NCBI RefSeq assembly: GCF_005849285.1
Contig: NZ_CP040517.1
Span: 2,300,501-2,364,500, forward strand
Direction: 5' to 3'
Source: Luteithermobacter gelatinilyticus
Lineage (GTDB): Bacteria; Pseudomonadota; Alphaproteobacteria; Sphingomonadales; Emcibacteraceae
DNA length: 64,000 nt
The position numbers and the translations under genes are program-made. The first letter of the stretch is position 1, and the number at the start of each line of letters is the position of its first letter. Below, piece by piece: positions 1-64,000 of the stretch. The notes below the pieces were generated by a model. The model had not been told where the DNA came from. It made no database searches and worked only from the letters and a program-made list of their open reading frames with translations.

Positions 1-234
1 CGGGTGCATGCTTGCCCAGTGCCCCGCCTCGAAAGCCGCCCGAGCGGCTTTGACCGCCTCGTTGACGTCGGCCTCGTCACATTCCGCCACCTGCGTCAAC
101 ACCTTGGCCGTGGCCGGATTGATATTTTCGAACTTTTTGCCGGACAGGGCATCCACAAAACGCCCATTGATAAATGCCTGACGGCGAAAGTTCAGTCCGG
201 CCGCCTTTTCCACCCAATACTCACGCGTTGTCAT
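1..234 (-). CDS. puuC: Aldehyde dehydrogenase, N-terminal part (PuuC-like), cut by window edge
   Basis: The minus strand reads 78 codons from an ATG at 234 to the window edge with no stop. The peptide has the usual N-terminal layout of NAD(P)-dependent aldehyde dehydrogenases: a short lead, then FINGRFVDA, NPATAKVL and EADVNEAVKAARAAFE. The catalytic Cys and Glu lie outside the window. It is downstream of the PuuA-type gene on the same strand, so a role as gamma-glutamyl-gamma-aminobutyraldehyde dehydrogenase in putrescine breakdown is inferred from context. A full family member has about 490 residues; only about 16% is visible. Another aldehyde substrate cannot be excluded. Confidence 0.8.
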   Translation of the reverse strand, partial: MTTREYWVEKAAGLNFRRQAFINGRFVDALSGKKFENINPATAKVLTQVAECDEADVNEAVKAARAAFEAGHWASMHP

Positions 235-396
235 GATATTGCTCCATATCTTTATATCTTTCCTCTTCAGGCCCAAAAACATTCTGTCCGGAAAACAGTC
301 TGGTCCGGGAAACAGTCTCACCCTGGGAAGCCCGCCCAAGGCAGGCTTACCTCTCATCGTTCCGGTGCCTGACGGTTGTAAAAATTAAGGTCTCCC

Positions 397-1758
397 CTAA
401 ACGTTAAACAGCAGATATTTACTGTCCCAAGGGGACAAAACGCCTACATTAGCGTCATATTCCTGGCGTTTGATGTCCGCATATACATCCACAAACGCAT
501 CTCCCAAAAGATCCCTGATTGGCTGACAGCTCTCAAATTCCGCCAGCGCCGACAGAATATGATCCGGCAATTTGTTGCTGTCCAGATCATAGGCCGGCTC
601 ATCCATGGACGGACTTGGGTCGATTTTTTCGACCATGCCCAGATAACCACACAACAGCGTTGCGGCCAGGGCCAGATATATATTCACGTCCGATCCCGCA
701 ATACGGTTTTCAACCCGGCGCGCCGCCCGGCCGCCAAAAGGCACTCGCAGGCCCACCGACCGGTTTTCCCGGCCCCAGTGGGTATTGGTCGGCGCACTCC
801 AGCCACTTCCGATACGAAGGTAAGAATTTACATAAGGCGCCAATATGGGCATCACGGCCGGCAGATATTTCTGCATGCCGCCAATATGATACAGGAACAG
901 AGGCGTATCCTTGCCGGCCTCATCGGCAAAAATGTTTTCTCCCGTTTTCATATCCACCACGCTTTGGTGAATATGCATGGCGCTGCCGTAATCTTCCGGA
1001 TAGGGTTTCGCCATAAAACTGGCAAACAGATCGTAGCGAATGGCGCATTGTTTGACGATGCGTTTGAAATAAAAGGATTGATCGGCAACATTCAGCGCCT
1101 CTCCATGCAGGACGTTGAACTCGAACTGGCCTGGCCCTGCTTCATGGATCAAAGTATCCACCTGGACATTTTGAATTTCACAATAATCATAAATCTTGTC
1201 AAACAGGTCCCCAAACTCATCCACGGCATCAATGGAATAGGCTTCCTGGGAACGGTCCACCTTGCCAGAGCGCCCGCGCGGCGGCAGAGGCGGGCTTTCC
1301 GCCACATCTTGCTTGGCCAGAAGGTAAAATTCAAACTCCGGCGCGACAATGGGCTTCCATCCATTATCCGCATAAAGTTCCAATACCCGGCGCAGCACCT
1401 GCCGGGGAGAGTAGCTGGCCGGCGTGCCATTTTCATGCACCACGTCACAAATCACCGACGCCGTGGGCGATGTCTGCCAGGGCACCATCACCAGAGTGCT
1501 GAAATCCGGCACCATGATCAGATCCTTTTCCAGCGCCGTCAGATGATCGTTGCGGATAAAGTCCCCATCCACCGTCATGGCAAACAGGCTGTCCGGTACC
1601 CGGTGAGAACGGGAGCGTATGCCATCCAGAAACTTGTCCCGCGGCATGGATTTGCCGCGACTTATTCCGGCATGATCGCAAATCATCACCTCCAGATCAT
1701 CGACGTCCCGTTCCACCAGCCATTTTTCGATTTCCTGCAACTGTTTTTCGTCACTCAT
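397..1758 (-). CDS. puuA: Gamma-glutamylputrescine synthetase-like glutamine synthetase
   Basis: This 453-residue protein is a glutamine synthetase family member of the short type that glutamylates amines. Visible motifs are PEFEFY near residue 140 (metal-binding Glu), EAGPGQFE at about 206-213, the ATP/Glu-binding stretch KPYPEDYGSAMHIHQS at 251-266, and NRS plus RVENR at 332 and 348-352. In the Puu pathway it joins glutamate to putrescine using ATP. The start ATG is preceded by AGGTGAG. The next gene on the strand is the aldehyde dehydrogenase. A TGTGATCACA palindrome lies about 130 bp upstream, suggesting control by the GntR protein at 5300. The exact amine substrate (putrescine, other polyamine or ethanolamine) is inferred. 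Confidence 0.88.
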   Translation of the reverse strand: MSDEKQLQEIEKWLVERDVDDLEVMICDHAGISRGKSMPRDKFLDGIRSRSHRVPDSLFAMTVDGDFIRNDHLTALEKDLIMVPDFSTLVMVPWQTSPTASVICDVVHENGTPASYSPRQVLRRVLELYADNGWKPIVAPEFEFYLLAKQDVAESPPLPPRGRSGKVDRSQEAYSIDAVDEFGDLFDKIYDYCEIQNVQVDTLIHEAGPGQFEFNVLHGEALNVADQSFYFKRIVKQCAIRYDLFASFMAKPYPEDYGSAMHIHQSVVDMKTGENIFADEAGKDTPLFLYHIGGMQKYLPAVMPILAPYVNSYLRIGSGWSAPTNTHWGRENRSVGLRVPFGGRAARRVENRIAGSDVNIYLALAATLLCGYLGMVEKIDPSPSMDEPAYDLDSNKLPDHILSALAEFESCQPIRDLLGDAFVDVYADIKRQEYDANVGVLSPWDSKYLLFNV

Positions 1759-2274
1759 GACTCACCTGTTATGTTTTTTTAGAGCTTGCTGAAGAAGATC
1801 AACCCTATCACGTTTCTCCGCTTCAAAGACGCAAAACTCAATTGTTTACCGAGTATGCCCGATTTCCAGGGAACTTTCCAGAAAAATGTGATCACAAAAT
1901 GTAAATAAATCTTTGGACAAAGAAAAGACACTCCGAAACGTGGAAAACACGCTCCCCTCCGACTCTTGTATTCTGGACTGAATTCTATGGAGATGGACTT
2001 GTCAGTGCCAATAGCACCAAATTTCTCCGGGGCGGGAAGCACTTCACCTTTCTTTACCTCTTTCCTTTCAAGACAACAGGTTATGGATCAAAACTATAGA
2101 TTACCACCCCCTTTTCAGGGGGCGCGATGACACAATCATCAATTCGCAAACACACCTATTTATCTCAAACTAATTGCCATGACCCTAGACATATAGAAGG
2201 CCCTGGGGAGACAGAAGACCTTGGGGGACGCTAAACCTTTTCACCATTTTGCCCCCGACTAAAGCCATTTGTGA
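1759..2274. other. Intergenic region upstream of puuA
   Basis: This 516-bp gap has no convincing gene. It holds the TGTGATCACA operator at 1887-1896, a short hairpin of five C and five G at 2107-2122, and an imperfect 18-bp tandem repeat (2195-2212 and 2213-2230). A minus-strand open frame (1779-2042) lacks family resemblance and ribosome-binding context and is treated as noise. The puuA promoter should lie here, between about 1780 and 1930. Confidence 0.6.
1882..1901. promoter_or_regulatory. Putative GntR operator upstream of puuA
   Basis: The core TGTGATCACA (1887-1896) is a perfect palindrome within an A/T-rich flank. The same core recurs at 5182, 6117 and, with one change, at 5031, all near the GntR/FCD regulator gene. 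It is followed on the minus strand by TTTACA-like promoter sequence. Binding is inferred. Confidence 0.6.
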
Positions 2275-2279
2275 TCACT
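2270..2279. promoter_or_regulatory. Weak copy of the GntR-type palindrome at a gene 3' end
   Basis: TGTGATCACT overlaps the stop codon of the amidohydrolase gene. It matches nine of ten bases of the proposed operator core but lies at a 3' end, so it may be chance. Confidence 0.25.
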
Positions 2280-4053
2280 TGTATTTCTTATTCTGCTCCG
2301 GTTTTTCGTAAACCACCTTGCCACCCATCATGGTCAGCAGTACTGGAATACGGTGAATGTCATAGGCATTCACGTCAAAGGGATTCTGTCCCAGCACCAC
2401 CAGGTCCGCCTTTTTCCCCACTTCGATCGACCCGATCTGATCTTCCAGATGAAGCTGATAAGCTGCATCCAGCGTATACCCCCGGATCAGCGAAGCAATA
2501 TCCAGGCGTTCACTTTCCCGGGGTTGAATCGGCGCATCGGGCGTCCCGGCATACTGACGGGTATGGCCAATTTCCATATTATAGAGGGGTGACATGCCCA
2601 GCGTGCCGGCCCCGGACGCCGGATAATCGCTGCCGAAGGTCAGACGCACCCCGGCCTGTTTCAGACTGTTATACCGAAAATATCGCTGAAACTGATCATC
2701 GCTGACAAACTGCCGGCCCATATCATCATAACTGGCCCATAGGGGGGTGCTTTGGGCAATGACGCCGAGCCGGGCAAAACGTTCCAGATCCTTGTCTACA
2801 ATCACCTGCACATGGCAGATGGTAAACCGACTTGGGCTGTCGGCGGGGGCGTCTCTTTTAACAATTTCAATGGCATCCAGCGTTTCAGAAATGGCCCGTT
2901 CTCCCAGGGCATGAACATGAACATCATATCCCCGCGCCACCGCTGCATTCATCAGACTAACCAGTTGATCCACCGTGAACACGGTGGCGCCTTTATTGCC
3001 GGGATCGTTTTGATATTCTTCAAACATGCCCGCCGTGCGGCCTTCTATGGTACCGTCATCCATGATTTTCAGAACCCGGAATTCCACAAGATCGGATTTG
3101 GTTTTTTCTTCCAACGCTGCGAGCTGATCCAGCGCCCCCTCCATCTTGTCCGGATGATTGACCATCAGCGATCCCACCAGCCGTACCGTCATCGCCCCGC
3201 TCTTCTGCAGGCTGGCAAGAATATCGGGCAGCATCTCCCCCACATCAAGCGATCCGGCGTCAAAGGCCGAAGTCACCCCATAGGCATTCATAATGCGGAA
3301 CACTTCTGCTGCCCCTTCACTCACCCGCTCTTCATTCATGATATTAAGATCTTCCATCGCCATCCCCGCTGTGCCTTCCAGAAACCAGCCGGTGGGGTGA
3401 CCATTTTCATCCCGTTTGTACATACTAAACCCAGGCACCGGATCCGGCGTCTCCTTGCCAATACCCAGCTTTTCCAGTGTGCGGCTGTTACCCCAGGCAG
3501 TATGGAATCCTTCATCCATGATCAGCACCGGGCGGTCCGATACAATCTCATCCAGCATCTGGCGTGTCGGGCCACCTTCCCCAAAGGCAGTCGCCAGATA
3601 ACCATATCCAAATACAATCGGCATGTCCGGATGTGTCGCCGCATAGTCCTTAATGGCTTCAAGCCAGGCGTCCACAGAGGCAAACGGATCCAGCGCCAAC
3701 GCCTTCACAAAACCACCACCATCAATGGGGTGACTGTGGGTATCAATGAACCCCGGCATCATCACCTTACCGCCCAGATCCCGGACCTGGGTTGCCTCCC
3801 CCATATAGGCCCGGCTTTCCTCCATACTCCCCACATAAAGGATCCTGTCGTCCTTGATGGCCACCGCCTCGGCCCAGGGCCGGGTTTCATCCAGGGTATA
3901 AACGCGACCATTGGTGAACACCAGATCCGCTTTTTCCAGATCTGGCGCTGGTTTTTCCGCCTCACAGCCCACCAATAGCCCAAACGTCAGCATCAGACCG
4001 ATCCCGCGGATCATGCGTCCTGCCTGCCCCCATACAGTTTTGACATATCTCAT
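2275..4053 (-). CDS. Amidohydrolase family 3 (YtcJ-like) lipoprotein
   Basis: This 592-residue protein begins with a lipoprotein signal peptide ending in a lipobox, LLVGC, near residue 29, so it is probably anchored in the envelope. The mature part has the YtcJ/amidohydrolase-3 layout: a composite beta domain (LVFTNGRVYTLD), the metal-binding DTHSHP near residue 103, a TIM barrel with VHAHALGE, and a C-terminal KADLVVLGQNPFD stretch. These enzymes hydrolyse amide or formamide bonds; the substrate is unknown. The start is well supported by GGAGGGAGGGAG six to seven bases upstream. It lies between puuA and a glutamine amidotransferase gene on the same strand, so it may serve gamma-glutamyl or amide intermediates, which is inference. 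Confidence 0.85.
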   Translation of the reverse strand: MRYVKTVWGQAGRMIRGIGLMLTFGLLVGCEAEKPAPDLEKADLVFTNGRVYTLDETRPWAEAVAIKDDRILYVGSMEESRAYMGEATQVRDLGGKVMMPGFIDTHSHPIDGGGFVKALALDPFASVDAWLEAIKDYAATHPDMPIVFGYGYLATAFGEGGPTRQMLDEIVSDRPVLIMDEGFHTAWGNSRTLEKLGIGKETPDPVPGFSMYKRDENGHPTGWFLEGTAGMAMEDLNIMNEERVSEGAAEVFRIMNAYGVTSAFDAGSLDVGEMLPDILASLQKSGAMTVRLVGSLMVNHPDKMEGALDQLAALEEKTKSDLVEFRVLKIMDDGTIEGRTAGMFEEYQNDPGNKGATVFTVDQLVSLMNAAVARGYDVHVHALGERAISETLDAIEIVKRDAPADSPSRFTICHVQVIVDKDLERFARLGVIAQSTPLWASYDDMGRQFVSDDQFQRYFRYNSLKQAGVRLTFGSDYPASGAGTLGMSPLYNMEIGHTRQYAGTPDAPIQPRESERLDIASLIRGYTLDAAYQLHLEDQIGSIEVGKKADLVVLGQNPFDVNAYDIHRIPVLLTMMGGKVVYEKPEQNKKYK

Positions 4054-4083
4054 GACTTCTCTCCCTCCCTCCAGATCATTTCA

Positions 4084-4917
4084 TTACTCACGGACTTCCA
4101 GGCTGTCCAGCCAGTTGGAAATTTCCCTGAGCCGGCAGGCCGGGTCCAGAACATCCGCCCCCAGGCCATAACGCCATTGCAAATCCTTGCGATCGGGCCG
4201 GATTGCCGCCAGCAGATCCGCCGTCAGCTGCTCCACATCCTCCTCATCACGACAAAAGCCTTCCGCCACCATCACGTCCCGATACCGCCACATCAGGCCC
4301 GCAATATAAGGAATGTCAAACTCGGGATGATACTGCACCCCCCAGAACACCGCGCTCCCCCGCCGCAACTCCATTGCCTGCACCGCACTCATCTCATTTT
4401 CCGCCAGGACCACGGCCCCGTCCGGCAGGCGCGTGACATGATCCTTGTGAATAGCCACAGAATCAAAGGCTCCACCTTTATACTGATATAACGCATGAAC
4501 CCGGCCGGCCTCCGTCAGACGGATATTGCGGGCGATGCCGATTTCACGCCCCTTGGCGTTGGCTTGAACTACGCCGCCAGCGGCCACCGTCGCCACCTGC
4601 AACCCCCAGCAACTGCCAAACATCATAACAGGACGGGAAAGGCATTCTCGCATCAGGTCCACCTGACGCATGATTTCCGGCGTGCCGTCATAAATATTCA
4701 GAGACGACCCCGTCCAAACCAGCCCATCATAATCTTCCAGAGCCATGCCGGCAGGCAACGGGGCAGCCCCATCAGCCGGACAAATGATGTCACAGGCCAC
4801 ATCCGGCCGCAGACTTTTCAGTACAGAGACATAAAGCTCACTCTGACTCGGCAGCCCTGCGGCTTCCGCCTGACGTCGCGCCTCAGCCGTATTCCCCTCA
4901 ATAATCAGCAGTTTCAC
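4084..4917 (-). CDS. Class I glutamine amidotransferase-like hydrolase
   Basis: This 277-residue protein has the triad of class I glutamine amidotransferases: nucleophile Cys103 in FGSCWGLQ and His197/Glu199 in QYHPEF. It resembles the stand-alone GMP-synthase-type amidotransferase domain rather than the PuuD/C26 family. In this setting it could hydrolyse gamma-glutamyl-GABA, the last Puu step, but that is inferred from neighbours. The start is GTG at 4917 with TGAGGA seven bases upstream. It precedes the amidohydrolase by 30 bp and probably shares its transcript. An operator-like palindrome lies about 115 bp upstream. Confidence 0.85.
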   Translation of the reverse strand: MKLLIIEGNTAEARRQAEAAGLPSQSELYVSVLKSLRPDVACDIICPADGAAPLPAGMALEDYDGLVWTGSSLNIYDGTPEIMRQVDLMRECLSRPVMMFGSCWGLQVATVAAGGVVQANAKGREIGIARNIRLTEAGRVHALYQYKGGAFDSVAIHKDHVTRLPDGAVVLAENEMSAVQAMELRRGSAVFWGVQYHPEFDIPYIAGLMWRYRDVMVAEGFCRDEEDVEQLTADLLAAIRPDRKDLQWRYGLGADVLDPACRLREISNWLDSLEVRE

Positions 4918-5027
4918 GATATTTTCCTCACATTTCGGGCCCTTATCGGGCTCAGCCTCTTGACCCGCATTCCGGCTTATCCCACCAGCGCGCAGCCTAA
5001 CATCCCTTTTGCCTTACATCAATCCAT

Positions 5028-5043
5028 AAATATGATCACAAAT
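5028..5043. promoter_or_regulatory. Putative GntR operator, amidotransferase side
   Basis: TATGATCACA (5031-5040) is a one-mismatch form of the TGTGATCACA core, embedded in A/T sequence. It lies 114 bp upstream of the GTG start of the amidotransferase gene. Confidence 0.5.
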
Positions 5044-5177
5044 TATAACAATAAGTTCTCAGGAATCTTTTCCCCAAAAAGATTTTTCTCAATTGTTATT
5101 TATTTATATATAGTTATGTATAATATACCTTTAGAGCTAAAAATAACTTCACTACATTCCCTAAAAATATAAAACAA

Positions 5178-5194
5178 TATTTGTGATCATATTT
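5178..5194. promoter_or_regulatory. Putative GntR operator, autoregulatory side
   Basis: TGTGATCATA (5182-5191) is flanked by ATATT and TTTTT. It lies about 110 bp upstream of the regulator's start. Confidence 0.5.
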
Positions 5195-5299
5195 TTCGAA
5201 GGCAAGCAGAAACTCTATAAAATTCACTTCACCCCCCGCATAAATAATGATAAGCCCTTAAAGAAGTTATGGCCTTAACAGAACAGGGAACCGCCGACC

Positions 5300-6022
5300 T
5301 TGTCAACAAGAAGCCCCACTGCTAAACCCCAATCCGCTTCCGCCCGCCCGGAGGATACAGCCCCCCCGGATCGCCAGATCACCTATGAAACCGTTTATGA
5401 CTCGCTGTATCACCGAATCATCACGGGACGCCTGAAACCCGGTAAAACCCTGACCATACGCGGGTTGGCCGAAGACATGAATGTCAGCCCCATGCCCGTA
5501 CGGGAAGCCGTGCGTCGTCTGGTGGCCGTCGGCGCCCTAGAAATGCAGAACACGCGGCGGGTAGCGGTCTCGCGCATGACCGAGGAACGTTTCAGCGAGA
5601 TCGTCAAGGCCCGCACCCTGCTGGAACCGGAACTGGCGGCACGCGCCCTTGACCATACTGACAAATCCCTGATCCAGCAACTCAAGGACATTGACGCCGA
5701 AGTGGACGAGGCGCTGGCGCGGGGAGATGCCGACAACTACAGCCTGAAAAACTGGGAATTCCATTTTACCCTGTATCACGCCGCTCGCGCCCCCATCCTG
5801 ATGCGCCTGGTGGAAAGTCTGTGGCTGCAATTCGGCCCTTTCATGCGCACCGTTGTTGGACGCATGGGCACTTCCACAATTGTCGACCAGCACCACAACA
5901 CCCTGGACGCCTTGAAAAATCGCGACGAAACCGCGCTCAGAGAAGCCATCCGGCTGGACATCTATGATGGCATGGACAGCATCGGACAGGAACTCCTGGG
6001 GCACAAGGCCCGGCCGGAATAA
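5300..6022 (+). CDS. GntR family transcriptional regulator, FCD domain
   Basis: This 240-residue regulator has an N-terminal disordered tail (about 25 residues), a winged helix of GntR type at about 28-92 (VYDSLYHRIITGRLKPG, then MPVREAVRRLV), and an all-helical FCD ligand domain to about residue 225. FCD metal-site residues are partly visible (NWEFHFTLYHAA, DQHHNTLDAL); the last His of the usual set appears replaced in RLDIYDGM. The start is a TTG at 5300: an in-frame stop lies at 5276 and no ATG or GTG intervenes. It sits in the puu gene cluster and the repeated TGTGATCACA palindromes around it are its probable operators. The effector may be putrescine or a gamma-glutamyl intermediate. Confidence 0.88.
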   Translation: MSTRSPTAKPQSASARPEDTAPPDRQITYETVYDSLYHRIITGRLKPGKTLTIRGLAEDMNVSPMPVREAVRRLVAVGALEMQNTRRVAVSRMTEERFSEIVKARTLLEPELAARALDHTDKSLIQQLKDIDAEVDEALARGDADNYSLKNWEFHFTLYHAARAPILMRLVESLWLQFGPFMRTVVGRMGTSTIVDQHHNTLDALKNRDETALREAIRLDIYDGMDSIGQELLGHKARPE

Positions 6023-6100
6023 CCCCCGTTTTTCCTGAAGACTTCCTGGCATTTCCCGCGACTCTGAAGCCCTGTAAATGATGAGTCCGTAAATTACGCC

Positions 6101-6129
6101 TTGACAAACCCCTTTTGTGATCACAAAAT
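6101..6129 (+). promoter_or_regulatory. Promoter with embedded perfect operator palindrome
   Basis: A TTGACA -35 box (6101-6106) is followed after 17 bp by CAAAAT (6124-6129), a fair -10. The perfect 16-bp palindrome TTTTGTGATCACAAAA (6113-6128) fills the spacer and covers the -10, a layout expected for repression by the adjacent GntR regulator. It drives the oxidase gene at 6265. Confidence 0.65.
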
Positions 6130-6264
6130 GTTTTGCAAAAGAATAAAAACGCATCATAACAAAACATATTTGGCACAAAACTTACCCCTCCTTTATCGTT
6201 GTCTCGTTCCTCATGACCAGAGACAGGAAATGTGTATTTATGGCATCAGCCAGGAGAGATTTGT

Positions 6265-7575
6265 ATGAGCCAGCGCGCCAAGTTTATTTTGTCACAGGAC
6301 CGTCGGCACGCGCCTTCCTATTACCACGCCACCCTAAAATATCAGGATGCCTACCCGCCCCTTACCGAAGGCAAGGACTGTGACGTCTGTGTCATCGGCG
6401 GGGGATTTACGGGGCTATCCGCGGCGCTTCACCTGCGCCAGAAGGGGTATCGCGTGATCCTGCTGGAAGCCCATAAAATCGGCTGGGGCGCCTCGGGCCG
6501 TAATGGCGGTCAGGTGGGATCCGGTCAGCGCGTGGACCAGATCAGTCTGGAAAAAATTGTCGGCATGGAACGGGCCAAGGTGCTATGGAACCTGGCCGAA
6601 GAATCCAAACAGCTGGTCCGAGATCTGGTCGCCAAATACAACATAGATTGTGATCTTAAGTCCGGTGTGCTGCATACGGCGCACAAAGCCCGCTATTATC
6701 CAGAATATGTCCGGGAGGCTGAACATCTCAACAAGGTTTATGGTTATGATAAAACTCGCGTCATGGACGCTGATGAGGTGGCCGAAATGCTTGGCATGCG
6801 CACCTATCATGGGGGAGTACTGGATTTGGGGGCGGCGCATCTGCATCCGTTGAATCTGGCTCTCGGCGTGGCGCGCGCCTGTGCTGCCGAAGGCGCAGAG
6901 CTTCACGAAGGCAGCCCGGTCACGGATTATACCGAAGCCCAAGGTAAAATTCACCTCACAACCCCGCAGGGGCATGTCACCGCCACCGAGATGGTTGTAG
7001 CCTGCAATGGCTATCTGGGGGAACTGGTACCGGAGCTTGCAGGCAAGATCATGCCCATCAACAATTTCATCGTTGCCACGGAACCGCTGGGTGAGGCCCG
7101 CGCCCGCACCATCAACCGTGACGATGTGGCGGTCGCCGATTCCAAATTTGTGATCAATTATTTCCGCATGAGCCCGGATCACCGGCTGCTGTTCGGCGGT
7201 GGGGAGAATTATTCATCCCGCTTCCCGGAAGACATCGCTTCGTTTGTGCGCAAATACATGCTCCAGATTTATCCGAACCTAGAGGACGTCAAAATAGACT
7301 ATGCCTGGGGCGGCACGCTGGCCATCACCTTAAACCGTCTGCCTCATTTTGGCCGGCTCGGGAAACACATCTATTACGCCCAGGGTTATTCCGGTCACGG
7401 CGTGGCGCTGGCCCATCTGGGCGGCAAACTCATCGCCGAAGCCATCAACGGCACCCGTGAGCGGTTTGACGTCATGGCTGATCTGCCCACATACAGCTTC
7501 CCCGGCGGCCGCATGCTGCGCACCCCGTTGTTGGCGTTGGGCATGATGTATTATGCGTTGCGCGACAGGATCTGA
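6265..7575 (+). CDS. puuB: Gamma-glutamylputrescine oxidase-like FAD oxidoreductase
   Basis: This 436-residue protein belongs to the DAO family. An N-terminal dinucleotide-binding motif (CVIGGGFTGLSAALHL, about residues 43-58) is followed by ILLEAHKIGWGASGRNGG, which is characteristic of the PuuB/OrdL group, and the C-terminal FAD contact GYSGHGVALAHLGG is present. In the Puu pathway it oxidises gamma-glutamylputrescine to the aldehyde, releasing ammonia and peroxide. I chose the ATG at 6265 because AGGAG lies eight bases upstream; an in-frame ATG at 6232 lacks such a site. The palindromic promoter at 6101-6129 precedes it. Confidence 0.88.
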   Translation: MSQRAKFILSQDRRHAPSYYHATLKYQDAYPPLTEGKDCDVCVIGGGFTGLSAALHLRQKGYRVILLEAHKIGWGASGRNGGQVGSGQRVDQISLEKIVGMERAKVLWNLAEESKQLVRDLVAKYNIDCDLKSGVLHTAHKARYYPEYVREAEHLNKVYGYDKTRVMDADEVAEMLGMRTYHGGVLDLGAAHLHPLNLALGVARACAAEGAELHEGSPVTDYTEAQGKIHLTTPQGHVTATEMVVACNGYLGELVPELAGKIMPINNFIVATEPLGEARARTINRDDVAVADSKFVINYFRMSPDHRLLFGGGENYSSRFPEDIASFVRKYMLQIYPNLEDVKIDYAWGGTLAITLNRLPHFGRLGKHIYYAQGYSGHGVALAHLGGKLIAEAINGTRERFDVMADLPTYSFPGGRMLRTPLLALGMMYYALRDRI

Positions 7576-7649
7576 AAATTAATTTACCCGGCCCCTGTTG
7601 GAAATTATATAGTTGCGAGAGAATACCTAAAAAAGGAGGAGGAAAACTC

Positions 7650-9980
7650 ATGTATGATACAAGCGTTCCCTGGACCAGACGACTGGCTGTACCAGTCATG
7701 GCCTGTAGTTTCGTCGCTCTGGCCCCCGCCGCCATGGCTGCCGAGGAAAGCACTGCCGTGATCGAGGAAATCATCGTGTCGGCGCAGAAACGGGATCAAT
7801 CCATTCAGGACGTTCCGATTGCCATTTCCGCTTATGATGCCAATTTTATCGAAAGAACCAAACTGGATGATGTGAAGGATATGATCACCTTCACCCCGGG
7901 TTTTTCCGGACAAACCAAGGACAGCTTTGTGGATGCCATTAATATTCGCGGCATTTCCACCAACAGCTTCGGGTCCGCCGTTGACCCCTCTATCGGCATT
8001 TTCAAGGATGGCATCTATCAGGGTCGCACGGGTTCCGCCATCACCAGCTTTTTTGATATTGAGCGGGCTGAGGCCCTGCGGGGGCCACAGGGATTCCTGT
8101 TTGGCCGCAACGCCAGTTCCGGCGCCATCAGCATCATTACCCAAAAACCCACCACAGAAGGGGTTGAAGGCTATGTCCATGCCGGCATCGCCGAACGCGG
8201 CCACATCGAACTGGATGCGGCGCTGAATGTGCCCCTGAATCAGAACTGGGCGATCCGTATGGCCGGATATTCGCTGGAAGAAGACGGCCATGTCACCAAC
8301 CAGTTCGCCCCCGAGGCCGACAAGCAGCAGTTTCAGGATAAAAAGGCCGCCCGCGTTTCCATCGGATACGAAAGCGAAGACCTGTCCTTTACCCTGATCG
8401 CCGAAGCCGAAGACCGTCGGCAGTCCGGGACCATTTACCGGGCCATTGATGCCAGTGATGGCACGCTGGATTTTTTCGGGGTCACCCTGCGCGGTAGCCG
8501 GGAGGATTCCGATTCAGACTTTCTTGAAGACATTGACGAAGGCAATATCCTGAGCCTGACAGCCCTGCTGGACTGGAAATGGGGAGATCTTACATTTACA
8601 TCCATTTCCGGATATCGGGATTATGATTATCGTTATGCCGAGGATTTCGACGGCGCGCCGTTTACCTCCAACCATTATCTTCAGGATCAGGAAGGCGATT
8701 ATTACAGCCAGGAATTCCGCCTCCTCTCCCCGGATACGGGACGCCTGACCTGGTATGTGGGGGTTTCCGCCTATAAGGAAAACATCAAAACCCTGTTTAC
8801 CCAGATCGCCGACGAAGAAATCATGTGCCAGGCGTTTTATGAAACCGATTGCACCACCGCCGTGACCGATCCGGACGGCGATTTCGGATTTGATGAGTTC
8901 ATTCCCAACCCGGACGGGCTTGTGGAAAGCAACGACATTATTGGTGAATATACCGGATGGGCGGCCTATGCGGATCTGACCTATGCCGTAACCGAAAAAC
9001 TGGAACTGAGCTTCGACCTGCGTTACACCTATGACAAAAAGGATTTCTCCCTGCGCGTGCATGAAGTGGAAAGCCAGCTCGGGCCGTTCTTTGCCTTCGG
9101 CTATATTACGGACGGTTATGTGAGCGGCTCAGAAAGCTGGGATGACTTCACCCCCCGTTTCGTCGCCCGCTATGCGGTCACTGATGACCTGAATGTCTGG
9201 GCCAGTGTCACCCGTGGCTATAAAGCGGGCGGCTTCGGCTCCTTCACGCTTGATATCCCGCTGAATGGCGCCACGGATATTTTTGAAGTTCTCGACGAAG
9301 ACGGTGTTGTGCCCGAAGGCACCAAACCCGCGGCGTTTGACCCCGAAACCCTATGGTCCTATGAGGCAGGGCTGAAAGCGGACTTGGCCGACCGGAAAGT
9401 ACAGCTTGCCGTCAATACCTATTATTACACATTCAAGGACCTTCAGGTCAGCTTCTTTGACGAGGATACCTTCAATACGATGGTCGCCAATGTGGGGGAA
9501 GTTGACGGCTACGGCATCGAGGCCAGCGTGCGGGCCCTGGCCAGCGATAATGTGGACATGCTGCTGGGCTTTGCCTGGGCCGATACCTCGGTCGAAGGGG
9601 CCGATGCCATCTGTGATGATTGTGATGGCAACCGGCTGACCAACAACCCAGAATGGACCCTGACCGGGGTGATCAACGGCCACTATCCGATGGGCTCGGA
9701 CGAACTGTTCGCCACGGCCGAATTCCGCTATCAGAGCAAAGTCTATGGCGGCCTGGAAAATGACGAAACCATTTCCATTGACGGCTGGACCGAGGTGAAC
9801 CTGCGCGTGGGATATGAATCCGCCAATGGGTGGGAAGTTTCCGTTTATGCAGAAAACCTGCTGGATGATTTCCACTATGATGGCGTATCCCTCAATGAAC
9901 TGCCGATCCCGTCCCATAATTTCGGCTTTGCCCGCCCACGGACATTCGGGGTTGATTTCACCTACCGGTTTGGCAAATAA
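7650..9980 (+). CDS. TonB-dependent outer membrane receptor
   Basis: This 776-residue receptor has a signal peptide ending near AMAAEES, a probable TonB box (EEIIVSAQKR), a plug domain with IRGIST and GRNASSGAISIITQKP, and a long beta barrel ending in FTYRFGK. The SD GGAGGAGG lies just upstream of the ATG. It follows the oxidase gene by 74 bp on the same strand and is followed by a terminator, so it may be cotranscribed. The long acidic barrel resembles receptors of the alphaproteobacterial carbohydrate/peptide type. The ligand is unknown; a polyamine-containing or peptide nutrient is suggested only by context. Confidence 0.9.
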   Translation: MYDTSVPWTRRLAVPVMACSFVALAPAAMAAEESTAVIEEIIVSAQKRDQSIQDVPIAISAYDANFIERTKLDDVKDMITFTPGFSGQTKDSFVDAINIRGISTNSFGSAVDPSIGIFKDGIYQGRTGSAITSFFDIERAEALRGPQGFLFGRNASSGAISIITQKPTTEGVEGYVHAGIAERGHIELDAALNVPLNQNWAIRMAGYSLEEDGHVTNQFAPEADKQQFQDKKAARVSIGYESEDLSFTLIAEAEDRRQSGTIYRAIDASDGTLDFFGVTLRGSREDSDSDFLEDIDEGNILSLTALLDWKWGDLTFTSISGYRDYDYRYAEDFDGAPFTSNHYLQDQEGDYYSQEFRLLSPDTGRLTWYVGVSAYKENIKTLFTQIADEEIMCQAFYETDCTTAVTDPDGDFGFDEFIPNPDGLVESNDIIGEYTGWAAYADLTYAVTEKLELSFDLRYTYDKKDFSLRVHEVESQLGPFFAFGYITDGYVSGSESWDDFTPRFVARYAVTDDLNVWASVTRGYKAGGFGSFTLDIPLNGATDIFEVLDEDGVVPEGTKPAAFDPETLWSYEAGLKADLADRKVQLAVNTYYYTFKDLQVSFFDEDTFNTMVANVGEVDGYGIEASVRALASDNVDMLLGFAWADTSVEGADAICDDCDGNRLTNNPEWTLTGVINGHYPMGSDELFATAEFRYQSKVYGGLENDETISIDGWTEVNLRVGYESANGWEVSVYAENLLDDFHYDGVSLNELPIPSHNFGFARPRTFGVDFTYRFGK

Positions 9981-10042
9981 GCCCGTTCGTCCGTCTGCCC
10001 CCTCTTCTTCCGAAGACGGGAAGCCAGACCAAAATAAAACAT

Positions 10043-10078
10043 GCCCCTTCCGGAAACCGGGAGGGGCTTCTTTGCTTG
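10043..10078 (+). terminator. Rho-independent terminator after TonB receptor
   Basis: GCCCCTTCC pairs with GGGAGGGGC (one G-T pair) around a short loop and is followed by a T-rich stretch (TTCTTTGCTTGTTT). Confidence 0.7.
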
Positions 10079-10106
10079 TTTATGGGCTGGAGTGCGTTTA
10101 TGGGTT

Positions 10107-10132
10107 GGACTACCGCCTCTGCGGCAATGACG
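10107..10132. repeat. REP-like palindrome
   Basis: TACCGC and GCGGCA flank a short loop and are followed by AATGACG. It resembles the repeat at 41048-41075, an intergenic repeat type common in proteobacteria. Confidence 0.4.
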
Positions 10133-10313
10133 TTGAGGCCGTGCTATCATCGCGACCTCTTCCATATAATTTTGGACCATATATTTTGAAAAGGTACGTG
10201 GTGATCCACATGTTGTATTTTATCCAAAAAAACTGCCCGGCTGATGGGCCGGACAGATCAGTTGAGGCACTAAACATCCGGCGCCTTTGCCGGATCACCC
10301 CTCGCGGGATTCT

Positions 10314-11645
10314 CTAGACCATCGCCAATACCTCATCCAGGATATTGGCCAGGCGTTCAATTTCCGTTTCCGTGATAATCAAAGGTGGGGACAGGGCGAT
10401 AATGTCCGCCGTCGTGCGGATCAGCAGGCCCTTTTCAAAACATTTCAGATAGGCTTCGAACGCCCGTGCTGTCGGCTGTCCTTCCCGTGGCTCCAGTTCG
10501 ATGCCCGCCATGATGCCATAATTGCGAATATCCTTCACGATTTCATGGCGGGACAGGCTGTGTACCGCCTTTTCCCAGATCGGCGCCAGGTCCCGAGCCC
10601 GGTTGAAAAGGCCATCCTCCATATAGACGTCCAGGGTCGCCAAACCGGCGGCACAGGCCAGCGGATGCGCAGAATAGGTATAGCCATGAAACAGTTCGAT
10701 CATGTTTTCAGGGCCCGTCATCAGCGCCGCATGAATTTTGTCGCTGATCATCACCGCCCCCATAGGCACCGCCCCATTGGTCAGTCCCTTGGCCGTCGTG
10801 ATGATGTCCGGCTGCACACCGAAAACCTCTGCCGCTGAGCCCCCGCCCACACGCCCAAAGGCCGTAATCACCTCGTCAAATATCAGCAGAATATCATGGG
10901 CGGTGCAGATTTCCCGCAGGCGCTGCAAATAACCCTTCGGCGGTACCAGAACACCCGTAGAGCCCGCCACGGGTTCAACGATCACCGCCGCAATCGTGTC
11001 TGCCCCATGCAGGGCAATCAGGTCCAACAACACATCGGCCTTTTCCCGGCCATAATCCGGCTGCCCTTTGCTGAAGGCGTTGCGCTCAAGGGCATGGGTA
11101 TGGGGCAAATGATCCACTTCCGGCAGAAGCGGCGCAAAAGCCGTTCGGTTGGGCATAATGCCCCCCACCGAAAGCCCCCCGAAATTAACCCCGTGATAGC
11201 CGCGTTCGCGCCCGATCAGCTTGACCTTGCCCGCCCGGCCCATGGCCTTGAAATAGGCGCGCGCGACTTTCAGCGCCGTTTCCACGGATTCTGAGCCGGA
11301 ATTGGTGAAAAAGACATTATTCAGATCGCCCGGAAACAGATCGCTCAACCGTTCGGCAAATTCAAAAGCGAGCGGATGACCGGCCTGAAACGCCGGAGAA
11401 TAGGTCATCACATCCACCTGATTTTTGATGGCGTCGTTGATTTCGCGCCGACCATGACCAGCATTGACACACCACAGTCCCGCACAACCATCCAGGATTT
11501 TCCGCCCTTGATCATCGGTATAATACATACCTTCGGATGCCGTAATGATGCGCGGAGCTTTCTTAAAGGCCCGGTTGGCGGTAAACGGCATCCAATAGGC
11601 GTCAAGATTGTTTCTGTTCCCAGTCATTTTAATGATCCCAAACAC
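10314..11645 (-). CDS. Class III (omega-amino acid) PLP aminotransferase
   Basis: This 443-residue protein is a class III aminotransferase. It shows GCAGLWCVNAGHGR near residue 53, the cofactor-phosphate motif TNSGSES at 114-120, Asp257 in IFDEVITAFGR and the PLP Lys286 in TTAKGL. The sequence is close to omega-amino acid/pyruvate or putrescine/GABA transaminases. It fits removal of the amino group from putrescine, GABA or beta-alanine. The GTG start at 11645 has AAGGA nine bases upstream; an in-frame ATG at 11627 is the alternative. It is divergent from the PuuR-like gene and is probably controlled by it. Confidence 0.88.
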   Translation of the reverse strand: MFGIIKMTGNRNNLDAYWMPFTANRAFKKAPRIITASEGMYYTDDQGRKILDGCAGLWCVNAGHGRREINDAIKNQVDVMTYSPAFQAGHPLAFEFAERLSDLFPGDLNNVFFTNSGSESVETALKVARAYFKAMGRAGKVKLIGRERGYHGVNFGGLSVGGIMPNRTAFAPLLPEVDHLPHTHALERNAFSKGQPDYGREKADVLLDLIALHGADTIAAVIVEPVAGSTGVLVPPKGYLQRLREICTAHDILLIFDEVITAFGRVGGGSAAEVFGVQPDIITTAKGLTNGAVPMGAVMISDKIHAALMTGPENMIELFHGYTYSAHPLACAAGLATLDVYMEDGLFNRARDLAPIWEKAVHSLSRHEIVKDIRNYGIMAGIELEPREGQPTARAFEAYLKCFEKGLLIRTTADIIALSPPLIITETEIERLANILDEVLAMV

Positions 11646-11744
11646 TATTTCATTTCCTTTGACTATAGGTAAAGAAAACCACCCTCGACAAGACGTTATT
11701 TTCAGGGCAATAAGTCCTTGAAAAAGCCGAAATTCATCGTAAAA

Positions 11745-11762
11745 TGTTTACTATCCTAAACA
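11745..11762. promoter_or_regulatory. Inverted repeat in the aminotransferase/PuuR control region
   Basis: TGTTTA and TAAACA flank a six-base centre in the 133-bp divergent gap, 17 bp before the PuuR-like start. It is a candidate operator for that regulator. Confidence 0.4.
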
Positions 11763-11778
11763 ACCTTAAAGAAACAAG

Positions 11779-12327
11779 ATGAGTTTCGAGATCGGAGAAA
11801 GGCTGAAAGCCGTGCGCATGGCCCGCGGATTGTCACAGCGGGAGCTGGCAAAACGCTCCGGCGTGGCCAATGCGACAATCTCACAAATCGAATCCAATCG
11901 GCTGAATCCCACGGTCGGTGCCCTCAAACGTATTCTTGACGGTATCCCCATCAGTCTTGGCGCCTTTTTCGAAATGGAACTGGAAAGCGAAGAACAGATC
12001 TTTTTCTCGGCCGATGATCTGGTAGAACTGGGAGACGGCCAGGTTTCCTTCCGGCAAATCGGCATGAATCTTCAGGGCAAGGCCATCCAGTTTCTGCACG
12101 AGAAATATCAACCAGGCGCCAGTACAGGCAAGATTGCCCTCAGCCACGATGGCGAGGAATGCGGACTGGTCCTCAAAGGTCATCTGGAGGTACAGGTGGG
12201 GGACAAACGCAAGATTCTAGGCCCCGGCGACGCCTATTATTTTGACAGCCGCAAACCGCATAAGTTCAAGAACCCCGGCAAGGAAGTCTGTGAAGTGGTC
12301 ACCGCCTGCACCCCACCCAGTTTTTAG
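11779..12327 (+). CDS. puuR: XRE-cupin transcriptional regulator, PuuR-like
   Basis: This 182-residue protein has an N-terminal XRE helix-turn-helix (about residues 5-60: GERLKAVRMARGLSQRELAKRSGV, NATISQIESNRLNPTV) and a C-terminal cupin (about 108-178: GEECGLVLKGHLEVQVGD, LGPGDAYYFDSRKPHKFKN). This is the build of PuuR, the putrescine-responsive repressor of E. coli. It is divergent from the class III aminotransferase gene. Its presence beside a separate GntR/FCD protein in the same cluster implies two regulators for polyamine use. A substrate other than putrescine is possible. Confidence 0.82.
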   Translation: MSFEIGERLKAVRMARGLSQRELAKRSGVANATISQIESNRLNPTVGALKRILDGIPISLGAFFEMELESEEQIFFSADDLVELGDGQVSFRQIGMNLQGKAIQFLHEKYQPGASTGKIALSHDGEECGLVLKGHLEVQVGDKRKILGPGDAYYFDSRKPHKFKNPGKEVCEVVTACTPPSF

Positions 12328-12374
12328 CCCCTCTCAGAGAGAAGCAGTCGTCGATATAAGGGGCGTCAGGCCTT

Positions 12375-12450
12375 GTGTGGTTTCTGAATTTGAAGTTCCT
12401 GTTATTGATTATGTCATACGACTTAGGAACTTCAAATTCAGAAACCACAC
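12375..12450. repeat. Long perfect inverted repeat (26-bp arms)
   Basis: The 26 bases at 12375-12400 are the exact reverse complement of 12425-12450, with a 24-base A/T-rich loop. There is no T-run, so it is not a standard terminator. It lies 47 bp after the puuR stop. Confidence 0.85.
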
Positions 12451-12451
12451 T

Positions 12452-12540
12452 AGAGTCAAATAATTAACTAGTCTTCTTGTTGACTCTGAAATTCGAATAG
12501 CCTGCTACAAATATGATACGAATTTCAGAGTCAGAAGAAT
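12452..12540. repeat. Second hairpin, nested inverted repeats
   Basis: TGACTCTGAAATTCG (12481-12495) is exactly complementary to 12519-12533. The arm can be extended outward with a small bulge (TTCTT/AAGAA). AGAGTCAA at 12452 can alternatively pair with TTGACTCT at 12480, so two mutually exclusive folds exist. Confidence 0.75.
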
Positions 12541-12582
12541 AGAGTGAATTGTGCAGCTCTGGACAGAAGGTTTAAGAAAAAC

Positions 12583-13338
12583 ATGCAAAAAATCATCAAA
12601 CTTCTGGCACAAAAATCAGCCCGTCTGTCAAAACGGGAGACCGGTGATATCGAACTTGCGGTCCGGCGCCAAAACCTGACCAAATATCTGTCGCGGAATT
12701 TTGTCCCGTTTAACCATGTCAAAGATTATCTGTTTCATGGCGGCCAACGCAAACTCTCCGGCCGGGATGAGCAGGTGCAACACGTCATTGAGCGGCTGAT
12801 GGATATGGACATGATCGTTGCAAGCCCCCGGGGAAGCGCCCGCTACCGCCTCGTCGATGACGCCGGTGTCCGGCGTTATCTGGGGGGCGGCTGGCTCGAA
12901 GAACTGGCCTGGCTTGCAACTCTGGAAGCGGGGGCGGATGATGCGCTTTTCTCCCAAGTGATCGAATGGGAAACAACCGGGTATGAGGGGCGCAATGAAG
13001 TGGATGTTCTGGCCCGGGTGCGCAATCACCTGCTGTTTATTTCCTGCAAGGCCCTGAAACCGGATTTTCACGCCTACAGCAATGTGAAAGCCAAGCTGGA
13101 AAAACTGACCTATTTTCTGCATGAGGCAGACAATCTGGCGGATCATTTCGGCAGCAGCGACGACAAGGTTGTTCTGATCATCACCACAGACCTGATTGAC
13201 GAGGCTGCCGGGGACAAAGCTCGCTTCCCGCAGATTTTCGGCAAGGCCGAGGCGCTGGGGGTCACCATACTCGGCCTTGAGGATTTGCGTTATGAAATTC
13301 TGGTGGACAGGCTGCGGGAGATTGTCGGAAACATCTGA
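12583..13338 (+). CDS. PD-(D/E)XK nuclease-like protein (DUF1887 C-terminal type)
   Basis: This 251-residue protein has a basic, helical N-terminal part (1-100, possibly winged helix) and a C-terminal domain like the nuclease domain of DUF1887/Card1 proteins: GGWLEELAWL at about 102-111, NEVDVLARV at 138-146 and LFISCKAL at 151-158. The family normally has (E)CK; here Ser154 replaces the acidic residue while Lys156 is kept. No CARF domain is present. The first ATG with family-like sequence is at 12583; the frame is open back to a GTG at 12544 inside a repeat. Two long hairpins precede it. No cas genes are seen. A DNA or RNA nuclease role is inferred. Confidence 0.65.
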   Translation: MQKIIKLLAQKSARLSKRETGDIELAVRRQNLTKYLSRNFVPFNHVKDYLFHGGQRKLSGRDEQVQHVIERLMDMDMIVASPRGSARYRLVDDAGVRRYLGGGWLEELAWLATLEAGADDALFSQVIEWETTGYEGRNEVDVLARVRNHLLFISCKALKPDFHAYSNVKAKLEKLTYFLHEADNLADHFGSSDDKVVLIITTDLIDEAAGDKARFPQIFGKAEALGVTILGLEDLRYEILVDRLREIVGNI

Positions 13339-13415
13339 AGGCCAGTGGACCGCCATGCCCCTTGCGAGGGCCTTGCCCCCTCCACTCCCTTCACACAATC
13401 CTCCGAAAGCTTTGG

Positions 13416-14633
13416 CTACAGGAATTCCTTCATAGATACGCTGCTATCGGCCAGTTTTTCCGGATCCGGCGTGGCTTTCTGTGCAATCAGTTTTTTACTG
13501 GCCATGAACTCGCCTGGGCTGTTGACCCCGTCCATCGCAATCAGCACCCCGTCTTTTAGATAAAAGGCCGCCAGATGGCGACTGTCCGGATCGCCCCGCA
13601 GGACAATCTGGTCATAGCCCTGGGACAGGCCGGCGATCTGCAATTTCATGTCATACTGATCGGACCAGAACCAGGGGATTTCATCATATACTTCCAGCTT
13701 ACCGCAAATGGCCTTGGCGGCGACTTTCGCCTGTCCCATGGCATTGGGCACACTTTCCAGACGGATGCGCCGGCCGTAAAGCGGGCTCGGGTGCGACGTA
13801 CAATCACCGATGGCATAAATATCCGGCGCGCTGGTCCGGCAATATTCATCCACCTTGATGCCGTTATCCAGGTCCAGTTCTGCCGACTCGGCAAGTTCCT
13901 GGGCCGGGGTAATGCCAATGCCAATGATCACCAGATCCGCCGCAAACTCCTGCCCGTCGCCGGCAATCACCCGGCTGACGCGACCATCCTGGCCATCAAA
14001 GGCCGTGACTCCGGTATGACACAGGATCCTGACACCCTCTTCTTCGTGAACCCTATGGTAAAATTCGGACATTTCCGGTGCCACAACCCGGTTCAGTATC
14101 CGGTCTGCCATTTCCAGAACCGTCACCGCCTTGCCTTTCTGCCGGGCCACCGCCGCAATTTCCAGACCGATATAGCCGCCCCCCACGATGACGACATTTT
14201 CTGCGCCGTCGAAATCCGCCTGAATGGCATGCACATCGGCAACGGTGCGCAGATAATGAATGCCCTTCAATTCATGTCCCGGCGCATTCAGCCGGCGGAC
14301 ATTGCTCCCGGTGGCAAGGATCAGATGATCCCAGGAAAGAATCTCATCCGTCTCCAGGCTGGCGGTTTTGGCAACCGGGTTGATGCTGGTCACACGGTGC
14401 CCCAGCTTCAGCTCCACATCCCGATCAGCATAGAATTTTTCCGGTTTGATATAGAGGCGTTCCAACGGCAGCTCCCCTTTCAGGAAATCCTTGGACAGTG
14501 GCGGACGCTGATAGGGAATATAGGGTTCATCCCCTACGACAATGATTTTTCCATCAAATTTTTCCTGGCGCAGGCTGGCAACCGCCTGGGCACAACCGTG
14601 CCCCGCGCCGACAATCAAAACTGTTTCAGTCAT
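13416..14633 (-). CDS. Ferredoxin/rubredoxin reductase-like FAD oxidoreductase
   Basis: This 405-residue flavoprotein has an N-terminal FAD motif (VGAGHGCAQA), PYQRPPLSKDFL near residue 42, a second GGGYIGLE NAD-binding motif near residue 152 and the FAD motif DIYAIGDCTSHP. The C-terminal domain matches ferredoxin reductases that serve Rieske oxygenases or P450 enzymes. It would carry electrons from NADH to a ferredoxin. No oxygenase or ferredoxin gene is adjacent, so its partner is elsewhere. A set of repeated operator-like sequences lies just upstream (14661-14719). Confidence 0.88.
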   Translation of the reverse strand: MTETVLIVGAGHGCAQAVASLRQEKFDGKIIVVGDEPYIPYQRPPLSKDFLKGELPLERLYIKPEKFYADRDVELKLGHRVTSINPVAKTASLETDEILSWDHLILATGSNVRRLNAPGHELKGIHYLRTVADVHAIQADFDGAENVVIVGGGYIGLEIAAVARQKGKAVTVLEMADRILNRVVAPEMSEFYHRVHEEEGVRILCHTGVTAFDGQDGRVSRVIAGDGQEFAADLVIIGIGITPAQELAESAELDLDNGIKVDEYCRTSAPDIYAIGDCTSHPSPLYGRRIRLESVPNAMGQAKVAAKAICGKLEVYDEIPWFWSDQYDMKLQIAGLSQGYDQIVLRGDPDSRHLAAFYLKDGVLIAMDGVNSPGEFMASKKLIAQKATPDPEKLADSSVSMKEFL

Positions 14634-14660
14634 AATGGTGGCTCTCTACCTCTATAATAT

Positions 14661-14719
14661 ATTGTTCGTTATGGATTGTTCGTTATGGCTTAGTCATACC
14701 TTATATTCATAACGAACAA
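14661..14719. promoter_or_regulatory. Tandem plus inverted operator repeats
   Basis: The 14-mer ATTGTTCGTTATGG occurs twice in perfect tandem (14661-14674, 14675-14688), and its complement CATAACGAACAA occurs at 14708-14719. They lie 28-86 bp upstream of the flavoprotein's start. The layout suggests cooperative binding of a repressor not encoded next door. Confidence 0.6.
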
Positions 14720-14804
14720 AATGATCAAATCCTCAAACAAGACATGACATGGAAACGTCATCGCAAGGCGCGGCAACGACGACGCAATCCAGTGCACCGG
14801 GGAA

Positions 14805-14842
14805 TGGATCGCCACACCCGCTGACGCGGGGTCGCGATGGCG
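14805..14842. repeat. REP-like imperfect palindrome
   Basis: ATCGCCACACCCGC and GCGGGGTCGCGAT pair around TGAC. This is a typical GC-rich intergenic repeat, close to the forms at 10107 and 41048 in style. Confidence 0.4.
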
Positions 14843-14863
14843 CAGGCTCTCCGGAATAAAAAC

Positions 14864-14898
14864 CTAGAGTGAATGGCGCGGTCATCAATTCACTCTAG
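14864..14898. mobile_element. Minimal CTAG-flanked inverted-repeat element
   Basis: AGTGAAT (14868-14874) and ATTCACT (14888-14894) flank a 13-base centre, and CTAG lies directly on both sides (14864-14867, 14895-14898). The right CTAG supplies the TAG stop of the dehydratase gene. Related copies are at 26191-26222 and 26227-26490. Confidence 0.55.
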
Positions 14899-15890
14899 GT
14901 TTCCAGGGCGCGGATCAATGTCTGCCGGTCAATATTACCGCCACTGAGAAGAAGACAGACTGTTTTGCCCTCTACCTCCAGTTTACCACCAAGAAGCGCG
15001 GCCAACGCCACGGCCCCGCCCGGCTCCACCACCAGCTTCAGCTTTTCCCAGGCATATTTCACGGCCCGAAGGGCCTCCTGATCCGTAACCGCCCTCATGC
15101 CGGTGACATTCCGCCGGATAATGGACCAGGTCAGCATACCGGCCGATGGCGACAGAAGAGCATCACATACCGAGCCCGACAAGCGGTCATTTCGTTCCAG
15201 TCGGCCGCTTTGCAGTGAGCGGCCCACATCATCAAAACCGGCAGGCTCCACCCCATAGATTTCTGTCTCAGAGGTCAAGGCCCGCAAGGCAATAGAGCAG
15301 CCGGAAATCAGGCCTCCGCCCCCCACGGAACAGGCAAACAGGTCAAACCGGGCATCGGGATTGCGGGTCTGTCGGCGCAGTTGCTCGACACTCTCCAGCG
15401 CTGCCGTGCCCTGCCCCGCTATAATATGCGGGTCCTCAAAGGCTGGCACTACAGTCGCGCCGCTGCGCATGGCAAGATCCGCGGCAATTTCTTCGCGGCT
15501 TTCCCGTTCCCGGTCATACAACACCACCTGCGCCCCGTAAGAGCGGGTGTTGTCCACCTTCATTTGCGGTGCATCCGAGGGCATGACAATGGTCGCCTGT
15601 ATCCCCAGAATCCGGGCCGCTGCCGCCACCCCCTGGGCATGGTTTCCGGAAGAAAACGCCACCACCCCACGGGCCTTTTCCGCTGCGGTCAGCTGCGCCA
15701 ACCGATTATAGGCCCCCCTAAACTTAAAGGCCCCGACCCGTTGCAGGTTTTCCGGTTTCAGAAAAACGCGGGCGCCAGTATCCTCTGACAAGGGCGCGGA
15801 AGGCAATAAGGGCGTGCGCACTGCCTCATCCCTGATCCGCGCCGCTGCCCGGCGGATCTCTTCCAAAGACGGAATAGCATGTTCTGTCAC
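14895..15890 (-). CDS. Threonine/serine dehydratase-like PLP enzyme
   Basis: This 331-residue protein is a fold-type II PLP enzyme. It has the PLP lysine Lys56 in FKFRGAYNRL, the substrate loop SSGNHAQG near residue 80, and the glycine loop CSVGGGGLISG near residue 187. It lacks the C-terminal ACT regulatory domain of biosynthetic IlvA, so it is more like a catabolic dehydratase or serine racemase. The GTG start has GAGGAG eight bases upstream, overlapping the end of the metalloprotease gene 11 bp away, indicating cotranscription. Its stop codon TAG lies in a CTAG inverted-repeat element. Confidence 0.85.
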   Translation of the reverse strand: MTEHAIPSLEEIRRAAARIRDEAVRTPLLPSAPLSEDTGARVFLKPENLQRVGAFKFRGAYNRLAQLTAAEKARGVVAFSSGNHAQGVAAAARILGIQATIVMPSDAPQMKVDNTRSYGAQVVLYDRERESREEIAADLAMRSGATVVPAFEDPHIIAGQGTAALESVEQLRRQTRNPDARFDLFACSVGGGGLISGCSIALRALTSETEIYGVEPAGFDDVGRSLQSGRLERNDRLSGSVCDALLSPSAGMLTWSIIRRNVTGMRAVTDQEALRAVKYAWEKLKLVVEPGGAVALAALLGGKLEVEGKTVCLLLSGGNIDRQTLIRALET

Positions 15891-15901
15891 GGTTTTTCTC
15901 C

Positions 15902-18331
15902 TCAGATCGGCGATCCCGGCGGCATAGCGGCAATTTTCTCTTCGGCGGGATCAAACCGTCCCTGCAGAAAGGCCTCAATGCGGGAGGCTTCGAACCGGTA
16001 ATGAGCGCGCCAGCCGCTTTCCCGAACCGTCTTGGCCTGTTTCTCCAGCCAGTTTTTGAGGATCATCAAATGCTGGCGCAGCCCAGCCCGAACGGAATCG
16101 CTGGCCGTGGTGCTGCCAGCCCCTGTCATCATCCGGTGAAACAGCACATGATTGACCCGCCGCTGCACCGCCCCGGCAAACCCGTCTTGTCGCGCCGCCA
16201 TATAGGTGGTGCGGGCAAGACGTTCAAAATAAGTACCAAGGGACAATGCCACCAGTCCTCTCAAATTATGCTCTTCCAGCCGGGCCAGACGACTTTCTTC
16301 CAGAAGAATGTCAAACACATGCCCCGCCAGGGCTTCGGCGCTGGTCAGCGGATCAAAACTGCGTCCGGTGCGACGCGGGAAACTTTCCCGGCTGAGATTA
16401 TATCCATACGCCTTGGGCGGCAGAAGCCGCATCACCCGTTCCGGCAGGATCAGGTTTTCCGGCGCAAGCCCCGCAAGAAGCTGATCCAGGGCGGCTACCT
16501 GCTGTTCTGAAGGCACCGGATCATAGGCGTTCGTCACCTCCTCCATACGCAGGGCATAGTCATATTGCAGCCCCCCGATCAGCTTGCCCACCGCTTCCAT
16601 CTGATAACGCGGCAGATAATAAAGCGGCACCAGAACCTCTTCCAGCGACGACAACGGCGCCCCGAACGGAATGGCCGCGGCGGAAAAGTTGTCAAGCGCC
16701 ACCCGGCGCAGCTGATAAAGGCGCGCCAGTTCCGCCACCATGTCCGACCCGTTATCCCACAGATGAGCGGTGGCGTGAAGATTGCCGATCCCGCGGGCGG
16801 CTTCATCGGAAATAAACCTTAAACCTTCCGCCTTCTGTTTTTCCAGAATGGCGGCAAGGTCGGCTTCTTCCGCCGTCTTATCGGAAAATTCCCGATAGGC
16901 ATATTCCACGGCCAACTTATCCCATTCCCCAATCCCCGTATCATAAGCATCGGAAAGATCAACGGTGCCATCCTCTTTTAAGGTGACCCAGGGATGGGGG
17001 TAATCCATGACCGAAGCCCGGTCTGTGGGGCTGGCGGCAAAGTTATGGGCAAATCCCAGTGTATGGCCGATTTCATGGGCCGAAAGCTGCCGAATTCGGG
17101 CCAGCGCCATATCTTTTTGCGTCTCAATCGTGCTGTCCTTTGTGGCATAAGGAGAGGTCAGGGCCGTGGCAATCAACAGGTCCTGGCGCACACGCAGGGA
17201 GCCTAAGGTTACATGCCCTTTGATGATTTCCCCAGTGCGCGGGTCCACCACGCTCGCCCCATAAGACCAACCCCGCGTAGCGCGATGCACCCAGTTGATC
17301 ACATTATAGCGCACATCCATCGGATCGGCCCCTTCAGGCAACATTTCCACCCGAAAGGCATTGGAAAAGCCTGCGGCTTCAAACGCCTCCGCCCACCAGT
17401 TGCCGCCTTCGATCAGAGCACTGCGAATGGGTTCCGGCGTACCAGGATCCAGATAATACACAATCGGTTCCACCGGATCGCTGACGGCCCGCTCAGGATG
17501 TTTTTTCTTCAATCGGTGACGAATGATCAACCGCCGGGTCATGTCTTCGCCCAGCGGTGCTGCATAGTCCTTATATTCCAGATAGATGGCACCGCTGCGT
17601 GGGTCAAACACCCGCGGTTCATACCCCGGTTCAGGCAGGGCGACGAAAGAAATATGCTGGCGCAGGGTGAGAAAATGGCTGTGCGGCGCCACATCTTGCA
17701 CATAAGGGCCGGGATTGTCGCCGGTCAGGGTGAGCGTGGCTTCAAATTCGCTGTTGCGCGGAAAGTTCCGGATCCGGGGCAGATAAAGCGCTGAACGGGA
17801 TGGCTCCACACTGAAACGGCCCTGTCCGCGGGCCGCGATGGTCCGGGCAATGCCGTGCTGGTCACTGAGCAGAAAATCGGTGATGTCCACCAGGAAAGTC
17901 TTGTCTGCCGTGGCCTGGATGGGAAAACCCCATAACACGGAAGCGGCAAAGGCGTCCTCAACCGCCCTGACTTCCTCCAGGTTGTCGCTTAGAGCTCTAT
18001 AACGGGTATTAATTTCCTGAAGCAGGATCCTGTTACCGGATCGTGTGAACTTCACCAGTCGCGTGGCCCCGATCTGGCCGCGATCAAGACCGATATCATT
18101 GGACCCCAGCCCCTGCGGCAACCCTACCTGATAAATAAAGGGATCATCCAGGCGATCCACCTGCAGATAAATTCTGCTCTGATTTTCATCCACAAAAAAG
18201 GTAAAAAAGCCCTCGCGGGCTGTCATCCCCTTTGTAAATTCCGCAATGGTTTCCGCGTGGGCAGTCCAGCTCGCCCCGCTGAACGCTATCACGATCACGA
18301 CCCTGGCAATAATTTTCCGTATCATGTGCAT
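15902..18331 (-). CDS. Secreted zinc metalloprotease (DUF4953/DUF5117 type)
   Basis: This 809-residue protein has a signal peptide (MHMIRKII to ASWTAHAET) and a long N-terminal beta-rich domain (DUF5117-like, with FFVDENQSRIYLQVDRLDDPF). The zinc motif HEIGHTLGFAHN lies near residue 415, followed by a Met-turn-like SVMDYPHPWV. The C-terminal region is helical. These metzincin-like enzymes act in the periplasm or outside the cell on peptides. It is followed by the dehydratase in the same operon, consistent with peptide and amino-acid use. M3 at 18325 has somewhat better spacing from GGGG and is an alternative start. Confidence 0.88.
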   Translation of the reverse strand: MHMIRKIIARVVIVIAFSGASWTAHAETIAEFTKGMTAREGFFTFFVDENQSRIYLQVDRLDDPFIYQVGLPQGLGSNDIGLDRGQIGATRLVKFTRSGNRILLQEINTRYRALSDNLEEVRAVEDAFAASVLWGFPIQATADKTFLVDITDFLLSDQHGIARTIAARGQGRFSVEPSRSALYLPRIRNFPRNSEFEATLTLTGDNPGPYVQDVAPHSHFLTLRQHISFVALPEPGYEPRVFDPRSGAIYLEYKDYAAPLGEDMTRRLIIRHRLKKKHPERAVSDPVEPIVYYLDPGTPEPIRSALIEGGNWWAEAFEAAGFSNAFRVEMLPEGADPMDVRYNVINWVHRATRGWSYGASVVDPRTGEIIKGHVTLGSLRVRQDLLIATALTSPYATKDSTIETQKDMALARIRQLSAHEIGHTLGFAHNFAASPTDRASVMDYPHPWVTLKEDGTVDLSDAYDTGIGEWDKLAVEYAYREFSDKTAEEADLAAILEKQKAEGLRFISDEAARGIGNLHATAHLWDNGSDMVAELARLYQLRRVALDNFSAAAIPFGAPLSSLEEVLVPLYYLPRYQMEAVGKLIGGLQYDYALRMEEVTNAYDPVPSEQQVAALDQLLAGLAPENLILPERVMRLLPPKAYGYNLSRESFPRRTGRSFDPLTSAEALAGHVFDILLEESRLARLEEHNLRGLVALSLGTYFERLARTTYMAARQDGFAGAVQRRVNHVLFHRMMTGAGSTTASDSVRAGLRQHLMILKNWLEKQAKTVRESGWRAHYRFEASRIEAFLQGRFDPAEEKIAAMPPGSPI

Positions 18332-18383
18332 CCCCGATTAACCTGATCACTGCTTATTCGCAGAAAATGACGGCCTTGCAACC

Positions 18384-18416
18384 GATAAAAAACGGGCGGC
18401 GCAATCCCGCCGCCCG
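18384..18416 (-). terminator. Rho-independent terminator after amidohydrolase pair
   Basis: On the minus strand GGGCGGC pairs with GCCGCCC around an eight-base loop (arms at 18394-18400 and 18409-18415) and is followed by GTTTTTTA. It ends the amidohydrolase operon. Confidence 0.85.
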
Positions 18417-18430
18417 GTAAGATGGGGTTA

Positions 18431-19714
18431 TCAATAATAGGCCGGCGGCAGATCCCGATCCAGTTTCATATACCGGTCCCTCAGCAAAGTCCGCCGGGAA
18501 ATGAGCGGATATTCCACACCTTTGACCAGCACATGTTCCGGGTTGGTGGCGACCTCCAGCGGATCCCCGTCCCAGACCACGATATCCGCGTCCTTGCCCT
18601 TTTCCAGAGTGCCGTAGCGGTCCGCGATACCGAAGATTTTTGCCGGATTCACGGTAATGGCTTTCAACGCCGCTTCATAGCTGAGCCCGTGTGCGACCGC
18701 ATTGCCAGCAAGCTGTCCCAGGAGATATGCCCGGTGCGTTTCGCCCAGTGAGGAAATGGCAAACAGAACGCCGGCTTGCTCCAGACGGGCCGCATTGCTT
18801 AAGCTGGCGCCGATGGACGGGAACTGATACGGCAGGTTCGCCACCGCATCTATGACGACCGGAATCCCCGCTTCCGCCAGTTCGTCGGCCACTTTCCAAG
18901 CTTCAGGCACATCCATAAGGATCAAATCCAGATCATAATCCTTCTTCAGGCGAATGGCTTCACGAATGTCTGCGGCCCGCTCAAGAGCAAGCACCAGTTT
19001 CCGTTCCCCCCTGACCACCGGAATCAGGGCGTCCATGTCTTCAAGCGGCAGCAGATACTCCTGCCGCCACCGCCCCTTCATCACGTCGGAACGGCGATCC
19101 TCATACTCCTTGACCTGGTCCAGGATCAGACGCAGTTTGGTCCAGGCCACCGCATGATTGCCTCCGTCGAGAAGATTAGCAAACAGCGGCCCAGGCCCGG
19201 CCGTGACCCTATCCCCATCACCAAGGGCCAGAATCATGCCTCCCCCGGAAAAAAGCCTTCCAGAACCGGATGGGGCGGAAACGGCACGAGTCAGCCCCTC
19301 GACGCGGTTGGCGTCAATCACCACAGACTCCGGATTAAGGCCATAGCGCACCTCAAAGGCCGCGCTGAAGGGTTCTTCCCTGGCACTGTGGGAATTGGAA
19401 TCCTCCGACAGGGAGATTTCGGTAATGCCCAATCGCGAATGGGAATTCATGAAACCGGGGGTGACCACTTTTCCACCCGCATAGATAACTTTTACCCCGT
19501 TAGGAATGCTCACATTGGGACCCACATCACGGATTTTCCCGTCTTCAATCAGGATTGTGGCCTCTTCCAGCGTGCCCTGCTTGCCCAGGGTCATGACCTT
19601 GCCGCCGGTAATGGCAATGGTTTCCGCCAGCGCCTGCCCCGAAACGGCGGAAAGAAGAAGGGCTGCGCCGAGGGCGGCTTTTCTAACAATCTGTTTCAGT
19701 GCCGGCTGTTTCAT
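18431..19714 (-). CDS. Secreted amidohydrolase, second of a pair
   Basis: This 427-residue protein has a signal peptide (KAALGAALLLSAVSGQALAE) and the amidohydrolase fold: ITGGKVMTLGKQGTL, then TPGFMNSHSRLGI where the usual HxH is changed to HSR, and a C-terminal KDADIVVWDGDPLE. The altered metal motif suggests it may be catalytically weak or use fewer metals. Its ATG overlaps the upstream amidohydrolase stop by four bases (ATGA) with AGGAG in front, so the two are translationally coupled and may form a heteromeric pair. A strong terminator follows. Confidence 0.85.
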   Translation of the reverse strand: MKQPALKQIVRKAALGAALLLSAVSGQALAETIAITGGKVMTLGKQGTLEEATILIEDGKIRDVGPNVSIPNGVKVIYAGGKVVTPGFMNSHSRLGITEISLSEDSNSHSAREEPFSAAFEVRYGLNPESVVIDANRVEGLTRAVSAPSGSGRLFSGGGMILALGDGDRVTAGPGPLFANLLDGGNHAVAWTKLRLILDQVKEYEDRRSDVMKGRWRQEYLLPLEDMDALIPVVRGERKLVLALERAADIREAIRLKKDYDLDLILMDVPEAWKVADELAEAGIPVVIDAVANLPYQFPSIGASLSNAARLEQAGVLFAISSLGETHRAYLLGQLAGNAVAHGLSYEAALKAITVNPAKIFGIADRYGTLEKGKDADIVVWDGDPLEVATNPEHVLVKGVEYPLISRRTLLRDRYMKLDRDLPPAYY

Positions 19715-21141
19715 TGGTGGTCTCCTTTCCGGTTCTGGCCCAATTCAAAATCGCTCTGTGGATAAAGGTCGGGATTATGCCGGTCATACATCAGCGCCCC
19801 GTCGATATAGACCTTCTCGGCCACACTATAGGTGCTGAACGGATCCCCAGACCACACCACCACATCGGCCATCTTGCCGCTCTCAAGGGTGCCTGTCTGA
19901 TCGGCAATACCCAAGGCTTCGGCCGGCTTTGATGTCAGCCAGGTGAAGGCTTCCGCCTTGGTAAATTCGATTCCGGCCTTGCGCCCATCAGCCCAGGCCT
20001 TTGCCAGTTCCTGATTGAGCCGCTGAATACCAATGTCGGAATCCGAATGCACAATGGCACAGGCCCCGGCCTTGGCGACCATGGGAATATTTTCGTTAAT
20101 GCCGTCAAAGGCTTCGAGCTTGAACCCCCACCAGTCGGCCCACATGGCCGAACAAATGCCTTCTTCGGCCAAAATATCGGCAATCTTGTAACTTTCCACC
20201 GCATGGTGGAAGGTGGAGATCTTGTAACCAAATTCCTTGGCCATATTAATCATGGAGACCATTTCATCGGCCCGGTAGCAATGGTTATGAATCAGAACCT
20301 CTCCTTCCAAAACCCCGACAAGGGTTTCCATTTCCAGGTCCCGGGCCGGTGGAGTGGGATTTTTGCCGGCGTCATAATCGGCGTAATATTTATCCCATTT
20401 CGCCTTGTATTCCTTGGCCTTGATCCAGGCTTCGCGATAGCCGGCCATATTGGCCATGCGGGTGCTAGGACCGCCTTTGTTACCGTAAACCCGTTTCGGA
20501 TTCTCGCCGCAGGCCATTTTCAGGCCGTAAGGCGCACCGGGAAACTTCATCGCCTCCACCGTGCGCGCCGGCACATTTTTCAGCGTCACACCCCGACCGC
20601 CAATCAGATTGGCCGAACCGGGCAAAATCTGAAGGGTGGTAATCCCGCCGGCCAGCGCCCGGGAAAATCCCGTATCCTGCGGCCAGACAGAATGTTCTGC
20701 CCACACCTTTGCCGTCACCGGGCTGGTGGCTTCATTGCCGTCAGCCGTAGACTTCACATCCGGCGCCGGATAAACCCCGAGATGGGAATGCACGTCAATA
20801 ATACCTGGGGTCACCCATTTGCCCTGGGCATCAATCACCTTAGCGCCCACAGGGATATCCAGATCGTGGCCTACTGCCACAATCTTGCCCTCGTCCATCA
20901 GAATCGTACCCCCTTCGATCTGCCGGCCCGTCCCATCCAGAATGGTCGCGCCGACAATGGCCGTCATCTGGGAAGGAAACGGTTTATAAGTGCTTGGATA
21001 AGGATCCTTGTTGATGCGGACGAGCGGCGCCTGTTCTTTGGCCGGGTCCGCCGTTTCCTGGGCCTGAACCGCCCCGAAGCATAAAGAAAAAGCCATTCCG
21101 GCGCTCATCAGCCAGAAGGCAGTTTTTTTGTGATAGTGCAT
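19711..21141 (-). CDS. Secreted amidohydrolase, first of a pair
   Basis: This 476-residue protein has a signal peptide (KTAFWLMSAGMAFSLCFGAVQAQE) and a full amidohydrolase signature: VTPGIIDVHSHLGVY near residue 110, HNHCYRADEM, a late His/Asp region (VHSDSD) and KMADVVVWSGDPF at the end. It resembles imidazolonepropionase-like/dipeptidase-type periplasmic amidohydrolases. I chose the ATG at 21141 because it starts the signal peptide directly and has CGGGGA upstream; the frame is open to 21192. It overlaps the next amidohydrolase by four bases. Confidence 0.85.
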   Translation of the reverse strand: MHYHKKTAFWLMSAGMAFSLCFGAVQAQETADPAKEQAPLVRINKDPYPSTYKPFPSQMTAIVGATILDGTGRQIEGGTILMDEGKIVAVGHDLDIPVGAKVIDAQGKWVTPGIIDVHSHLGVYPAPDVKSTADGNEATSPVTAKVWAEHSVWPQDTGFSRALAGGITTLQILPGSANLIGGRGVTLKNVPARTVEAMKFPGAPYGLKMACGENPKRVYGNKGGPSTRMANMAGYREAWIKAKEYKAKWDKYYADYDAGKNPTPPARDLEMETLVGVLEGEVLIHNHCYRADEMVSMINMAKEFGYKISTFHHAVESYKIADILAEEGICSAMWADWWGFKLEAFDGINENIPMVAKAGACAIVHSDSDIGIQRLNQELAKAWADGRKAGIEFTKAEAFTWLTSKPAEALGIADQTGTLESGKMADVVVWSGDPFSTYSVAEKVYIDGALMYDRHNPDLYPQSDFELGQNRKGDHQ

Positions 21142-21292
21142 ATCTATCCCCGTATTGTTGCGTGCGTTTTCTTGTTCATATTTTTCAAGCACCGGAACGG
21201 TAGCAAATAATGTTCCGCAAGAAAATATGAAACATCATAAAAAGGGGAAAAGGCAGAAAAAATACAAACAGGCACAACCTGTCGAGGATAGG

Positions 21293-21339
21293 CGCTCTCT
21301 CCTTCCTTACGGGGAATAGACTTCAGAAAGGAGAGAGCG
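21293..21339. repeat. Hairpin downstream of gcrA
   Basis: CGCTCTCTCCTT (21293-21304) and AAGGAGAGAGCG (21328-21339) form a perfect 12-bp stem with a 23-base loop, 17 bp beyond the gcrA stop. No T-run follows on the minus strand, so it may be a factor-dependent end or 3' stabiliser. Confidence 0.6.
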
Positions 21340-21355
21340 ATATTTCAAGAGAGCA

Positions 21356-21793
21356 TCAGCGAATGGGAGAAGCACTGATCCGGCCGCGGTTGGTACGCCG
21401 GTCGCGGCGGGGCTGCTGCACCTGATAGGCTTCGGCGCAATGTTCCTGACAATAGGGAAAACCAGGCCGGGAAGGTTTGCCGCAAAAATGGAAATCCGGC
21501 TCTCCAGGATGGCCAATGGGCCATTTACACATTCGGTCCGTCAGCTCCAGAAGAGAGACCTTGCCCCCGGCGGCTTTCCTGGACGGTTTTTTCTTCTCGA
21601 CAGCCTTTTTGACTTTTTTGGCCGGGTCGGTTTTCACCGGAGACGGCCGCGAGGCGAGCCCCATGCGATGCGCCTTGCCGATCACCGCATTGCGTGTCAC
21701 CCCTTCACCCAGTTCTTTGGCAATCTGACTGGCGCTTAAGCCCTTGTCCCAAAGTTCTCTTAACTTTTCAACCCGTTCATCTGTCCAGGCCAT
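21356..21793 (-). CDS. gcrA: GcrA cell-cycle regulator
   Basis: This 145-residue protein starts MAWTDERVEKLRELWDKG and continues with LSASQIAKELG and TRNAVIGKAHRMGL, the DNA-binding half of GcrA. A Lys-rich linker (about 55-75) leads to a C-terminal part with CKWPIGHPGEPDFHFCGKP and YCQEHC, the sigma70-contact domain with conserved Cys/His. GcrA works with the methylase CcrM to drive S-phase transcription in alphaproteobacteria, which supports the taxonomic placement. AGGAAATATCTC precedes the ATG. Confidence 0.95.
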   Translation of the reverse strand: MAWTDERVEKLRELWDKGLSASQIAKELGEGVTRNAVIGKAHRMGLASRPSPVKTDPAKKVKKAVEKKKPSRKAAGGKVSLLELTDRMCKWPIGHPGEPDFHFCGKPSRPGFPYCQEHCAEAYQVQQPRRDRRTNRGRISASPIR

Positions 21794-22018
21794 GAGATAT
21801 TTCCTTCATTCAGACTATCAAGAAGCAGCGTCACCAACGCTTAAATATATACTGATTATATAGGCAACATGAAGGGCCTTGTCTAATGCTCTGTCACAAA
21901 AAGGTCAAGATCGCAGTATTCTTCCCCTCCCCCACTGCCCCGGGCTTGTTCCATTGGCGATTCTCCTGTACAAGAAGCCTTCGATACGCCCGAGGAATAA
22001 CTTTAAGGCAAACAGGAC

Positions 22019-22828
22019 ATGAGTGACCAACAGCTTCCCGCCTTTGGCAGCATAAAAATCGGCACCGTCAACTGGTACGGGGTGTGGACCCTTTATGGGA
22101 AAGAAGTCTGGCGCTTTTGCAAGGTTCTGGGACAGACGGTTCTGGCGCCTGTGGTGACCACATTTCTGTTTATGACCATTTTCACCCTGGCCTTGGGCGG
22201 CGGCACCCGGGTCAGCGGGGATATTTCCTATCCGCTGTTTCTCGCCCCGGGGCTGATTATCATGTCGGTGCTGCAAAATGCCTTTGCCAATCCCTCGTCT
22301 TCCCTGATGTCCGCCAAGATGCAGGGAAACATTGTGGACATCCTGCTCGCGCCGCTGGGCCCGGGGGAGATTGCCGTCGCCTATATGTTGGGCGGTGTGA
22401 CCCGGGGTCTGCTGGTGGGGGTGATCCTCACGCTGGCCATGTTCCTGTTTGTACGTCTGCCGTTCAGCCATGTCTGGGCCATGCTGTATTTTGGGATCGG
22501 CACCGCCATGTTGTTGTCACTGCTGGGTATTATTGCCGGCATCTGGGCGGAAAAATTTGAACAGTCCGCAGCCATCAACAATTTTATTATCGTGCCGCTA
22601 TCCTTTCTGTCCGGTACGTTTTATTCCATCGACCGGTTGCCGGGGATCTGGCATGATCTCAGCCATATCAATCCCTTTTTCTATATGATTGATGGTTTCC
22701 GTTACGGCATGATCGGACGGGCGGATGCAGATCCGCTGATTGGCATGTTGTACTTGGCAGGCTTGAATCTGTTTCTTTGGATTGTCACATACCGTATGCT
22801 GAAATCCGGGTATAATCTGCGCCCCTGA
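22019..22828 (+). CDS. ABC-2 type transporter permease
   Basis: This 269-residue membrane protein has about six hydrophobic segments and the ABC-2 signature region near PLSFLSGTFYSIDRLP and INPFFYMIDGFRYG, as in YadH/NodJ-type exporters. It would form the channel of an exporter of lipid, polysaccharide or drug. No ATP-binding gene is adjacent in the window, so its partner is encoded elsewhere. It is read toward argD with a 174-bp gap. Confidence 0.88.
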   Translation: MSDQQLPAFGSIKIGTVNWYGVWTLYGKEVWRFCKVLGQTVLAPVVTTFLFMTIFTLALGGGTRVSGDISYPLFLAPGLIIMSVLQNAFANPSSSLMSAKMQGNIVDILLAPLGPGEIAVAYMLGGVTRGLLVGVILTLAMFLFVRLPFSHVWAMLYFGIGTAMLLSLLGIIAGIWAEKFEQSAAINNFIIVPLSFLSGTFYSIDRLPGIWHDLSHINPFFYMIDGFRYGMIGRADADPLIGMLYLAGLNLFLWIVTYRMLKSGYNLRP

Positions 22829-22912
22829 ATTTCCGCATTGAATTTTCGCGTTAAGTCTCCGCGTTATGTCTCCGTATTTCTGGGGACAACCGGCCGAACA
22901 CAATAGTTTCTA

Positions 22913-22941
22913 TTGACAGGCCCTGGAGTTCCAGGGATATT
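22913..22941 (+). promoter_or_regulatory. argD promoter with palindromic spacer
   Basis: TTGACA (22913-22918) and GATATT (22936-22941) are 17 bp apart. The spacer holds the perfect palindrome CCCTGGAGTTCCAGGG (22921-22936), a candidate operator for the argD-argF-hslO operon. Confidence 0.55.
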
Positions 22942-23002
22942 TCGCGGTTCCGGCATCCGGTTTCCGCGGCCCCAACGACATTGATAAATCGAGATTAAGG
23001 TA

Positions 23003-24256
23003 ATGATTAAAAACAGCAAAAACGATAACACGGAAGAAAGCCTTGTTCCGCCTGTCCTGCCGACCTATGCCCGTGCAAATGTCGCTTTTGTCCGCGGTGA
23101 AGGCGTCTATGCCTATGACCGGGAGGGCAACCGCTATCTCGATTTCGGCAGCGGTATTGGCGTGAACAATCTGGGTTACTGTCATCCGGCGTTGGTGGCT
23201 GCGCTCACCGACCAGGCTAGCAAGATCTGGCATACCTCCAATCTCTACCGTATTGAAGGCCAGGAGCGCCTGGCGGAACGTCTGGTGACGGAAAGCTTCG
23301 CCGACAGCATGTTTTTTACCAACTCAGGGGCCGAAGCTCTGGAATGCGCCATTAAAATGACGCGTAAATATTTTTATGACAAAGGCGAAGCGGACCGCAA
23401 CCGTATCATCACCTTTGAAGGCTGTTTTCACGGCCGGACCATTGCCACGATCTCGGCCGCAGGTTCGGAAAAACTGGTCAAGGGATTTGGTCCCTTACTT
23501 GACGGTTTTGACCATCTGCCGTTCTACAAGGATATGAACAAGGTGGAAAAGGCCGTGACCGAAGAAACCGCCGCCATTCTGATTGAACCGGTTCAGGGCG
23601 AAGGCGGCATTCGCCCGGTCAGCCCCGAAAACCTTCAAAAACTGCGCGATATTGCCGACAAACATGGTCTGCTGCTGATCTTTGACGAAGTCCAGTGCGG
23701 TATGGGCCGGACCGGCAAGTTGTTCGCCCATCAATGGAGCGATGTAACCCCCGATATTCTGGCCACGGCCAAGGGCATTGGCGGCGGTTTCCCGCTGGGC
23801 GCGTGTCTGGCCCGGGATCATGTGGCGCAATGTATGACGGCCGGGAGCCATGGCTCCACCTATGGCGGCAATCCGCTGGCCATGGCGGTGGGAAATGCGG
23901 TGCTTGACGTGCTGCTGGCGGAAGGGTTTCTGGAGCATGTTGACAGCATGTCCTATGAACTGAGAAAATCCCTGGTCAAGCTTGGCGCCACCTATCCCGA
24001 TGTCATTGAGCTGGTGCGGGGCATGGGCCTGATGCTTGGCTTGAAACTGAAGGTGCCGGTTCCGGATTTCGTGGCCGAGGCGCTTAACAACAAATTGATG
24101 GTAATCGGCGCCGCAGACAATACCGTCCGGCTGTTGCCGCCGCTGATTATTACCGAGGAGCATATTGAAGAAGCCCTGGCAAAACTGGAGAAAACCTGTC
24201 AGACCCTGAACAAGGCACTGGCCGCCGCCCGGCAGGCGACGGAAACAGAGGACTAA
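23003..24256 (+). CDS. argD: Acetylornithine aminotransferase
   Basis: This 417-residue class III aminotransferase has YLDFGSGIGVNNLGYCHP, TNSGAEALECAIK near residue 100, IFDEVQCGMGRTG and the PLP Lys in ATAKGIGGGFPLGA. It converts N-acetylglutamate semialdehyde to acetylornithine in arginine synthesis and may also serve succinyldiaminopimelate. ArgF starts one base after its stop, and hslO follows, a common alphaproteobacterial order. A palindrome-containing promoter lies about 65 bp upstream. Confidence 0.93.
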   Translation: MIKNSKNDNTEESLVPPVLPTYARANVAFVRGEGVYAYDREGNRYLDFGSGIGVNNLGYCHPALVAALTDQASKIWHTSNLYRIEGQERLAERLVTESFADSMFFTNSGAEALECAIKMTRKYFYDKGEADRNRIITFEGCFHGRTIATISAAGSEKLVKGFGPLLDGFDHLPFYKDMNKVEKAVTEETAAILIEPVQGEGGIRPVSPENLQKLRDIADKHGLLLIFDEVQCGMGRTGKLFAHQWSDVTPDILATAKGIGGGFPLGACLARDHVAQCMTAGSHGSTYGGNPLAMAVGNAVLDVLLAEGFLEHVDSMSYELRKSLVKLGATYPDVIELVRGMGLMLGLKLKVPVPDFVAEALNNKLMVIGAADNTVRLLPPLIITEEHIEEALAKLEKTCQTLNKALAAARQATETED

Positions 24257-24257
24257 A

Positions 24258-25205
24258 ATGGGTACATTCAAACTGAATCCCCCCCAACGGCATTTCCTGG
24301 ACCTGGCCTCCTTAACCCCTGAGGAAGCCCGGGAAATCATTGACAAGGGCAAAGCCCTGAAACAGGCCGTCACAGGAAGCGGAAAGGGGTTTGTGCACCC
24401 CGACCGGCCGCTGGCGGATAAAAGCCTGGCCATGATTTTTGAAAAACCTTCCACCCGGACCCGGGTCTCCTTTGAAATGGCAATACATCAGTTGGGAGGA
24501 TCTGCCGTGATTCTGCAGGGCCAGGACATGCAATTGGGCCGTGGAGAAACCGTTTCTGACACGGCGCAGGTGCTCTCGGGGTTTGTGGACGCCATCATGC
24601 TCCGGGCCAACAGCCATGAGGCGCTGCTGGAAATGGCCGAACATGCCCGTGTCCCGGTGATTAATGCGTTGACGAATTTTTCCCACCCCTGTCAGGTCAT
24701 GGCCGATATTCTCACTTTTGAGGAACATCTGGGCGCCATCGGGGGGCGCAAGATCGCCTGGTCCGGAGACGGCAATAATGTGGCCACCTCGTGGATCCAC
24801 GCCGCCGTTCTGTTTGACTGTGAACTGGCGCTGGCCTGCCCGAAAGAATTCATGCCTCCTGCCCATGTCCTGGACTGGGCCCGGGACAAGGGCGGCAGGG
24901 TGACACTCACCCATGACCCGCAGGAAGCGGTCCGGAACAGCGACTGCGTGATCACCGATACCTGGGTGTCCATGGGCGATACAGATGCAGAACAGCGCCT
25001 TAAAATCCTCGCCCCCTATCAGGTCAACAAACAGCTCATGCGTGAGGCCCGCAAGGAGGCCATCTTCATGCATTGCCTGCCGGCCCATCGCGGTGAGGAA
25101 GTCACTGACGAAGTGATTGATGGCCCCCAATCGGTGATCTGGGACGAGGCAGAAAACCGGCTGCATATTCAAAAGAGCATCCTGATGTGGTGTTTTGGCA
25201 AATAG
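24258..25205 (+). CDS. argF: Ornithine carbamoyltransferase
   Basis: This 315-residue enzyme has the carbamoyl-phosphate motif STRTR at 65-69, HPCQVMADILT for both substrates and HCLPAHRGEEV near residue 275 with the reactive Cys. It makes citrulline from ornithine. Length is normal for the family. It is tightly coupled to argD (stop and start one base apart) and followed by hslO. Confidence 0.95.
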   Translation: MGTFKLNPPQRHFLDLASLTPEEAREIIDKGKALKQAVTGSGKGFVHPDRPLADKSLAMIFEKPSTRTRVSFEMAIHQLGGSAVILQGQDMQLGRGETVSDTAQVLSGFVDAIMLRANSHEALLEMAEHARVPVINALTNFSHPCQVMADILTFEEHLGAIGGRKIAWSGDGNNVATSWIHAAVLFDCELALACPKEFMPPAHVLDWARDKGGRVTLTHDPQEAVRNSDCVITDTWVSMGDTDAEQRLKILAPYQVNKQLMREARKEAIFMHCLPAHRGEEVTDEVIDGPQSVIWDEAENRLHIQKSILMWCFGK

Positions 25206-25225
25206 GATTGAAAGCTGCTGTGACC

Positions 25226-26158
25226 ATGACGGACCAGATCACTCTTTCTTACCGCGATATATGCCTGCCCTTCAGCCTGGAAAACCGGGACATCAAAGGA
25301 CGCATTGTCCGGCTGGATCACACCCTTGACCAGGTATTGAAAACCCATGCCTATGCCGAGCCGGTCAGCACTCTTCTGGGGGAGGTTATGCTGCTGTCCA
25401 CCCTTCTCGGCAGTATGATGAAATATGACGGCATCCTGACCATTCAGATCAAAACGGAAGGGGCTATCCGTTTCCTGGTTAGCGATTTTGCCACCGACGG
25501 AACAACGGATGGCGGCGTGATCCGGGGGTATGCCCAATATGACGCCGACGCCGTCGCCCAGGCTTCACAGGAGGAACGGAACGCTCCCATACGACTGTTG
25601 GGTGGGGGATATATGGCCATCACCCTGGATCAGGGACGGTATATGGACCGGTATCAGGGAATTGTCCATCTTAAGGGGGAGAGCCTGGCTGAAGCCGCCG
25701 AAGAATATTTCCAGACCTCCGAACAATTGCGCTCTCATGTCAAAGTCGTCTGCCGCAAGGAGGCCAGCGGCCAATGGCGCGGCGCAGCCATCATCATTCA
25801 GCATCTGGCCCGCAGCAGCGAACAGGACCGTCACAGGGAACTGGAACAGGAAAAGCTGGATGAAGATTGGCGCAATGCCTCAACGCTTCTCGCCAGCCTG
25901 ACTGAGGCGGAAATGCTCAATCCCGACCTCTCACTGCAGGAAATCCTGTTCCGGCTGTATCATGAGGGCGGAGTGAGGGTCTATGAGCCGGTCGGTGTGC
26001 GCAACGGCTGTCGCTGTTCCGAGGACAAACTGCGTCAGGTCCTCAGTAATTTCAGCCGCGAAGACCTGGAACATATGGCCCAGAACGGTATCATCACCAT
26101 GGATTGTGAGTTCTGCAAAACCAGCCATCAGTTCGAGCTGAACAAGCTGATCAATTAG
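25226..26158 (+). CDS. hslO: Redox-regulated chaperone Hsp33
   Basis: This 310-residue protein is Hsp33, a holdase activated by oxidation. The zinc site is clear: Cys262 and Cys264 in NGCRCSEDKL and Cys294 and Cys297 in DCEFCK. I start it at the ATG at 25226, just after the argF stop; the frame is open to 25187 inside argF. The stop TAG at 26156-26158 is followed at once by AGTGAAGTGAAT, resembling the inverted-repeat element seen at other stop codons nearby. Confidence 0.93.
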   Translation: MTDQITLSYRDICLPFSLENRDIKGRIVRLDHTLDQVLKTHAYAEPVSTLLGEVMLLSTLLGSMMKYDGILTIQIKTEGAIRFLVSDFATDGTTDGGVIRGYAQYDADAVAQASQEERNAPIRLLGGGYMAITLDQGRYMDRYQGIVHLKGESLAEAAEEYFQTSEQLRSHVKVVCRKEASGQWRGAAIIIQHLARSSEQDRHRELEQEKLDEDWRNASTLLASLTEAEMLNPDLSLQEILFRLYHEGGVRVYEPVGVRNGCRCSEDKLRQVLSNFSREDLEHMAQNGIITMDCEFCKTSHQFELNKLIN

Positions 26159-26186
26159 AGTGAAGTGAATGGGAATGAGATCGAGG

Positions 26187-26226
26187 CCAGAGTAAATTGC
26201 GCCACCCTATGCACAATTTACTCTAG
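26187..26226. mobile_element. Short inverted-repeat element, CTAG on one side
   Basis: AGTAAATTG (26191-26199) and CAATTTACT (26214-26222) flank a 14-base centre; CTAG follows at 26223-26226 and CCAG precedes. It abuts the longer element at 26227 head to head. Confidence 0.5.
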
Positions 26227-26494
26227 AGTGAATTGTGAATAGGTTGGCTCAATTCTGTTGGCGGATTGCGGCCCGCTTCACGCGGAAGACGGCGCCGGGC
26301 GATGCGGGGCATCGGGCCAGGCGTCTGACAAGGTGAGCGGCCCCAAGCCGCCAACCCGAAGGGCCGGGCCGATCTGGTCCAGTTCCGGCGGGGTTTGGCT
26401 GGGCCGTACCGCCAGTATGGCCTGCGCCAAACCCCTGGCTCCTGAACCAGACCTGACCGGCAGAATGGGTCAACCTATGCACAATTCACTCTAG
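26223..26494. mobile_element. MITE-like element with terminal inverted repeats and CTAG flanks
   Basis: Left end AGTGAATTGTG (26227-26237) continues as AATAGGTTG; the right end reads as its near-exact complement (CAACCTATGCACAATTCACT, 26471-26490), giving about 22-bp terminal repeats with two or three mismatches. CTAG lies directly outside both ends (26223-26226, 26491-26494), as expected of a 4-bp target duplication. The 220-bp GC-rich interior encodes no recognisable protein. The right CTAG supplies the stop of the nitroreductase gene. Confidence 0.55.
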
Positions 26495-27063
26495 TCCTCC
26501 AGCCATCGGGTAAAGCTTTCCCCCGGCGGCCGTTCAGCCGGCGGCAGCGGACGGACCGGATGCCCCAGATACATGAACCCCACGATCTGCGTCCCTTCTT
26601 CAAACCCCAGAAGATGACGCATCCGGTCATTATAGGCAAAGGATCCGGTGCGCCAGATACAGCCCAGCCCCAATTCCTCTGCCGCCAGTAGGATATTCTG
26701 GCAGGCAACCGAAGCCGACGCTACATTTTCCGCCATCAGCGCCTTGGGATGGTCGGAGCGGGCGGCCGCCACCACGATGATTACCGGCGCACGAAATGGT
26801 TTAGCCGCCAGGGTTTCCATTTTCTGCCGGACCTCGGGGCTGTCGGGATTATCCTGTTCCGCCGCAAAACATTGCGCCATATAGCTGCCCAGGCGCGCCC
26901 GCCCCTCTCCCCGGATCACCAGAAACCGCCAGGGGTTCGTGTTGTAATGTACCGGCGTACAGACCGCGGCATCGAGGATCCGTTCAATCAGTTCCTTTGA
27001 AACGTCACGCTCTTGCACAAAGGGATTGCTGCGCCTTGTTCTGATGGCGGTAATGACAGACAT
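26491..27063 (-). CDS. Nitroreductase family protein
   Basis: This 190-residue protein has the FMN-binding start (AIRTRRSNPF), CTPVHYNTNPWRFLVI near residue 35 and a C-terminal LGLGCIWRTGSF with FMYLGHPVRP. It resembles small FMN nitroreductases (YdjA/RutE-like) that reduce nitro compounds or enals with NAD(P)H. Length is normal. The physiological substrate is unknown. Its stop TAG lies within the CTAG at the right end of an inverted-repeat element. It is followed upstream on its strand by argE with a 15-bp gap, so an operon is likely. Confidence 0.88.
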   Translation of the reverse strand: MSVITAIRTRRSNPFVQERDVSKELIERILDAAVCTPVHYNTNPWRFLVIRGEGRARLGSYMAQCFAAEQDNPDSPEVRQKMETLAAKPFRAPVIIVVAAARSDHPKALMAENVASASVACQNILLAAEELGLGCIWRTGSFAYNDRMRHLLGFEEGTQIVGFMYLGHPVRPLPPAERPPGESFTRWLED

Positions 27064-27078
27064 ACACTTTTCCTGTTC

Positions 27079-28251
27079 TTAATCTGAACTTTTCTCACAA
27101 ACCACGTCCTGAAGGCGTTTCAAAAACGCATCACAGGCGTCGAGTTGGGCCTGGTCAATATATTCATCCGGCCGGTGTGCCTGCAAGATACTGCCTGGGC
27201 CGCAGACCACGGTCGGCACCGCGGCGGTTTTCTGGAAGGCCCCCGCTTCGGTGCCATAAGAAACCGCCGATACGCTGTTCTGTTCCGCCAGCGCCAGCAC
27301 CAGACTTTCCGCCGGCGACCCTGTTTCCGGCAACAGCGGCAGAACATTAGCGATCTGTTCGGTCTGAACCGCTTCCGGAGTACCGCCTTCCGCCCTCATT
27401 TTCGGCAGAATTTCATCTTCCACAAATTCCTGGAAGCGGGTCAGAATTTCGTCCGGGTCGCTCCCCGGGACGGGACGATATTCCCATTCGAATTCACAAT
27501 GGGCCGGGGTAATGTTGGCGGCTTCCCCCCCGCGAATAGTGCCCACCTGCACGGTGGTATAGGGCGGATCGAATCCTTCAGATGGGGCTGGACGGGTTTT
27601 CATCTCTTCCCTTAGGCGGTTGAGATATGAAATCAGTTCCGCGGCATAATAGATGCTGTTGAGTCCCCGATCCGTGCTGGAATGAGCTTCCCGGCCCTGG
27701 ATACGGGTTTTCATATATCTGATGCCCTTATGGGCGTTGACCACCTTCATGTCGGTGGGTTCACCGACAATACAGGCCCGAGGCCGCGGGGACATATCCC
27801 GGATCATATCCAAAAGACTGCTCACTCCGGTGCACCCCACCTCCTCATCATAGGAAAAGGCCAGGTGAACAGGCTCTTTCAGTCCCCGCCGCAGGAAATC
27901 CGGGACGGCCGCAAGACAGCAGGCAATAAACCCTTTCATATCGCTGCTGCCGCGCCCATAAAGACGCCCGCCCCGTTTGGTCAGTTCAAAAGGCGGGGTT
28001 GTCCAATCCTGCCCCGTTACCGGCACCACATCGGTATGACCCGACAGGATGATCCCCCCCTGATCCGCCGGGCCGAGTGTGGCAAACAGATTGGCTTTAT
28101 TTTGCGCTTCATTGAACAAGAGTCGCGAAGGGACGCCATATCCAGCCAGATAGCGTTGCACAAAACGGATCAGATCCAGATTGGACTTCCAGCTTGTGGT
28201 ATCAAAGGCAACAAGCCGGGCAAGAAGCTCACAGGAGGTATATTTGTCCAT
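27079..28251 (-). CDS. argE: Acetylornithine deacetylase (M20 family)
   Basis: This 390-residue M20 metallopeptidase has SGHTDVVPVTGQDW with a zinc His, GRGSSDMKGF, SYDEEVGCTG with the catalytic Glu pair, and GTEAGAFQ and HRPDEYID near the C-terminus. These match ArgE, which releases ornithine from acetylornithine. The ATG at 28251 fits the family N-terminus (MDKYTSCELLARLVAFDTTS); the frame extends to an ATG at 28299 with a weaker site. It precedes the nitroreductase by 15 bp. Confidence 0.9.
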   Translation of the reverse strand: MDKYTSCELLARLVAFDTTSWKSNLDLIRFVQRYLAGYGVPSRLLFNEAQNKANLFATLGPADQGGIILSGHTDVVPVTGQDWTTPPFELTKRGGRLYGRGSSDMKGFIACCLAAVPDFLRRGLKEPVHLAFSYDEEVGCTGVSSLLDMIRDMSPRPRACIVGEPTDMKVVNAHKGIRYMKTRIQGREAHSSTDRGLNSIYYAAELISYLNRLREEMKTRPAPSEGFDPPYTTVQVGTIRGGEAANITPAHCEFEWEYRPVPGSDPDEILTRFQEFVEDEILPKMRAEGGTPEAVQTEQIANVLPLLPETGSPAESLVLALAEQNSVSAVSYGTEAGAFQKTAAVPTVVCGPGSILQAHRPDEYIDQAQLDACDAFLKRLQDVVCEKSSD

Positions 28252-28354
28252 ATTGGTTTCAGCCCCTGTTTGGGAAGTTGTTGACTGCCTGATATACATA
28301 ACAGACTTGTTCCCAGATACAATCTGTTCCTAGATACAATGGGTCTCTCTTTCA

Positions 28355-29803
28355 TCAGTTTCGCCAGAATTGCGGCATGAACAGTACCATGACGGCAAAC
28401 AGTTCAAGGCGGCCGATCAGCATGGCGAAGGTCAGAAACCATTTCGCCACATCCGGCAGATTCTGAAAATTGCCCGCCGGCCCGATCAGGGCCCCCACCC
28501 CCGGGCCCACATTAGCCAGCGCCGTCCCCACGCCGGAAGCCGCGGTCGTAAAATTCACGCCCGTCAAGGTGACGCCAAAGGTCAACACCACAAAACTGAC
28601 AATAAAGATAAACAGATATGAGGCAACAGAGCCGGCCACTTCGGAGGAAATAGGTTTGCCGTTGAATTTCGGTATATAAATGCCGTTGGGCCGTAACATA
28701 CGCTTCAGCGAAGTCACTGTGCTGGCGAAAAAAACCTGGAACCGAAAGACCTTGATACCGCAGGAGGTGGACCCGGTACATCCACCGATAAACATGATAA
28801 AAAAGAACAACGGCGTGGCCACTGGTCCCCACAAGGTATAGTCGGTGGTCGAAAAGCCCGTTCCGGTAATCACCGAAATCACATTGAAAGTAGTGTATCT
28901 GAGCGCCTGCGCCATATCATATCTGCCGTCCAGCCAAAGCCATAGCGACAGGGAAATAATCAGTACAGCAAACAGCGCCAGCAACATACGCACCTGGGAG
29001 TCCTGGAACAATATGCCCGTCTCCCCCCGGATCATCTGCAAATACAAAAGAAACGGCAGACTGCCCACCACCATAAAAAAGGAAATCAGATAATCAATCA
29101 GCATGCTGTCGAAATACCCCACGGACCCGTCCGAGGTGGAAAATCCGCCGGTGGCCACCGTGGTAAAGGCATGACAGACGGCCTCAAAAGGCGTCATGCC
29201 TGCAAGCCACAAGCTGATACCGCAAAACAGAGTGATGGCGATATAAAGAATGGACAGCACCATGGATAACTGGGTGGCCCGGGGAATTTCGCTGCCCATG
29301 GTGTCAAAGGCCTCCACCTTAAAAAGCTGCATCCCCCCCACCTGCAGATAGGGCAAGATCGCCACCCCCATGACCACAATGCCCACACCGCCAAACCATT
29401 GCAGAATGCTGCGCCACAGCAACAAGCCCGGTGGCGCCCCGTCGAGTCCCGTAATGACCGTCGAGCCGGTGGTGGTAATGCCCGACATGGCCTCAAAAAA
29501 TGCATCCGTGAAGCTTAAGGACAGTTCGGAATAAATGAAGGGTAAGGCCCCACAGGCCGGCAGGATAATCCAGGTCACCACTGTCAGCAGAAAAGCCTGC
29601 TGAATACTCAACCCTTTCTGTTTGGTGCTGTTGCTGAGAAAAAGCAGGCTGCCCAGAAACAACACCAGTCCGGAAGTAACCGCAAAAACCTGCCAGTCGG
29701 GATTGCCGACGGCTGCATCCACCAGAGCCGGGAACAACATCCCTACACCGAGGATCAACAGAAACAGACCGTTGATTTGCAAAATAGGCCTGAAATCAAT
29801 CAA
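28355..29803 (-). CDS. trkH: TrkH-type potassium uptake channel
   Basis: This 482-residue membrane protein has the four-repeat TrkH/KtrB fold: filter regions include TTTGSTVITG, TTVATGGFST, VITGTGFSTTD and GVGTALANVGPGVG. It carries K+ across the inner membrane together with a TrkA subunit, not seen here. The start is TTG at 29803 with GGGAGGGG just upstream; no better in-frame ATG exists before the first membrane helix. It is separated by 45 bp from folE and may share its transcript. Confidence 0.92.
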   Translation of the reverse strand: MIDFRPILQINGLFLLILGVGMLFPALVDAAVGNPDWQVFAVTSGLVLFLGSLLFLSNSTKQKGLSIQQAFLLTVVTWIILPACGALPFIYSELSLSFTDAFFEAMSGITTTGSTVITGLDGAPPGLLLWRSILQWFGGVGIVVMGVAILPYLQVGGMQLFKVEAFDTMGSEIPRATQLSMVLSILYIAITLFCGISLWLAGMTPFEAVCHAFTTVATGGFSTSDGSVGYFDSMLIDYLISFFMVVGSLPFLLYLQMIRGETGILFQDSQVRMLLALFAVLIISLSLWLWLDGRYDMAQALRYTTFNVISVITGTGFSTTDYTLWGPVATPLFFFIMFIGGCTGSTSCGIKVFRFQVFFASTVTSLKRMLRPNGIYIPKFNGKPISSEVAGSVASYLFIFIVSFVVLTFGVTLTGVNFTTAASGVGTALANVGPGVGALIGPAGNFQNLPDVAKWFLTFAMLIGRLELFAVMVLFMPQFWRN

Positions 29804-29848
29804 GCCGGCCCCTCCCTTGTCAACCCGGGCCTGAAGCCCCTCTACTCT

Positions 29849-30460
29849 TTACCCGCCATAGGGCGAAAACTGCCCCACGACAGAGAGGAATTCCTTGCGG
29901 GTTTTTTCATCCTCGCGAAAAGCCCCGACCATACGGCTGGTCACCATGGACACCCCGTGTTTATGCACCCCGCGTGTGGTCATACATTGATGAGCCGCCT
30001 GGATGATAACACCAACCCCATAGGGCTCCAAGACATCTTGTATGCAATCTGCGATCTGAGCCGTCATTTTTTCCTGCACCTGAAGCCGCTTGGCGTAGGT
30101 TTGCACTACCCGCGCCAACTTGCTGATGCCAACCACCTTGTTCCGGGGCAGATAGCCCACATGGGCCTTGCCGATAATCGGCGCCATATGATGTTCACAA
30201 TGGGATTCGAAGGGGATATCCCGCAACACCACCATTTCGTCATACCCTGCCACTTCCTCAAAGGTGCGGGACAGAATATCACGCGGGTCTTCCTCATAGC
30301 CCCGGAAAAATTCCTGATAGGCCTCCACCACCCGACGGGGCGTATCTTTCAATCCTTCGCGGGACGGGTCATCCCCGGCCCATCTCAGTAAGGTGCGCAC
30401 GGCTTCTTCCGCTTCGGCCCGGGAAGGCTTGCGAAAGCCCTGTTCCTTATGTGACGTCAC
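29849..30460 (-). CDS. folE: GTP cyclohydrolase I
   Basis: This 203-residue enzyme has the zinc ligands Cys88 and His91 in SHCEHHMAP and Cys159 in [11 protein letters not shown], plus [16 protein letters not shown]. It makes dihydroneopterin triphosphate from GTP, the first step of folate synthesis. The start is GTG with AGGAG eight bases upstream. Length is typical. Confidence 0.95.
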
Positions 30461-30535
30461 TAATTTACTCCTTCTTACCCTGAAACCCTGAATATTGCGT
30501 GTCCTGGTGTTACCACCCCCTTAACCGGGCGCGGA

Positions 30536-30946
30536 TCAGTTGATCATCAGATTGCTGTGGGGACTGTCCAGGGAGAAGGCCGGCACCTCCACATTGAAAT
30601 GAGTCCCGTCCTTTTTGCGCATCTGGAAACTGCCCACCATGATCCCCGACGGCGTTTTCAGGGGCGCCCCGCTGGTATATTCAAACACCTCACCGGGACC
30701 CAGCACTGGCTGTTCCCCGACCACGCCTTCTCCGCGCACTTCATGAACCTGCCCCAACGCGTCAGTGATGACCCAGTGACGGCTTTCCAGCTGCACTGTT
30801 TCCGCGCCAAGATTTTCGATCTGAATCTGATAGCCCCAGAAATACCTGTTTTCTTCCGGATTGGACTCATCTTCCAGATAAAAGGGCTGGACCGACACGC
30901 TGATCTGCCGGGTCACGGCCCTGTAGGTGTTGCCGGTGTCATCCAT
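30536..30946 (-). CDS. apaG: ApaG domain protein
   Basis: This 136-residue protein is Apa[28 protein letters not shown], then [51 protein letters not shown]. The fold is a fibronectin-like beta sandwich of unsettled role, linked to Mg/Co and diadenosine tetraphosphate phenotypes. It starts five bases after the metZ stop with GGAG upstream, so the two are coupled. Confidence 0.93.
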
Positions 30947-30951
30947 CTGGT

Positions 30952-32172
30952 TTACTCCGCAATGCCTGCTTGGGCCGCAGCCTGCAGCAGGTCTTCCATC
31001 AAATCCTCTACATGTTCCAATCCGACGGACAGACGCAACATGCCTTCGGTGATCCCCATTTGCAGGCGCGCTTCTTCCGCCACACTGGCATGGGTGGTGC
31101 TCGCCGGATGGGTCATCAAACTTTTGGCATCCCCGATATTATTGGAGATATCAATAATTTTCAGACTGTTCAGAAATTTGAACGCCTGTTCCCGCCCGCC
31201 AGGCACTTCAACGCATAAAATCGTCCCGCCGCGGCTCATCTGTTTCATGGCCAGCTCATGTTGGGCAAAATCCTTACGCCCCGGATAACTGACCCGCACG
31301 AACCCCTTCATATCGGCCAGCATATCGGCAAGACGCGCCGCATTGTCGCACATGCGATGAATCCGCAACTCCAGGGTCTCAAGCCCCTTGAGCATCACCC
31401 AGGCATTAAACGGGCTGATATTGGGGCCCGTGTTGCGCAAGAACGGCAGAAGCTGTTCTTCAAGAAGCTGTTCGGAAGACAGGATACAGCCGCCCAAACA
31501 TCGTCCCTGCCCATCAATATGTTTAGTGGCGGAATACACCACAATATCAGCACCATAAGCCATGGGTTTCTGCAACACCGGCGTGGCAAAAACATTGTCC
31601 ACCACCACCAGCGCCCCATGATCATGGGCCAGGTCACAAACAAACTGAAGGTCCACCACATCCAGTGTCGGATTGGCCGGTGTTTCCAGGAACACCGCCG
31701 CCGTCTCCGGCCGCATGGCCGCCTTCCAGGCTTCGACATCCCTGCCATCCACCAGCGTCACCTCCACGCCAAAACGAGGCAGAAGGGTTTCCACCACATA
31801 ACGACACGACCCGAACAGCGCCCGGCTGGACACCACATGATCGCCGGCCTTGAGAATGGCCAACAAGGCAGCCGTCACCGCGGCCATACCAGTGGCTGTA
31901 GCGCGAGCCACTTCCGCCCCCTCGATTAGCGCCATACGGTCCTCGAACATGGCAGCTGTGGGATTCCGCAGACGGGAATAGGTATAACCGTCTTGTTCTC
32001 CGGCAAAACGCGCGGCGGCATCCTCGGCGCAGTCATAGGCATACCCGGAGGTCATGAACATGGCTTCGCTGGTCTCCCCCATTTCGCTGCGCCAGGTTCC
32101 CCCCCGCACCAGCCGCGTTTCCAGCCGCCAACTTGACGTTGCCTCTTTATCCTGCCCGGTATGCCTTTTCAT
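30952..32172 (-). CDS. metZ: O-succinylhomoserine sulfhydrylase
   Basis: This 406-residue fold-type I PLP enzyme of the Cys/Met metabolism family has YSRLRNPT, the PLP Lys217 in [16 protein letters not shown], and [12 protein letters not shown] and SLGEH-like [10 protein letters not shown] near the C-terminus. It adds sulfide to succinylhomoserine to give homocysteine, the alphaproteobacterial route in methionine synthesis. ApaG follows closely. Four 12-bp tandem repeats lie just upstream of its start. Confidence 0.9.
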
Positions 32173-32188
32173 GACCTATAATCCCAGA

Positions 32189-32236
32189 GTTTCTCAAAGG
32201 GTTTTTCAAAGGGTTTCTCGAAGAGTTTTTCGACCA
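32189..32236. repeat. Four 12-bp tandem repeats upstream of metZ
   Basis: Units GTTTCTCAAAGG, GTTTTTCAAAGG, GTTTCTCGAAGA and GTTTTTCGACCA run head to tail 17-64 bp before the metZ ATG. They lie in the leader and could bind a regulator or be a simple expansion. No SAM riboswitch consensus is seen. Confidence 0.6.
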
Positions 32237-32338
32237 GCTCTCCTCCGGTCAACCTTCCTTAAGTCTCAATTCAAACTTGGTATCGGGTAAATGCGGCAGC
32301 GTCAAGACAAGCCTGTAAAAATCCGGGCAGGTCGTGTC

Positions 32339-33277
32339 TCAGCCGCTACAAGATGCCCCGCCCAGAACACAGAAGCGGGCACAATGCGGATGGTTGAGCG
32401 CCACGGTTTTTTTCATATCCCCCAGGCATTCGCCCATCTCGAAAGCCTTGTCATACGCCAAAAGTGTGCAGGGCATGAGCACTGGACGCGCCGCTCCCCG
32501 GCGTTTGACCACCATGCGCGATGTGGCACACATCATATCTTCCGGCGCCACATTGAGAATCTCCCAGCATGCCGTGGTAATTTCGGGAACATCAGCCGTC
32601 TCATCCATTTCCGGAAACAGAACCAGCTCTGTCGGGTCCGAAGCTGTCAGGGAAATTCCCAGTTGGTCAAACAGGTGCTGATAGCCGATCCGCAGCCGGG
32701 CTTCCGACTCATGGGCAAAAGTACGGCCCGCAACACTAAAATTAAACCCGTTTTCGGCCAACCATTGAAGCCCGCGTACCATGGGCGCCCAGCTTCCCGT
32801 CCCTCGTTCCCGTTCATGCACAGCCGGATCATAATGATCCACAGACACCCTGAGACGCAGCGCCGGACCGTATTTTTTCTTCAAGGCCAAAAGCCCCACA
32901 GTCTTGTGCTGCATCGGTTTCATGGCGTTGGTCAGCACCAGAACCCTGAATTCGCGCTGCAAACAGTCTTCCAGCATTTCCATAATATCCGGGTTCATGA
33001 ACGGTTCGCCGCCGGTGAAGCCAATGTCACGAACCGGCCAGCCCTCGCGGTGGACTTCCTCAAGATAGTCCCGCACCTCCTCTGCCGAAATATAGGACAA
33101 GCGGTCATTGGTCGGTGAAGACTCAATGTAACAATGACCACATTCCAGGTTACATAATGTACCTGTATTGAACCACAGAACTTCTAGTTTTTTAAGGTCT
33201 ACCCGCGCCCGCGGCGCGCCAGTGGTAGTTACATGGGGATCGGAAAATTTTTTCTTTTGTGGGATTATGGCATCCAT
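32339..33277 (-). CDS. Radical SAM protein of unknown role
   Basis: This 312-residue protein has a radical SAM cluster motif, Cys42, Cys46 and Cys49 in LCNLECGHCY, followed by IGFTGGEPFMNPDI (the GGE SAM-binding motif) and RLRVSVDHYDP. The C-terminus has several Cys (PCTLLAYDK, GECLGD, CARFCVLGGASCSG), consistent with an auxiliary Fe-S cluster. I start it at the ATG at 33277 (GAGG upstream); the frame continues to a TTG at 33307. The neighbours give no clear substrate. A maturase or anaerobic modification role is possible. Confidence 0.82.
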   Translation of the reverse strand: MDAIIPQKKKFSDPHVTTTGAPRARVDLKKLEVLWFNTGTLCNLECGHCYIESSPTNDRLSYISAEEVRDYLEEVHREGWPVRDIGFTGGEPFMNPDIMEMLEDCLQREFRVLVLTNAMKPMQHKTVGLLALKKKYGPALRLRVSVDHYDPAVHERERGTGSWAPMVRGLQWLAENGFNFSVAGRTFAHESEARLRIGYQHLFDQLGISLTASDPTELVLFPEMDETADVPEITTACWEILNVAPEDMMCATSRMVVKRRGAARPVLMPCTLLAYDKAFEMGECLGDMKKTVALNHPHCARFCVLGGASCSG

Positions 33278-33495
33278 ACTGTCCTCGTTACCCTTTAGTT
33301 GTTCCAAGCCCTTTGCTCATTCCCGCATCTTATACCCGTATTTTATCAACTTGCCAGCCGGGGATGAATCAACTTGTCGTGAAAGTCATCTGCCTTATGA
33401 TCGCCTTATCATGAAAAGGTCACAAAAAGGTGAGAGACTTCTTTTTGCTTGATCCAACTCAATGATTTTTCTCCCGGCAATGACAAGATATCATC

Positions 33496-34455
33496 ATGAC
33501 AGATATTTTCCCCTCCCCAACAAAACCCGCGGACGGCCGTTATACGGAGATCATCGCCCGCACCCACACCATTCCGCCCCGGGTTACGGCAATTGTGCAT
33601 CCGGTAGACGCCCCTTCGCTTCAGGGGGCGCTGGATGCAGCGCGGGAAGGCATGCTGATTCCCCTTCTGGTGGGACCGGAAGCCAAAATCAAGGCCGCGG
33701 CGGAAGCAATACACCAGGACATTTCGGGGTATGACCTGATCAACGTGCCTCACTCTCACGCAGCGGCGGAACGGGCGGTTGAGCTTGTGCGGGAAGGCCG
33801 GGCGGTGGCACTGATGAAAGGGGCCTTGCATACGGACGAACTGATTTCCGCCGTACTGCACAAGGAAAAAGGACTCAGGACCGAACGCCGGCTCAGCCAT
33901 ATTTTTGTCATGGATGTACCACGCTATCACAAGCTGTTGTTTATTTCCGACGCCGCCATCAATATTTATCCGGACCTGACCGTCAAGAAAGACATCGTGC
34001 AAAATACCATCGACCTTGCACAGGCCCTGGGGATCGAAACCCCCAAAGTGGCCATTCTGTCAGCGGTTGAAACCATCAACCCCAAGATTACCTCTACCGT
34101 TGACGCGGCAGCTTTATGCAAAATGTCGGACCGAAACCAGATCACGGGCGGCATCCTTGACGGACCGTTGGCCTTTGACAATGCCATCTCCCTCAGCGCC
34201 GCCAGGACCAAGGGAATCAAATCCGAAGTGGCCGGCGATGCGGATGTGTTGATCGTGCCGGACCTTGAAGCCGGCAACATGCTGGCCAAGCAACTTGAAT
34301 ATCTCGCCGGGGCCGAGGCCGCCGGCATCGTGCTGGGGGCCAAAGTGCCCATCATTCTCACCAGCCGCGCCGACAGCGCCCACTCCCGTCTGTGTTCCTG
34401 CGCCGTCGCACAGCTTCTTGTCAGCCATCGGGAAAAAACGGGATCTCCCCTATGA
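33496..34455 (+). CDS. Phosphate acetyl/butyryltransferase
   Basis: This 319-residue protein has the PTA/PTB fold: VHPVDAPSLQGALDAAREGM, LPLLVGPEAKI-like text, LMKGALHTDEL, VFVMDVPRYHKLLFISDAAINIYPD and the final LEYLAGAEAAGIVLGAKVPIILTSRADS. It exchanges CoA and phosphate on acetyl- or butyryl-CoA. The kinase gene overlaps its stop by four bases, so together they make acyl-phosphate and ATP. A short-chain acyl substrate beyond acetyl is possible. Confidence 0.9.
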   Translation: MTDIFPSPTKPADGRYTEIIARTHTIPPRVTAIVHPVDAPSLQGALDAAREGMLIPLLVGPEAKIKAAAEAIHQDISGYDLINVPHSHAAAERAVELVREGRAVALMKGALHTDELISAVLHKEKGLRTERRLSHIFVMDVPRYHKLLFISDAAINIYPDLTVKKDIVQNTIDLAQALGIETPKVAILSAVETINPKITSTVDAAALCKMSDRNQITGGILDGPLAFDNAISLSAARTKGIKSEVAGDADVLIVPDLEAGNMLAKQLEYLAGAEAAGIVLGAKVPIILTSRADSAHSRLCSCAVAQLLVSHREKTGSPL

Positions 34456-35645
34456 CGCCCCGCCAGAACGCCATTCTCGTCTTCAACGCCGGATCTTCCA
34501 GCATCAAGGCCGCCTTGTATGGTTTGTCGGAAGATCGGCACGCGCCCCTTGAGCTCATCAGCCGCTTTCATCTGTCGGGGCTCAGAGGCCCGCATCCGCA
34601 AATCCGACTTACCGACGCCCAGGAAAAGGTTCTGCTGGAACGCTCCTTGCCCGCCTCCTGCGATCATGAAACCGGCGCTCAAACCGTTTTGGAACGATTA
34701 CTGAAAGACGGGCAGATCAATCTTCTGGCCGTCGGCCACAGGGTTGTGCACGGCGGCAGCACATATACCGCTCCCGTGCTCATCACCGATGATGTTTTAA
34801 GGGATCTTTCCACATTTATCCGGCTTGCGCCCCAACATCAGCCCCACAATCTGCGGGCCATCCGCCTGATCCAGGAAATGCTGCCGACCCTGCCCCAGAT
34901 AGCCTGTTTCGATACCGCCTTTCACAGCAGCATGCCCGACATGGCCACGCTTGTGCCCTTGCCCCGGGACATCCGGAACAAGGGGGTGCGCAATTACGGT
35001 TTTCACGGCCTGTCTTATGAATATATCGCCGGGCGGTTGCCGCAATTACGCAAAGACGGGCGCATATATGGACGATGTATCGTCGCCCATATGGGGCATG
35101 GGGTCAGCATGTGTGCCCTGAAAGACGGCAAAAGCATCGCCACAAGTATGGGATTTACGGCACTGGCGGGATTGCCCATGGGATTTCGTTCCGGCACTGT
35201 GGATCCCGGCATTCTGCTTTACCTTCTGGAAGAAGAGGGGCTCTCCGTGGCCGAACTCAAGGACCTTTTATACCATAAATCAGGGCTTTACGGCCTGTCA
35301 GGCGTGAGCGATGACGTACGGGACCTGTTACGGAAGGACAGCCCCGATACCCGGCGGGCGCTCGACTATTTCGCTTACCGCATAAACCGGGAAATCGGCT
35401 CGCTTACGGCCGCTTTGGGCGGGCTGGACGCACTGGTTTTTACCGCCGGCATCGGAGAAAATTCCCCGGAAATCCGCCGCCAGGTCTGTGCGCTTGCCGC
35501 CTGGCTCGATATTCGCCTTGATGAGGGGAAGAATGCCCAAAATGCCGCGCTGATCAGCACCCCCGACAGCCCGGTCGAAGTCTGGGTCATCCCGACCAAT
35601 GAGGAAGTGATGATCGCCCGGCATACCATCGCCCTGCTCCCCTGA
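34452..35645 (+). CDS. ackA: Acetate kinase
   Basis: This 397-residue kinase has the ASKHA signatures of acetate kinase: NAGSSSIKAAL near the N-terminus, HRVVHGG, CFDTAFHSSMP, YGFHGLSYEY and FTAGIGENSPEIR. It makes acetyl phosphate or ATP with the partner transferase upstream. The ATG at 34452 overlaps the transferase stop (ATGA); the frame runs back to 34392 but that part has no family match. Confidence 0.93.
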   Translation: MTPRQNAILVFNAGSSSIKAALYGLSEDRHAPLELISRFHLSGLRGPHPQIRLTDAQEKVLLERSLPASCDHETGAQTVLERLLKDGQINLLAVGHRVVHGGSTYTAPVLITDDVLRDLSTFIRLAPQHQPHNLRAIRLIQEMLPTLPQIACFDTAFHSSMPDMATLVPLPRDIRNKGVRNYGFHGLSYEYIAGRLPQLRKDGRIYGRCIVAHMGHGVSMCALKDGKSIATSMGFTALAGLPMGFRSGTVDPGILLYLLEEEGLSVAELKDLLYHKSGLYGLSGVSDDVRDLLRKDSPDTRRALDYFAYRINREIGSLTAALGGLDALVFTAGIGENSPEIRRQVCALAAWLDIRLDEGKNAQNAALISTPDSPVEVWVIPTNEEVMIARHTIALLP

Positions 35646-35725
35646 TCCTCGCCCTCCCGACAGCGTTATCATGATACCCCTGTCCTGGTCTCACTAACAT
35701 GTGATGACACCCCCCTAATCTTGCC

Positions 35726-35757
35726 TTGACTCTGGAGTATACTTCAGAGTCCAGAAT
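35726..35757 (+). promoter_or_regulatory. MerR-type promoter with 20-bp spacer and dyad operator
   Basis: TTGACT (35726-35731) and CAGAAT (35752-35757) are 20 bp apart, the long spacer typical of MerR-family promoters. ACTCTGGAGTA and TACTTCAGAGT (35729-35750) form a dyad with one mismatch, closely resembling the ZntR/PbrR operator type. It precedes merR and would drive the whole metal operon. Confidence 0.7.
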
Positions 35758-35801
35758 TGAGATCAGACATCGGATTCTGATACCGATCACAAGAGGCAAC
35801 C

Positions 35802-36203
35802 ATGTTCATAGGCGATCTGGCGAAAAAAACAGGGATTAGCATTGATACGATCCGCTACTATGAGAAGGCCGGATTGATCTTCCCGGTTTCTGTATGCAAA
35901 TCCGGATACCGTGAATTCGACGACACGGCGGCAGAAACATTGCGCTTTATCACGCGGGCCAAACAGCTTGGCTTTTCACTCCGGGAGATTCGCGACCTGC
36001 TTGCCCTGAAAAAGACCCCTGAGACAACCTGCAAACAGGTCAAAGCACGCGCCGAACAAAAACGCGCTGAAATCATCCACAAAATACAAAGCCTCCAGGA
36101 AATGAAAAAAGAACTGGACGCCCTTGTCCACGCCTGCCGGGGAGATGAGTCCGGGCTGGAGGCCTGCTCTATTGTAAAAACGTTAGAAGGAAAGGAGCAA
36201 TAA
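35802..36203 (+). CDS. merR: MerR family metal-responsive regulator
   Basis: This 133-residue regulator has the MerR winged helix (IGDLAKKTGISIDTIRYYEKAGLI), the SGYREFDDTAAETLRFI hinge and a long dimer helix. Cys77, Cys112 and Cys122 match the spacing of the three mercury ligands of classic MerR (82, 117, 126). The operator upstream looks more like a ZntR/PbrR site, so Hg(II) is favoured by the protein but Zn, Pb or Cd are not excluded. It is the first gene of a five-gene operon rather than divergent as in Tn501. AGAGG precedes the ATG. Confidence 0.85.
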   Translation: MFIGDLAKKTGISIDTIRYYEKAGLIFPVSVCKSGYREFDDTAAETLRFITRAKQLGFSLREIRDLLALKKTPETTCKQVKARAEQKRAEIIHKIQSLQEMKKELDALVHACRGDESGLEACSIVKTLEGKEQ

Positions 36204-36204
36204 A

Positions 36205-37080
36205 CTGCGACAGTATGGGCTAAATCTGATGTTTATATTTGTGCTGCTTGCAGCCGACAAAGCCGCGGCGGCGCCGATCACCTTCAACACAGCTCTGCCG
36301 ATCAGCAAGGGCGAAATCATTTTTCGTGAACAGCTCATCTATGGCCGTGCAAAGGAGGGCGGACGCGAGATGACACGGCTGACCTTCCTGTCGGTGGCGG
36401 CCTATGGCGTCACTCCAGATCTGGCCCTCTTCGCCGTGTTGCCCGTCCTCCGAAACAAATTGAGCATGCCGGGGCTTGAACGACAGGCCACGGGCCTTGG
36501 GGACATGCGCCTGTTTAGCCGATATACCATTTACCGGCGGGATTTCCGGGGCGGCACCTTCCGCTTTGCCCCCTTTGCTGGGCTTGAACTGCCGACCGGA
36601 GAACATCAGGAACGAGATGAGCGGGGGCTACTGCCCCCTGCTCTCCAGGCTGGTTCGGGAAGCTGGGATATTGTTTTTGGTCTTATCGGCACCTATGCCA
36701 CGGTGGATTTTAACCTGGATGCTCAGGTCTCCTGGCAAGAGAACCGCAAAGCCGGCGGCATTGAGACCGGTGATGTTTTCAGGACAGACGTTTCAGTTCA
36801 ATACAGACTTTATCCGCAGGAAATCGGAGACGGCGAAATAACGGGTTTTCTTTATGGCGTGCTGGAAGCCAGTCTGGTTCATGAAGGCAAAAACCGCACT
36901 GCAAATCTGCCTGATCCCAATTCGGGCGGGACAAAACTGTTTATCTCTCCTGGCCTACAATATGCGGCAACACGCTGTATTGCCGAGGCAACTGTGCAGC
37001 TTCCCGTACTCCAGAACTTAAATGGTGCAAACCTGAAACAGGACTATGTCTTGCGCGCGGGCTTCAGGATCAATTTCTAA
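36205..37080 (+). CDS. Secreted beta-barrel-like protein in metal operon
   Basis: This protein resembles the MetA-pathway phenol-degradation/transporter-like outer membrane family, with alternating beta-strand sequence and a final aromatic FRINF. An N-terminal signal peptide ends in AAAAP. No ATG, GTG or TTG opens the frame before 36229. A CTG at 36205, seven bases after AGGAG, would give a proper n-region (LRQYGLN); the ATG at 36229 is 31 bases from that site and lacks a positive charge. I give the CTG start with caution. It may form an outer membrane channel for metal export or uptake. Confidence 0.65.
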   Translation: MRQYGLNLMFIFVLLAADKAAAAPITFNTALPISKGEIIFREQLIYGRAKEGGREMTRLTFLSVAAYGVTPDLALFAVLPVLRNKLSMPGLERQATGLGDMRLFSRYTIYRRDFRGGTFRFAPFAGLELPTGEHQERDERGLLPPALQAGSGSWDIVFGLIGTYATVDFNLDAQVSWQENRKAGGIETGDVFRTDVSVQYRLYPQEIGDGEITGFLYGVLEASLVHEGKNRTANLPDPNSGGTKLFISPGLQYAATRCIAEATVQLPVLQNLNGANLKQDYVLRAGFRINF

Positions 37081-37097
37081 AGGACGGGGCAAAGATC

Positions 37098-37406
37098 ATG
37101 AAAAGATATTTATGGTTATTGGTTTTTTTGGCACTAGGAACAGAGACAGCGCTGGCGGAAGAGGTGCAATATATCCTGCATATCGACGGAATCACCTGCC
37201 CTTTCTGCGTGGCAAGCTCGGCGAAAGCCCTTAAAAAGATCGAGGGCGTCAAGGATATCAGATCAGACTTGAAGGCGGGCACGATTACGGTATGCGCCGA
37301 TGCCCGAAAGGTTGCCTTTACGGACGAGCAGCTTACGGCGCTCTTCAGGGAAAAAGGATTTACCTACCGGGGTATGGAAAGAGCTGAACAATGCCAGCCT
37401 CTGTAA
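37098..37406 (+). CDS. merP: Periplasmic heavy-metal-binding protein, MerP-like
   Basis: This 102-residue protein has a signal peptide (YLWLLVFLALGTETALA) and an HMA domain with the metal motif GITCPFC (Cys34, Cys37). Like MerP it would bind Hg(II) or another soft metal in the periplasm and pass it to MerT. The C-terminus is longer than classic MerP and has extra Cys (TVCADAR, EQCQPL). AAGGACGGGG precedes the ATG. It overlaps the GDCCVxC gene by 16 bp. Confidence 0.85.
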   Translation: MKRYLWLLVFLALGTETALAEEVQYILHIDGITCPFCVASSAKALKKIEGVKDIRSDLKAGTITVCADARKVAFTDEQLTALFREKGFTYRGMERAEQCQPL

Positions 37407-37609
37407 GACGACACTCCATTATCACGTGCCCCTTATGCGGCTTCTCCCGGGAAGAAACCATGCCGCTCAATGCCTGCTGGTATTTTTATGACTGCTCGAA
37501 ATGCGGCGGCTTGATCAAGCCGAAGACCGGCGACTGTTGCGTGTTCTGTTCCTATGGAACAGTGCCCTGCCCGCCCGTTCAGGCAAAACGGGGGTGTTGT
37601 CATGGATAA
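37391..37609 (+). CDS. GDCCVxC domain protein
   Basis: This 72-residue Cys-rich protein has TCPLCG near residue 13, YDCSKCGG, the signature GDCCVFC at 47-53, and VPCPP and GCC near the end. The family is found with mercury transporters, and some members carry selenocysteine at the last signature Cys; here it is Cys (TGT). It probably binds metal in the cytosol, but its role is not established. It overlaps both merP and merT, so all three are coupled. Confidence 0.85.
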   Translation: MPASVRRHSIITCPLCGFSREETMPLNACWYFYDCSKCGGLIKPKTGDCCVFCSYGTVPCPPVQAKRGCCHG

Positions 37610-37991
37610 TATCAGAAAGCCAAAACAATGGGGATGGCTTGTTCTGTTCACTTCCACCGCAACGCTGGTCTGCTGCGTCATCCCCATTCTTCTCGTCAGC
37701 CTGGGCCTGGGTGCCGTCGCCGCAACCCTTTATGCAACACTGCCTATACTCACCTTTTTAGGGCTTCATAAGGCCTGGGTTTTTATCCTGACGGCCGCTA
37801 TCCTGGCTTTGGCCGGCTGGGCCCTTTACCGGCCCGGCTGGCGCTGTCCGGCTGATCCCGTACAGGCCCGGGCCTGCCTGACCACGCGAAAATGGAACAT
37901 TCGCTTGTTTTGGTTATCTTTGCTGATTTGGGGCGTGAGCTTCTTGGCGGCCTATCTTCTTCTCCCCCTCACCACATGGCTTGGCATATAG
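37602..37991 (+). CDS. merT: MerT-like mercuric ion transporter
   Basis: This 129-residue membrane protein has three hydrophobic segments, the paired Cys24-Cys25 in TLVCCVIPIL in helix one, and a cytoplasmic Cys pair (Cys82, Cys92). These match MerT, which moves Hg(II) from MerP into the cell. The ATG at 37602 has GGGGG upstream and lies eight bases inside the previous gene. No merA follows, so the imported metal's fate is unclear. Confidence 0.85.
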   Translation: MDNIRKPKQWGWLVLFTSTATLVCCVIPILLVSLGLGAVAATLYATLPILTFLGLHKAWVFILTAAILALAGWALYRPGWRCPADPVQARACLTTRKWNIRLFWLSLLIWGVSFLAAYLLLPLTTWLGI

Positions 37992-38148
37992 AGATATAGG
38001 TTTCTGACAATTATACAAAGATGCCCCTATACAGATGCCTCCCGAAACAGACAAACATGCTTACAAAGCCGCCGCCTGATTTTTTTTGTGGCGGGCGGGG
38101 AAAAATTGGTTTACATCATTGGAAAAGCCGGGGGAGAAACCTTCACTC

Positions 38149-38595
38149 ATGTCACAGATTATTCGACAGAAAAGCCTGCTCAGCGGCCTGATGCCCCGCC
38201 TTAACCGGGCCGTCAGCCTGATGCTGTTCCTGTCGATATTCTTCAACATCGTCATGACGGTTTCGGCGGCCCGAGCTGCGCCGCTCAGCCAGATTGACGG
38301 TTCATCGACCCTGGCCACAGGCGGCACTTTCTATTTGTGTTCCCCTTACGGCCTGAAATCCGTCACGCTTGATGAAAACGGCAACCCGGTGGATCATGAT
38401 ATCGCCTCCACCGTATTCTGCGTCTTCTGCCTGCCGTTCAACAAAACGGATCTGACACCGCCGGCGATGGCACACGTGCCTCTCGCCCCCGCCCCTGTCA
38501 CCGCGCCTTCATATCCCATATCCGACGCCACGCCTTTGCCGGTCGCCTTGGTTGCTGTCCCCCCGGCCCGCGCCCCCCCAATCTTTTTCCTCTAA
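38149..38595 (+). CDS. DUF2946-like secreted Cys protein
   Basis: This 148-residue protein has an N-terminal basic and hydrophobic signal (VSLMLFLSIFFNIVMTVSAARAAP), a Cys in FYLCSPYG (Cys64) and a CxxC in FCVFC (Cys91, Cys94). The C-terminus is Pro/Ala-rich. It matches the DUF2946 group often found beside copper receptors and fits a periplasmic copper-handling role. The ATG at 38149 is inside a longer open frame from 38086. The receptor gene follows after 96 bp. Confidence 0.7.
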   Translation: MSQIIRQKSLLSGLMPRLNRAVSLMLFLSIFFNIVMTVSAARAAPLSQIDGSSTLATGGTFYLCSPYGLKSVTLDENGNPVDHDIASTVFCVFCLPFNKTDLTPPAMAHVPLAPAPVTAPSYPISDATPLPVALVAVPPARAPPIFFL

Positions 38596-38691
38596 GTCCA
38601 TATTTCTCAAACCCAAATGCACCAGCCATCTTCCCAAGAGGAAGGGTAGCGTTCGCGTGTTTCAAAGACCATTTCGAGGAAAAACAAAGTA

Positions 38692-40821
38692 ATGAGTTCT
38701 TATACAAAGTTCACCACCACACAAGCGGCCTCGCTCGCCTCCTGCCTGGCCCTGATGCCTTTTATGGCCACAGCCCAGACCACCGTGATCACCGAGGGGG
38801 GAAAACAGCACACCATGATGGAGGAAGTCACGGTCACCGGCCAAATGACCGACACCCCCACCCTGTATATTGCGATCCCCAAGGATTCCGGCCTGATATC
38901 CCCCGCCGATGGCGGCGATTTTCTGCGCACGCTGCCCGGGGTCACCGGCAGCCGTATGGGCGGACACGGCATAGACCCCGTCATCCGCGGGCAGACGGCC
39001 AACCAGCTCAACATCATCAATAACGGCGCCTATATTTACAATGGATGCCCGAACCGGATGGACCCGCCGTCCTCCTATGCGGATATTCTGACCACCGACC
39101 GGGTGATTGTGCAGCGCGGCTATCAGTCCGTGCAACATGGGCCCGGCGGCAGCGGTGGTACCGTGATCTTTGAACATCAGCCGCCCGAATTCGACACCGG
39201 CGAGACTTTCAAGGCCGGCCTGGCGGCAGGCTATGAAAGCAACGGCGACAATGTCTTCACCGCCGCCGACCTGGCCGGCAAGATGGGCAAGGGCTATGTG
39301 CGCGCCACAGGGCACTTCCGGGATGCCGGCAATTATGAAGACGGCAACGGTGATGAAGTGCGCTCCTCTTTTACCCAGTATGGCGGCGCCATCGAGGCCG
39401 GTTTCAAAAACGAAACAACCGAAGCCAGCCTGGGACTCGATTATGAAAAACTTGAGGACGTGCTGTTTCCCGGCGCGGGCATGGACAGCCCCTCTTCCGA
39501 AAGCTATACCCTCCGCGGCAAACTGCGTCATGAACTGGCCGGCGGTGGCAGCCTCAAGGCCCTGGAGGCCAGCGCCTATTACTCCGACGTGGATCACCTG
39601 ATGGATAACTTCTCTTTGCGCGACCGGACAATGATGTTCCGCGCCTCGCCGTCGCAGGCCAAAACCACGGGCGGCAAGATCGTTGCCAACCTTGTCCTCG
39701 GCCAGTCGGAACTGGATCTGGGGGTTGATCTGCAAAACGCCAACCATGACGGCCAGCGCCTTGGCAATGACATGACCCCGGACATGCTGAATTTTGTCCA
39801 GTCCGTCCTGCTGCCGGACACCACGGTGCGCCAGATCGGTTTTTTTGCCGAGAATGTCGCGCCCATGGCGGACCGGATGCGTCTTAAAACAGGGCTGCGG
39901 CTTGATATTGTGGATGCCTCCCTCGACAAGGCTGATGAGGTCACCACCATGAGCATGAGGCGCGCGCCCAATGACCTATACATCAAATATTACGGCCACG
40001 CGGCCGAAGACCAGACGGAACATAACCTGGGCGGTCTTGTGCGCCTGGAATATGACGCCACCGACGACAGCACTTTTTTCCTGGGCCTAAGCCGCAGCGT
40101 CCGCACCGCCAGCGCCACCGAACGCAGCATCGCCAGCGACATGGGCAATGCGCCCGCCATGAATATGAGCTGGGTCGGCAACCCCTTTCTGGAACCGGAA
40201 AAACACTATCAGATTGACCTTGGATACGGCATCCGCAAAACGGATTGGCAGCTATTGATTTCCGCCTATTACGACAAGGTGGATGATTATATTTTCCGCG
40301 ATCACGCCCGCGCTCAGGCCGGCATCCTGGTCAGCGACGGCGCGACCATCTATCGTAATATTGATGCGGAACTGATGGGGCTGGAAATCGAGGGTCACGC
40401 CAAACTGAGCAAGCACTGGCATGTGAGCGCCGATGCCGCCTGGAGTTATGGCCAGAATGAAGATCTAGACATTCCCCTACCGCAGATTCCGCCGTTGCAG
40501 GGACAAATGACACTGACTTATGAACAGGCTGATTGGCAACTGGGCGGGCGTCTGCGGGCGGCCACCAAACAGACCCGGATTGACGATAATCCCATGACCG
40601 GCAGCGGTCGGGATACGGGTGAAACCCCGGGCTATGTCACCGTCGATCTATTCGGTCGCTACGCCATACAGAAGAATGTGACGCTGAAAGCCGGAATTTC
40701 CAACCTTTTTGACAAGACTTATGCCGATCATCTGAATCGGGAAAATCTGGATACGGGGGCTGCCGTCCAGGTTAATGAACCGGGCCGCTCCGCCTATATC
40801 CGGTTTGAAGTAAAACTCTGA
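38692..40821 (+). CDS. TonB-dependent copper receptor, OprC-like
   Basis: This 709-residue receptor has a signal peptide, a TonB box-like MEEVTVTG, a plug with RTLPGVTGSRMGG, and NGCPNRMDPPSSYA. Cys119 and Met123 form the CxxxM motif that in Pseudomonas OprC binds copper. The barrel ends in YIRFEVKL. The DUF2946 gene precedes it. A terminator follows. Copper import is well supported by the motif; mercury operon proximity suggests a broader metal locus. Confidence 0.9.
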   Translation: MSSYTKFTTTQAASLASCLALMPFMATAQTTVITEGGKQHTMMEEVTVTGQMTDTPTLYIAIPKDSGLISPADGGDFLRTLPGVTGSRMGGHGIDPVIRGQTANQLNIINNGAYIYNGCPNRMDPPSSYADILTTDRVIVQRGYQSVQHGPGGSGGTVIFEHQPPEFDTGETFKAGLAAGYESNGDNVFTAADLAGKMGKGYVRATGHFRDAGNYEDGNGDEVRSSFTQYGGAIEAGFKNETTEASLGLDYEKLEDVLFPGAGMDSPSSESYTLRGKLRHELAGGGSLKALEASAYYSDVDHLMDNFSLRDRTMMFRASPSQAKTTGGKIVANLVLGQSELDLGVDLQNANHDGQRLGNDMTPDMLNFVQSVLLPDTTVRQIGFFAENVAPMADRMRLKTGLRLDIVDASLDKADEVTTMSMRRAPNDLYIKYYGHAAEDQTEHNLGGLVRLEYDATDDSTFFLGLSRSVRTASATERSIASDMGNAPAMNMSWVGNPFLEPEKHYQIDLGYGIRKTDWQLLISAYYDKVDDYIFRDHARAQAGILVSDGATIYRNIDAELMGLEIEGHAKLSKHWHVSADAAWSYGQNEDLDIPLPQIPPLQGQMTLTYEQADWQLGGRLRAATKQTRIDDNPMTGSGRDTGETPGYVTVDLFGRYAIQKNVTLKAGISNLFDKTYADHLNRENLDTGAAVQVNEPGRSAYIRFEVKL

Positions 40822-40856
40822 ATTATTGATTCTGAATCATTGGGCAACTGCGTTTG

Positions 40857-40890
40857 GGGAAGGGCCTTCGAGCTCTTCCCTCTTTTTTTT
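40857..40890 (+). terminator. Rho-independent terminator after copper receptor
   Basis: GGGAAG pairs with CTTCCC around a short G/C-rich loop and is followed by TCTTTTTTTT. Confidence 0.8.
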
Positions 40891-40945
40891 GAGATTTGAG
40901 TTTTGCGGATTGATGACCGTGTCATCTGTCATGTTTTCCCCCGTC

Positions 40946-40975
40946 CGTCGCTCCCGCGCAAGCGGGAGCCCAGAG
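40946..40975. repeat. REP-like palindrome
   Basis: CTCCCGC and GCGGGAG flank GCAA, with CGTCG before and CCCAGAG after, the form of dispersed proteobacterial intergenic repeats. Confidence 0.5.
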
Positions 40976-41047
40976 TCTTTAGTCTACCAGAGTCTTTATT
41001 CTAAGAGTCCTCCCGGACAAGCCGGGCGGAACGTCTTTGGTGAAGGG

Positions 41048-41075
41048 CTGGATTGCCGCCTGCGCGGCAATGACG
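41048..41075. repeat. REP-like palindrome
   Basis: ATTGCCGC and GCGGCAAT flank CTGC, followed by GACG. It is in opposite orientation to the repeat at 40946, so the two may form a REP pair. Confidence 0.5.
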
Positions 41076-41176
41076 GGCATAGGAGAGGCATCATTGCGAA
41101 CCCGCCCCAAATTTTTTTTTGGGGGGGGCGGCGATCCACAGGGTTCATGTATTGCACCGCCACTTTAATGGACCCT

Positions 41177-41740
41177 TCATCCTCCGGCGAATAAATTTCT
41201 CTGATGCCTGTCCCGTTCCTCTCGCCATACTGCCTCGAATAACGCCAGTTCCACCATATCGCGTGGTTCACCGTCAATGACATAATGCTCCTTTCGCAAA
41301 CCCTCCTGGATGAAACCAAACCGTTCATGAAGCCGGATCACCCCGACATTGCTGGTCAATACCTCACAGCAGAGCTTATTCAGCCTCAGCCGGTCAAAGG
41401 CATGATTCAGCGCCAGAAATTCCATGACCGGTCCGCACCCTTTCGGGGCGTCGCTCTCCCCGAGATAAAAGGCCCAATCGGCCCGCCTGTGCGTTACCTG
41501 TATGTCATAAAACCCCACCACGCCCATCGGGCGCCCCTGATACAGAAAAATATGATATTCCTTGTCCGGCGCCGCCATCATTCCTGCAAACCAGCGCTCA
41601 TGTTCTTTCGTTGAAATGATATGGTTTGTATACATATGACGGCGCACATGATCCCGGTTACGCCAGTCCAAAATCCGCTCTTTGTCGCTTTCCTCGACAG
41701 GACGCAGGACATAATCCGCATAATTCAAATTCAAAGCCAT
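41177..41740 (-). CDS. pseH: Pseudaminic acid pathway N-acetyltransferase
   Basis: This 187-residue GNAT protein has NYADYVLRPVEESDKERILDWRN, WAFYLGESDAPKGCGPVMEF (CoA-binding) and VLTSNVGVIRLHERFGFIQEG. It matches PseH, which acetylates the 4-amino group of the UDP-altrosamine intermediate. It is the last gene of the pse operon, 11 bp after pseI. A ribosomal acetyltransferase is a fold-level alternative, ruled out by context. Confidence 0.88.
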   Translation of the reverse strand: MALNLNYADYVLRPVEESDKERILDWRNRDHVRRHMYTNHIISTKEHERWFAGMMAAPDKEYHIFLYQGRPMGVVGFYDIQVTHRRADWAFYLGESDAPKGCGPVMEFLALNHAFDRLRLNKLCCEVLTSNVGVIRLHERFGFIQEGLRKEHYVIDGEPRDMVELALFEAVWREERDRHQRNLFAGG

Positions 41741-41751
41741 CCAGCGCCCCC

Positions 41752-42825
41752 TTATTCTTCATGCGTTAACACATCATGCCGCAGCGGGGTTCCCCTGCTC
41801 ACATCCCGAACAAAACGCTGCCCCATCACCCGGTCCAGTTCCTTGGGCGCAAGACCGAAACCGGGGCGGATGCTGCGGACATTTTCCGGCGTAACCCTCT
41901 CCCCTGCCTTCACATCCCTGACCACATAAAGCGAACGGCGGAATTTGATATTGCCCTTTTCACTTTCAGCCCGCTCAAACCGGCCATGACCCAAAGCCTG
42001 CCAGGCGGTGAAACTGTCGCGGCACAGGGCCTTCAGGGCGTCTGGCTCCAGAGAGAAACTATCATCCGGTCCGCCGCCATCACGGTCCAGCGTCACGTGT
42101 TTTTCGATTACACAGGCCCCCAAGGCCACCGCCGCTATGGCGGTTACATTGTCAATGGTATGATCTGACAGACCCACCGGCACCTCAAAGGTCTGACGCA
42201 ACCGTAAAATAGCGTTCAGATTATAATCGGCGGCCGGAGCCGGATAGCCGCTGATGCAATGCAGCAGCACCAGTTCTTCACACCCCCCTTCCGCCGCCGC
42301 GGCAATGGCTTCGGCAATTTCCGTTTCACTGGCCAGACCGGTAGAGATAATCAGCGGTTTGCCCGTCTGCGCCACCCGCCGGATCAGCGGCAGATCAATG
42401 GCTTCGAAAGAGGCGATCTTATAGGCTGGCGTCCCCAGATCTTCCAGAAGATCCACCGCGGTCTCGTCAAAGGGAGAACTGAAAATGGTGATGCCCAGGT
42501 CCCGGGCCTTGTCAAACAGGGGGGTGTGCCAGTCCCAAGGCATATGCGCGTCCGTATAAAGCTCATACAGGGTTCTGCCGTCCCACAGCCCGCCGCGAAT
42601 CCGAAACTCTTCCGTATCACAATCCAGAGTGATGGTATCGGGCCGATAAGTCTGCAATTTGACTGCATGGGCCCCGGCCTCTTTGGCCGCCTCCATGATT
42701 GCCATGGCCCGCCCCAGGTCTCCGTTATGATTGGCGGACAGTTCGGCAATAATGTAAGGAGGATGGCCAGGGCCGATCTTCCGGCCGTCAATGGTCACTG
42801 TCTTGAGAAAAGCCTGTCCCGTCAT
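41752..42825 (-). CDS. pseI: Pseudaminic acid synthase
   Basis: This 357-residue enzyme has the NeuB/PseI barrel: YIIAELSANHNGDLGRAM, VKLQTYRPDTITLDC, FSSPFDETAVDLLEDL and VGLSDHTIDN, then a C-terminal SAF/antifreeze-like domain (LYVVRDVKAGERVTPENVRSIRPGFGL). It condenses the 2,4-diacetamido sugar with phosphoenolpyruvate. I use the ATG at 42825 with AGGCG upstream; an in-frame GTG at 42855 is possible. It lies between pseG and pseH. Confidence 0.9.
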   Translation of the reverse strand: MTGQAFLKTVTIDGRKIGPGHPPYIIAELSANHNGDLGRAMAIMEAAKEAGAHAVKLQTYRPDTITLDCDTEEFRIRGGLWDGRTLYELYTDAHMPWDWHTPLFDKARDLGITIFSSPFDETAVDLLEDLGTPAYKIASFEAIDLPLIRRVAQTGKPLIISTGLASETEIAEAIAAAAEGGCEELVLLHCISGYPAPAADYNLNAILRLRQTFEVPVGLSDHTIDNVTAIAAVALGACVIEKHVTLDRDGGGPDDSFSLEPDALKALCRDSFTAWQALGHGRFERAESEKGNIKFRRSLYVVRDVKAGERVTPENVRSIRPGFGLAPKELDRVMGQRFVRDVSRGTPLRHDVLTHEE

Positions 42826-42870
42826 TTTATTTCGCCTGTTTGTCGTCTTACCCACTATAGCCTGCCCGGG

Positions 42871-43926
42871 TTATGGAAGAAACTCCCTGATTTTTTGTGC
42901 GACGCGCTCTGCTCCCCTGCCGTCGCAGACACGGGCCGCCGTTGCGGAAATCCTGTGCAGTCCCGACATGTCGCGCAGAAGCGGCCGCAGCTTTTCCGCC
43001 AGCCCGGCCACGGTCAGGGTCGCCGCCTCACCCCCGTTAATGGCTGCCCCAAACCGGGCCAGATTTTCTGAGGCTGTTTTCTGATTTTCCGCCACCACCA
43101 GTTGCAGCGTGGGCAGGCCCAGACAGCACCTTTCCCAGGCCGTGCTGCCCGTAGCCCCAATGCAGAAATCCGCCATTGCCATCAGTTCCGCCATATTCTC
43201 CACCCCGACCCGCAATCGGGCCTTGAGGGCACTGCGTTCAAGATAGGCCGCCAGCATATCCCGATGTGGCGCCGACGCCCCCATTACCACCGTCACCTCA
43301 TGGGTTTCCGGCAAAGGGATTTTCTCCAGCGCCTTCAACACCACAAGTGTGACATTGTCCCGGTCCATGCCGCCCAGCGTGACAAGAATATGCCGGACCT
43401 TCTTCAGATCCGCGCGCCGGTTCAGACTGCTCTCTCTCAAGGCCGCAAATTCCGGGCGCAGCAGGGCATACCGGCTGCCCGCATATACCGTGCCGCCTTC
43501 CGGCACCAGTTCCCGATAGGCCGTGGCCTCTTTGCCGAATGTCTGATCCAGAAGGAAATGGCAAAAATGGGGACGATCGTTCAGGTCATCAATCACGCCG
43601 ACAAAAGGCAAATGCTCATAAAAAGGCCGCTCCCACTCGGCATCCAATTCGTAATGATCCACCATCAGGCCCGTGACCGCGGCGCCGGTGTCCGCTTCAA
43701 GCTGTTTTAAAGCCGATATGATGCTTTCTTTATTCTCGTCCTGCACCAGCCGTACCGGGTACCCCTTATCCTGGATCAGACCGCCCAGATGCCCTTCACG
43801 TTCACGGCACAGGAATGAAGACCGCACCTCCCGGTCCCGCAAAGCACCGGCCAGCGTGAGACAGCGCATCACATGCCCCGCGCCGATATCAATACTACTG
43901 TCGGTGCGGAAAACAATATGGTTCAC
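42871..43926 (-). CDS. pseG: UDP-2,4-diacetamido-trideoxy-altropyranose hydrolase
   Basis: This 351-residue protein has a GT-B-like fold with FRTDSSIDIGAGHVMRCLTLA at the N-terminus (catalytic His in GAGHVMR), VDHYELD, VTLGGMD and CIGATGSTAWERCCLGLP. It removes UDP from the pathway intermediate. The GTG start overlaps the pseF stop by four bases; GGAGGG lies upstream. Length matches PseG. Confidence 0.9.
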   Translation of the reverse strand: MNHIVFRTDSSIDIGAGHVMRCLTLAGALRDREVRSSFLCREREGHLGGLIQDKGYPVRLVQDENKESIISALKQLEADTGAAVTGLMVDHYELDAEWERPFYEHLPFVGVIDDLNDRPHFCHFLLDQTFGKEATAYRELVPEGGTVYAGSRYALLRPEFAALRESSLNRRADLKKVRHILVTLGGMDRDNVTLVVLKALEKIPLPETHEVTVVMGASAPHRDMLAAYLERSALKARLRVGVENMAELMAMADFCIGATGSTAWERCCLGLPTLQLVVAENQKTASENLARFGAAINGGEAATLTVAGLAEKLRPLLRDMSGLHRISATAARVCDGRGAERVAQKIREFLP

Positions 43927-44620
43927 CCGTGTCCCTCCGGTGTGGTCATCACCCGATACATCAGTTCCGCCCGGGTCCAGTCTTCTTCCGTATCAATATC
44001 CTGTACCCGATGACGCGGCAAAATGATCGGCAGGGAATGGGGCGCAAAAACAGGTTTTCCTTCCCGAAATGCCGTGGTTTTGCCCCAATAAAACTGCCCC
44101 GCATCGTGAAAGGCCTCTTCCAGATCCTGTGAACGGGTGGTGTTATATTCCGGCGTGAACGCTTCGACCCGGCCCCGTTTGGTGATCTTGACGGCCCGCT
44201 GGATGGGGAAGGCATAGCTGGTCACCGAAAAGGCATAAAGCGCATCGCTGTTTTTCAGTTTATCCAGCCCGTCCCGTAAGTCTTCCGGCCTTAAAAACGG
44301 GGCCGTCGCATAAATGCAGCATACAAATTCCGGCAGTTCCTCCCTCTCCGCCAGCCAGTCCAGCGCATGGGCCATTACCGCCTGGGTGGTGGCATGATCA
44401 TCGGCCAGGTCCGCCGGACGCAAAAATGGCGCCTCCGCCCCCGCCGCCCGGGCAACAGCCGCGATTTCCTCATCATCGGTGGATACAATGACCCGGTCGA
44501 AACAGCCGCTCAGTTCCGCCGCCCGAATAGAATGTTCGATCATGGGCCGGCCCGCAAAGGGGCGGATGTTCTTGCGCGGGATACGTTTACTGCCGCCACG
44601 TGCCGGAATAATGCAGATGG

Positions 44621-44624
<4 letters not shown>
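43923..44624 (-). CDS. pseF: Pseudaminic acid cytidylyltransferase
   Basis: This 233-residue nucleotidyltransferase has IIPARGGSKRIPRKNIRPFAGRPMIEHSI, the CTP-binding start of CMP-sialate synthetases, and VSTDDEEIAAVARAAGAEAPFLRP, typical of PseF. It activates pseudaminic acid with CTP. It overlaps pseC and pseG by four bases, so the operon is translationally coupled. Confidence 0.92.
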
Positions 44625-47094
<2,470 letters not shown>

Positions 47095-47396
47095 GAATTA
47101 CACGGTCCGTTCATTCCTAAATGTTAGCTACTAAGACGGCTTTATTACCTGATAGTGATGGCTCAACCTTATCCGGATACACCCGGATAAGGTTGAGCTA
47201 TGCATCTTCTGATTATTAAATTTTGCTTTGCAAACACCCAACGATCAGAAGACCAAGAAAGGTAAGGTAGCTCGCCACAATCTCAATTTAATAAAACCAG
47301 CAGGTGAGTAAAGAGTGTCCAGACTGAACACCCTTCAGCTGGTTAGGACTCAATACGGACAACCTTATGAGACTGCACAGCGGACTGGCCACAATA
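47095..47396. other. Hairpin-rich gap after tRNA-Gly
   Basis: This 302-bp stretch has a perfect 16-bp-arm hairpin (47161-47198), a looser one (TCTTCTGAT/ATCAGAAGA, 47205-47252) and the first copy of a 36-bp direct repeat (47344-47379). No convincing gene is seen. It marks the change from GC-rich to AT-rich DNA. Confidence 0.6.
47161..47198. repeat. Perfect 16-bp-arm hairpin
   Basis: GCTCAACCTTATCCGG (47161-47176) and its exact complement (47183-47198) flank six bases. It lies 67 bp after the tRNA. Confidence 0.85.
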
Positions 47397-47448
47397 TTAA
47401 TCTTGTGGCCGGTAGGACTCAATACGGACAACCTTATGAGACTGCACA
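47344..47448. repeat. 36-bp direct repeat with palindromic spacer
   Basis: The 36 bases at 47344-47379 recur exactly at 47413-47448. The 33-base spacer between them holds GGCCACAA and TTGTGGCC as an inverted repeat. The second copy supplies the last codons of the isomerase gene. There are only two copies and no cas genes. Confidence 0.85.
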
Positions 47449-48737
47449 TGTAGCTGAGTTAATATTTCTTTGGCGTACCCCTTGCCTTTTTCAACCATGG
47501 GCTGATCAAAGGGGTTAACACCTAGCATTGAGGCAGCAAATATGGTTTCCAACATGAAGTGCATCATCAGTGCTCCCATGTAAAACTCATTCATTTCTTC
47601 AATTTTTATTTCACGACACGGTATCTTCGAATCTGTCAAGCTTTTTAATGTCCCTTGAAAAAAGGCGTTTGTGATGGAGTCCAAATTTTTATGTTGTAGA
47701 TGGTCTATTTCCTGTGAGTTAAAAACGTCAGGATTTATATAGGATCCGGTTTTTTTTCGGTTCAGAGTGATGAAGGTAAAGGATTTATCTTTTTTGCCAT
47801 CAAGGAACATTTGCAACAAGCTGTGTTGATCTCTGGGGCCCAAGGCGGGAAGAGGCGTCGTTCCACGCCCTTGTTTTCCCAAGCTTTCTGCCCAGAGCTG
47901 TACATACCAGTCGTTAAATCGGGCCAACCGGTTGATATAAGGCATAATTACATTGATGGATTTATTATGATTAGCATCAGCACTGACCACAAATGCGGCC
48001 CCCATGATCGCGGGTATATGTTCGGGGGGAAGGCCAGAAAGCGTGTAATCTAACACGCATTTTGCACCTTCACGTATTTCTTTTATATTCAAACCAGCAA
48101 TTGCTGCAGGCAGAAGACCGACGTTAGAGAGGACTGAAAAACGCCCCCCTAGATTGGGGTCATGAGTCAAAGTTTCAATGTTATATCTTTGTGCAAGTCG
48201 TCTTAAAGTATTGTCTCCCGGTTGAACCAGAAAGATAAAGCTGTTCTTTATATCGTTTTCTGAAAGTCTGTTTTTTACTTTCTGAATGGCGATCAGAACT
48301 TGGGCAATAACTTCTGTTGTCTCACCTGATTTGGAAATCACGAGAAACTTTGTTCTGCTATAGTTTAGATCGTCAAGAAATTCTTCATAATCACCGCCTG
48401 CCAAATTCGGCAGAGTCTTGACCACGGGGGATGTTTTATGGGCAATATTTCGTAAAGGGAGAAGAGCCCGGGCACCAAGACTGGAACCACCTGTCCCCAA
48501 TATAATTACAGTTTTTGTATCTTGTTTAATTTGTTCAGATATTCTGTATATTTCTTGTAAATCGCATGTGGTGCCAGGCAGTTCAAAGAGTGGATGGCCC
48601 CCACGACCAAGCTTGTCGTTAATTTCAGCAATCTTTTGTTGTGCCTTGGCGATCAGCCTTTCAGACGAAGACCAAACCCTGAAGTCATTTTTGAGGTCGG
48701 ATAAAAGATTTTGCCGAAGAGGGTAAATAAGTGACAT
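47397..48737 (-). CDS. pgi: Glucose-6-phosphate isomerase
   Basis: This 446-residue protein has ILGTGGSSLGARALLPL (sugar-phosphate binding), ISKSGETTEVIAQ, LGGRFSVLSNVGLLPAA and GVNPFDQPMVEKGKGYAKE. It interconverts glucose- and fructose-6-phosphate, here likely feeding nucleotide-sugar synthesis. The last 16 residues or so are encoded by a duplicated 36-bp sequence and part of its spacer, so the native C-terminus may have been replaced. It is divergent from the rfb operon and AT-rich. Confidence 0.88.
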   Translation of the reverse strand: MSLIYPLRQNLLSDLKNDFRVWSSSERLIAKAQQKIAEINDKLGRGGHPLFELPGTTCDLQEIYRISEQIKQDTKTVIILGTGGSSLGARALLPLRNIAHKTSPVVKTLPNLAGGDYEEFLDDLNYSRTKFLVISKSGETTEVIAQVLIAIQKVKNRLSENDIKNSFIFLVQPGDNTLRRLAQRYNIETLTHDPNLGGRFSVLSNVGLLPAAIAGLNIKEIREGAKCVLDYTLSGLPPEHIPAIMGAAFVVSADANHNKSINVIMPYINRLARFNDWYVQLWAESLGKQGRGTTPLPALGPRDQHSLLQMFLDGKKDKSFTFITLNRKKTGSYINPDVFNSQEIDHLQHKNLDSITNAFFQGTLKSLTDSKIPCREIKIEEMNEFYMGALMMHFMLETIFAASMLGVNPFDQPMVEKGKGYAKEILTQLHVQSHKVVRIESYRPQD

Positions 48738-48911
48738 TTTCGAACAAGCTCCGCGCTCTGAGTAAGACGTATTTTCTGTAGAAATTAGCTTGAAAGGTCA
48801 TGGCATTTTCAAGGAAAGTGTTAAAATACCGTGTATGGCTTGCTAGTCCATATAAAAATAGATATAGGTGCTCTAAGACTGTGAACAGAATCTAACAATT
48901 GGAAAACTTAT

Positions 48912-49787
48912 ATGACAAGGAAGAAAGGAATTATTCTGGCTGGGGGGTCTGGAACACGGTTGCACCCTTTGACAATCCCTGTCAGCAAACAATTGATGCC
49001 TGTGTATGATAAGCCTATGGTTTATTATCCCCTATGTACATTAATGCTGGCGGGCATTACGGATATTCTCGTCATTACGACACCCGAAGACCAAGCTGCA
49101 TATCAAAAGCTTCTAGGGGATGGCTCACAATGGGGTATTTCATTAGCCTACGCTGTTCAACCTGAACCTGGGGGTCTTGCTCAGGCTTTTTTAATTGGCG
49201 AAGATTTTATTGGTGATGAACCAGTGGCCTTGATTTTGGGGGACAATATCTTTTTTGGCCATGCGCTAGAAGATTCTTTGGTAAAAGCCGCAAACAGACA
49301 TGAAGGCGCAATTGTATATGGGTATCACGTTGACGACCCGGAACGATACGGGGTTGTCTCATTTGACGATAATGGCAGGGCTATAGAAATCGTTGAAAAA
49401 CCCACACACCCCAAATCCAACTACGCCGTCACTGGACTCTATTTTTACGATAATAATGTCGTAAGTTACGCCAAGACTCTTCAGCCCTCCGCACGAGGGG
49501 AGTTAGAAATCACTGATATTAATAAGATTTATTTGGAAGAGGGAACGTTAAGCGTAGAAATACTCCAAAGAGGTTGTGCCTGGCTGGATACTGGGACCCA
49601 TGATTCTTTGTTAGAAGCTGGACAATTCGTTCAGATTATTGAAAAACGCCAGGGGCTGAAGATTTGTTGTCCAGAAGAAGTCGCTTATCGCAAGGGCTAT
49701 ATTGGTCGTGAAGAATTATATCTCCTAGGCAAATCTCTGGAAAAGAGTGGGTATGGAGCCTATCTTTTGAAAATTCTGCAAAATTGA
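48912..49787 (+). CDS. rfbA: Glucose-1-phosphate thymidylyltransferase
   Basis: This 291-residue enzyme has [31 protein letters not shown], the nucleotide-binding signature of RmlA, plus [20 protein letters not shown] and [13 protein letters not shown]. It makes dTDP-glucose. It begins the rfbACDB operon; rfbC follows within ten bases. Confidence 0.95.
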
Positions 49788-49796
49788 GGTTTGCCG

Positions 49797-50345
49797 GTGA
49801 AGTTTATTAATACAAAAATTCCTGATCTGGTGATTATTGAACCGAACGTTTATGGGGACCATCGCGGTTTCTTTATGGAGACTTGGCGAGCAGATATTTT
49901 TAAAAAAAATGGCATAGATGCAAATTTTGTTCAAGACAATCATAGTCAATCCAGACAAGGAATTTTGAGAGGTTTGCATTATCAGATAAGACAATCTCAG
50001 GGAAAGTTGGTTCGTGTAATTCGGGGGGAAGTTTTTGACGTTGCCGTTGATATGCGTCAGCATTCCGAGACATTTGGGCAATGGGTTGCTGTAACACTTT
50101 CTGCTGAGAACAAAAGGATGTTCTGGATACCAGAGGGTTTTGCGCATGGATTTTATGTCATGAGTGATGAAGCAGAATTTGTTTATAAATGTACAGATTT
50201 CTATGCGCCAGAACATGAAAGGTGTCTTCTGTGGAATGACCCTGATTTGGCTATCGAGTGGCCCTTGGTCGATGAGGCCCCCCCTATATTGTCGGAAAAA
50301 GACAAAGCAGGAGTTCCTTTTCATAAGGCAGAAACATTTTCATGA
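49797..50345 (+). CDS. rfbC: dTDP-4-dehydrorhamnose 3,5-epimerase
   Basis: This 182-residue cupin-fold enzyme has PNVYGDHRGFFMETWR, QDNHSQSRQGILRGLHYQ with the catalytic His, VAVDMRQHS and FWIPEGFAHGFYV. It epimerises C3 and C5 on the way to rhamnose. The start is GTG at 49797 with GAGG seven bases upstream; a TTG at 49791 is too close to that site. It overlaps rfbD by four bases. Confidence 0.93.
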   Translation: MKFINTKIPDLVIIEPNVYGDHRGFFMETWRADIFKKNGIDANFVQDNHSQSRQGILRGLHYQIRQSQGKLVRVIRGEVFDVAVDMRQHSETFGQWVAVTLSAENKRMFWIPEGFAHGFYVMSDEAEFVYKCTDFYAPEHERCLLWNDPDLAIEWPLVDEAPPILSEKDKAGVPFHKAETFS

Positions 50346-51211
50346 AGGTTATGATAACAGGCGCCCGTGGTCAGCTTGGCCGAGAGCTGGCTGATACAGC
50401 GCCCCAGAACATAGATATAAAATCATGCGCCCGACAAGATCTGGATATTACGGATAGTAAATCCGTTGTCCAATGGGTAAAAGATTTCTGTCCCGATGTG
50501 ATTATCAATGCTGCTGCCTATACTGCTGTTGATAAAGCTGAGAAAGAAAAAGAACAAGCTTTTGCAATCAATCAGGATGGGGTAAGGAACTTGGCTGTAG
50601 CGGCAAACATAATTGGCGCCAAGTTACTCCATATTTCAACTGACTTTGTATTTAACGGGCAACGATCCGAACCTTATACCGTAGAGGCCTTGCCCGATCC
50701 CTTGAATGTGTATGGGGCAAGCAAACTAGCGGGAGAAAATATATTACGGGAGGTCATGCCAGGCCGCCATGTTATAGTGCGGACGTCATGGGTTTATTCT
50801 TCGTATGGGCATAATTTTGTGAAAACCATGCTGAGACTCATGAAAGAAAGGGAAAAATTGTCGGTTGTTGCGGATCAAATTGGAGGTCCCACTTGGGCCA
50901 AAGGGCTAGCAAGATTCCTGTGGGAAATTGCTAAAAGAAATAATTTTTCAGGTACTTTGCACTGGAGTGACGCTGGTGTTGCTAGTTGGTATGATTTTGC
51001 GATTGCCATATTCGAAGAGGCCAAAACAAAAAACATGTTAACACGAGACATCTTGATCAGTCCTGTGCCCTCGACAGCCTATCCAACACCGGCTAAAAGG
51101 CCCAATTTCAGTGTACTTGATAAAATGTTGAGTTGGGAGATATTTGATGTAAAGGCTGTTCATTGGCGTGAAAATTTAAGACTAATGTTGTCAGAATTGA
51201 ACGAGAAATAG
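50342..51211 (+). CDS. rfbD: dTDP-4-dehydrorhamnose reductase
   Basis: This 289-residue reductase has ITGARGQLGREL for NADPH, NAAAYTAVDKAE, STDFVFNG, and VYGASKLAGE with the YxxxK pair. It gives dTDP-rhamnose. The ATG overlaps the rfbC stop, and rfbB follows after two bases. Confidence 0.94.
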   Translation: MKVMITGARGQLGRELADTAPQNIDIKSCARQDLDITDSKSVVQWVKDFCPDVIINAAAYTAVDKAEKEKEQAFAINQDGVRNLAVAANIIGAKLLHISTDFVFNGQRSEPYTVEALPDPLNVYGASKLAGENILREVMPGRHVIVRTSWVYSSYGHNFVKTMLRLMKEREKLSVVADQIGGPTWAKGLARFLWEIAKRNNFSGTLHWSDAGVASWYDFAIAIFEEAKTKNMLTRDILISPVPSTAYPTPAKRPNFSVLDKMLSWEIFDVKAVHWRENLRLMLSELNEK

Positions 51212-51213
51212 TT

Positions 51214-52290
51214 ATGGTTAATTTTTTGGTAACTGGTGGTGCAGGTTTTATTGGATCAAACTTTGTTCATTACATGAGGAAGAGGAGACCTGAAGACAAT
51301 ATCATTGTCTTGGATGCTCTAACCTATGCAGGGAACAAAAAGAACCTTGATGCTATTCAGGCTGACGAAAATTTTTCCTTTATTCATGGGGATATCTGCG
51401 ATACGGCCCTTGTTGAAAATATTTTAATTGAGAACGATATAGACACAATTGTGCATTTTGCGGCTGAATCTCATGTGGATAGGTCGATAGAGGGCCCTGA
51501 CGTCTTCTTGCAGACAAATATTGTCGGCACGCACAGCCTTTTGAAGGCGGCTAAAAAAGTTTGGCTTGATGAGAAGGGCAAAAAAGATCATCGTTTCCAT
51601 CATGTGTCAACGGATGAGGTATATGGAACGCTTTCGCCTGATGATCCCGCTTTTTCAGAAACAACGCCCTATGCACCGAATTCACCTTATTCCGCAAGTA
51701 AGGCGGCCTCAGATCATTTGGTCAGAGCTTATCACCATACTTATGGTTTAAACACGACAATCAGCAATTGTTCCAACAATTATGGTCCCTATCAGTTCCC
51801 TGAGAAACTGATCCCTTTATTTATCCTGAATGTGCTGCATGGAAGACCCTTAACCATTTATGGGGATGGTCAACAAATCCGGGACTGGTTGCATGTGGAG
51901 GATCATTGCCGAGGAATTGAACTGATTCTTGATAAAGGAAAGCCTGGAGAGGTGTATAATATTGGCGGGAACTCAGAACTGACGAATTTATTTGTCGTGG
52001 ATACGCTTTGTAACGCGATTGATGAGGCCTTTGAAAAGGATGAAACTTTAAGAAAGCGTTTTCCTGACGCGCCCTGCAGCAAAGGGAAGCCCAGTCAGGA
52101 GCTTAAGGTTTATGTAAAAGACCGCCCGGGTCATGATCGTCGATATGCCATCAATGCCTCCAAGATTGAAAAAGAATTGGGCTATAAGCCTGTGCACACT
52201 TTTGAAGCAGGGTTTTTCAGTACATTAGAGTGGTATCTGAATAATGAAAAATGGTGGCAAGAAATTCTAGACGGCAGTTATCGTGAATAA
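51214..52290 (+). CDS. rfbB: dTDP-glucose 4,6-dehydratase
   Basis: This 358-residue enzyme has VTGGAGFIGSNFVHY, HFAAESHVDRSI, STDEVYGTL, SPYSASKAASDHLVRAYHHTYG and NCSNNYGPYQFPEKLIPL. It makes dTDP-4-keto-6-deoxyglucose, which can enter rhamnose (rfbC/D) and 4-amino-fucose (the WecE-like enzyme at 57964). It ends the rfb operon. Confidence 0.95.
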   Translation: MVNFLVTGGAGFIGSNFVHYMRKRRPEDNIIVLDALTYAGNKKNLDAIQADENFSFIHGDICDTALVENILIENDIDTIVHFAAESHVDRSIEGPDVFLQTNIVGTHSLLKAAKKVWLDEKGKKDHRFHHVSTDEVYGTLSPDDPAFSETTPYAPNSPYSASKAASDHLVRAYHHTYGLNTTISNCSNNYGPYQFPEKLIPLFILNVLHGRPLTIYGDGQQIRDWLHVEDHCRGIELILDKGKPGEVYNIGGNSELTNLFVVDTLCNAIDEAFEKDETLRKRFPDAPCSKGKPSQELKVYVKDRPGHDRRYAINASKIEKELGYKPVHTFEAGFFSTLEWYLNNEKWWQEILDGSYRE

Positions 52291-52298
52291 AAAAATAA

Positions 52299-52402
52299 GG
52301 GGCTGTCCTAAATAACTGATTAAGGTTATTGATAGGGACATGCGTAAGAGCCGATTAAGTAAAGCGAAGCAAGAGCGGCTGATTAGTGTACAGAGACCGT
52401 AA
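52299..52402 (+). pseudogene. IS1595-like transposase remnant (N-terminus)
   Basis: GGGGCTGTCCTAAATAA resembles the terminal repeat of IS1595-type elements, and 32 bases later an ATG at 52340 opens MRKSRLSKAKQERLI, matching the usual first residues of these transposases. The frame runs into a long hairpin and stops at 52402. No other part of the transposase is found. Confidence 0.45.
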
Positions 52403-52474
52403 TTACCTGACAGATGCCGCTTCTGGGTTTTCATTTTAGGCGGCTTTTGTCAGGTAATTACGGTCTCTGTACAC
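52386..52474. repeat. Long perfect inverted repeat (27-bp arms)
   Basis: Bases 52386-52412 are the exact complement of 52448-52474. The 35-base loop itself has GCCGC/GCGGC. It lies between convergent rfbB and a glycosyltransferase gene and cuts the IS remnant. No T-run follows. Confidence 0.85.
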
Positions 52475-52556
52475 CCGATGTTGAAACCGTTGCTGAAATC
52501 AACCTAACAGCCAAGGACCACTAACCCTCAAGAAAATGTGCGAAATTTTTTATACG

Positions 52557-53288
52557 TTATCCTTTGTTAAGTCTTTTATTTTTATAAGATTTGTAATGAA
52601 AATATAATCCTGAGTATATTGCTTTCAAAATATATTTATTTTTTGACTCCCCTCCCAAACCGTGCATTAACTTAACACGTGAAATTTCTTCGACCGGATA
52701 TCCCAAAGCCCTAGCACGATCACATAACTCTGCATCTTCAGCATACATTGGAAACCCTAAATCAAACCCACCAAGTTTGTAGAAGAAAGTTTTATTGCAG
52801 ATCAGTGCCGCTGCAAAATACCAATAACTTCCCTCAGGTGATTCACGTTTAAGACCGAATACAGACGCAAAAAAAGTTACAATTTGGTCTAAGATATTTG
52901 GCTTTTGCTTCCCATGAATTTGGGGAGAACCATCTGGATATATCAGTTTAGGATAATATAAGCCGTCATTTATAATATTTTCAGACAAATAATCAGATAA
53001 TGAAGTATCAAACAGGGTTATATCCGGATTTAGCAGCACAATCGTCTCGTTGGAAGCAAGACTGACTCCAATATTATTATTATATGAAAATGACATAGGA
53101 GAAATATTTCTAATAATTGAGAATTTTTCCAAGCCACATTTTTGACAAAGGCCTTCAAAATCAAAGGTAGAATTTAAATTATCTATTAAAATAAACTCAA
53201 AACAACACTCCATATATTCAGAAAGCGAAAATACTAATTTTTTTATATCCGACTCGTGCCCGTGAGAAACTGTAATTATACTAATCAT
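52557..53288 (-). CDS. Glycosyltransferase family 2 (rhamnosyltransferase-like)
   Basis: This 243-residue protein has the GT2 start ISIITVSHGHESDIKKLV, ILIDNLNSTFDF, a nucleotide-sugar region VLLNPDITLFD, and FPMYAEDAELCDRARALGYPV with the ED of WbbL/rhamnosyltransferase-type enzymes. It probably adds rhamnose to the O-unit. It overlaps the next glycosyltransferase gene by eight bases. Confidence 0.85.
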   Translation of the reverse strand: MISIITVSHGHESDIKKLVFSLSEYMECCFEFILIDNLNSTFDFEGLCQKCGLEKFSIIRNISPMSFSYNNNIGVSLASNETIVLLNPDITLFDTSLSDYLSENIINDGLYYPKLIYPDGSPQIHGKQKPNILDQIVTFFASVFGLKRESPEGSYWYFAAALICNKTFFYKLGGFDLGFPMYAEDAELCDRARALGYPVEEISRVKLMHGLGGESKNKYILKAIYSGLYFHYKSYKNKRLNKG

Positions 53289-54357
53289 TTAATATTACAC
53301 TCACTAACGTTTTTTTAAAATTTTCAAATTGGTATTTCCGAGCAGAGATTATAGCCTTTTTCTTTAATATTTTTAGCTCAGCTGTAGATAATTTTAATAT
53401 ATATTCCAGTTTGTTCACAAAGTCACTTTCCGAATTTCTATTAAATACTAGCTGCTGCAATGGGTTTATTTCAGAATAAGCCCCGGAATCGCTTGAAACC
53501 ACAGGCGTTCCGACACAACAACCTTCAATCAAAATACGTCCAAATGTTTCGGGCAACAAAGAAGGGGCAACCAGGGCCCTCGAAGCTTGAATAAGCGGAT
53601 AAGGATCATTTTGAAATTCAAACAGAGTAATTTTAACTCTTTTAAAATCAGCTTGAGCCTGAAAAATACGTGATAAAATATATTCTTCACCTCTTTTTAC
53701 GTTCCCTACAAAAGCCACTTTGATTGTGCGCTCTAATTTTGAATCTAAAACATTCAGAGCGCTCAAAAAGCTGAGCACACCCTTGCGTTCACTTAAACGC
53801 CCCACAAACGTTAAATCATAATCGTAGCGGGTTTTAGCCAATGCTGTTTCCAAAGAAAACCCTTCTGGTGGGTCAATTCGATTATATAGAAGGCTAACCT
53901 TGTCCCTACCGTTCAGCATCATACTCGTATATTTTGAATTAGTGATCAATTTTTCAGAAACCCAAATTAGAAACTTTCTATATAGCCAATACAATTTTGG
54001 ATAGTCTGATAAGCTCTCCCTAACAAACACATACAGTTTAATTCCCATAATACGGCACGCAAACATAACCTCAGGCATCAACGATATATTTACAATGACC
54101 TTATCTGGTTTCTCATTTCTTAGAATTTGGCTGATCTTCCATACAGTATTTAAAGATAGACGCATCCTTCCCTTGGATAGAACATTCATATCCACACAAC
54201 GAACGTTGTTTTTTATACGGTACCAAGATGGAATTTCGACACTCGGGTTCATATAAGTTTTTACACAATTATTATCTTTTAAAGCCGCAAATATATCTTC
54301 TAACGACTTTTCAGATCCAAAATATCCTGAGTAATTGGAAAATATCAGAATCTTCAT
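53281..54357 (-). CDS. Glycosyltransferase family 4
   Basis: This 358-residue protein has an N-terminal KILIFSNYSGYFGSEKSLEDI, then FVGRLSERKGVLSFLSAL, the start of the GT4 donor domain, and APSLLPETFGRILIEGCCVGTPVVSSDSGAYSEI with the E-x7-E motif. It transfers a sugar from a nucleotide donor to the growing O-unit; the sugar is unknown. The ATG at 54357 follows the polymerase stop directly; the open frame extends to 54402. Confidence 0.85.
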   Translation of the reverse strand: MKILIFSNYSGYFGSEKSLEDIFAALKDNNCVKTYMNPSVEIPSWYRIKNNVRCVDMNVLSKGRMRLSLNTVWKISQILRNEKPDKVIVNISLMPEVMFACRIMGIKLYVFVRESLSDYPKLYWLYRKFLIWVSEKLITNSKYTSMMLNGRDKVSLLYNRIDPPEGFSLETALAKTRYDYDLTFVGRLSERKGVLSFLSALNVLDSKLERTIKVAFVGNVKRGEEYILSRIFQAQADFKRVKITLFEFQNDPYPLIQASRALVAPSLLPETFGRILIEGCCVGTPVVSSDSGAYSEINPLQQLVFNRNSESDFVNKLEYILKLSTAELKILKKKAIISARKYQFENFKKTLVSVILND

Positions 54358-54358
54358 A

Positions 54359-55411
54359 CTAATATACCCGGGCAGAATAGTTTCTAGAAAATGCACAAAC
54401 AAATATTAGAAACATTGCGTAATATGAATAAATTACATCTGCATAGAATGCGTAACCAAGAAATAACGAAATTGCGAAAAAAGATTTTTGATCTTTGGAC
54501 GCTTTTAAGCAGTAATAAAGAAAAATTGGTAACCCAAATATAGTAAACATGGAGACTATACTGAGGTACGAATTATCATAAACAATTTCCGCGGACGCTG
54601 TGGGAAGCATAAAATTCACATTTTTGTTGTTTTCATAAAATGCTAAAAGTGTTTCAATCCTCGCATTGAATGTACCAAAGACAAAAAGTCTTTTCTCTGG
54701 AAAGAGGAGAGCGACTGCTGGTCCAACTATGGTTAATAAGAAATAGACACCAGCATTTATAACTAATGATACTAAAGCCAACACTTCATATGAACCACGA
54801 TGCCAGAAGCGAGCCTTGAAGTACATTAAGAAAGAAGCTACCCAAAAGGCTACAATTACACCTCTCGATCCGCTAACAAACATCATAGACAAACAGAAAA
54901 TGCACCCCAAAAAACTCTTTCGCCGATAGAAATAAAGGAAATATAAGCAGAAAAATATAGTAAGCTCCGGTGTCCCCGCTAAAAAGGAGATTGGTCTAAT
55001 GTCATCTCGAATAAAATAACCCACTTCACTGACTTGTCCCAAACCCGACTTAATCCAGTTCAACTCAACTTGTGTATAACCAAACAAATTTTGGTAAATG
55101 GCATATAATGATATCAAGAGAAAAAAGGGAAAGAATTTTGCGAGGATGACATTAAACGTCATCTCTTTAAACACAGGAATAAAGAGTATTAATGCTATTA
55201 TTGGAATGGTTACAAACAAAAGATCAACATTAATAACACTGATATAAATCAGTATCATTATTGATGCAAATAATGAATAAAGTGATATGCGCAAACCAAC
55301 ACAGGATATGACAGAAGAAAAAGACACAAGCTGGTAAATTAGAGGCTCAAAAAAAAACAACCGCTTTACAAACGGGCTAAAACAGACCCAAAACATTCTC
55401 AAAACATGCAT
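54359..55411 (-). CDS. O-antigen polymerase-like membrane protein
   Basis: This 350-residue protein is almost wholly hydrophobic, with about ten predicted membrane segments and a larger central loop (TFNARIETLLAFYENNKNVNF). No strong sequence motif is visible, but FVSGSRGVIVAFW resembles the Wzy/WaaL ligase family, and the setting among glycosyltransferases, flippase and Wzz supports a Wzy role. Codon use is AT-rich like its neighbours. Confidence 0.65.
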   Translation of the reverse strand: MHVLRMFWVCFSPFVKRLFFFEPLIYQLVSFSSVISCVGLRISLYSLFASIMILIYISVINVDLLFVTIPIIALILFIPVFKEMTFNVILAKFFPFFLLISLYAIYQNLFGYTQVELNWIKSGLGQVSEVGYFIRDDIRPISFLAGTPELTIFFCLYFLYFYRRKSFLGCIFCLSMMFVSGSRGVIVAFWVASFLMYFKARFWHRGSYEVLALVSLVINAGVYFLLTIVGPAVALLFPEKRLFVFGTFNARIETLLAFYENNKNVNFMLPTASAEIVYDNSYLSIVSMFTIFGLPIFLYYCLKASKDQKSFFAISLFLGYAFYADVIYSYYAMFLIFVCAFSRNYSARVY

Positions 55412-55489
55412 CGATTTTACCAGACAATTGCATCAGGCCAGAATAGTATTCCTAATACTTGCTATCACACAAAGTAAATTAATAAGACT

Positions 55490-55774
55490 TCATTTTTTCA
55501 AAAACTTATACGCCAGCCTATATATCAATTTAAATTTGGAAAACATAGGAAGTGTACGATCGTCATAAACAAAAGCTTTCCTGATTAAATCTTCATTCGC
55601 GGCTCTAAATTTGCAACTTCTAACCAGATCTGGAATCACCTTGCTATTCTTGAACCAATCAAGATTTTCAATAGCATGAGCTCTTGCAGCTTTTTTATAA
55701 CGTTCCAAATTTTCAAAATTCTGAATAAAGTGTTTCATTTGACACGTAAGATCCTTACGAGAAGCAATCGCCAA
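55490..55774 (-). pseudogene. Truncated glycosyltransferase C-terminus
   Basis: About 94 codons read as the C-terminal end of a GT4-type enzyme (QMKHFIQNFENLERYKKAARAHAIENLDWF). The start is a TTG with no Rossmann domain ahead, and an in-frame stop lies about 36 bases upstream. It is probably a remnant of a deleted gene. Confidence 0.55.
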
Positions 55775-55874
55775 AGGCCAACAAAACTTTCATTTAGGAT
55801 CCCTAATGTGTCTTAAAACAATAATTGCCCAGATAATTTAATGTTCCGGAAACTAAAATGGATTGTGAGCTATT

Positions 55875-57275
55875 TTATGTTTTAGCCATTAGCCCTAGCC
55901 AAAGTTGCCTATTAACATATATATATGTCGCCCCTCCAAGAAGAGCTATAACGATTTTGACCCCAAGGGGTTCAACCAAAAGAAGTCCCCCAAAACACCC
56001 AAGGGCCCAAAGAACAAGTTCAGTAATTTTACCAAAATATTCCCAAAATCCAGCACCGCATAATTTGAAAACAAGAAAATACCACCCAGGAATTTGCAGC
56101 ATCAACATCATCCCGACCAATCCCCAAGCTACACCTTGATTTCCCCAGCCAGAAAAAAACAATACGACAGAAACAGTGATAACTAACAATATAGCATTCC
56201 AATAGAAACTTACATCTACCTTACCTTTTGCCATCAAAAGGCTCCCAACTGGGTTGTTAATTGCCCGCTGAATACCATAGAAAGATAGGATCATCATTAA
56301 CAACACCCCCTCTTCCCATCCACGCCCCAAAAATATCCAAACTATCTCATAGGCAAACCCGGCCATTAAGAAATAAATCGCGCAATGAATAAAAGACAAT
56401 GCATGTATGGTTTGTAAAAACCCATATTTCAATCTTTGATGATCACATTGGACTTTTGCAAATAAGGGTAATGTTATTTTGGTAATTACTGGATTAATAA
56501 GTTGTATAGGGCGCAATACTAATTGTTTAGCCATAAAATAAACACCTAAGGATTCCGGACCTAATATTTTCCCAATCACCATAATATCAATTTGCAAATT
56601 GAAATAATTAACCGCATTTTCCCCAATTTTAAACGCGCCGAACTTTAAAAAGTATTTCGCTCTGTTCCAAGAGAAGGCTATTTTAAAACCGAAGAGCTTA
56701 CTACCATAATATAAGAGAATAAATGTACGAAGCAGGGCCATTAGAATTTGTGAATAAACTAAGGCCAGCACACCAAACCCATTGTAAGCTAGCAGAATAG
56801 AAAAGACCGCCCCAACAATGACCGTCAATATATCTATCTTCGCCAGAAAATTGAATTGCAAGTCACGCTGGAATTGCGCTGAATACAGCATGCCCCAAGG
56901 AAGAATAATAAAAATAAACGCCATAATATGTATATACTCTACGAGGCGCTGGTCATTATAATAGGAAGCAATCGGATAAGCTAAAACCACCACACAGACG
57001 TACACAACTAAACCAAGGATAAGGTTCACCGTATATACATTGGCCAGCTCTTCTTTCGTAGCATTTTGTCTATGAATTACCGCATTATTTAAACCTGCTT
57101 CCACGAAAATCGTGCCAAAGCCAAGAATAACCGTAATGATTGCAATAAGGCCAAAATCATTTTGAGAAAGTAGCCTAGCCAGAATAGCAAGCTGAGCAAC
57201 TTGTAAGCCCCCATTACATATAGATGCCAAACTGGTCCACTTGAGCGCAGAAAGCCCTTGCACTTTCAAGCTCAT
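55875..57275 (-). CDS. Polysaccharide flippase (Wzx/MOP family)
   Basis: This 466-residue membrane protein has 12-14 hydrophobic segments and the MOP-flippase start ALKWTSLASICNGGLQVAQLAILARLLSQNDFGLIAI. It is close to the colanic acid exporter type WzxC. It would flip lipid-linked O-units to the periplasm. It sits between a methyltransferase pseudogene and a truncated glycosyltransferase. Confidence 0.88.
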   Translation of the reverse strand: MSLKVQGLSALKWTSLASICNGGLQVAQLAILARLLSQNDFGLIAIITVILGFGTIFVEAGLNNAVIHRQNATKEELANVYTVNLILGLVVYVCVVVLAYPIASYYNDQRLVEYIHIMAFIFIILPWGMLYSAQFQRDLQFNFLAKIDILTVIVGAVFSILLAYNGFGVLALVYSQILMALLRTFILLYYGSKLFGFKIAFSWNRAKYFLKFGAFKIGENAVNYFNLQIDIMVIGKILGPESLGVYFMAKQLVLRPIQLINPVITKITLPLFAKVQCDHQRLKYGFLQTIHALSFIHCAIYFLMAGFAYEIVWIFLGRGWEEGVLLMMILSFYGIQRAINNPVGSLLMAKGKVDVSFYWNAILLVITVSVVLFFSGWGNQGVAWGLVGMMLMLQIPGWYFLVFKLCGAGFWEYFGKITELVLWALGCFGGLLLVEPLGVKIVIALLGGATYIYVNRQLWLGLMAKT

Positions 57276-57276
57276 A

Positions 57277-57974
57277 TCATACCTTCTTAGCCGTCACAAA
57301 ATATCCGGTTGTTTCTAAGGCCCAGTTTTTATCCAGCTTATCTAAATAAGGTGCCAGAAATTGCCCTAAATACCAAAACGGCAAAAGAAGCCCCCCAAAC
57401 AACCACCGAAAAGGGCCGGAACGAGGAATAAACCGCCCGCTAAAATAAGTCATTTTCATCACACACATCGAAATCCGACCTGCGGTTCCACGCATACACT
57501 ACTAAACCCAGCCTTTTCAAACATATATTTTAGTCCGTAAGGTGTATATCGAAAAAAATCATAGGGCTCTTCATGAATTTTCCACTGCCATGGAACTTGA
57601 AGTATTATTGCACCCCCAGGTTTTAGAATCCTAAACGCTTCGTTCAACATGACTTGAGGCTCACATAAATGTTCCATAACTGATAACGAGACAACAGTAT
57701 CTGCTGTTTCTGAAACAATTGGCAGAACCTGGTTAAGGTCAGCTACAATATCGAAATCAGCTTTGTGCATACTTTCTGCCCAATCTACAGCGATATATTG
57801 ATCCACATATTTAAGGAAATAGTCTTTATATGGCGCTTCTCCGCACCCCAAGTCATGTAAAACACCTTGATAATATGCAGAGTATCTCTCTAGGAATCTA
57901 TCATTAATATTGTATATTAGCCAATTGCTGTGCCTTCTATTTGAATGATTTGCACTGATCATTTCAAATCTCAT
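57277..57974 (-). pseudogene. Class I SAM methyltransferase, frameshifted
   Basis: The 5' part (57459-57974) gives 171 residues with the SAM motif VLHDLGCGEAPYKDYF, SLSVMEHL and LKPGGAIILQVPWQWKIHEEPYDFFRYT, then stops after VEPQVGFRCV. The 3' part (57277-57495) continues in the next frame with GRISMCVMKMTYFSGRF to ETTGYFVTAKKV, the normal end of such enzymes. One missing base near 57480 explains the break. A sequencing error is possible. Confidence 0.75.
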
Positions 57975-59106
57975 AAAAAGCGTTGACAGAAGTAATTACT
58001 CTACCCACTTCCCCCTCCGTCATACCAAAATACATTGGTAGTCTGAGCAATCGTTCACTCTCTAAGGTAGTGTATTTATCAACACCATTAAATCTAGAAA
58101 ATTTCTTGCCTGCCGCGGCACTATGGAGAGGAATATAATGAAATACCGCCATTATTTTATCTTTTTTAAGATGTTCTATCAAAGCGTTTCGCTCTGATAG
58201 ATCTTTTGTCTTAAGATAAAACATGTGAGCATTATGGACACAGCCCTGAGGAATGTTAGGCAAGGCTAAAAGCTTTCTATCTTCGAGATAGTTAAACGCC
58301 TCATAATAACGCTGCCAAATTTGCAATCTGCTGGTATTAATTTCCTCTGCTTTTTCAAGCTGCCCCCATAAGTAAGCAGCTTGTAACTCACTCGGCAAAT
58401 AGCTGCTTCCTATATCAACCCAGCTGTATTTGTCCACCATTCCTCGAAAAAACTGACTACGGTTCGTCCCTTTTTCACGTATGATCTCGGCTCGCTCAGA
58501 AAATTGCTTATCATTTATAATCAGCAGCCCTCCTTCTCCACCACTTGTATAGTTTTTTGTTTCATGAAAACTATAAGCCCCAATATGCCCGATTGTTCCG
58601 AGATGTCTGTTTTTATAGCGAGACATCATAGCCTGTGCAGCATCCTCAACTACGAACAAACCATAGCGGTCCGCAATGTCCATAATGGCGTCCATATCAC
58701 AACCAACACCAGCATAATGAACCGGAACAATCGCACGGGTTTTAGAGGTAATAGCTTGCTCCACAAGAGATTCGTCAATATTCATGGTATCCGGGCGTAT
58801 ATCGACAAAGACGATTTTAGCGCCACGCAATACAAATGCATTTGCTGTACTAACAAAAGTATAGCTGGGCATAATTACTTCATCACCTGGCTGAATACCA
58901 ATCAAAAATGCTGCCATCTCTAAAGCATGCGTGCATGACGGAGTTAATAAGGCCTTAGGACACCCCAGAAACTTCTCGAACCAAGCTTGACATTTTCGGC
59001 CATAAAAACCATCCCCTGAGATTTTCTCACTTCTTACAGCATTCAAGAGGTACTGCTCCTCATTGCCAGTATATGGAGGCTTGTTGAACGGGATAGAATA
59101 TGTCAT
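57964..59106 (-). CDS. wecE: dTDP-4-amino-4,6-dideoxygalactose transaminase
   Basis: This 380-residue DegT family PLP enzyme has the WecE/RffA pattern: IPFNKPPYTGNEEQYLLNAV, TPSCTHALEMAAFLIGIQPGDEVIMPSYTF, VEDAAQAMMSRYKNRHLG and PLP Lys184 in SFHETKNYTSGGEGG. It aminates dTDP-4-keto-6-deoxyglucose at C4 to give dTDP-Fuc4N. rfbA and rfbB supply the substrate. It overlaps the methyltransferase by 11 bases. Confidence 0.9.
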   Translation of the reverse strand: MTYSIPFNKPPYTGNEEQYLLNAVRSEKISGDGFYGRKCQAWFEKFLGCPKALLTPSCTHALEMAAFLIGIQPGDEVIMPSYTFVSTANAFVLRGAKIVFVDIRPDTMNIDESLVEQAITSKTRAIVPVHYAGVGCDMDAIMDIADRYGLFVVEDAAQAMMSRYKNRHLGTIGHIGAYSFHETKNYTSGGEGGLLIINDKQFSERAEIIREKGTNRSQFFRGMVDKYSWVDIGSSYLPSELQAAYLWGQLEKAEEINTSRLQIWQRYYEAFNYLEDRKLLALPNIPQGCVHNAHMFYLKTKDLSERNALIEHLKKDKIMAVFHYIPLHSAAAGKKFSRFNGVDKYTTLESERLLRLPMYFGMTEGEVGRVITSVNAFYEI

Positions 59107-59392
59107 GTTTTTAATCTTCTGAACATTTCGATCAACTGATCCTATTTTTTATTTATCATACTATTCAAGTAAAGTAACAAGGAACCACAATTCACAACAC
59201 TCTTCTTATAGCAGACCTCACCCCCAACAAAACCCAAACAAACACAGAAGCAGTCCCCAATGTTTGGACACATCAGCAGCCTGATTAAGGTGGAACCTTT
59301 GTTAAACTTAAGCCACCACACTCATACCAAGGCTATGCCCCTGATATGAGAAATAAGCCTGTCAGAGAAATACTAAATATTAACGTTAGACG

Positions 59393-59962
59393 TTATTTAG
59401 GATGTGATAATTTTGTTAAATATTTTTTCTCTAACTCTAACAAATCTTTTCTACGCTTTTTTATCTTTTTTGCAGGATTTCCGATGTAAATATGCCATGG
59501 ATCCGTTGACTTTGTTACCACTGCCGAAGCCCCAACAGCTGTACCTTCCGCTAGTGTAACTCCAGGGAAAACTATTGAATTAGTCCCTAAGATGCAATGA
59601 CGACCAATATATACTGCGCCCTTAATCTCTTTTTTAAATTCAGTTGGAATAGTTGGATTAGTCATTGTCCGCCCACTATAATCATCACTTTGCGAAAAAA
59701 CATGACATCCATAAGCCAAACCAGAAAAATCCTCCATTACAATCCCTTCTGTTCCGCCAGCAAGGTTACAAAAAACCGCAATGTGAACATTTCTTCCTAT
59801 TTTGACTTTTCCTGAAATTACACAATAATCATCTATGCGCGAATTATCGCCTATTTCAATCTGGAACGCATCATGGATGGACGCTCTGTCACTAATTTTT
59901 ACATTTACGCCTATTTTTTTAAAACCCAGTTTTCTCACTTCTTTATCAGACAAAAAAGGCAT
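59393..59962 (-). CDS. Hexapeptide-repeat acyltransferase
   Basis: This 189-residue protein folds as a left-handed beta helix: repeats such as IEIGDNSRIDDYCVISGKVKIGRNVHI and IGRHCILGTNSIVFPGVTLAEGTAVGASAVVTKS, with a catalytic-type His in ACHVFSQSDD. It probably transfers acetyl from acetyl-CoA to a sugar amine or hydroxyl. Next to WecE and WecF it may do the WecD step (acetylation of dTDP-Fuc4N), which is inferred. Confidence 0.82.
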   Translation of the reverse strand: MPFLSDKEVRKLGFKKIGVNVKISDRASIHDAFQIEIGDNSRIDDYCVISGKVKIGRNVHIAVFCNLAGGTEGIVMEDFSGLAYGCHVFSQSDDYSGRTMTNPTIPTEFKKEIKGAVYIGRHCILGTNSIVFPGVTLAEGTAVGASAVVTKSTDPWHIYIGNPAKKIKKRRKDLLELEKKYLTKLSHPK

Positions 59963-60189
59963 TATGTATTCCTGTTCATATTTAGCAATAAAATTAAAGA
60001 ATATTTGACAAACTGCCCCATTTTTACTGTTATACTACACAAGAAAATTTAATTTATAATAAGATTTTTCATCTTCTCAGTGACTATAAAAAATACAAGA
60101 GAACCTACCGGCGCTCCCAAAAGAATCTAAAAATCAATAACACCCTCGAATATTTTTTAGAATTTTCCATATACTTTTACTATACGGAC

Positions 60190-61212
60190 TTAAAAAATAG
60201 TTTGATATTGCCTTTTAAGGTTTTCCTCAGAAAAATATTCCTTAACCTTCTCTTTATTCTGAACCAAGGCTTCTTGATCTGCTGGGCAGATATCAAAATT
60301 TTCAAAATCAAACACTTTCACGCCAATATCTTCAAATAATTTCCATTGCACTACATCATTTCGCATATACACTTTTTTACCCAAGCCTATAAGGGTAATG
60401 CTATTACCCATTCCCTGTTGACGCGTATGAGCGAATACAGCAATATCCATTTCCCCTAAAAACTCCAAATACTTGTCTAGAGGCATAAACTCAAATATTG
60501 GTATAAATTTTTCACCAAAACGCTTTTTGCCTTCTTCAGCAACATTCTTCGCTGTTTTTTTACAACCATAGGAAAGAGGACAATAAATTTCGATATTTTG
60601 TTGTTTATAAGGCTCGAGCTTTTCAAAAATAGCGAAATGATTATTAGTCGGGCTTGCAGAATTCCCAATCAGAATTCGAGTAGTAGCGTCGCTTTTTGGT
60701 TTTAAAGCAATATGTTCTCTATAAAGATTACTCAAATACATAAAACATTCATGATGTTTTGCTTGGGCACCATACCACCTTTGGGCTAACTCATAATCAC
60801 CTCTAATATATGTTATAATATGCCCGATCCTTTTTATCACTATGGACCTCACTCTGTCGTAAAGAAAGTATTTGAGACCTTTTTTTCGGTCCTGATAAAA
60901 ATAAAGATCCCTCCCCCAAATAACCCAATAACATTTTTTAAGCAGCCAAGGCTGGAACAGTAATAATATAACAACTAAAGGATCAGATAATCCATGCAGG
61001 ATGACCTTTTCAGATCTATTAGCAAGTTTTATGAATTTTCCTGCCCAGACAACAATATTCCCTGTTTCCATATTTATGCTGTTTTTTGGCCTTGGCTCGG
61101 AATTTGCTTCTCTATAAAGAAATATATGATCTTTTATAGGAAAGTTTTTTTCAAGGAAGCCCCAGAAAGGAATAGTAAATTTCTCGAGATTACCAATATG
61201 CAATACTTTCAT
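60190..61212 (-). CDS. wecF: Fuc4NAc transferase-like protein (WecF family)
   Basis: This 340-residue protein has the GT56 pattern of WecF: KVLHIGNLEKFTIPFWGFLEKNF, VILHGLSDPLVVILLLFQPWLLKKCYWVIWGRDLYFYQD, and ILIGNSASPTNNHFAIFEKL with HTRQQGMGNSITLIGLGKKVYM. In enterobacteria WecF adds Fuc4NAc to a lipid-linked disaccharide. It stands after a WecE-like enzyme, so the product probably contains Fuc4NAc. AT-rich like its neighbours. Confidence 0.85.
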   Translation of the reverse strand: MKVLHIGNLEKFTIPFWGFLEKNFPIKDHIFLYREANSEPRPKNSINMETGNIVVWAGKFIKLANRSEKVILHGLSDPLVVILLLFQPWLLKKCYWVIWGRDLYFYQDRKKGLKYFLYDRVRSIVIKRIGHIITYIRGDYELAQRWYGAQAKHHECFMYLSNLYREHIALKPKSDATTRILIGNSASPTNNHFAIFEKLEPYKQQNIEIYCPLSYGCKKTAKNVAEEGKKRFGEKFIPIFEFMPLDKYLEFLGEMDIAVFAHTRQQGMGNSITLIGLGKKVYMRNDVVQWKLFEDIGVKVFDFENFDICPADQEALVQNKEKVKEYFSEENLKRQYQTIF

Positions 61213-61392
61213 AATTTATAACAACCACCAGGTGCCTCTAGAAAAATATTTCTGTATCAAATAAACGGTTTCAGGCTATTGCTTTACTTGGTTTTCTGTT
61301 CTCCATCAATTCTAATGAGGCATATTCAGAATTTTACTGTAATGTTTCAATAGTGTTTTTACGCGATTAGAGTCCCCATATAGTACTAGGCA

Positions 61393-62367
61393 TTAACTCT
61401 TCACTTCAGTATCTGACACACCCCCATGGCTCTGACCCAAACTATATTTAACCAATACCCAAAATATGCCTAAGAAACTTCCTAATAAAAATCCCATTAT
61501 AACAATCAAAACGCGCTTAGGCCTCGACTTCTCTAACGGAGCAACTGCAGGATCAATGACTTCAAAAATATACTCGGTTTTGGTTTCAGCTAATAAAACC
61601 TTACGCATTTCATTCTCAATTAACTTGAAAAAAATATTCTTTATTTCAGCAACTTGAGTTTTTTCTAGCTGGTTCTCAAGATAAGCAATGCTTTGTGTGG
61701 CTTCTTTAATATCTTTTTCTCGCATTACTCTATTAATATCTTCAACTAACCAATCCACCCATTGTTTAGCAACATTTGGGGAATAGAATTCAATAGAGAT
61801 TCGAACAAAGCCTGTATCTTCATCACGCGACACAGAGAGTATTTCTTGGAATTCAAGGTAGGCCTCCCAATCACTCGGTATAGGCTTTTTGGGAGCTCTT
61901 ACCTTTCTCGTCCACTTCTGTTTCTCAGAATCATATATATCATCATCATATATAAGTTTATCTTTTTCACGATCCCAGCCATCCACAGCAAAAAGGGGAA
62001 TCAAAATATCGTGTGCCTTAATATACTCCGTAATAAATTTGCGTGACTTAATTATTTCTGTAGCTAAAGTTACTTTATCACCCTCAACAGAACTAAGATT
62101 TGCACCCGCTAAACTTGCAAGGCCTTTAAATTGATTAGATAGTGTTGAAAGTTGGTTTTGCTGTTGCGTAATGGGAGCAAGAAGAACATCTGCCTTGTAC
62201 ATATCTTTTAGATATAAAGCAATAGCTACTGCTGCAATGGTGATTATCAAGGTTATCGTTAAAATTAACAATTTACCTTTCCAGATAATCTGCCAAAGCA
62301 GATAGACATCTATTTCACCTTCTCTATCTGGTACATTCAAAGAATATTGGTCAGTACGCTCGTTCAT
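61393..62367 (-). CDS. wzz: Chain-length determinant protein (Wzz)
   Basis: This 324-residue inner membrane protein has a first helix (KLLILTITLIITIAAVAIALYL), a long periplasmic coiled part (residues 60-260) and a final helix after RPKRVLIVIMGFLLGSFLGIFWVLV, the Pro-rich end of Wzz. It sets O-antigen length with Wzy. No tyrosine-kinase domain follows. Confidence 0.88.
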   Translation of the reverse strand: MNERTDQYSLNVPDREGEIDVYLLWQIIWKGKLLILTITLIITIAAVAIALYLKDMYKADVLLAPITQQQNQLSTLSNQFKGLASLAGANLSSVEGDKVTLATEIIKSRKFITEYIKAHDILIPLFAVDGWDREKDKLIYDDDIYDSEKQKWTRKVRAPKKPIPSDWEAYLEFQEILSVSRDEDTGFVRISIEFYSPNVAKQWVDWLVEDINRVMREKDIKEATQSIAYLENQLEKTQVAEIKNIFFKLIENEMRKVLLAETKTEYIFEVIDPAVAPLEKSRPKRVLIVIMGFLLGSFLGIFWVLVKYSLGQSHGGVSDTEVKS

Positions 62368-62515
62368 ATTGTAACCCCATTATTTTTTATTCTGGGAAAA
62401 ATCATAGCGACCTTATATCGGACCCATCTATTAAAATCACCCACATTAAGATAACAACAACCTTTAACACTTCACCCATATATAATTTTGTAAAGAATAT
62501 ATGGAATACACAATG

Positions 62516-63985
62516 TTAGAAGTAGAGAAACCATCCTAAGTTAGCAGTAAATTCTCTTTTATTAATAAAAGGGGTGTTAGGGCGGTCATCATGAAACCTA
62601 AAGTCAAACCTGATTTCTCCTAGACGGGTTTTTGTTATAAAATTAGCCTCCGTTATATTTATTTTTTCCCGTGACTTACTAGAAACTTTTCTAGAGTCAC
62701 CAGTTCGGTTTAATAAGACATTGTGATATTTTATTGTGACCCCCCAGTTCTTTGTGGCCATAAAGTTAGCGATTACGGATATTAAACGCCCATCCCCATC
62801 AATGCTATGTCCCAGGGACCGGCCTTTGAACCGATATCCCGAACGATAGATGTGATGTTCGTATATCAGATTATTTCGTCGATCCCCAAACAGCCAGTAT
62901 TCGGTAGAGGTAGTATCAGCGTATTCCGCGGTTAGCCTCCACTGAGCCCCGCCATCGCCCCACGGACCATAAGCACTCGCTCCCAAAAGGCGAGCGAACC
63001 GTTTCGGCAGGAACAGCTGCCCGGCTTCATCCTCTGCCGTGGCCTCACCATAAATCTTCAGCGTCGTTTCTTTGCCGATGCCAAAGCTGTAGGCCATGTC
63101 CACACTGGCCAACTGGTTGCCGGGTTCTCTGGCGGTGCCGGTATTGTCCAGATCCCCCCCCGCAATCAGCGCCCGCGCCCAGGTTTCCAGATCACACGGC
63201 CGGCCCTCCCCGCACAACTGAATGGTCCGCGCCAGGCCCACCTCGAAATTCTTCACCGGTTCAAAGGTCAGACGCAGCCCCGCAATCAGCGCATCAGGAA
63301 CATGCCGGTCTTCCTCCATCTGCGCCACAAAAGCCCGCAGCTGCCACGGCCCCATCCAGCTCAGCCACTTGCTTTCAAAAGCTTCCGGCTCCATGCGCAT
63401 GATGCCTACCGACGGCATCGGCCGCGCATTGTTGCTGAGCAAAAGCGTGCCCTCGCGCCCCGGGCCCCACCACCGGTCAATGGCGCCGGCATAAACCTGC
63501 CAGTTGCCCAGTTCCTGGGCCAGATAGCTGCCATCAAAATTATAATCATCGGTGCCGTTACCATTGCGATAGCCCACATTAAGCTTCGCTGTGGTGCTCG
63601 TCCCGTTATATTGCAGGGTGGCCGACGTATCCAGGTCATTACGGGCCGTCTCATCAAAGCCGCGCACGATCTCGGGCTCCGTGGTCGCCATCACCTTAAG
63701 TCCCACGCGCCATTCCCCCGGCACCTTGCGCTCAACCCGGCGCAACGCCATAATTACATGGGGGGGCAAATCCTGACCATCCGCCTTGTGAAAATCCCGG
63801 GTGATGTGTTTCCAGGACAGCGGCCACGTGCCCACCGGGCCGGAAATCAGCCCATACCGCGCAAGAAGCTCCACATCATTACGAAGCTGCTGATCCCCCA
63901 CTTCCGCAAACGGCGCCGCCGCCGCAACCGACACCGTAAAAGCAACACCAAGTCCCAAACCTGCCAGATATCGTTGTAAACGCAT
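62516..63985 (-). CDS. wzi: Capsule assembly protein Wzi-like
   Basis: This 489-residue outer membrane protein has a signal peptide (AGLGLGVAFTVSVAAAAPFAE) and the Wzi family pattern LRNDVELLARYGLISGPVGTWPLSW, WYAGAIDRWWGPGREGTLLLSNNARPMPSVGIMRMEP and a barrel ending in GWFLYF. It is linked to surface polysaccharide attachment. The 5' two thirds are GC-rich, but the last 250 bases or so are AT-rich like the island, suggesting a recombination join inside the gene. Confidence 0.88.
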   Translation of the reverse strand: MRLQRYLAGLGLGVAFTVSVAAAAPFAEVGDQQLRNDVELLARYGLISGPVGTWPLSWKHITRDFHKADGQDLPPHVIMALRRVERKVPGEWRVGLKVMATTEPEIVRGFDETARNDLDTSATLQYNGTSTTAKLNVGYRNGNGTDDYNFDGSYLAQELGNWQVYAGAIDRWWGPGREGTLLLSNNARPMPSVGIMRMEPEAFESKWLSWMGPWQLRAFVAQMEEDRHVPDALIAGLRLTFEPVKNFEVGLARTIQLCGEGRPCDLETWARALIAGGDLDNTGTAREPGNQLASVDMAYSFGIGKETTLKIYGEATAEDEAGQLFLPKRFARLLGASAYGPWGDGGAQWRLTAEYADTTSTEYWLFGDRRNNLIYEHHIYRSGYRFKGRSLGHSIDGDGRLISVIANFMATKNWGVTIKYHNVLLNRTGDSRKVSSKSREKINITEANFITKTRLGEIRFDFRFHDDRPNTPFINKREFTANLGWFLYF

Positions 63986-64000
63986 TTATAATCCAAGCCC

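Follow-up and report, generated by a model that had tools for sequence, protein, structure and literature searches.

A five-gene operon of Luteithermobacter gelatinilyticus that joins mer-like proteins to an outer-membrane-type barrel under a zntA-like operator: a candidate trans-envelope metal module

In mer operons (MerR-MerT-MerP-MerA), the described systems closest to the locus considered here, MerT and MerP are importers, a textbook pair that is sensible only alongside MerA, and the carriers show paired cysteines in helix 1 and two more cysteines in a loop. No outer-membrane barrel is named among mer genes in the available portions of two mer surveys (PMC3466566, PMC8261052). A second relevant system is the ZntR-zntA regulon of Escherichia coli, whose sensor has Cys77 and loop cysteines 10 residues apart; position 77 is Ser in sensors of monovalent ions and Cys in those of divalent ions, according to the accessible part of one study (PMC11591864). 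Among outer-membrane proteins, the COG4313 channel Pput2725 (4rl8) has 12 strands (PMC4493636) and is implicated in hydrophobic uptake, whereas FapF (5o65) is implicated in amyloid secretion. Vibrio plasmids (NZ_CP069194 and NZ_CP119336, the latter with its barrel gene in two pieces) carry a cluster in which a divergent MerR gene is followed by genes for a GDCCVxC protein, a MerT-like protein, a heavy-metal-associated (HMA) protein and an outer-membrane barrel (OMP).

The window, a 64-kb stretch of L. gelatinilyticus DNA, holds a related set of five genes at 35802-37991 on the + strand (Table 1), in the order sensor, OMP, HMA, GDCCVxC and MerT-like membrane protein (MTL), with all frames open and successive genes set apart by gaps of 25 and 17 bases and then overlapping by 16 and 8. 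With mer operons it shares a MerR-family sensor, a MerT-like carrier with 2+2 cysteines and a MerP-like HMA protein, but it lacks merA, adds the barrel and the GDCCVxC protein, and has another operator. With the ZntR-zntA regulon it shares most of the promoter/operator, Cys77 and the spacing of the loop cysteines, but there is no zntA-type ATPase in the operon. Its barrel, unlike the COG4313 and FapF channels, sits among metal genes, and it differs from the Vibrio plasmid cluster in gene order and in its sensor, that of the plasmids falling in the clade of the Luteithermobacter genome's own merR. The first-pass annotation had joined these MerR, HMA, GDCCVxC, MerT-like and barrel genes into one set, as the open reading frames, family matches and cysteines bear out, but had called the genes that follow unrelated, which they are not: the DUF2946 protein and the TonB-dependent copper receptor are both metal-linked. 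The DUF2946 gene, 157 bp beyond the MTL gene, is perhaps a separate transcription unit, and the copper receptor, judged from its position, is a neighbour of the operon and a mere candidate for membership. A one-sequence model of this receptor gave no match above 15 bits beside the relatives L093-L183 and two weak matches in L232.

Table 1. Coordinates of the operon, its promoter and the genes downstream, numbered from the first base of the window.
Feature	Position	Strand	Evidence
MerR-type promoter/operator	35726..35757	+	-35 TTGACT, 20-bp spacer containing dyad CTGGAGTATACTTCAG, -10 CAGAAT
MerR-family metal sensor, Cys77/Cys112/Cys122	35802..36203	+	MerR-DNA-bind 78.5 bits
COG4313/Phenol_MetA_deg-type outer-membrane beta-barrel (OMP)	36229..37080	+	PF13557 32.8 bits (cut-off 22)
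HMA (heavy-metal-associated) protein, CPFC motif	37098..37406	+	PF00403 30.7 bits (cut-off 24.8)
GDCCVxC small cysteine-rich protein	37391..37609	+	NF041374 99.5 bits (cut-off 40)
MerT-like membrane protein (MTL), 4 conserved Cys	37602..37991	+	alignment; predicted inner-membrane
DUF2946 protein, next gene	38149..38595	+	PF11162
TonB-dependent copper receptor	38692..40821	+	TIGR01778 514 bits (cut-off 472)

The operator TTGACTCTGGAGTATACTTCAGAGT (35726-35750) has 22 of its 25 bases in common with the E. coli zntA promoter (three differences), in agreement with its earlier description as being of the ZntR/PbrR rather than the mer kind. A degenerate form of the pattern, allowed up to three mismatches, occurs at a single place in the 3.1-Mb genome, matched once per strand, and the reversed pattern, used as a control in the same search, found no match. 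The dyad class [CT]TGGAG-N4-CT[CT]CA[GA] has 63 copies in the 1,044,134 bases of 88 loci, and 46 of these lie at most 450 bp 5' of the first gene of the barrel-HMA-MTL module described below, at 34 of the 88 loci. A sigma-70 scan restricted to spacers of 16-18 nt found no promoter, as expected from the 20-bp spacer of the operon promoter, and terminator-like matches (five, against 4.3 in shuffles) were not in excess. At 12 loci, for example L127, L158 and L179, two CTGGAG...CTCCAG dyads precede the barrel gene, 59-71 bp apart in 11 of the 12; one of each pair may be the promoter operator and the other a leader element of some kind.

The sensor's three cysteines are confirmed, and Cys77 suggests, by analogy, a divalent metal (PMC11591864, available in part). 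Its scores lie below the cut-offs of all the NCBIfam equivalog models compared: CueR (TIGR02044, 124.2 bits against 147.4, with Cys instead of Ser at position 77), ZntR (TIGR02043, 116.2 against 167.95), MerR (TIGR02051, 101.5 against 150.85) and CadR-PbrR (100.1 against 151.45), so that it belongs to neither the ZntR nor the CueR family as these are defined. The MerR cut-off is likewise missed by the merR of the genome's own mer operon (119.7), and the MerP cut-off (TIGR02052, 92.55) both by the operon's HMA protein (27.4) and by the much closer merP of the mer operon (71.9); these two cut-offs therefore do not discriminate, and it is the best-scoring model that differs, MerR for the mer-operon merR and CueR for the sensor of the five-gene operon. 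In a tree of 65 sensors the latter sits on a long branch, its position without support, and does not group with mercury-responsive MerRs. Sensors encoded near the module on the same strand mostly lack Cys77 (33 lack it and 11 have it, the 11 including one duplicate and one truncated row), which makes the operon sensor atypical for the module, whereas those on the opposite strand have it in 13 cases, several adjoining mer genes, and lack it in one. Regulators of different types thus accompany related modules. At L168, a member of the operon's own clade (see below), a CueR-like sensor groups with E. coli CueR (96/79) and the promoter is copA-like (TTGACCTTCC...GGAAG). At the clade member L109 an Hg-like MerR groups with the Luteithermobacter genome's own merR (99/88), the sensors of Vibrio and Colwellia modules join these two (100/97), and CTGTAG-type dyads lie 5' of both merR and the barrel gene.

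The secreted protein had been guessed to be an outer-membrane part, and this is well supported. Its AlphaFold2 model (56 aligned sequences, pLDDT 91.6) best matches the COG4313 channel 4rl8 (Z 27.0, 245 residues, 2.1 A), followed by FapF (Z 24.4), and the predicted barrel fold and the PF13557 match agree on the COG4313 type, so that on the strength of the model we are confident of an outer-membrane-type barrel. The HMA protein has a signal peptide, judged by eye, and hence a likely periplasmic place, and its closest solved structures are chiefly copper HMA domains. The GDCCVxC gene is the sole copy found in the genome, its product scoring well above the family cut-off. The MTL protein, probably located in the inner membrane, matches no Pfam family, MerT (PF02411) included, unlike the genome's own merT (100.7 bits, cut-off 32.9), but it does have the cysteine pattern of mer carriers: C24, C25, C82 and C92 are invariant in a 7-row alignment, and in one of 46 rows the first three are invariant and C92 is kept in at least 90%. 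Its model is helical (pLDDT 77.9) and matched no solved fold, and is therefore uninformative on kinship with MerT.

A scan for the MTL family yielded at least 576 confirmed relatives, the best 80 of which were kept as survey loci, with neighbour distances of our own choosing (HMA within 2.5 kb, OMP within 3 kb, MerR within 4 kb); genes of the mer and czc kinds were counted wherever they fell in the retrieved sequence. The relatives are mostly named as members of Gammaproteobacteria groups, and many would, from isolate names, derive from vents or seawater. In a first count of the best 80 of at least 576 loci, an HMA gene was present at 77, an OMP gene at 68 and both at 67; an iterated barrel profile then found an OMP at five of the 12 loci lacking one, giving 73 of 80. 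The same 80 have a MerR-family gene at 48 loci, a CcdA/DsbD-type gene at 24, a czcA-like gene at 15, merA with C-terminal CC at 13, merT at 11 and GDCCVxC at four. The barrel, HMA and MTL genes thus recur as a trio. On a tree of MTL and HMA proteins the operon falls in a nine-member clade (SH-aLRT 100) with L146, L109, L105, L172, L125, L223, L168 and L098. At its sister locus L146 the genes run in exactly this order, sensor-OMP-HMA-GDCCVxC-MTL, and after them come genes for an outer-membrane efflux protein, for a membrane-fusion protein and for an RND pump of the CusA/CzcA family (1030 bits, cut-off 701); at L109, merC and merA are divergent to MerR-OMP-HMA-MTL; and a plasmid copy of the module in Vibrio alginolyticus adjoins copper-resistance genes. 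Each part of the operon is of a known kind, and the recurring trio is apparently undescribed: no description of it was found in a literature whose coverage is thin for subscription papers.

At 18 other loci (L225-L235, L237-L240 and L100-L102, many of the genomes small) a different secreted protein, bearing the motif 'RPVSYPGGW', is encoded directly 5' of the HMA-MTL pair and in every one of the 18 cases shares its strand. Three of these proteins, when scanned, had no Pfam family over cut-off, and one weak match below cut-off hints that the family is possibly barrel-like; twice (L230, L231) such a set lies near a sensor with Ser at position 77. GDCCVxC was considered as a marker of the system and rejected: of 289 genomes drawn from a class, 42 have a match over cut-off. 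Around 44 GDCCVxC matches, a single-sequence search found MerR of at least 70 bits at 12 loci and merT or merP of at least 40 bits at five, and no further operon gene apart from one HMA match of 24 bits; a literature search for "GDCCVxC" returned no paper.

The first-pass annotation had also seen no merA ahead of the genes that follow, and had held that importing Hg(II) without reducing it would be harmful. The absence is true locally but not of the genome, whose single merA over cut-off (540 bits against 454) is encoded at G000:C1:2370591-2371973(-), some 32 kb downstream of the operon and 6 kb past the end of the window, and the argument from harm fails with it. This merA belongs to a separate operon (merR/merT-merP-merA-182aa-arsR-like, the merR-family gene divergent), in which it is preceded by merT (PF02411) and an HMA merP-like gene, so that the genome can probably reduce Hg(II), by an operon distinct from the one studied here. 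A merA under the same operator, an arrangement named in advance as contrary to the first-pass reading, is ruled out as well, the mer promoter carrying the dyad ACCCTGTAATTAATACAGGGT, unlike the operator of the five-gene operon.

We tentatively favour, at somewhat less than an even chance, the view that the operon is induced by metal and serves to detoxify a divalent thiophilic metal by a trans-envelope route. The Cys77-type sensor would detect an excess of such a metal (of the Hg, Cd, Zn or Pb class) and would remodel the zntA-like promoter; MTL, HMA protein and COG4313-type barrel, acting together, would convey the metal across the envelope, or retain it there, by thiol exchange and away from the cytoplasm, on whose side the GDCCVxC protein may buffer or deliver it. 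Counted in its favour are the recurrence of the trio, the other secreted family that adjoins the HMA-MTL pair at 18 further loci, the barrel fold, the placement of the dyads, the gene order and efflux genes at L146, the variety of sensors, and the presence of merA in just two of the nine clade members. The trio occurs under Hg-like, Cu-like and zntA-like regulators, so that removal or sequestration is a simpler account of them all than induced import, and metal-induced import would make little sense at some copies because CueR-like sensors or operators lie beside them. Several points weigh against detoxification: MerT and MerP import in mer operons, and the parts therefore argue for inward flow; the operon encodes no energy source; merA or merT lies near the module at 18 of the best 80 of at least 576 loci; the divalent class is assigned to Cys77 by analogy, in a sensor atypical of the module; and COG4313 channels are proposed for the uptake of hydrophobic molecules (PMC4493636, available in part). 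The earlier suggestion that the metal may be exported or sequestered gains partial support: its outer-membrane component is well supported, and the trio, the scarcity of merA in the clade and the CueR-like sensors agree with it, while export or sequestration itself is what we infer.

Rather unlikely, in our estimate, is that the operon is an accessory Hg(II) uptake set, its barrel, HMA protein and MTL feeding the MerA encoded 32 kb away and its GDCCVxC protein serving as a cytoplasmic thiol relay. Besides the mer operon in this genome, it would account well for the mer-linked copies, among them the clade mate L109 with its merC, merA, CTGTAG-type dyads and mercury-type MerR, and the Vibrio and Colwellia sensors that join it. 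Of the survey's 77 module genomes, 41 have a merA over cut-off (26/48 and 15/29, counts that leave out L150 and L163), against 37 of 398 in a sample of the phylum, but the survey genomes were picked by similarity, neither the phylum nor the class sample is lineage-matched to the survey's metagenome-assembled genomes (MAGs), and absence of merA from a MAG is weak evidence. On the MTL and HMA tree, with states assigned by hand from the survey, phylum and class scans, merA follows lineage (16 changes, where shuffles give 32.5): one large group shows a strong link and other groups show none. Within the operon's clade only the Luteithermobacter genome and L109 have it over cut-off, and in the class sample of genomes at least 90% complete (Alphaproteobacteria, provided that G556 belongs there, as L171, its apparent copy and a 'Rhodospirillaceae bacterium', suggests) it occurs in two of 21 MTL carriers against 40 of 366 non-carriers; these counts argue against the module being just an uptake arm for mercury reduction. 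The one-contig, 100% complete genome G567 carries the trio but has no merA that passes the cut-off, the mer operon of the present genome already owns merT and merP under a different operator, and the five-gene sensor, its position in the tree without support, does not group with the mercury MerRs.

That the module instead handles Cu(I), or silver, among outer membrane, HMA protein and MTL, in connection with the DUF2946 and TonB copper receptor genes, we consider improbable. The copper domains nearest to the HMA protein, the prevalence of same-strand sensors without Cys77, the CueR-like sensor and promoter of L168, the receptor next door and the copper-resistance genes beside the V. alginolyticus copy all fit it, as does the finding that none of the genome's five MerR-DNA-bind matches is over the CueR cut-off, in scans that left out L186. 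Yet the operon sensor has Cys77 where Ser would be expected for a monovalent ion (PMC11591864, in the part available), its operator is zntA-like, relatives have no such receptor next to them beyond the two weak matches in L232, and two copper-type P-type ATPases (TIGR01511 609.8 and 547.8, cut-off 397) lie elsewhere, neither under the operon's operator. Very improbable is that these metal genes are in decay or came together by chance and have no joint role: the distribution is sparse, a single MTL sequence matching seven of 398 phylum genomes, the Luteithermobacter genome included, but the frames are all open, the genes tightly packed, and both trio and operator recur, L146 in identical order.

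A broader reading is, in our estimate, only slightly less probable than the favoured one: MTL, HMA protein and barrel may form the constant core of a tripartite trans-envelope system for soft metals that is widespread and works without mercuric reductase or an obvious energy source, and to which lineages would add a MerR-family sensor fitting the metal (Hg, Cu/Ag or Zn/Cd/Pb type). If so, relatives of MerT and MerP that recur with their own outer-membrane channel, often with no merA detected and under several types of sensor, would have a second, more general use. Mer-type systems would also gain an outer-membrane step, absent from the two mer surveys in their available portions (PMC3466566, PMC8261052).

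Some further observations concern the wider set of metal genes. The two heavy-metal P-type ATPases of the genome over cut-off (L195, L196) pass both the TIGR01511 and the cadmium-type models, the former scoring higher. At two distant places (L185 and L186; G000:C1:51955-52140 and 1455229-1455414) the listed translations are identical, and a CadR-type gene (TIGR02047 205 bits at L185, cut-off 151) is divergent from a Cation_efflux gene, perhaps the outcome of a recent duplication. Small cysteine-rich proteins are encoded near the module at other loci too, a profile of one such family covering 15 of them; those scanned gave no Pfam DUF2946 match. Two GDCCVxC homologues (G208:C26:369154-369324 and G122:C160:1833-2003) contain one in-frame TGA each, a feature consistent with selenoprotein forms.
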